Positions 1 through 22,503 of a stretch of 22,503 nt of DNA are shown piece after piece (the first letter of the stretch is position 1; every line of letters begins with the position of its first letter). The position numbers and the translations under genes were made by a program. The DNA comes from a virus, in IMG/VR virus record IMGVR_UViG_3300027730_002023, positions 1 through 22,503 of that record; one strand, given 5' to 3'. The notes under the pieces were generated by a model. It saw only the letters and a list, made by a program, of their open reading frames with translations, made no database searches and had not been told where the DNA came from.

Positions 1-1160
1 TCTTCATCCCAATTCCAATCTTCAAAACCCAACTCAATGATTCTCTCATGAATTCGTTTGTCATAGTGGTCTCGGATTAATCTTGCTCTACGATTGATGT
101 CTGTCGCATTGTTATCAACCGTTGAGTTTTTATTGTTATATTGGATGTATAACATTTTTTTGACGTGAATCATTCGTGTATGTAGAAATGTATGAACAAT
201 AAGTTCAAAGTCATCAGCAACAGGTGTCAACTTGTTATGTCCACCAATCTCATGATATAGTTTTCTCTCCCACATTCTTACATGGTTTGGCATTGATATG
301 TTAAACCGTATGGACAATGGATTGATATCGGGGTACCAATGTGCCAGTCTCTCCACACCATCAACCATAACTTTGGTATGACCTGCATATCCAAAGTCAA
401 AGTAATTGTCGTGTCTTGCGTACCAATCACCTGACCAATCGTGGTCATAGTATTTGAATTCACCATCCTCGTAACACTCGGTCACGTCTGTGTATAGGAA
501 ACCAGCATCGGGGTATTGAAGGATGGCATCATGAGAGATTTGTAAACACTCTGAAGTTAATGCATCATCATGGTCCAACTCAACCAACCAATCCCCATCA
601 CCAAGTGTTGCCGCTCTGTGTTTTGCCAAACCAACGTTACCACCTGTAATTGGATACAACTTGTGAGGTTTTACCCTGTAGTCCTTCTCAGCAATTTTCT
701 TGAGGATATTCCACGTAACATCATCAGGGGAATCATCCAACACAATCCATTCCCAATTGGTGAATGTTTGTTTTTTCATACTCTCATAGGTTCTGTAAAT
801 CCTTTCGTTTGTCTTATACGTTGGAGTGAATACTGAGAACCGTGGACGTATGTATTCGGTGTTTCTGAAAACAGACTGACATACAATCACATTTGCCAAA
901 ACCATATCAGGTAACGGTTCATCATAATGAATGTGAAATCTCGTTAGATGAAAATGTGGTATTTCAATGTTCTCATCAAAAGAAATAATTAGGTCAGGTT
1001 TATACTGTGTATAATCTTCAATGACTGTATTCTCATAGGGTAAAGAATAAATCACAACCTCATCATGAAGGTGTTCCTCCCAGTAAATGTCTGAATGTAA
1101 TATAATCTCCCCCAAAGTGTGCCAACCGTAAACGATTGCCGATGGTTTTTTTGTTTGCAT
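1..1160 (-). CDS. Family 2 (GT-A) glycosyltransferase, 3' end cut by window
   Basis: Reading from the ATG at 1160 towards 1 gives 386 residues with no stop, so the C-terminus lies outside the window. Residues 1-105 form a separate N-terminal part. From about residue 108 the protein has the GT-A nucleotide-sugar fold signature: FSVFTPTYKTNERI, then WEWIVLDDSPDD (about 137-147), GGNVGLAKHRA (173-183) and the metal-binding DxD motif in LVELDHDDA (D196-H-D198). An acidic pair in VADDFEL (about 314-320) is a candidate catalytic base. Family 2 enzymes transfer a sugar from a nucleotide-sugar to an acceptor. In phages they modify DNA, virion proteins or host surface glycans, and the acceptor cannot be told here. 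There is no Shine-Dalgarno sequence. A good TTGACT/TATAAT pair lies just upstream. Family assignment is firm; the role is open. Confidence 0.88.
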   Translation of the reverse strand, partial: MQTKKPSAIVYGWHTLGEIILHSDIYWEEHLHDEVVIYSLPYENTVIEDYTQYKPDLIISFDENIEIPHFHLTRFHIHYDEPLPDMVLANVIVCQSVFRNTEYIRPRFSVFTPTYKTNERIYRTYESMKKQTFTNWEWIVLDDSPDDVTWNILKKIAEKDYRVKPHKLYPITGGNVGLAKHRAATLGDGDWLVELDHDDALTSECLQISHDAILQYPDAGFLYTDVTECYEDGEFKYYDHDWSGDWYARHDNYFDFGYAGHTKVMVDGVERLAHWYPDINPLSIRFNISMPNHVRMWERKLYHEIGGHNKLTPVADDFELIVHTFLHTRMIHVKKMLYIQYNNKNSTVDNNATDINRRARLIRDHYDKRIHERIIELGFEDWNWDE

Positions 1161-1168
1161 ACAATAAA

Positions 1169-1196
1169 ATTATAGGTAAACAACTCTACGAGTCAA
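1169..1196 (-). promoter_or_regulatory. Sigma70-like promoter for the glycosyltransferase gene
   Basis: On the minus strand, TTGACT (1191-1196) is followed after 16 bases by a perfect TATAAT (1169-1174). The ATG at 1160 starts only 8 bases after the -10 box, so the transcript would have almost no leader. This differs from the TAnnTTTG promoters elsewhere in the window, so it may be a different promoter class or a chance match in AT-rich DNA. Confidence 0.4.
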
Positions 1197-1227
1197 TTGA
1201 GTTTTTTCAAGAAAAATATTTATTTGA

Positions 1228-1308
1228 ATGTTACAGGAACTATTACCACTGATATTGGTTTTTCTACTCCTTGGGATGCTCAGTGTTGCAGTTCGTAATA
1301 AAAAATGA
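1228..1308 (+). CDS. Putative 26-residue single-span membrane protein
   Basis: A small open frame, ATG 1228 to TGA 1308, encodes 26 residues. It has a short acidic start (MLQE), a continuous hydrophobic span (LLPLILVFLLLGMLSVAV) and a positively charged end (RNKK), the layout of a small N-out/C-in membrane peptide. No ribosome-binding site is visible, as for other genes here. Its stop codon lies in the hairpin that ends the minus-strand gene at 1339. It is flanked by a divergent gene on the left and a convergent one on the right, and fills an otherwise empty gap. Frames this short can be chance, and no family is recognised. Confidence 0.4.
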   Translation: MLQELLPLILVFLLLGMLSVAVRNKK

Positions 1309-1333
1309 AGGGTCTCCTTTTACAGAGACCCTT
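1294..1333 (-). terminator. Rho-independent terminator after the 1339-2082 gene
   Basis: AAGGGTCTC (1308-1316) pairs perfectly with GAGACCCTT (1325-1333) around an 8-base loop. On the minus strand the stem is followed by CATTTTTTATTA. It begins 5 bases after the stop codon of the gene at 1339-2082. Confidence 0.8.
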
Positions 1334-1338
1334 ACACT

Positions 1339-2082
1339 TTAGGACAACATTTCCAACATGATACTCCTGTCACCCTCCCACTTTTTGATTTGTGACCTTG
1401 GAATCCAAAACTCCATCAAACCAATCTCTTCCACTCTTTTGAGGTAGTCCTCACGGTATTGTTCCGCCTGAGACCTGTCGGTGATGTATGGGACCCTCAT
1501 GTGTTTAGAACAAATCTTACCCATACCAGTCAACATTGAGAACTCATCAGTCAAAGTTTTAGCACAACACATACAAACCTTACTACGTTTTACCGTCATC
1601 TTACCTTGGAACTTCACAGCCTTTGGTGATATACCCAACATCTTGGTGATATCAATTAAGGTTGGGTTAAACTCAAGACCGTAAGTCTCTTTGAGTTGTT
1701 GACCAATCTTACGACCAATCAAGATAGTCTCACCAGGAGTCGGAATACGTAGTTTAAGAACCTTGTCTTTGTATTCCTCCTTGTCAATCTGAGCAATTGC
1801 TGCTGTGATTTGTTTGTCAGTCAAAGTTCCCCACTTTTGGAACTTCTCGGCGATGTCCTTTACGAACTTACTTTCCCCTGTGTATTCTACGATACGTTTG
1901 AGTTCGGGACGCTCATCTACAGTAATCTTGGTTGGTTGACTGTTAAGACATTTTTCTGCGGCTTCCATTTGTTTTGGTGTTAAACGTCCCCATTGGTCAA
2001 GGGAATCTTTCATTTTGTTGATAAAACTGTTGTTTCCTTGGTAGTTACGAACTTTCTCGGTGATTTTGATGGTGTCTGTCAT
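1339..2082 (-). CDS. Phage protein with two helical repeats and a DUF6011-like Zn motif
   Basis: A 247-residue protein. Two copies of a helical repeat can be aligned at residues 20-46 and 73-99 (FINKMKDSLDQWGRLTPKQ and FVKDIAEKFQKWGTLTDKQ). The C-terminal third has a cysteine/histidine cluster: CMCC at 170-173, then TGMGKICSKH with C191 and H194. This matches the small zinc-ribbon pattern of DUF6011 (C-x2-C, L-x-D-x2-S, G-x-G-x-x-C), which is common in phage and plasmid proteins next to helical modules. A nucleic-acid or protein-binding role is likely, but no enzyme is indicated. The start is the ATG at 2082, downstream of a TTG-N19-TATCTTTG promoter. The gene ends in its own terminator, so it is probably transcribed alone. 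Confidence 0.85.
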   Translation of the reverse strand: MTDTIKITEKVRNYQGNNSFINKMKDSLDQWGRLTPKQMEAAEKCLNSQPTKITVDERPELKRIVEYTGESKFVKDIAEKFQKWGTLTDKQITAAIAQIDKEEYKDKVLKLRIPTPGETILIGRKIGQQLKETYGLEFNPTLIDITKMLGISPKAVKFQGKMTVKRSKVCMCCAKTLTDEFSMLTGMGKICSKHMRVPYITDRSQAEQYREDYLKRVEEIGLMEFWIPRSQIKKWEGDRSIMLEMLS

Positions 2083-2102
2083 GGTGTTTGTTATTTGTTA
2101 TA

Positions 2103-2132
2103 CAAAGATACAAATAAACTTCATCCCCACAA
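2103..2132 (-). promoter_or_regulatory. Bacteroidota-type promoter of the 1339-2082 gene
   Basis: On the minus strand, TTG (2130-2132) is followed after 19 bases by TATCTTTG (2103-2110), the TAnnTTTG -7 element of Bacteroidota primary-sigma promoters. The ATG at 2082 follows after 20 bases. Confidence 0.7.
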
Positions 2133-2134
2133 GC

Positions 2135-2173
2135 AAAAAAGAAAAAAATCCCCTCTTTTTTTCAGAGGGGATT
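2135..2173 (-). terminator. Rho-independent terminator after the 2181-2648 gene
   Basis: GAGGGGATT (2165-2173) and AATCCCCTC (2147-2155) form a 9-bp stem with a 9-base loop. On the minus strand a T-rich tract (TTTTTTTCTTTTTTG) follows. It lies 7 bases after the stop codon at 2181. Confidence 0.85.
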
Positions 2174-2180
2174 CTCACTC

Positions 2181-2648
2181 TTAGTTTTGAGTGAAGGCTT
2201 TGTCTGCCCAAGTTTTGGCTCCCATGAAATCCCAAATGTTCATATCACACATTTTGGGGTGAGAACTTCTCATATCACCAACTGTCATAACTTCCAAGAA
2301 CCCTTTGTCAATACCGTTCCACTTACCACCTTTGGTAGTGAATACGTTGAACCAATGTCCACTTTCGCCCTTCACCTGAATGTTAATCAAAGCATCTTTC
2401 TTGTAACCAGCAATAACTGAGTGAGGAGTTCCTTTGGTGTCGTGGATAGTGATGAATCCTGCCTGACATTTTCCTGCCACACGGAATTCGTATTCCTTGT
2501 CTGTGTCTTTAAGGAAGTTAGAGACCGTAACCGACAGACGTTTGCCGTCTATGATGGTGTCAAATGAGCCGTAGAATACGTCTCCTGACATTACGCCTTC
2601 AGTTACTTTGATGATTGATTTGGTCGGGGTAGAGATTGTGTTTGTCAT
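2181..2648 (-). CDS. Hypothetical protein, 155 residues
   Basis: The frame can be opened further up to a GTG at 2684, but that GTG overlaps the -7 box of a clear promoter (2672-2679). The true start is therefore the ATG at 2648 (MTNTISTPTK), giving 155 residues. The sequence alternates short hydrophobic and polar stretches (SVTVSNFL, FRVAGKCQAGFITIHD, INIQVKGESGHWFNVFTTKGG), which suggests a beta-rich fold. The C-terminus (WDFMGAKTWADKAF) looks helical. No catalytic motif or family is recognised. Promoter, gene and terminator form a closed single-gene unit, similar to the next gene downstream. Confidence 0.8.
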   Translation of the reverse strand: MTNTISTPTKSIIKVTEGVMSGDVFYGSFDTIIDGKRLSVTVSNFLKDTDKEYEFRVAGKCQAGFITIHDTKGTPHSVIAGYKKDALINIQVKGESGHWFNVFTTKGGKWNGIDKGFLEVMTVGDMRSSHPKMCDMNIWDFMGAKTWADKAFTQN

Positions 2649-2671
2649 AGTAGTGGTTGTTTTTAACACTA

Positions 2672-2702
2672 CAAAGATACGCACAAAATCCGAACCGCCA
2701 AA
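2672..2702 (-). promoter_or_regulatory. Bacteroidota-type promoter of the 2181-2648 gene
   Basis: On the minus strand, TTTG (2699-2702) is followed after 19 bases by TATCTTTG (2672-2679). The -7 box and the bases after it (TTTGTAGTGTTAAA) also occur in the promoter at 4785-4816, so the two may be co-regulated. Confidence 0.8.
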
Positions 2703-2710
2703 CTTTTTTT

Positions 2711-3016
2711 TTAAATTCTACAAGAACCGTCACAAGCTTGTCCAACGCCATCAATAAAACCCCTTCTCATATCAACGTGTGTGTTTTTGGTATAACTTGT
2801 TTTTCTACCACAAATAACACAACTTTCATACTCATCATCAGAACGTTCTTCAATACCAACGACATGTCCGTAATCATCAGTAACTAACTTGACATGTTCG
2901 TCATAATTTTTCAAACGGTTATCACGCTCATTCCAATACTTTTCTCTAACGTATTTTCCGAGTTCCAAATCATTTGGTCTTTCCAAAATTTCAAGGTTTG
3001 TAATTTTTATTTCCAT
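2711..3016 (-). CDS. Hypothetical small protein with C-terminal Cys cluster
   Basis: The frame opens at 3040 with TTG, but the first ATG (3016, MEIKITNLEILE) gives a better 101-residue protein. The middle is highly charged. The last third carries CVICGRKTSYTKN, then GVGQACDGSC at the extreme C-terminus. That is two CxxC-type pairs (C-V-I-C and C-D-G-S-C), the arrangement of a small zinc-binding knuckle. The GVGQ.C turn resembles the G-x-G-x-x-C seen in the gene at 1339-2082. A zinc-stabilised binding protein is plausible, but no function can be assigned. A TATAAATA box lies about 60 bases upstream on the same strand. Confidence 0.75.
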   Translation of the reverse strand: MEIKITNLEILERPNDLELGKYVREKYWNERDNRLKNYDEHVKLVTDDYGHVVGIEERSDDEYESCVICGRKTSYTKNTHVDMRRGFIDGVGQACDGSCRI

Positions 3017-3076
3017 TTTTATTTTAATAATACATACCAAATATTGAAAAAAAATACTATCAATTCACTTTTACTG

Positions 3077-3084
3077 TATTTATA
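3077..3084 (-). promoter_or_regulatory. TATAAATA box, possible late-type promoter
   Basis: The 8-mer TATAAATA, the T4-type late promoter core, reads on the minus strand 60 bases upstream of the ATG at 3016. Such 8-mers are expected by chance a few times in DNA this AT-rich. Confidence 0.25.
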
Positions 3085-3098
3085 TTAAAAGTCAGACT

Positions 3099-3875
3099 GT
3101 GACCAACGAGAAAATTTATCAATACGTTTTGAAATACTCTTATGTGTTTGACCAAATACCAAACATACTTGACCTTATTACCGTACAAATTAATAAATTG
3201 TGGGAATGGGAGTATGGTGGAAGATTTAGGAAATTTACAAATGATGATGATTCCAAATTTGCAATTATGTTATTTCTACATAGAGAAGGATATTCTTATG
3301 ACCAAATTATTAATAAAGTTAAAAATACTACCGCAATAATCCTTGGTTCCGAAAACGAAGCCCAAATTTCAGATACTTGTGATGAATGCGGTGGAGATGG
3401 TCGTTATGATTGCTCAATGTGTGATGGTAGTTCAACAGTTGAATGTGATGACTGTGATGGAACAGGAGAAGTGGATGGTGAGCTTTGCTCCTCGTGTCAG
3501 GGTGGAGGTGAACTTGATTGTGGTGAATGCGATGGAGATGGTTATAATCAATGTCATGAATGTGATGGAGACGGTGTAGTCGAAAACCCCGACAAAACTA
3601 TGTTTACAACAATAACTTATCTAACCTTCAATCCTGTGATTGCCAACTATTTTAGAGAAAATTTAAATGGTGTTGTTCCCGAAATTTCAAACTCAATTTA
3701 CAATGACTTACATAAATTAGATGAAAGTGATTTTGAAGTTGAATTATTAAACGATTATAAAAAGGTGTCCAATTATGTTATTGAGGTAACTTCAGACCCT
3801 GAGGAATTAACTGAACTAATTTCGGACGCAACTGCCGAAATTGAAAAAAAATACTTATGGATTTTAACGGCATAG
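3099..3875 (+). CDS. Protein with six DnaJ-type CxxCxGxG-like zinc motifs, no J-domain
   Basis: A 258-residue protein starting at GTG 3099 (MTNEKIYQYV). Residues 94-159 hold six cysteine motifs: CDECGGDG (94), CSMCDGSS (105), CDDCDGTG (116), CSSCQGGG (130), CGECDGDG (141) and CHECDGDG (152). Most match the CxxCxGxG repeat of the DnaJ/Hsp40 zinc-finger domain. DnaJ has four such motifs, while this protein has six and no HPD-containing J-domain. Residues 1-90 (LWEWEYGGRFRKF) and the acidic C-terminus match nothing I know. DnaJ-type fingers bind zinc and can hold unfolded peptides, so a chaperone-like or scaffold role is possible. The downstream gene overlaps it by 19 bases, so the two are probably co-translated. 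Confidence 0.8.
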   Translation: MTNEKIYQYVLKYSYVFDQIPNILDLITVQINKLWEWEYGGRFRKFTNDDDSKFAIMLFLHREGYSYDQIINKVKNTTAIILGSENEAQISDTCDECGGDGRYDCSMCDGSSTVECDDCDGTGEVDGELCSSCQGGGELDCGECDGDGYNQCHECDGDGVVENPDKTMFTTITYLTFNPVIANYFRENLNGVVPEISNSIYNDLHKLDESDFEVELLNDYKKVSNYVIEVTSDPEELTELISDATAEIEKKYLWILTA

Positions 3876-4387
3876 TAAAATTTTTAAAATCCCGCGGTGG
3901 ATACCCTAACCCAAATATGAATTTATATTTGGAGATGTTTGACATGACTCAATCAGAATTTCTCATGTCTATGAACGAGTCTTTAGGTGAAGAAGGTACC
4001 AAAACATTATTAAATAAGTCAATCAAAAAATTAACTAAAGACGGACCATTTAGGTTTAATATTGATAGTTTAGAACCTGGGTCATACGTTGAGTTGGATT
4101 TTACAAATTCATCCGTTTATGTTGAAGAAATTAATGATGAAAGATATGTAACAGCCATAATAGAAAATTGGGACATACCAAATTCAAATATAATCTACTC
4201 ACATATAAATGACGATGGGGAAGAAGAGATAAAACATTTTGATATTGATGGTTTATTAGATTTTTTATGGGATGAAAACCCGTACGACTACTCCGATGCA
4301 TTAAATGAATGGATATCATTTCTTACAAAACAAATCAGTTCATATATGGGAATCCCAATAGGATTATCTGATAGAGTAAAAAAATAA
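3857..4387 (+). CDS. Hypothetical acidic protein, 176 residues
   Basis: Begins at ATG 3857 inside the 3' end of the preceding gene (19-base overlap), so translation is probably coupled. The product has an N-terminal helix (MDFNGIVKFLKSRGGYPN), a predicted beta-rich centre (SYVELDFTNSSVYVEEI, YVTAIIENW) and a very acidic DGEEEIKHFDIDGLLDFLWDE segment leading to a C-terminal helix. No family is recognised. The style (acidic, aromatic, few cysteines) resembles the unknown proteins at 13182-14210 and 15095-16084. A strong terminator follows directly, closing a two-gene plus-strand unit. Confidence 0.75.
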   Translation: MDFNGIVKFLKSRGGYPNPNMNLYLEMFDMTQSEFLMSMNESLGEEGTKTLLNKSIKKLTKDGPFRFNIDSLEPGSYVELDFTNSSVYVEEINDERYVTAIIENWDIPNSNIIYSHINDDGEEEIKHFDIDGLLDFLWDENPYDYSDALNEWISFLTKQISSYMGIPIGLSDRVKK

Positions 4388-4420
4388 AAAAGGTCAGCCG
4401 AAACTGACCTTTTCTTTTGG
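4388..4420 (+). terminator. Rho-independent terminator after the 3099-4387 unit
   Basis: AAGGTCAG (4390-4397) pairs with CTGACCTT (4404-4411) around the loop CCGAAA. TTTTCTTTT follows. Confidence 0.85.
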
Positions 4421-4469
4421 GACTGACCGAATGACAGTCAATCACTCCACCACCTGACATTATGTCAGG
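4421..4469. other. Two further hairpins between convergent genes
   Basis: GACTG/CAGTC (4421-4425 with 4435-4439) and CCTGACA/TGTCAGG (4453-4459 with 4463-4469, 3-base loop) lie between the two convergent genes. Neither is followed by a T-tract. They may be RNA-stabilising or weak terminator stems at the 3' end of the minus-strand gene that stops at 4473. Confidence 0.45.
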
Positions 4470-4472
4470 AAA

Positions 4473-4766
4473 TTATTTGGTAACTAAAGCTTCCACCTTA
4501 GATTTCATATGTTCTGACAAACTAAGTTCACCAACTGTTGGTGTAACCAAGGAAGTCAAAACAATAGAGTCAACCAAATACTTGTAAGGAATGTGAACCA
4601 AGAAGTCGGTACCATTGAAGAAATCTAAATCTCCTTTGAGTTCCAAACAACCGTGAACCATTTTCAAAAATAACTTAAACTGAACACCATCAACAAAAGT
4701 TTCATTCAAGAGGGTTCCGAACTTCTCGTTCTCAATCCGAATATTGTATGTGAAATTTATTTTCAT
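4473..4766 (-). CDS. Hypothetical protein, 97 residues
   Basis: A single-gene unit behind a clear Bacteroidota-type promoter; ATG at 4766 (MKINFTYNIRIENEKFG). The first two thirds alternate hydrophobic and charged residues (VQFKLFLKMVHGCLELKGDLDFF), which fits a beta-sheet, and the end (LSLSEHMKSKVEALVTK) looks helical. There are no known motifs. The promoter core shares TTTGTAGTGTTAAA with that of the 2181-2648 gene, so both may be expressed in the same phase. Confidence 0.75.
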   Translation of the reverse strand: MKINFTYNIRIENEKFGTLLNETFVDGVQFKLFLKMVHGCLELKGDLDFFNGTDFLVHIPYKYLVDSIVLTSLVTPTVGELSLSEHMKSKVEALVTK

Positions 4767-4784
4767 ATCTGTTATTTAACACTA

Positions 4785-4816
4785 CAAATATAAAAAGAAC
4801 TTTTCAATTCGTCAAA
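4785..4816 (-). promoter_or_regulatory. Bacteroidota-type promoter of the 4473-4766 gene
   Basis: On the minus strand, TTTG (4813-4816) is followed after 20 bases by TATATTTG (4785-4792), a full match to the TTTG/TAnnTTTG consensus. The ATG follows after 18 bases. Confidence 0.85.
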
Positions 4817-4875
4817 TCTTTTTTTAAAAAAATAGGGAACCTCGATTTTATGACCGTAGTCAACCCATTCTTAGT

Positions 4876-4946
4876 TGCGATGCCTTGGAATCGAACCAAG
4901 CTATGTGGGCTTATGAGACCCATGGAACACCTTGCCCCCCGCCCGC
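4876..4946 (-). tRNA. Degenerate tRNA-Met(CAT)-like sequence
   Basis: On the minus strand a textbook T-arm is present (CTTGG, loop TTCGATT, CCAAG; 4884-4900). Before it is an anticodon arm TGGGT/GCCCA with the 7-base loop CTCATAA, anticodon CAT (Met). The D-arm can be drawn only weakly (GGGC/TTCC with GU pairs). The acceptor pairs at its three outer positions (GCG/CGC) plus one GU pair, with the inner pairs mismatched. The 3' end reads GCAACTA where GCAACCA would encode the CCA tail. It starts about 5 bases after the stop of the HNH endonuclease gene. It may be a decaying tRNA, a tRNA remnant at an insertion point, or a divergent functional tRNA. A hairpin with a UACG tetraloop lies just beyond it (about 4851-4862). 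Confidence 0.5.
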
Positions 4947-4950
4947 CATT

Positions 4951-5490
4951 TTATAACTTTAAATATCCGTGGTCAAACTCCCAATGATGGTTCGGACAAA
5001 GTCCTACTAAATTATCTTTTGAGTTTATTTCTGTTATCAAGGATTCATCACTGAACGAAGATACAGATTTTATATGACAAACTTGAATGTGTTTATCATA
5101 ACCACAAACTTTACAAGTTTTATCTCCTTTATTTTTTTCATACACATATTGCGCATGTTTTCTAATTTCGGCTCTAAACTTATAATAAATCCCTTTCTTT
5201 TCAAAAAACTTTTTTTTTGTAATTCCATTAAAGAAACTAAATCTTTCGGGTCTTACAATCTCTTTTTTTTCTTCTTTTTGTTTTTTCTCTCTTTCTAAAT
5301 TATTAAACTTAGCAGAACAAGAACTATTACAAAAATATTTTTTTCTTACTTCAGAAACTTTTTGGTTATCATTAACCCTTATTACCTCACCACAAGATTT
5401 ACATATATTTGGTGATTGATAATAATCTTCTAATGATTTTTCTCTTCTTTTTTTATTTCCGATTTCAGCGGCTTTTTGGTATCTGTTCAT
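4951..5490 (-). CDS. HNH endonuclease with N-terminal zinc finger (putative homing endonuclease)
   Basis: A 179-residue protein with two cysteine modules. Residues 30-58 form a treble-clef-like finger (C30-K-S-C33 and C54-NSS-C58), and residues 60-80 are a lysine/glutamate-rich helix. The HNH nuclease is at 126-174: C126-K-V-C129, VCHIKSVSSF with H139, NLVGLCPNHHWEFDHG with N160, C165 and H168/H169. These are the metal-binding and catalytic residues of the beta-beta-alpha-metal fold, which cuts DNA. The position directly upstream of a tRNA-like sequence and the solitary promoter fit a free-standing homing endonuclease. Base composition is more AT-rich than the neighbours, consistent with transfer. 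ATG at 5490 follows a strong promoter. Confidence 0.9.
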   Translation of the reverse strand: MNRYQKAAEIGNKKRREKSLEDYYQSPNICKSCGEVIRVNDNQKVSEVRKKYFCNSSCSAKFNNLEREKKQKEEKKEIVRPERFSFFNGITKKKFFEKKGIYYKFRAEIRKHAQYVYEKNKGDKTCKVCGYDKHIQVCHIKSVSSFSDESLITEINSKDNLVGLCPNHHWEFDHGYLKL

Positions 5491-5505
5491 ATATTATAAA
5501 TATCA

Positions 5506-5537
5506 CAAATATACCGAAAAACCACCACACAACCAAA
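5506..5537 (-). promoter_or_regulatory. Bacteroidota-type promoter of the HNH endonuclease gene
   Basis: On the minus strand, TTTG (5534-5537) is followed after 20 bases by TATATTTG (5506-5513). The ATG at 5490 comes 15 bases later. Confidence 0.85.
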
Positions 5538-5561
5538 AAAATACCTCACAATATATTTTAA

Positions 5562-5631
5562 TGATTACAATCCCACTTCCCCACGGTCACCTATCCACGT
5601 CATGCGCTGGTTGTACCAGCGGGTGTAATCA
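5562..5631. other. 70-base structured element closed by an 8-bp stem
   Basis: TGATTACA (5562-5569) pairs perfectly with TGTAATCA (5624-5631). Inside, CGCTGGT (5604-5610) pairs perfectly with ACCAGCG (5614-5620) around the triloop TGT. The remaining 34 bases are G/C-rich against an AT-rich surround. No open frame covers it. It does not fit a tRNA because the T-arm and anticodon arm cannot be placed. The strand is not certain; on the minus strand it follows the small RNA at 5659-5746. Candidate structured RNA, protein-binding site or attachment site. Confidence 0.5.
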
Positions 5632-5658
5632 AATTTTTAAAGAGCTAAACAACATCCG

Positions 5659-5709
5659 ATAAAAAATCCCACAACTTTCTATGTTTTCTCAAACACTCGT
5701 TGTGGGATT
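5659..5709 (-). terminator. Intrinsic terminator of the small RNA
   Basis: AATCCCACAAC (5665-5675) pairs perfectly with GTTGTGGGATT (5699-5709). On the minus strand the stem runs into TTTTTTATC. The 23-base loop is unusually long and contains the pseudoknot partner. Confidence 0.85.
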
Positions 5710-5746
5710 GTGAACCGAGGATTTAACTCCTCTTCTTCCGAGTGTC
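5659..5746 (-). ncRNA. Candidate small RNA (about 88 bases) with own promoter, pseudoknot and terminator
   Basis: A promoter at 5750-5781 predicts a start near 5744-5746. The transcript would begin with ACACTCG (5745-5739), which is perfectly complementary to CGAGTGT (5699-5693) in the loop of the terminator hairpin. That arrangement gives an H-type pseudoknot or a competing long stem. Between them lies a hairpin GAGGA/TCCTC around 5718-5733. It ends with an 11-bp terminator stem and a T-tract. No open frame of useful length starts in it, and the next gene (HNH) has its own promoter. The unit is therefore self-contained: a trans-acting small RNA, a decoy or a riboswitch-like element without a gene. 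No known RNA family is recognised. Confidence 0.65.
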
Positions 5747-5749
5747 TCA

Positions 5750-5781
5750 CAAAGATAAAACAATTTTTTCAAATTGTCAAA
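5750..5781 (-). promoter_or_regulatory. Bacteroidota-type promoter of the small RNA
   Basis: On the minus strand, TTTG (5778-5781) is followed after 20 bases by TATCTTTG (5750-5757). No gene follows within 250 bases, which is the main argument that it drives an RNA. Confidence 0.8.
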
Positions 5782-5810
5782 GGGGCTAAGTGAAACTTTT
5801 TTGTGGGGTG

Positions 5811-5830
5811 TCTCTACCTTTCGGTGGAGA
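5811..5830 (-). other. GNRA-capped hairpin downstream of the Nudix gene
   Basis: On the minus strand TCTCCACC, GAAA, GGTAGAGA form an 8-bp stem (one G-T pair) with a GNRA tetraloop. It lies 30 bases after the stop of the Nudix gene. No T-tract follows, so it may protect the mRNA 3' end rather than terminate. Confidence 0.45.
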
Positions 5831-5859
5831 TTATAAATATAGTTATACTATTGAAAAGT

Positions 5860-6288
5860 TCAATCTTTTTCAAAAATATTTTGTAAAATTGTTTTTAAAT
5901 ACACTCCTGTATCCATATTATTGACTTTGTCCAATCCAAAATACCCACATTCAGTATGTTCATGTCCATCTTGAGCAGTTTCAAGGTTAGGGTACATATA
6001 CTCGTGAGTATTCAACAAATAAACATACATCATACCTTTTATACTACCGTCTGTCTTTTTCTTTTTTGGTAGTATACCCACAAAATCTAAATCATAGTTA
6101 TCTATGTTAATATCGGTCTCTTCGTAAAACTCTCTATATGCAGCTTCTTTAGTTGATTCATCTTTTTCAATGTGTCCTGAAGGAATTGACCACATATTAG
6201 GGTAAGATGACTTGCCGTTTCTTTTGCACAACAAACATTCACCGTTAACTTTAACGACCACACCACTCAACCTTTTATAATTTTCCAT
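5860..6288 (-). CDS. Nudix hydrolase
   Basis: A 142-residue protein, the usual length for a single-domain Nudix enzyme. The Nudix box is at residues 38-60: G38-x5-E44-x7-R52-E53-F-Y-E56-E57-T-D-I. It holds the glutamates that bind Mg2+ and only one change from consensus (D59 where Gly is usual). Ahead of it, PNMWSIPSGH is the typical substrate-side strand. These enzymes split a nucleoside diphosphate linked to another group X. Phage members act on dNTPs, ADP-ribose, dinucleoside polyphosphates or RNA caps, and the substrate cannot be read from this sequence. It is divergent from the DUF192 gene with only 14 bases between the two start codons. Confidence 0.92.
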   Translation of the reverse strand: MENYKRLSGVVVKVNGECLLCKRNGKSSYPNMWSIPSGHIEKDESTKEAAYREFYEETDINIDNYDLDFVGILPKKKKTDGSIKGMMYVYLLNTHEYMYPNLETAQDGHEHTECGYFGLDKVNNMDTGVYLKTILQNIFEKD

Positions 6289-6299
6289 ATTTATAAATA
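6288..6299. promoter_or_regulatory. Palindromic TATTTATAAATA between divergent starts
   Basis: The 12-base sequence holds TATAAATA on both strands and fills almost the whole gap between the divergent Nudix and DUF192 genes. It may be a shared promoter core or simply an A/T-rich translation-initiation region. A T4-style start point would fall inside both genes, which argues against the first reading. Confidence 0.3.
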
Positions 6300-6302
6300 A
6301 TC

Positions 6303-6653
6303 ATGAAAGTTAAAATAGACGATAACACCTTTAATGTAAAGGTTATGGACGATTACCGTAAACGTGCTGAGGGTATGATGAACAAAACTTTTAACGAATA
6401 TTTTAACGGTATGTTGTTTCTGATGACCGACCATACTAATTGTTTTTGGATGAAAAATTGTATAATACCTTTAGATATTATCTACATTGACGACCAAATC
6501 ATATCAAAGGTTCACCACAATTGTCCACCATGTGTTGATGAAGACTGTGAGAGTTACTGTGGTAGAGGTTATATTATATTGGAAATTGAAGGTGGTACTT
6601 GTAAAAGTTTTAATATTAAAAAAGGAGATTCTGTTAAGTTTCTCGTTGATTAA
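6303..6653 (+). CDS. DUF192 family protein
   Basis: A 116-residue protein with the DUF192 hallmarks in order: RAEGMMNKT (21-29), GMLFLM (36-41), CFWMKNCIIPLDIIYID (47-63) and a C-terminal KGDSVKF beta-strand. DUF192 is a small beta-barrel found across bacteria, archaea and many phages, and its biochemical role is unknown. This copy lacks the N-terminal signal peptide of many bacterial members, so it should be cytoplasmic. Four extra cysteines in NCPPCVDEDCESYCG (73-87) are unusual and could bind a metal. The 3' end overlaps the convergent DHH gene by 4 bases (shared TTAA). Confidence 0.88.
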   Translation: MKVKIDDNTFNVKVMDDYRKRAEGMMNKTFNEYFNGMLFLMTDHTNCFWMKNCIIPLDIIYIDDQIISKVHHNCPPCVDEDCESYCGRGYIILEIEGGTCKSFNIKKGDSVKFLVD

Positions 6654-8062
6654 TTTTCCTTTTTACTTTCCTGAATTTTTTCCTTTAAGACTTTAAAGAA
6701 CTCTTGTCCAATCATCTTAACAAATTTGATGTATGGTGCGTCATCTCTTTCAGGGTCATATCTATATGGTCCTGATGGTGGTCTTTGTGCTCTACCCAAA
6801 TAATTAAGTCCCGAAATATTGGTAATACATTTGTGTCCACCTGAATTGGCTTGAATCAAATCCCAAGCATTTACACCAATCTTATCCAACAATTTCATTT
6901 CAGGTTCACTTAACTCTGAGAATGGTTTGTCAATGATTGTTTTTAAACTATCTAATATTTGTTCTCCATTATCCATCATCATAATCTTACCACCATAAAT
7001 GGCATCAAAATCTTTGAATGTGAATCCAACTGATTCTGTACCCATACCTGATTCTGCAATGTATTTGATTGTTGATAATGGAATTGTTCTATCTTGAAGT
7101 TGTGCTTTCCACTTATTCAAAACCTCGTCTTTAACTTCTCCAAGATTTACACCTTTGAGCTCTCTATCTTTTTTGAATGGATTACAAGATGCTTGTACCA
7201 AACCCAAAGGCCACATGATAATCAAAAAGTCCGCCTCAGGATTGTTTCTAAAAGGAGTATATCTGTCGTAAGAACCAGTACCTTTCAAAGTTCCCATACC
7301 ATATTGAAGAATGATTCCATCTTCAACTTTCACATTTCGGTGATTTGCCATTGAGTCCATATAGTCTTTGGAATTTCTTTGGAGTCTTTCAGGTGTCTCG
7401 CGAGTGTTCACACTCATCCAAGTCTTTATGTTATTAAGAATTGAATAAAGTGACGGCTCAGAGTCCATCACTAAACTCTCTAAGAAACCTTTTTTGTTTT
7501 TAAACGCCAAGAGTAATTTGTTAGTCACTAACCCTAACAACATTTTGTTTCTCGCCAAACCTTTTTCCTTGTCTAATCTAAATAAAAAGTTAACAACTTC
7601 TTTTGTTGTTAAGTCATATTTTGCAAAATCAGCAGAGTCAACAGTAGAAATCAACAGAATGTCTGAACTTGGGAACAATTCTTTTGGTGAAATTATTTGA
7701 GATATAGTCTCAACATTTGAACGGGCTTGTCTAAATGATTTTGAAGCATCTTTTTCAGCACCTACTTGAGTATCGTGGTGGTCTGTATGAATAACAAACA
7801 TCGGTTTACCGTGAGCAAAATCTACTAACACGGGCATTACATCACCACTAGCATCAGGTTTCTTTACTGCAAACTCTTTTTCACCATATTGGATAACCTC
7901 AGAATCTACAACATCAATACCATTATCCTCAAGGTATTTCTTCATAGCAATTGCTGTGGTAACACCATCTAAATCTTGGTGAAAATATATTTTAGCCTTT
8001 GGGTACCTTTTTGCCAAAGCATTAATATCACGTAAACCCGATTCTTTAATAATTTTTTTCAT
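6650..8062 (-). CDS. DHH family phosphoesterase
   Basis: A 470-residue protein with the DHH superfamily motifs: HQDLDG at 28-33 (motif I), a D81-F-A-H strand end, HTDHHD with D94-H95-H96 (motif III), and a C-terminal DHHA1-like substrate-binding part with SGGH at about 407-410. The superfamily includes RecJ exonuclease, NrnA-type nanoRNases/pAp phosphatases, cyclic-dinucleotide phosphodiesterases and pyrophosphatases. All use Mn2+/Mg2+ to hydrolyse phosphodiesters or phosphoanhydrides. The substrate is not clear; cyclic-dinucleotide or short-oligonucleotide degradation would be useful to a phage. I chose the ATG at 8062 because it forms a TGATG overlap with the preceding stop; an ATG 9 bases upstream (8071) is also possible. 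The N-terminus MKKIIKE resembles those of two neighbouring products. Confidence 0.9.
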   Translation of the reverse strand: MKKIIKESGLRDINALAKRYPKAKIYFHQDLDGVTTAIAMKKYLEDNGIDVVDSEVIQYGEKEFAVKKPDASGDVMPVLVDFAHGKPMFVIHTDHHDTQVGAEKDASKSFRQARSNVETISQIISPKELFPSSDILLISTVDSADFAKYDLTTKEVVNFLFRLDKEKGLARNKMLLGLVTNKLLLAFKNKKGFLESLVMDSEPSLYSILNNIKTWMSVNTRETPERLQRNSKDYMDSMANHRNVKVEDGIILQYGMGTLKGTGSYDRYTPFRNNPEADFLIIMWPLGLVQASCNPFKKDRELKGVNLGEVKDEVLNKWKAQLQDRTIPLSTIKYIAESGMGTESVGFTFKDFDAIYGGKIMMMDNGEQILDSLKTIIDKPFSELSEPEMKLLDKIGVNAWDLIQANSGGHKCITNISGLNYLGRAQRPPSGPYRYDPERDDAPYIKFVKMIGQEFFKVLKEKIQESKKEN

Positions 8063-8469
8063 CAATCCCAACCAAAATAATGTGCAATTTTATCAAATAA
8101 ATCACCGTAATCAGAAATACACTGTTTGAATATTACTTTATCCTTGTCAGGCATCGCATCCATAGTGTCTTCACCCCACACACCATCAGCAGGATAAACA
8201 TCAATCATTGACTGGTATTTGACAATTGCCTGAGCACTTTTTGATTTTGGGTAGTTACCGATTGAACCGTCAATTTTCAACGGTTGACCGGCATCATCCC
8301 TAACACCTTTTTTATTTAAAAAACATTGGATTCCACAATTGTAATTGTATCGTTCAATAGTGGTCATACCATTATTGAAATCTTCTTTCAAATATTGTCT
8401 TGAGGTTGCTTCAATGTGCATGCCAAGAATTCTACTCTTTTCTTCCTCTGTTATTACAAACTTTTTCAT
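8062..8469 (-). CDS. Peptidoglycan-binding domain protein
   Basis: A 135-residue protein. Residues 46-107 have the pattern of a PG_binding_1-like three-helix domain: IQCFLNKKG, then KIDGSIGNYPKSKSAQAIVKYQ, then ADGVWGEDTMDAM. The paired DGxxG...T/S-x-x-A signatures (67-71 and 95-99) are diagnostic. Such domains anchor proteins to cell-wall peptidoglycan. No lytic catalytic domain is attached, so this may be a virion wall-binding part, or a subunit that works with a lysin encoded elsewhere. The N-terminal 25 residues (MKKFVITEEEKSRILGMH) are a separate charged helix. Its stop overlaps the DHH start (TGATG), and it follows the DUF5856 gene by one base. Confidence 0.8.
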   Translation of the reverse strand: MKKFVITEEEKSRILGMHIEATSRQYLKEDFNNGMTTIERYNYNCGIQCFLNKKGVRDDAGQPLKIDGSIGNYPKSKSAQAIVKYQSMIDVYPADGVWGEDTMDAMPDKDKVIFKQCISDYGDLFDKIAHYFGWD

Positions 8470-8470
8470 A

Positions 8471-8842
8471 TTAATATTTAAGAGTTAATAAATATTTTAA
8501 TTTGTTAACTAATCTTAACATCTCATCTCTAAGATTTAATAAATCAGTATCAAATTTTGAGTTCAGACCTTCAGTCATTGAAAACAAAAACTCACATATT
8601 CCATCAATAAAATTTTGCATAGATAATTTATTTATATCTTGAAACATTATTGAAAATTCTGCAGGAAACTCAGGTCTCCCATATTTTCCCATCATGGCTT
8701 CAACAAAGTCATCAATCAAAACACCTAAACCTTCGTAAATGTCTCCGTATGCTTTATGTTTAGCATCAAACGTAGTTTGCCAATGTAAAAATCTAAATTG
8801 ATTTTGAACTTGGACTAATTTTAAAATATATTCTTCTTTCAT
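8471..8842 (-). CDS. DUF5856 (ferritin-like/Dps-like) phage protein
   Basis: A 123-residue all-helical protein. The segment VQNQFRFLHWQTTFDAKHKA followed by YEGLGVLIDDFVEAMMGKYGR matches the DUF5856 pattern found in T4-like and other large phages. It resembles the first two helices of ferritin/Dps-type four-helix bundles, with H and E/D residues (H20, D36, E40 region) in metal-site-like spacing. Whether it binds iron is not known. Start and stop are coupled to neighbours: its ATG overlaps the upstream stop as TAATG. Confidence 0.8.
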   Translation of the reverse strand: MKEEYILKLVQVQNQFRFLHWQTTFDAKHKAYGDIYEGLGVLIDDFVEAMMGKYGRPEFPAEFSIMFQDINKLSMQNFIDGICEFLFSMTEGLNSKFDTDLLNLRDEMLRLVNKLKYLLTLKY

Positions 8843-9834
8843 TATACTGGACTCATTAATCTTGTTAATGCTGACGTAATCGGCGACATGGATATTTTTT
8901 CACCCGTAGCAGCTAAACTCTGTGGTGATACTTGAGTTGTTGTAGTTCCACCCAACTCAGTTTTTAATGCTTCTTGACCTTCAGGAGTTGATTCATACTG
9001 TTTCATCGCAGCTAACATCTGTTCCTTACTCATCATACCTGAAAGTTCTTCAGGTCCAACAAAATTACCAAGACCTAAAAAATCCAAAAATCCGAGATAG
9101 AATTTTGTTTGACCCATTAGTACTCTTGTTCTTAGAGAACTTTTCCCAAACAGGTCAGAGAATCTACCAAACCCAAGACCACCACCATAAAGGAATCTTT
9201 GAAGGATGTTTGGTTTACCTAATATTGCCGGGTCCATAAACTTTTCTCTTTTCAAAGCAGATTCTAAACCTTGAACCAATTTCATTTGTTCTTGAGGTGT
9301 TTTGTTTACCATTAAACGTCTAACACCCATGGACCTTTTTGACGCACTACTAAATAAGTTTGACCAACTCTGAAGAGCTTTTTTAAATCCTGATAATAAT
9401 CCTCCCATATTCGGAATTTTATCAATTACTGTGTCAACTCTTGAAGTCCAATTCTGAGCGGTTTTAAATAATTTGTTTGCAGGTCCTTCAACTTTTTCTA
9501 ACATCTTAAGATTCTTAAGAGCCAATTCAGTATTACCAGCATTAATGGCTTTTTCAGCATTTCTAAGGTACTTAGTCCCTTGACTTCCGGCTTTCATAGT
9601 TCCCATAGCAGTTTTACCAACCGCATCACCAATATATGGTACTGCAGATATTAAAGACAAAAACGCAAATAGGGTATCACCCTGTCTATAATAAGAAATG
9701 GCATTTACAAAGTCAGTAATTCCTGTCGGGTCAACAATACCCAAAATATCCAAAACATTATTGTACCACTTCTCTTCAGTTAGTCTCTGTTTTAGATTGT
9801 TAAGTTGTATTTCCGTTAATACTATTTCACCCAT
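8842..9834 (-). CDS. Large hydrophobic protein with pre-toxin-like segment; possible virion protein
   Basis: The frame can be opened to 9948, but those 38 extra residues are the antisense of the gene at 9866-10018. The ATG at 9834 (MGEIVLTEIQ) gives 330 residues. Residues 28-75 (ILGIVDPTGITDFVNAISYY, then LFAFLSLISAVPYIGDAVGK) follow the D-P-T-G-I-x-D-x-x-N ... P-x-I-G-D pattern of the pre-toxin/translocation segment in polymorphic toxins and some phage virion proteins. A long helical middle (KYLRNAEKAINAGNTELALK) and a Gly-rich membrane-like region (FLYGGGLGFGRFSDLFGK) follow. The C-terminus is Thr/Ser-rich. There is no recognisable toxin domain. It may insert into or cross membranes during infection, but this is inference. 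It is the first gene of a coupled four-gene set. Confidence 0.75.
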   Translation of the reverse strand: MGEIVLTEIQLNNLKQRLTEEKWYNNVLDILGIVDPTGITDFVNAISYYRQGDTLFAFLSLISAVPYIGDAVGKTAMGTMKAGSQGTKYLRNAEKAINAGNTELALKNLKMLEKVEGPANKLFKTAQNWTSRVDTVIDKIPNMGGLLSGFKKALQSWSNLFSSASKRSMGVRRLMVNKTPQEQMKLVQGLESALKREKFMDPAILGKPNILQRFLYGGGLGFGRFSDLFGKSSLRTRVLMGQTKFYLGFLDFLGLGNFVGPEELSGMMSKEQMLAAMKQYESTPEGQEALKTELGGTTTTQVSPQSLAATGEKISMSPITSALTRLMSPV

Positions 9835-9855
9835 TTTTTGAATATAAACACTAAT

Positions 9856-9863
9856 TATAAATA
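9856..9863 (+). promoter_or_regulatory. TATAAATA box before the 9866-10018 gene
   Basis: TATAAATA ends 2 bases before the ATG at 9866. Its closeness to the start speaks against a classical late promoter with a leader, and it may act as an unstructured initiation region. Confidence 0.25.
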
Positions 9864-9865
9864 CT

Positions 9866-10018
9866 ATGATACAACTTAATATAAAGGTTGGTGACACAAT
9901 TTTGATGGGTAGATTTAAAAATAAAAAGGTGATAGTAAAAACTATCACCCTTGACCAACATGGTTTACCATTGGTGAACGGAAAACCAATTTGTAATTTT
10001 AGATATACGAAAGATTAA
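9866..10018 (+). CDS. Small conserved phage protein, KVGD...GRFKNKK...NGKP type
   Basis: ATG 9866 to TAA 10018 encodes 50 residues: IKVGDTILMGRFKNKKVIVK, then a short loop with HGLPLVNGKPICNFR. This K-V-G-D, G-R/K-F-K-N, NGK arrangement is shared by a family of 45-60 residue proteins found in many marine and T4-like phages, probably a small SH3-like beta-barrel. The function is unknown. The strong protein-like pattern and a terminator right after the stop support the gene. It opposes and replaces the spurious N-terminal extension of the minus-strand frame next to it. Confidence 0.8.
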   Translation: MIQLNIKVGDTILMGRFKNKKVIVKTITLDQHGLPLVNGKPICNFRYTKD

Positions 10019-10053
10019 AATGTCCAGTTTTTTTGTTAAAAAACAAGACATTT
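10018..10053. terminator. Bidirectional terminator hairpin
   Basis: AAATGTC (10018-10024) and GACATTT (10047-10053) form an outer stem, and GTTTTTT (10027-10033) and AAAAAAC (10038-10044) an inner stem with a 4-base loop. It lies between convergent genes and has T-rich sequence on both strands. Confidence 0.75.
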
Positions 10054-10060
10054 ATATTAT

Positions 10061-10927
10061 TTAGGATTTTTCAGGAAATTCTAAAACCTGTTGTCTTTTT
10101 TGTTGAACAAAGAATCCAACCCTTTCTTTTGCCACTTTAGCGTAGTTAGAACTGATTTCAATACCAATCCAACGACGGTCTAAAGTTTCTGCCGCAACCA
10201 TAGTTGTACCTGAACCAGCAAACGGGTCAAGGACAATATCATTCTTATATGTGAGAATCTTAATTGCCTTGGTTGGGATGTCCATTGAGAAGGTCGCCTT
10301 TGTCAATGAACGAGTATCGGCAAAATAATTCCACTGTCCAAATACCAAATCAATAAACTCACGTTTCTGTTGTTCGGTATACATCATCTTGGCTCTCATG
10401 TTACCGTCTTTACCTTCAACCTCACCCATCTCACCAACCCATTCAGGTTGTCCTTTAACAATCTTAATATGTTTCTTCTTGTATGCCAAGATAACACACT
10501 CCTTTGGATTATAGATGTAAGGTGCCGAGGGACTCATCCATGACCCCCACGCTGTGGTACGACTTCTGTGTGGTGATTCCTCTTCAAGGTCCACAACTCC
10601 GAAGAACTTGTAACCAATCTGTTTCATAATTTGCCATATCTCACTTAACATGAAGATTCTTCCGCCCTTGGCTTGTCGGTTAATCTCATACGGGATATTT
10701 AAAGCAATCCTACCGTCATCTTTCAACACACGGTATGCTTGTTCCATCCACGACTGTGTGAATTTTGAATATTCTTCCCAAACCATATCGTCATCGTGAA
10801 CATCATAATCAATCCCAACACCATATGGTGGTGATGTTACAATCAAATCTACAGACCCTTCTTCCATGGTCTTCATCACTTCAATACAATCTCCGTTTAC
10901 TATTTTTCCTAAATAATTTTCTGTCAT
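10061..10927 (-). CDS. DNA methyltransferase (N4-cytosine/N6-adenine, beta class)
   Basis: A 288-residue protein. Catalytic motif IV TSPPY is at 31-35 and the AdoMet-binding motif I DPFAGSGTT at 234-242, in that order, so this is a beta-class amino-methyltransferase. NGDCIEVMKTMEEGSVDLI (11-29) is the usual start of the family, and RRWIGIEIS (252-260) is motif II. TSPPY is most often seen in N4-cytosine enzymes, but N6-adenine members also use it. The target-recognition part is the 60-230 middle. No restriction enzyme is encoded nearby, so it probably protects phage DNA from host restriction or changes gene control. It is the last gene of the overlapped operon. Confidence 0.95.
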   Translation of the reverse strand: MTENYLGKIVNGDCIEVMKTMEEGSVDLIVTSPPYGVGIDYDVHDDDMVWEEYSKFTQSWMEQAYRVLKDDGRIALNIPYEINRQAKGGRIFMLSEIWQIMKQIGYKFFGVVDLEEESPHRSRTTAWGSWMSPSAPYIYNPKECVILAYKKKHIKIVKGQPEWVGEMGEVEGKDGNMRAKMMYTEQQKREFIDLVFGQWNYFADTRSLTKATFSMDIPTKAIKILTYKNDIVLDPFAGSGTTMVAAETLDRRWIGIEISSNYAKVAKERVGFFVQQKRQQVLEFPEKS

Positions 10928-10928
10928 T

Positions 10929-11129
10929 TTAATATATTGTTACCTTATGTCCCCTAACAATAATAGGATTTTCTGTTTCAAATTCCAACCAAGCTTGATT
11001 ATTATCAATAAAAGTTTTTGTTTTAACCGACACTTCAAATTCAACACAGTTGATGGAAAGTTTTTTATCCTCGGATTGTATTACCCAACCATCTAAAATT
11101 GAACCTCTTGCTGCTAATTTATATTTCAT
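10929..11129 (-). CDS. Small hypothetical protein, paralogue of the next gene
   Basis: A 66-residue protein beginning at ATG 11129, which overlaps the upstream stop (TAATG). The pattern GWVIQSEDKKLSINCVEFEV can be aligned with WKVFIDKQLLKVDSIEFLCQ in the neighbouring 71-residue protein. Both end in a short I-x-V/L ... V-x-I strand. This suggests a small beta fold duplicated in tandem. The function is unknown, and it is followed directly by the methyltransferase gene. Confidence 0.7.
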   Translation of the reverse strand: MKYKLAARGSILDGWVIQSEDKKLSINCVEFEVSVKTKTFIDNNQAWLEFETENPIIVRGHKVTIY

Positions 11130-11344
11130 TATTCAATAACCAAACAATAATCTTCAAGGGTAATTTTTTTAGCATCACAAGTAATATGACCTGTTTCTCT
11201 ACCATCATCCCTATACCCAATAGAAGAGTTTATCTGACACAGAAATTCTATTGAATCAACTTTTAAGAGTTGTTTATCAATAAACACTTTCCATGGTCTG
11301 TCTCCGTTTTTGTGGTTTGAATTATATCTTGCCTCAACCAGCAT
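11129..11344 (-). CDS. Small hypothetical protein, 71 residues
   Basis: Starts inside the end of the DUF3310 gene (11-base overlap) and ends overlapping the next start. It has the central W-x-V-F-x-D ... V-x-S-I-E-F pattern shared with the 66-residue neighbour, and the C-terminal KKITLEDYCLVIE resembles the end of the 72-residue protein at 11555-11773 (SIKIKDYYFTLK). Likely a member of a small duplicated family in this operon. No function is known. Confidence 0.7.
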   Translation of the reverse strand: MLVEARYNSNHKNGDRPWKVFIDKQLLKVDSIEFLCQINSSIGYRDDGRETGHITCDAKKITLEDYCLVIE

Positions 11345-11558
11345 TTTCTATGTTATCAATCTTTCTTTGAAGATACCAAAGAGCCTTTTTTAAGTCTTGT
11401 AATTCTTTATCACTACCTTTCTTACCAGCCCTTGAGATATACTTCACCGTATTCCCAAGATGGAAGTCAAGTTCCCACGCCTCAATTACTTTGATAACTT
11501 CATACACATTATCCTCACCGCCATAATGAGCTGGGTGATTTACCATTTCATTACTCAT
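11334..11558 (-). CDS. DUF3310 family protein
   Basis: A 74-residue protein with the whole DUF3310 pattern: VNHPAHYGG (6-14), YEVIKVIEAWELDFHLGNTVKYISRAGKKG (19-48) and DLKKALWYLQRKID (55-68). This domain is widespread in phages. It has been called nucleotide-kinase-like in annotations, but its reaction is not established. The conserved His/Glu/Asp positions suggest metal or nucleotide binding. It overlaps both neighbours in the operon. Confidence 0.92.
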   Translation of the reverse strand: MSNEMVNHPAHYGGEDNVYEVIKVIEAWELDFHLGNTVKYISRAGKKGSDKELQDLKKALWYLQRKIDNIENAG

Positions 11559-11773
11559 TTTAGTGTAAAATAATAATCTTTAATTTTAATTGATTTAGTA
11601 TAACCATGTCTAACCGAAAAAAGAGGTTCTTTTGTCCAACCTACTTTAAATCCAAGTATTGACATCCAACCATTCTTTTCACCATTCACATATGAATATA
11701 GGTATTTTTCCCCAAATTTCAAATGTGTCTCACGAGCAATCTTAGCTCTGATTTTGTACAGTTTGAACGACAT
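11555..11773 (-). CDS. Small hypothetical protein, 72 residues
   Basis: ATG at 11773 (MSFKLYKIRAKIARETHLKF); the stop overlaps the DUF3310 start by 4 bases. It is rich in aromatic and basic residues with a beta-like C-terminal half (SILGFKVGWTKEPLF). The last strand IKIKDYYFTLK is similar to the end of the 71-residue protein downstream. The 32-base overlap with the upstream gene is longer than usual, so the start could be slightly later. Confidence 0.65.
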   Translation of the reverse strand: MSFKLYKIRAKIARETHLKFGEKYLYSYVNGEKNGWMSILGFKVGWTKEPLFSVRHGYTKSIKIKDYYFTLK

Positions 11774-11942
11774 AATATTTTGACGACAATGGAGATTCTA
11801 TTATCAAACCTTCTTCAACAAGGTCATCCAATTCTTTTTGTGTTGTCTCTAAATCTTCCTTCAAAATGTATTTTGAAATGTAGGAGATGTGTAGAGGTTG
11901 ACGTAGTTTAGAGAGTAAACTATTTAGTTTTTTTCCTTCCAT
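11742..11942 (-). CDS. Small winged-helix-like protein
   Basis: A 66-residue protein. HISYISKYILKEDLETTQKE followed by LDDLVEEGLIIESP and SSKYYVV has the helix, turn, recognition helix and beta-wing order of small winged-helix DNA-binding domains. It could be a phage regulator or host-transcription modifier. The N-terminal MEGKKLNSLLSKLRQP is basic. It overlaps both neighbours (23 and 32 bases), which is typical of this operon. Fold assignment is by pattern only. Confidence 0.65.
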   Translation of the reverse strand: MEGKKLNSLLSKLRQPLHISYISKYILKEDLETTQKELDDLVEEGLIIESPLSSKYYVVQTVQNQS

Positions 11943-12153
11943 AAGATTTCTTCTCTACTTCTTTTGATTTCTTTTTCTTGGTGTCTTCTTCGTGAATTAC
12001 TTCCTTTTCACCGGTAGACCCCTTGAACTCTGATTTTGGAATGAAGGTCCAATAACCTGTGGACACTCTTTGGTCAGCATCTTTGTCAGATACACGAAGC
12101 ATATGACCGAGAGCATACCTTCCGAATTGTTTTGTTGTTTTAATACATTTCAT
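11920..12153 (-). CDS. Small hypothetical protein with lysine-rich tail
   Basis: A 77-residue protein. An N-terminal region (MKCIKTTKQFGRYALGHMLR, then GYWTFIPKSEFKGS) resembles a small beta-barrel. It is followed by a disordered acidic-then-basic tail (KKKKSKEVEKKSYGRKKTK). The tail could bind nucleic acid. Overlaps of 4 and 23 bases with neighbours indicate co-translation. Confidence 0.65.
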   Translation of the reverse strand: MKCIKTTKQFGRYALGHMLRVSDKDADQRVSTGYWTFIPKSEFKGSTGEKEVIHEEDTKKKKSKEVEKKSYGRKKTK

Positions 12154-12359
12154 AGAAATAAATTTTGGTTTTGTTTTTTAAGTGTGTAAAAGATTTGGGT
12201 TTCATCATGACCCTGTTGAAATAGATTAAAAACATCAGATGATAAGGTATCCATAAAAATAAAAGCATCAACCCTCGGAGAGAACAAAGTCTTCAAATCG
12301 GAATTTTCCAAATGAACTTTCACTTTCTTTTGGTCTACGAATCGTTTTGTGAATCCCAT
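12150..12359 (-). CDS. Small hypothetical protein, first gene of the operon
   Basis: A 69-residue protein, ATG at 12359 (MGFTKRFVDQKKVKVHLENS). It has a mixed alpha/beta pattern and an aromatic-rich C-terminus (FNLFQQGHDETQIFYTLKKQ). No family is recognised. Its ATG is only 4 bases after the -7 box of a full Bacteroidota-type promoter, so the transcript is leaderless or nearly so, or translation really starts at a later ATG such as the one in FIFMDTL (residue 36). Confidence 0.6.
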   Translation of the reverse strand: MGFTKRFVDQKKVKVHLENSDLKTLFSPRVDAFIFMDTLSSDVFNLFQQGHDETQIFYTLKKQNQNLFL

Positions 12360-12363
12360 GAAA

Positions 12364-12395
12364 CAAAATTAGGAAATAATTTTTAAACTGTCAAA
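12364..12395 (-). promoter_or_regulatory. Bacteroidota-type promoter of the seven-gene-plus-methyltransferase operon
   Basis: On the minus strand, TTTG (12392-12395) is followed after 20 bases by TAATTTTG (12364-12371). It lies across the stop codon of the 12369-13154 gene and leaves a 4-base gap to the next ATG. Confidence 0.7.
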
Positions 12396-13154
12396 CGATT
12401 CCCAATCTTCTTTTGGAACACTTTGAAGGATATACGCCAATAGTTTTCTCTTTAACATCGGAACCAAAGTCTGTTCAAATGGAAAATTCTCATTGGTATT
12501 TACCTCAAATATCGGTAACTTGGTGAAATCCACCAAGTCCTTCCACGATGTTGCATCTTTAACTAACGTGGTAACTCGTTGACCTTGAGGGTCACCACTC
12601 CATACCATATCAAAATAAATCTTGGCGTCTGATTTGGTTCTTTTCATCTTTCTGATTGAATACTCCCACAAAAATACTTGTTTCTTACTTTTGTTGGGAT
12701 AATAGATGTATCCGTGACCAACCCCCATGTTGTCTTTGTTTTTCTTTAGATTGATGGTTGTTGATTCATATACTATGGACCAAATGGACTTCCCAATATT
12801 AAAGGTGTCCATCAATCTGTTACCAGAAAAAACCAATGTCTTTTCTAACTCACCAAAATCACTGTCTTGTAGTTCGGGTAACTTAAGTGGTTGAAGTTCT
12901 TTCAAAAGAATCTCATCATCACAAGATTCAAATTTCTTTTTTGTTTGTAGTAATCTTTTTTCTTTAACTAAAGATTGAACATTTGCTAAGTGAAGTGCCA
13001 ACTCAACAAAATCAGGATAAATTTTAAACTCGTCAAAATTTTCCTCACATTTTTGAATGTAATTAAGTAAGGTATATTTGTTATATTCAAAATCTATTGG
13101 TTGCGAGAGCATCCAATCAGGATTTAATTTAAATGATTTTTTCTTCCTCGCCAT
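12369..13154 (-). CDS. Conserved phage protein of unknown function, 261 residues
   Basis: ATG at 13154 (MARKKKSFKLNPDWMLSQPI). After a basic start, DFEYNKYTLLNYIQKCEENF and YPDFVELALHLANVQSLVKE form long helices. A beta-rich middle (SIWSIVYESTTINL, GYIYYPNKSKKQVFLWEYSI) and a helical end (LVPMLKRKLLAYILQSV) follow. I have the impression of similar proteins in Bacteroidota phages, but no function is known. It has no TAnnTTTG promoter of its own. An AATAAATA stretch upstream is the only candidate. Confidence 0.8.
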   Translation of the reverse strand: MARKKKSFKLNPDWMLSQPIDFEYNKYTLLNYIQKCEENFDEFKIYPDFVELALHLANVQSLVKEKRLLQTKKKFESCDDEILLKELQPLKLPELQDSDFGELEKTLVFSGNRLMDTFNIGKSIWSIVYESTTINLKKNKDNMGVGHGYIYYPNKSKKQVFLWEYSIRKMKRTKSDAKIYFDMVWSGDPQGQRVTTLVKDATSWKDLVDFTKLPIFEVNTNENFPFEQTLVPMLKRKLLAYILQSVPKEDWESFDSLKIIS

Positions 13155-13181
13155 TTACATAAGAATAAAACACCATTTTAT

Positions 13182-14210
13182 TTATTCAACTCTTATGATA
13201 AAATAATAAACACCCTCTACTTTTTGTTCATCAACTTTACCATCATAAAGAGACATTATCTCATAACCATCACTATCAATCCACCCTTCAATCAAATCAT
13301 CTTCATAAATAAAGTATGAAAGTCCTAAATCCCATTCCCTAATAAAACTTAAAGTATCGTCCATAGCATCACTTACCCTCCCATCAATCACTTGATTAAT
13401 TAAATCATCAGGAAAATCACCTTCGGGACTTTCTTCTATTTCTTCTATCTTTTGCTCAAACTCATAGATGGCATTATTTTCCAATTGGGATATTTTATTT
13501 TCAAATACCCCACGTAATTCTCTTGGCGATTTTTCCATTAATTGTTGTAAATTAACAATCTCACCCCTAACTTTTTCAATCTGATAATTCAAATACTTTA
13601 TTTCATTATCTTGAACATATGAAGTTTCTCTTTGTGACTTGTCCAACCAACTTTCAGGGTCTTGGTAAATCAAGTCATTATACATGTCCTCAGCATATCT
13701 TTGAACACTATCATCATCAATATAATTTTCAAGAAAATTGTTTGAGAAAAAATTTATACCTTCACTCTCAATCATTTCTTTTGCGTATTCCTCAGCAGAC
13801 CACTTCACTTCTTTTTCATTACCTATAGCATATTGGCTATTATCCCATGAAGTTTCAAAAATTTCCATATTACTATAGAATTCTTCATTTTTTGGGATGA
13901 TATCATACACATCATAATAATCATTAAACTCAGATAACTCTTCATCAATTTGTTCTAACTGTTGTTGTAAACTAGTCTTTAACCCTTGGGTGTCATTTTG
14001 CATTTCATCTTCAATTTGACTTTTTCTTAACTCAAGTTGTCTTTTTCTTTCTTTACCTTGTTCATCCAACGCATTTATCTCATTACTATAGACCAAATGG
14101 TCAAATAAAGCGTGCGCCATTAACCCTTCTTTAGGACAATCAGGTCCCAATTTCCAAAGGTCCTTGTCTCTTCTTAATTCCGCACTGATATTATTTACTT
14201 CTGAACTCAT
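13182..14210 (-). CDS. Acidic coiled-coil phage protein, 342 residues
   Basis: The frame opens with TTG at 14252, inside a TATAAATA box. The ATG at 14210 (MSSEVNNISAELRRD) is the more likely start. It has long charged helices (EQGKERKRQLELRKSQIEDE, then QQQLEQIDEELSEF; later YLNYQIEKVRGEIVNLQQLM) separated by acidic aromatic segments (YDVYDIIPKNEEFYSN). The near-N-terminal GLMAHALFDHLVYSNEINAL is helical. The composition resembles the unknown protein at 15095-16084. It could be a scaffold or inhibitor, but no function can be assigned. Confidence 0.75.
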   Translation of the reverse strand: MSSEVNNISAELRRDKDLWKLGPDCPKEGLMAHALFDHLVYSNEINALDEQGKERKRQLELRKSQIEDEMQNDTQGLKTSLQQQLEQIDEELSEFNDYYDVYDIIPKNEEFYSNMEIFETSWDNSQYAIGNEKEVKWSAEEYAKEMIESEGINFFSNNFLENYIDDDSVQRYAEDMYNDLIYQDPESWLDKSQRETSYVQDNEIKYLNYQIEKVRGEIVNLQQLMEKSPRELRGVFENKISQLENNAIYEFEQKIEEIEESPEGDFPDDLINQVIDGRVSDAMDDTLSFIREWDLGLSYFIYEDDLIEGWIDSDGYEIMSLYDGKVDEQKVEGVYYFIIRVE

Positions 14211-14239
14211 TACAATTGATAAATATTCGGAGATGTCTA

Positions 14240-14247
14240 TATTTATA
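14240..14247 (-). promoter_or_regulatory. TATAAATA box, possible late promoter of the 13182-14210 gene
   Basis: On the minus strand the 8-mer lies 30 bases upstream of the ATG at 14210. This is a spacing compatible with a T4-type late promoter and a leader of about 20 bases. It is the best-placed of these boxes in the window. Confidence 0.4.
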
Positions 14248-14276
14248 GTCAATAAACCTTTAATTTAGATAAACTC

Positions 14277-14864
14277 GTGAATTGTGGTATCTATAAAATA
14301 ACTAATGTAGTAACCAATAAAGTTTATATTGGTAGTAGTTTGAATTTATCTAAAAGGGAGTACAAACATTTTTGGATGTTGGATAAAGGTTTACATGATA
14401 ATTCTTACATTCAAAAGTCATATACTAAACACGGTAAAGATAGTTTTAAATTTGAAGTTATTGAGTATTGTGAGTCTTTTAAATTGATTGATAAAGAAAA
14501 TTATTATATTAATTATTATAATTCAAACGATAGTCGTTTTGGTTACAATTTAGCTATCGTAAATGAGTTTAGACGAAATACCTACAATGATGAAGTTAAA
14601 ATTAAATTATCAAAATATAATTTAGAAAAAAACGGAAATTTTGATAAATATTCATTAACAAATATTGAAACTAACGAGTCATTTATTTTTGAATCATTAG
14701 TTGATGGCGCAAACTATTTAATAATGAATGGATTTACCAATGGTAGTCCAAGAAATGTTAGAATGAAAATCTCAAACTCATTAAGAGAGAAAAAAGTTAA
14801 TAATGGTTACAACGGTTCCATAAGAAAAACTTGTTATAAACATAAATTCAAAATAATAAACTAA
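14277..14864 (+). CDS. GIY-YIG endonuclease with NUMOD-like C-terminus (putative homing endonuclease)
   Basis: A 195-residue protein, GTG start at 14277. GIY at 4-6 and YIG at 17-19 (NKVYIGSS), R27, H31, E74 in KENYYI and N91 in GYNLA give the complete GIY-YIG active site, which cuts DNA with one metal ion. The C-terminal region (YSLTNIETNESFIFESLVDG, then SPRNVRMKISNSLREKK, then YKHKFKII) looks like a NUMOD1-type helix-turn-helix used by homing endonucleases to find their site. The gene sits alone between oppositely directed genes and is extremely AT-rich, consistent with recent arrival. It is the second mobile endonuclease in the window. Confidence 0.92.
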   Translation: MNCGIYKITNVVTNKVYIGSSLNLSKREYKHFWMLDKGLHDNSYIQKSYTKHGKDSFKFEVIEYCESFKLIDKENYYINYYNSNDSRFGYNLAIVNEFRRNTYNDEVKIKLSKYNLEKNGNFDKYSLTNIETNESFIFESLVDGANYLIMNGFTNGSPRNVRMKISNSLREKKVNNGYNGSIRKTCYKHKFKIIN

Positions 14865-14882
14865 ATTTAAAACTAACAAATT

Positions 14883-15029
14883 ATGGGTGGATGCGGCTGT
14901 AAAAACAAAAACAACACTAACACAAATCAGATTCAAGCGCCAGTGGTTAAACCCCAGGCTCAACCTGTTAATGAAAACATCAAAGATGCCATTAAAAGAA
15001 CAGTAGAAAAGTATTACGTAAAGAAATAA
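14883..15029 (+). CDS. Small Cys-containing phage protein (MGGCGCKNK type)
   Basis: ATG 14883 to TAA 15029 encodes 48 residues. It starts MGGCGCKNKNNTNTNQ, followed by a Pro/Gln-rich linker (APVVKPQAQP) and a C-terminal helix (NIKDAIKRTVEKYYVKK). Short proteins with an M-G/A-C-G-C-K start are common near structural genes of Bacteroidota and T4-like phages; their role is unknown. The CxC pair could bind metal. The start could in principle be a lipid-attachment site only if a signal peptide were present, and there is none. A terminator follows 24 bases later, which supports the gene. Confidence 0.72.
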   Translation: MGGCGCKNKNNTNTNQIQAPVVKPQAQPVNENIKDAIKRTVEKYYVKK

Positions 15030-15053
15030 ACTAATCTGAGATGTTTTTTAGTG

Positions 15054-15080
15054 AAGGGTAGAGAAATCTACCCTTTTTTT
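15054..15080 (+). terminator. Rho-independent terminator
   Basis: AAGGGTAGA (15054-15062), loop GAAA, TCTACCCTT (15067-15075), then a T-tract to 15080. The loop is a GNRA tetraloop. It ends the unit at 14883-15029. Confidence 0.92.
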
Positions 15081-15094
15081 ATATTTATGAAAAT

Positions 15095-16084
15095 ATGGCG
15101 TTTATTGACTTAGTAATTCAAGATTTTAATGAAGGTGATTATGACCTTTTAGAAACCGCATTTAATGGGGATGTCAACACATTTTTTAATTATGTTAATA
15201 AAAAAGGTAAATTTGAAGAGATAATTGCCGATGATTATAATCATAACGATTATGAAAACGATTACATTCTGTGGGTTTCTAATAACAAACCAGAAATTTT
15301 CCGTAAACTTATTGAAGATAAATTATCCGATGTAACATACATTGATGGTAAATGGTATTTTATAACATCTGATAGAGGGGATTTATCCAAACTTTATTGT
15401 GATGATAGAGATATTGGTCGTAACACAATAGAATCTATATTGTCAGGTGAATATGATAGTTCTGATTATTGGGATTCAGGAATAGATGTCTATGACAACG
15501 TAATTGATGATTTAAACGACCAAAACAAACAAACTTTAATTGAAAGATTATTAGAGGAATTGAAAGATGAAGAAATCTTACCATCAACAGATTTACTAAA
15601 AGAAATTGCATCGTCTCAAGGTCATGATGAGTATGTATCTTTAGACACTGAAACATTAAGTAGAATAATCAATGATAAAAAATCTATTAAAGAAATCTTA
15701 CCCGATGATTTAGAAAGTGAGTTGGTGAGTTTATACTGGAGTGCCTATAATGTGGCATATGAAGATGAACTCTACGAATCTATTTGGAGTGAACTTGATT
15801 CTATATTTGAAGGTAATGGTGAATGGACTCAAACACCTTCCCCTTATGATAAAAATAAATTTACCCAAAAATTTCAAATACCTTTTATAGATTTAGAGTC
15901 AATTGTAAAAGATTATCTTGAAGATAATCTTAGATATAAAGATAGAACCTTGGAGTATTGGGGTAATATTATTAATATAATTGATGATACACATGAGTGT
16001 TTAAGAGTTAGAGTACCTGAATATGCAGATTGGACTGAAACCAAACAAAATATCAATTCTCTTTACAACGATTACATTTCTTAA
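15095..16084 (+). CDS. Acidic phage protein of unknown function, 329 residues
   Basis: ATG at 15095 (MAFIDLVIQDFNEGDYDLLE), 15 bases after the preceding terminator. It is strongly acidic, with clusters such as YNHNDYENDYILW, SGEYDSSDYWDSGIDVYDNV and AYEDELYESIWSEL. It is mostly helical with one beta segment near VTYIDGKWYFITSD. No motif or family is recognised; D/E-rich aromatic proteins of this kind are frequent in large phages and may mimic nucleic acid. The stop overlaps that of the convergent fibre gene by 4 bases (TTAA), so there is no room for a terminator outside the genes. Confidence 0.75.
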   Translation: MAFIDLVIQDFNEGDYDLLETAFNGDVNTFFNYVNKKGKFEEIIADDYNHNDYENDYILWVSNNKPEIFRKLIEDKLSDVTYIDGKWYFITSDRGDLSKLYCDDRDIGRNTIESILSGEYDSSDYWDSGIDVYDNVIDDLNDQNKQTLIERLLEELKDEEILPSTDLLKEIASSQGHDEYVSLDTETLSRIINDKKSIKEILPDDLESELVSLYWSAYNVAYEDELYESIWSELDSIFEGNGEWTQTPSPYDKNKFTQKFQIPFIDLESIVKDYLEDNLRYKDRTLEYWGNIINIIDDTHECLRVRVPEYADWTETKQNINSLYNDYIS

Positions 16085-19000
16085 AGTAATCTTTTTTCTT
16101 TCGCCTTTACTACAAGTTTTTGAGCTCTGTCTTCAATTGAATTGATAATGACTTCTTGCTCTTTCAAAGCCTCAATACACACGGCAATCATCTCTTTGTA
16201 CTTCATGGTGTAGTTGGTCTCTTCACTACCGAATACAAGTTCAGGGAAATATGGTAAAACTTCTTGAGCAATGAAACCAATGTTTTTGTGTCCAAGTTTT
16301 TCTTTATCATCCCAATTATAATAGAATTCAACACCACGAATTTTAATTAAACTTTCAAGTGCAGATTCAATAGGTTCGATATTTGTCTTTAATCTAATAT
16401 CAGATGGTCCTTTAGGTCCTGTAGCACCTTGAGCACCTTGTGGTCCTGCAGAACCTGTAGCCCCTGTAGCACCTTGAGCGCCAAAACCACTGCCCGCCTT
16501 TCCTTGAGCCCCTGTAGCACCTTGAGCGCCTCCAGCACCAGGTCCTTGAGAACCTTGAGCACCTTGTGAACCTGTAGTCGGATTTGGAGCACCTTGAGCT
16601 CCTTGAGCACCAGCTCCTTCAGAAGGGAAACCTTGAGCACCTTGCGAACCAACAGCACCTTGAGCTCCTTGTCCTCCTTGTGGTCCTTGAGCACCTTGTG
16701 GTCCTTGTGAACCTTGGCCACCCGCAGCACCTGTTGAGCCACCTCCACCCTGAGAACCTTGTCCCCCTTGTGTACCCTGAGCACCTTGTCCTCCTTGTGA
16801 ACCTGTGGCACCTCCACCACCAGTACCACCTTGCGAACCTTGTCCTCCTTGTGAACCTTGTGAACCTTGAGCACCTGTGGAACCACCACCACCCTGAGAA
16901 CCTTGTCCTCCCTGAGAACCTTGCGAACCTGTGGCACCTTTACCTCCACCGCCACCTTGTGAACCTTGTCCTCCTTGAGAACCTTGTGAACCTGTGGCAC
17001 CTCCACCACCAGTACCACCTTGTGCACCTTGACCTCCTGTCGGACCTGTGGCACCTTTACCTCCTTGAGAACCTTGTCCTCCCTGAGAACCTTGTCCTCC
17101 TGTCGGACCTGTGGCACCTTTACCTCCTTGTGAACCTTGTCCTCCTTGTGAACCCTGACCTCCTGTAGACCCTTGAGAACCTTGAGCTCCTTGACCTCCT
17201 TGAGAACCTTGAGCTCCTTTACCACCTTGAGAACCTTGTGAACCTGTGGCACCTCCACCACCAGTACCACCTTGCGAACCTTGTCCTCCTTGTGAACCTT
17301 GTGAACCTTGAGCACCTGTGGAACCACCACCACCCTGAGAACCTTGTCCTCCTTGTGAACCTTGTGCCCCCGCACCACCTTGTGAACCTTGTCCTCCTTG
17401 AGCTCCTTGACCTCCTTGAGAACCCTGAGCACCTTGTCCTCCTTGAGTACCTTGTGAACCTTGAGCACCCTGGCTACCAACAGCACCTAACGAACCTTGA
17501 GCACCCTGACCACCCTGAGCACCTTGGAAACCTTGTCCTCCTTGAGCCCCTTGATTACCAGTAGCTCCTTGCGAACCGACAGCTCCTTGAGAACCTTGTC
17601 CTCCTTGTGAGCCTTGTGAACCAACCGCTCCTTGCGAACCTTGTCCTCCTTGAGTACCTTGTCCTCCCTGAGCACCTTGTCCTCCCTGAGCACCTTGTCC
17701 TCCTTGAGTACCCTGAGCGCCTTGCCCTCCTTGTGAACCTGTAGCTCCTTGAGCACCTTGTCCTCCTTGGGTACCCTGAGCACCTTGTCCTCCTTGTGAA
17801 CCTTGTGAACCTGTGTTACCTTGGGAACCTTGAGCTCCCTGTACTCCTTGACCTCCTTGAGCCCCTTGAGCACCCTGAGCACCCTGTCCTCCTTGTGAAC
17901 CTTGAACTCCTTGACCCCCTTGAGCTCCTTGTGAACCTGTATTACCTTGAGTACCTTGAGTTCCTTGTGCACCTTGTCCTCCTTGAGAACCTGTTGCTCC
18001 TTGAGCACCTTGTCCTCCCTGAGTTCCCTGAACACCTTGACCACCTTGAGCTCCTTGTGAACCTGTATTACCTTGAGTACCCTGTCCTCCTTGAGCTCCC
18101 TGTCCTCCTTGAGCCCCAACTGCTCCTTGGGAACCTTGACCTCCTTGTGAACCTTGAGCACCTTGACCTCCTTGAGCCCCAACTGAACCGGGACTACCTT
18201 GTGAACCTTGTCCTCCTTGAGTACCCTGTCCTCCTTGAGCTCCAACCGCTCCTTGGGAACCTTGTACTCCTTGCGAACCTTGAGCACCTTTTCCTCCCTG
18301 AGAACCTTGAGCACCAACGGCACCTTGCGAACCAACGGCACCTTGCGAACCTTGCCCCCCTTGAGCACCTTGATTACCTGTTGCTCCTTGTGAACCAACG
18401 GCACCTTGAGAACCTTGTCCCCCTTGAGCACCTTGATTACCTGTCGCTCCTTGTGAACCAACGGCACCTTGTGAACCTTGTCCTCCTTGAGAACCTTGTG
18501 AACCTGTATTACCTTGAGCACCAATAGGACCTTGAACACCCTGAGCACCTTTAGCACCTTGAGGACCTACATTACCTTGACTTCCTTGTCCTCCTTGAAA
18601 ACCTTGACCTCCTTGAGTACCTTGAGAACCTACAGGTCCAACAGCACCCTGTGAACCTTGAACACCATCAGCGCCTACCGCACCTTGAGCACCTGTATTA
18701 CCCTGAGAACCTTGTCCTCCTTGAGAACCTTGTCCTCCTTGAGAACCTTGTGAACCTGTATTACCCTGAGAACCTTGAACACCCTGAGCTCCTTGTCCTC
18801 CTTGAGAACCCTGTCCTCCCTGAGTACCTTGAGCTCCTTGTCCTCCTTGAGAACCCTGTCCTCCCTGAGCACCTTGTGAACCTACACCACCAACAGCACC
18901 TTGTGAACCTTGAGTCCCTTGAGAACCCTGCCCTCCCTGAGTACCTTGTGAACCTTGAGGTCCTTTTCCACCTTGGGCACCTTGTCCTCCTTGAGAACCA

Positions 19001-19377
19001 ACATTACCTGTTGCACCTTGTGAACCAACCGAACCTTGTGGACCTGTAGACCCAAAATCACCTTGTTTTCCTTGACCTCCTTGAGTTCCCTGAGCACCCG
19101 CAGCACCCTGAGCACCTGTTGGTCCGGTATTTGTTGTGCCAGCCCAAAGAGCATTATTAACTACAGTACCTGCAGTTGTTGCAATAGTACTAAAAACATA
19201 AAGATTGTTAAAAAATAACCTAAATTTAGGTGAGGTATTAATAACTTTAAAATAAACAGTAGTACTAACTTTCCAATCAAGTACAGCACTGGAGTAAACC
19301 CAAGTTGCCTTAGTATTATTTGTATCATACAACTCAACAGTTGCACTACCTGGTAATATAACGATATCCTTAGCCAC
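16081..19377 (-). CDS. Giant collagen-like fibre protein with C-terminal S74 chaperone domain
   Basis: A 1098-residue protein, GTG start at 19377 inside the end of the upstream fibre gene (8-base overlap). Residues 1-84 are a beta-rich head ([18 protein letters not shown]) with no known family. Residues 85 to about 990 are nearly unbroken Gly-X-Y triplets, mainly [12 protein letters not shown] and GAV, with very little proline. Residues 992-1098 are a peptidase S74 intramolecular chaperone: [38 protein letters not shown], then a helical end. The S-D pair at 992-993 is the expected self-cleavage site, after which the trimerising chaperone is released. Such proteins are phage tail or capsid fibres that contact the host. 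The C-terminal interruptions ([17 protein letters not shown]) lie near residue 930. Confidence 0.93.
16405..19125 (-). repeat. 9-base-periodic collagen-coding repeat array 1
   Basis: About 2.7 kb of coding DNA built from GGN-NNN-CAA-type triplets (plus strand CCTTGAGCA, CCTTGTGAA, CCTTGTCCT). Larger tandem or dispersed copies are visible. The block around TGGCACCTCCACCACCAGTA occurs near 16807, 16994 and 17249. The pair CTGTCGGACCTGTGGCACCT occurs near 17038 and 17101. A roughly 72-base unit with CTTGTGAACCAACGGCACCT recurs between 18310 and 18480. It is prone to slippage and to assembly error. Confidence 0.9.
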
Positions 19378-22300
19378 CTATTTTTATACTTAAATCTTTA
19401 AGAAAATTATTCAATACTTCAACTCTTTTTTGGTTTTCAATTAATGCCGATATGCCAACCGAAACCAATAGCTCATATTGTAAATTCTTATAACCATATT
19501 TATCTGTCCAAACTAAATCTGGATATTTTTCTTCAATTTCTTGAGCAATAAATCCAAGGTTTACACCTGTAATTAGGTATTTGTGTTCTGGTAAATAATC
19601 TGACAATTGAGGAATGTCCTCAACCCAATCAAATTTAACACCTCTCATGCTAACAATGTTTTGTCTAACGTCTGTAAGAGGTTTAATGTTTGTTTTATAT
19701 CTGGCATCTGATGGTGGTCCTTGAGCACCTTTAGCACCTTGAGTACCCTGTGGTCCTTTACCACCTTGAGCACCTGTACCTCCTTGCGGTCCTCTTTGGC
19801 CTTGAGAACCCTCGGCTCCTTGAGCTCCGTTACCACTCGGTCCTTTTGTACCAGTGGCACCTTGAGAACCTTGTGCACCTGCCGGCCCTTTTGGACCTTG
19901 AGCACCTTGAGCACCTGGTGTTGGAGGACCTGTGGCACCAAGAACACCTGTAGTTCCTTGAGCCCCTTGGTTTCCTGCAACTCCTGTATTTCCCGCGGCT
20001 CCTTGAGCACCTTGTGTGGATGACGCAGCACCTTGAGTTCCTTGGGCTCCTTGAGCCCCTTGTACCGAACTTTGAGCACCTTGGGCTCCTTGAGTTGTGC
20101 TATTAGCTCCCTGAGCTCCTGTATTACCTTGAGCACCTGTTGCACCTTGAGTAGAACCTTGAGCACCTTGAGCTCCTGTTGAACCTCCACCACCTTGTGA
20201 ACCTTGAGCACCGGTGACACTACTTTGAGCACCTTGAGCTCCTTGACCTCCTTGAGAACCTTGACCTCCTTGTGCACCTTGTACAGAACTTTGAGCTCCT
20301 TGAGCACCTTGTCCTCCTTGGGAACCTTGACCTCCTTGTGCACCTGTACTAGCACCTTGAGCCCCTTGTGAACCCTGAGCCCCTTGGGCACCTGTGTTAC
20401 CTTGTGCACCGGTACTAGCACCTTGAGCTCCTTGTGAACCTTGTGCACCTTGGGCACCTGTATTACCTTGAGCACCGGTACTAGCTCCTTGAGCACCTTG
20501 GGCTCCTTGAGCACCTTGTTTACCCGTAGCTCCTTGGTCACCTTGGACCGAACTTTGAGCACCTTGAGCTCCTTGTCCACCCTGAGCCCCTTGTCCACCC
20601 TGAGCCCCTGTATTAGCTCCTTGGGCACCTTGAGCACCTGTTGAACCACCACCACCTTGTGAACCCTGAGCACCCGTGACACTACTTTGAGCACCAGTAT
20701 TTCCTTGTGAACCCTGAGCACCTGTTTTTCCTTGAGCACCCGTAACTCCACCTTGAGCACCTTGTGCTCCTTGAGCACCTTGTTTACCAACAGCACCTTG
20801 AGCACCTGTAATTGCTCCTTGAGGACCCTGAGTACCTTGAGCCCCTGTATTACCTGTCGCTCCTTGAGCACCTGTATTACCACCTTGAGCACCTGTGCTA
20901 CCTTGAGTACCTTGAGCTCCTTGAGCCCCTTGGGCTCCCGTATTAGCACCTTGAGCACCTTGTGCCCCTTGACCACCTTGAGCACCTGTCGCTCCTTGAG
21001 CTCCCGTAGTTCCACCTTGAGCACCTGTACTACCTTGAGCACCTGTATTACCCGTCGCACCTTGTGCTCCCGTGGTTCCACCTTGAGCTCCTTGAGCCCC
21101 TTGAGCACCTGTATTACCTGTTGCACCTTGAGCACCTGTGACTCCACCTTGAGCCCCTTGAGCACCTTGTCCTCCTTGAGCACCTGTAACTCCCGTAGCT
21201 CCTGCGGTTCCTCCTTGAGCACCTATATTACCTTGGGCACCGGTATTACCTGTAGCACCTTGTGCACCCTGTACAGAACTTTGAGCACCTTGAGCACCTT
21301 GAGCTCCTTGAGCTCCTGTATTACCTTGGGCACCTTGAGAAGCACCTTGAGCTCCTTGAGCACCTTGAGCACCTGTATTACCCGTAGCTCCTTGAGCACC
21401 CTGAACAGAACTTTGAGCACCTTGAGCTCCTTGAGCACCTTGAGCACCTGTTTTTCCTTGAGCTCCCGTAACACCACCTTGAGCACCTTGAGCTCCTTGA
21501 GCACCTTGTTTTCCGACGGCTCCTTGAGCACCTGTATTAGCACCTTGAGCTCCTTGAAATCCTTGAGCTCCTTGTGCACCCGTACTACCTTGAGCACCTG
21601 TAACACCACCTTGAGCACCTTGAGCACCTTGAGCACCTTGTTTGCCTGTAGCTCCTTGGTCACCTTGAACCGAACTTTGAGCACCCACAGAACCTTGAGT
21701 ACCTTGGGCACCCTGAGCACCTTGTGCACCTGTGTTAGCACCTTGTGCTCCTTGAGAACCTGTTGGTCCCTGAGCACCTTGAGCACCTTGTGCACCTGTG
21801 TTAGCACCCTGAGCACCTTGAGCACCTTTAGGTCCTTGAGCTCCTTGTCCACCTTGAGCACCCGTACTAGCACCTTGTGCTCCTTGAGCCCCTTGTCCAC
21901 CTTGAGCTCCTTGTCCACCTTGAGCACCAGGAGTATCATCCGTACCACCCTGAGTACCTTGTGCTCCTTGAGCACCTTGGGCACCTTGAGCTCCTGTGTT
22001 TGCACCTTGAGCACCTTGAGCACCTATCGGTCCTTGAGAACCTTGTGCACCTGTTGGTCCGATTACATTACTTGCAGTTCCCTGACTACCTTGTGCTCCT
22101 TGAGCACCTGTGTTACCTTGAGCACCCGTGCTAGCACCTTGAGCTCCTTGAGCTCCTTGAGTACCTTGAGCACCTGTATTACCTTGAGCTCCTTGAGTGG
22201 TACTATTAGCACCTTGAGTTCCTTGAGCACCTTGTGCACCCGTTTTTCCTTGGGCACCTTGGACTGAACTTTGAGCACCTTGAGTTCCTTGAGCACCTTG

Positions 22301-22503
22301 AGCACCTTGAGCTCCTGTATTACCTTGAGCTCCTGTGTTCGCACCCTGAGCACCCTGAGCACCTTGTGTACCCTGAACTCCTTGAGCCCCTGTGTTAGCC
22401 CCTTGGGCACCCTGTCCACCTTGCGTACCTTGGGCTCCCTGTCCACCTTGTGTACCTTGAGCCCCTTGAGGACCTTGACCTCCTTGAGCACCTTGAGCGC
22501 CCG
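19370..22503 (-). CDS. Second giant collagen-like S74 fibre protein, N-terminus outside window
   Basis: The frame is open from the stop at 19370-19372 to the window edge, at least 1043 residues. An apparent start at 21688 is only an internal GTG (valine) in the repeat. The Gly-X-Y array is mostly GAQ with regular breaks (SSVQ, ANTG, GVTG, ASTG). The last 113 residues are an S74 chaperone: [37 protein letters not shown], ending in a helix ([14 protein letters not shown]). Compared with its neighbour the S74 domain is clearly diverged and the head is unseen. The two genes are tandem paralogues, probably both trimeric fibres made together. S74 self-cleavage before SDA is expected. Confidence 0.92.
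19712..22503 (-). repeat. 9-base-periodic collagen-coding repeat array 2
   Basis: About 2.8 kb, continuing past the window. Unit sequence on the plus strand is mostly CCTTGAGCA/CCTTGAGCT. Regular markers repeat at intervals: GAACTTTGAGCACC (coding AQSSV/Q, for example near 20069, 20222, 20290, 20552, 21271, 21411, 21676, 22268), and CACCTGTATTA (coding NTGA). The array differs from array 1 in using alanine rather than serine/glycine codons. Confidence 0.9.

Follow-up and report, generated by a model that had tools for sequence, protein, structure and literature searches.

The short RNA encoded on the minus strand at positions 5659-5748 of the window (the whole analysed stretch of 22,503 nucleotides of viral DNA) is probably a leader transcript that ends prematurely and belongs to a phage unit for non-coding RNA, in which the terminator would act as a promoter-proximal attenuator and read-through would supply a tRNA-Met. 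Comparison of related loci points in this direction through the conservation of the leader, the covariation of its terminator and of a hairpin in the terminator loop, the order leader, boxA, tRNA in relatives and the replacement of tRNA-Met and GOLLD by a cassette in the window itself.

The leader is preceded by a promoter of Bacteroidota type, TTTG-N20-TATCTTTG (5750-5781, minus strand), which was recognised by inspection and by a promoter scan and consists of TTTG at 5781-5778, a 20-base spacer and TATCTTTG at 5757-5750; the scan alternatively scored the same promoter as TTGACA-N17-TATCTT. A -7 box TAnnTTTG is described as part of the sigma-A consensus of Flavobacterium psychrophilum (PMC9723704), and since the promoters are of this type, they suggest a Bacteroidota host for these uncultured phage contigs. 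From a start predicted near 5746-5744, an RNA of about 88 nt would be made, whose fold of -29.6 kcal/mol compares with a shuffle mean of -15.9 kcal/mol (z -4.3; matched by 0 of 200 shuffles). It ends in an intrinsic-terminator hairpin (5661-5709, minus strand) with an 11-bp stem (5709-5699/5675-5665), a loop of 23 nt (5698-5676) and, directly after the stem, a run of six U (5666-5661). All these parts had been proposed in a sequence-only reading and were confirmed on the minus strand. The statement that no RNA family can be recognised was likewise borne out, as a search of the whole window with Rfam 15 (4227 families) gave nothing at or above gathering score, and the leader locus yielded five sub-threshold matches at E up to 10, the best with an E of 0.9.

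The same reading had pointed out a 7-base match between the 5′ end of the RNA, ACACTCG (5739-5745, minus strand), and CGAGTGT (5693-5699, minus strand) inside the terminator loop. The two arms are indeed perfect complements, but only six of the seven bases of CGAGTGT lie in the loop, since its C takes up the uppermost stem position on the 5′ side of the terminator. Folding additionally predicts a first hairpin, GAGGA-GUUAAA-UCCUC (5717-5732, minus strand), the helix of which is 96.2% paired in close homologues; at this position L028, L157, L161 and L174 (L numbers denote loci) have a different hairpin, and the other distant leaders folded have none. A further hairpin, GUGUUU-GAGA-AAACAU with a GNRA tetraloop (5681-5696, minus strand), sits within the terminator loop and had been overlooked. 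It comprises six pairs and uses four bases of the CGAGTGT arm, and this loop hairpin and the proposed pseudoknot are mutually competing folds.

In related phages the leader mostly stands in front of a tRNA gene. The 117 loci examined, which include overlapping pieces of some contigs, contained 38 distinct upstream sequences, one of which belongs to a further tRNA that shares its leader with another; this left 37 units, which are distinct in their last 200 bases and not independent of each other. A hairpin leader was found upstream of an initiator-like tRNA-Met in 31 of these 37 units. Hairpin and terminator are missing in L128, L131, L163, L173, L175 and L183, where a short leader is followed by boxA, an element and the tRNA; because these six do without the hairpin, the position of the leader appears to serve the tRNA with or without it. 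A consensus promoter at the leader was found by script in 29 units and by eye also in L157, L159, L161 and L174, with promoter variants in L139, L163, L169 and L173. After the start of the leader, 33 of the 37 units showed no promoter-like match. The remaining four are L157, L159, L161 and L174; here the match closest to the tRNA is located inside the leader, and a transcript from it would start in the 3′ arm of the terminator and thereby bypass it. Unpaired bases 1 and 72 are a mark of initiator tRNA. These two bases are unpaired in 26 of the 28 distinct tRNAs (in one of the 26 out of register), and the phage tRNA-Met(CAT) look initiator-like. Rfam searches of eight relatives reported tRNA and GOLLD only. 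In L136 (4588-5352), a cluster of Glu, Val, Phe and Lys tRNAs, separated by unexplained stretches, lies behind a terminator-like hairpin and the boxA-like sequence GGTTCTTTGAAAT.

Between leader and tRNA, the relatives carry GTTCTTTAAAAT or a variant of it a few tens of bases after the leader, followed by tRNA-Met(CAT) either directly or after another element. The pattern used by the script fits 31 of the 37 tRNA-Met units, and variants were recognised by eye in L085, L087, L089, L132, L157 and L169. In the window, a pattern search located the boxA-like sequence GCTCTTTAAAAA at 5634-5645 (minus strand); the longer form GCTCTTTAAAAATTT agrees with GCTCTTTAACAATTT of E. coli rrnB in 14 of 15 bases. 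A strict pattern, GYTCTTTRAAAW, occurred 13 times in nine phage records compared with five times for the reversed control. Eight of the 13 occurrences are at the leader locus; the other five had neither a tRNA nor an Rfam RNA within about 3.4 kb each.

The element that in some relatives separates boxA and tRNA-Met is a second conserved and apparently structured one (TGATTACACCCGCTGG...GTAATCA; 5562-5631, minus strand, in the window), which emerged from the comparison of loci. Its core is ACCCGCTGG..CCAGCGCATGACGTGGATAGGTGAC, and its outer stems differ. It is present in the window, L131, L145, L151, L168, L171, L173, L183 and others, in total as 12 distinct sequences (one of them partial) from 38 loci including the window, some of these being overlapping pieces of one contig. 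Eleven sequences were aligned, and Rfam gave no match for the element.

In the window itself neither tRNA-Met nor GOLLD follows the leader. Their place in the nearest relatives is occupied by a gene for an HNH endonuclease (4951-5490, minus strand; Pfam HNH_2, E 1.7e-8). Next to it lies a degenerate tRNA-like sequence with CAT at the anticodon place (4876-4942, minus strand), which reached 20 bits with the Rfam tRNA model, the gathering score of which is 29, and in which ARAGORN called no tRNA. The closest counterpart is L018, which has the same leader sequence as the window down to the U-run and a far flank that is identical over 407 bases from 4806 on. Between the shared flank and the leader, L018 contains boxA and tRNA-Met, with GOLLD on the same record between them. 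The same interval of the window contains a boxA and an element that both resemble those of L171, L181 and L183, the HNH gene and the degenerate tRNA-like sequence. The comparison thus indicates that an HNH cassette (4876-5660, minus strand) replaced tRNA-Met and GOLLD and left the leader behind, and because the leader is identical to that of the GOLLD-bearing L018, the loss looks recent. This replacement is the reason why the RNA of the window appeared self-contained. It is a conserved small unit that has a promoter and a terminator of its own and so matches that earlier description, but among the relatives the RNA forms the leader of a unit with boxA and tRNA-Met. Similarly, the absence of a gene behind the promoter is true for the lineage of the window, but not for the relatives, in which boxA and tRNA-Met stand there and, in 24 of 35 records, GOLLD beyond them.

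GOLLD (RF02032), a giant RNA of phages that assembles into a 14-mer cage and has no known function (PMC12286853), was found in 24 of the 35 records with this locus (relatives and window together), in 23 of them above the cut-off. The window gave no match to the GOLLD covariance model. No GOLLD was found in 11 records (labelled G), namely the window and its twin G001, six records that, judged by their lengths, stop about 1 kb or less from leader or tRNA (G011, G020, G021, G028, G031 and G034), and G018, G027 and G032, in which more sequence follows and GOLLD seems to have been lost. For nine loci the interval from tRNA to GOLLD was inspected (in L018 and L171, the first 400 bases past the tRNA), and a loose boxA pattern was present in all nine and a sigma-A-type promoter in seven. 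Because of these own promoters in seven of nine intervals, GOLLD would mostly not depend on the leader alone, and the leader therefore need not control GOLLD. In L132 (about 7190-7310) and L198 (about 1383-1480, minus strand), the GOLLD units show a promoter, a hairpin (with a U-run in L132) and then boxA. The leader also persists at loci in which GOLLD or tRNA was not found, as seen in the window, L134 and L167; L139 and L177/L185 keep the tRNA, and the L180 group has no tRNA-Met call. That the GOLLD of env-38 lies 'downstream of Met-tRNA' has already been published (PMC12286853). Literature searches on GOLLD and boxA found no account of the leader or of boxA, which the original and the mycobacterial GOLLD papers could nevertheless mention; those pairing GOLLD with boxA returned plant papers only, judged by title, and those on attenuator leaders of phage tRNAs returned nothing.

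We prefer attenuation as the explanation because the tRNA of most units has a single recognisable promoter and is separated from it by the terminator. Polymerase would start at the promoter, make about 85 nt and usually halt at the intrinsic terminator, so that the short RNA is set free. A polymerase reading through would next transcribe boxA, and NusB-NusE should be recruited there in the manner of rRNA leaders; binding of NusB and NusE to BoxA is described for these proteins (PMC4807359). After boxA, the initiator-like tRNA-Met would be transcribed in the relatives, and GOLLD would come next, usually with a promoter and boxA of its own. As boxA is placed after the terminator, it should be unable to relieve it and would act on polymerase that has already passed. 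The terminator would then set or regulate the amount of tRNA-Met; transcription, the efficiency of termination, NusB binding and regulation are inferred. Against an attenuator speak the promoter-like matches inside the leaders of L157, L159, L161 and L174 and the broken U-run of L159 and L161. No antiterminator or ligand was identified for the leader. In the window, a DnaJ-type zinc-finger protein is encoded at 3099-3875 (plus strand), the zinc-finger part of which matches phrog_127, 'anti-termination protein Q-like', with an E of 1e-4; as a factor that might relieve the terminator it is only a weak lead. In L044, L074 and L078, a similar-looking protein is encoded close to the locus.

The pR′-tR′ leader of phage lambda, source of the lambda '6S RNA', has its own promoter and gives a short terminated RNA, and the late genes are reached by read-through. 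The leader described here is similar in that it is a phage leader with its own promoter, in that its short terminated RNA resembles a free-standing gene and in that a downstream unit would be reached by read-through. Unlike in lambda, this unit is a tRNA-Met with GOLLD nearby and not a set of late protein genes, and no Q protein or qut site was identified; the likeness drawn here is one of arrangement. With the E. coli rrnB leader it shares a boxA that is nearly identical in the window, a hairpin upstream of boxA and an untranslated structured RNA downstream. It differs from an rRNA leader in the full intrinsic terminator upstream of boxA and in its product, a phage tRNA-Met. With the GOLLD system it shares the phage loci and the neighbourhood of tRNA-Met and GOLLD, the latter already in print (PMC12286853), but the leader lies outside the Rfam GOLLD model and upstream of the tRNA, and the window has no GOLLD. 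The arrangement is therefore best called comparable to pR′-tR′ joined to an rrn-type boxA, and membership of either is not claimed.

The leader is conserved among related uncultured phages, with its promoter kept or varied. In 25 of 28 loci (L002-L026) a close copy adjoins a NUDIX gene; the sequence of L027 stops at this gene, and L028 and L029 carry a distant copy elsewhere in the locus. Divergent copies were recovered by gapped DNA patterns. A covariance model built from an alignment of the 11 distinct close copies was searched against 78 sources, mostly loci collected via the neighbouring DHH gene (the best 80 of 565 relatives), and found further distant leaders at about 20-36 bits, mostly just upstream of tRNA-Met; since only the best 80 of 565 relatives were taken, the family may be larger than sampled. 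Matches of the model in L044 (9956-10032) and, at about 9 kb, in L180, L182 and L184 were recognised by eye as a hairpin with T-run behind GOLLD and were dropped. Gapped-pattern matches in six stretches of bacterial genome contigs, by eye without promoter, stem or U-run, were taken as chance; some other matches stood in unrelated sequence and were not used, and one narrower pattern recovered only copies already known. A blastn search of the locus against named phages returned short matches only (E 4 in the 20 matches listed, from 35 records). The DHH gene matched four unannotated huge-phage records, at the two best places of which (L190 and L191) Rfam found nothing and the leader model gave a single weak match (14.4 bits, E 0.07). 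The GOLLD of L137 had a weak match to one of the huge-phage records, at another place (105 bases, 72.6%).

This conservation could also reflect a trans-acting small RNA, i.e., a terminated transcript that binds phage or host RNA or protein via its conserved loop and 5′ end, a role that we regard as rather unlikely. It would account for the 45 of 97 invariant columns in the alignment of close leaders, a degree of primary-sequence conservation that is more than pairing or a bare terminator would need. Likewise, among 23 representative leaders (7 close and 16 distant), all of which have the lower terminator stem, a hairpin with a four-base loop is found inside the terminator loop of 21, with GAGA in 19, and such a GNRA-capped hairpin might be a binding site. 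The lineage of the window has kept the leader despite having lost tRNA and GOLLD, and persistence of this kind is not what a purely cis-acting role would predict unless the losses are recent. That a hairpin leader precedes the tRNA-Met of 31 of the 37 units argues against a role in trans, however, and in the window the loss does look recent, given the identity with the leader of L018.

The structure of the leader is backed by two-sided changes. Among the 11 close copies, pairing amounts to 98.3% in the terminator stem, where four of the 11 pairs have two-sided changes, and to 100% in the loop hairpin, where one of the six pairs has a two-sided change and three have a one-sided change. Compared with 500 shuffles, the whole structure was matched by none on three measures and by one on a fourth and did not exceed them in 'further pair types' (358 of 500). 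Such statistics favour the structure, given that the 11 sequences are relatives of one another and also served to derive the fold. The U-run is broken in two of the 31 hairpin leaders, L159 and L161.

According to the sequence-only reading, a pseudoknot between the 5′ end and the loop knots or rivals the terminator, so that termination would depend on a ligand or partner. The covariance analysis proposed there supports the terminator stem, but none of the seven pseudoknot pairs shows a compensatory, two-sided change among the 11 sequences. The arms are paired in all 11, with ACACTCG invariant; six of the seven pairs never vary and the seventh changes from G-C to G-U in three sequences, which is why these pairs carry no information instead of being contradicted. 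The helix between 5′ end and loop has 8-9 pairs in the 7 close leaders, reached by at most 1.3% of shuffles, and a second test with two kinds of shuffle gave p 0.005-0.031 in six of them (0.06 and 0.09 in L056). When the nascent RNA was folded without the 3′ arm of the terminator, this helix was the minimum-energy fold in six of the seven, but that of L078 showed the loop hairpin instead, a covarying structure which the pseudoknot excludes. For the 16 distant leaders, the helix has 3-7 pairs and lies within chance (lowest value 0.08; p 0.12-1.0 in the second test). Combined over all 23 leaders, p values were 1.3e-4 and 5.3e-4, to which the close leaders contributed most; when each group was represented by a single leader, they were 0.08 and 0.03. 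The nascent pairing probability, a value that includes all pairs between the first bases and arm or loop, is high in several distant leaders too. A general rule by which every leader pairs its 5′ flank with terminator arm or loop (P 0.98-1.00 in L132, L139 and L167) was dropped because p against shuffles was 0.12-1.0 outside the close group. As the shuffle tests were passed in the close and not in the distant leaders, the pairing is plausibly a property of the clade of the window and not of the whole family. Conditional termination is plausible, and no ligand or partner was found; as an explanation of the leader in general, the pseudoknot appears improbable. Within the attenuator reading, the nascent 5′ end could, in close relatives of the window, pair at first with what will become the terminator loop, and this might tune termination.

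That the hairpin is a boxB-like recognition site, which together with boxA forms an rrn- or nut-like antitermination signal with an incidental U-run, is very doubtful: the order is that of the E. coli rrnB leader, where the hairpin upstream of boxA is called boxB, most leaders have a GNRA loop, some GOLLD units also show a hairpin and then boxA and the U-run is broken in L159 and L161, but stem and U-run of most leaders are what a strong terminator requires, six units do without the hairpin, and no N-like protein was noticed in an analysis not specifically aimed at one.

Extending the attenuator reading, we tentatively suggest, as a possibility short of probable, that phages, probably of Bacteroidota, possess units resembling rRNA operons, made up of a sigma-A promoter, a leader with a switchable terminator, boxA, an initiator-like tRNA, a further boxA and GOLLD, the RNA of the nanocage. 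The leader would be the control valve, and in one clade its 5′ end and the GNRA hairpin, as rivals for the same bases of the loop, would form a two-state switch between small RNA and initiator tRNA. Signals like the boxA of rRNA operons do precede the initiator-like tRNA and GOLLD, and ahead of the tRNA stands a conserved leader with a terminator, which suggests that some phages may apply antitermination of the rRNA kind to their own structured RNAs. This would offer a concrete handle on the timing of tRNA and GOLLD synthesis and on the host factors involved. The swap of a cassette, in turn, can strand a leader that then resembles a new small-RNA gene.

Elsewhere in the window, two very long collagen-like repeat proteins with GAQG/GSQG repeats and non-repeat C-terminal parts are encoded at 16081-21688 (minus strand).
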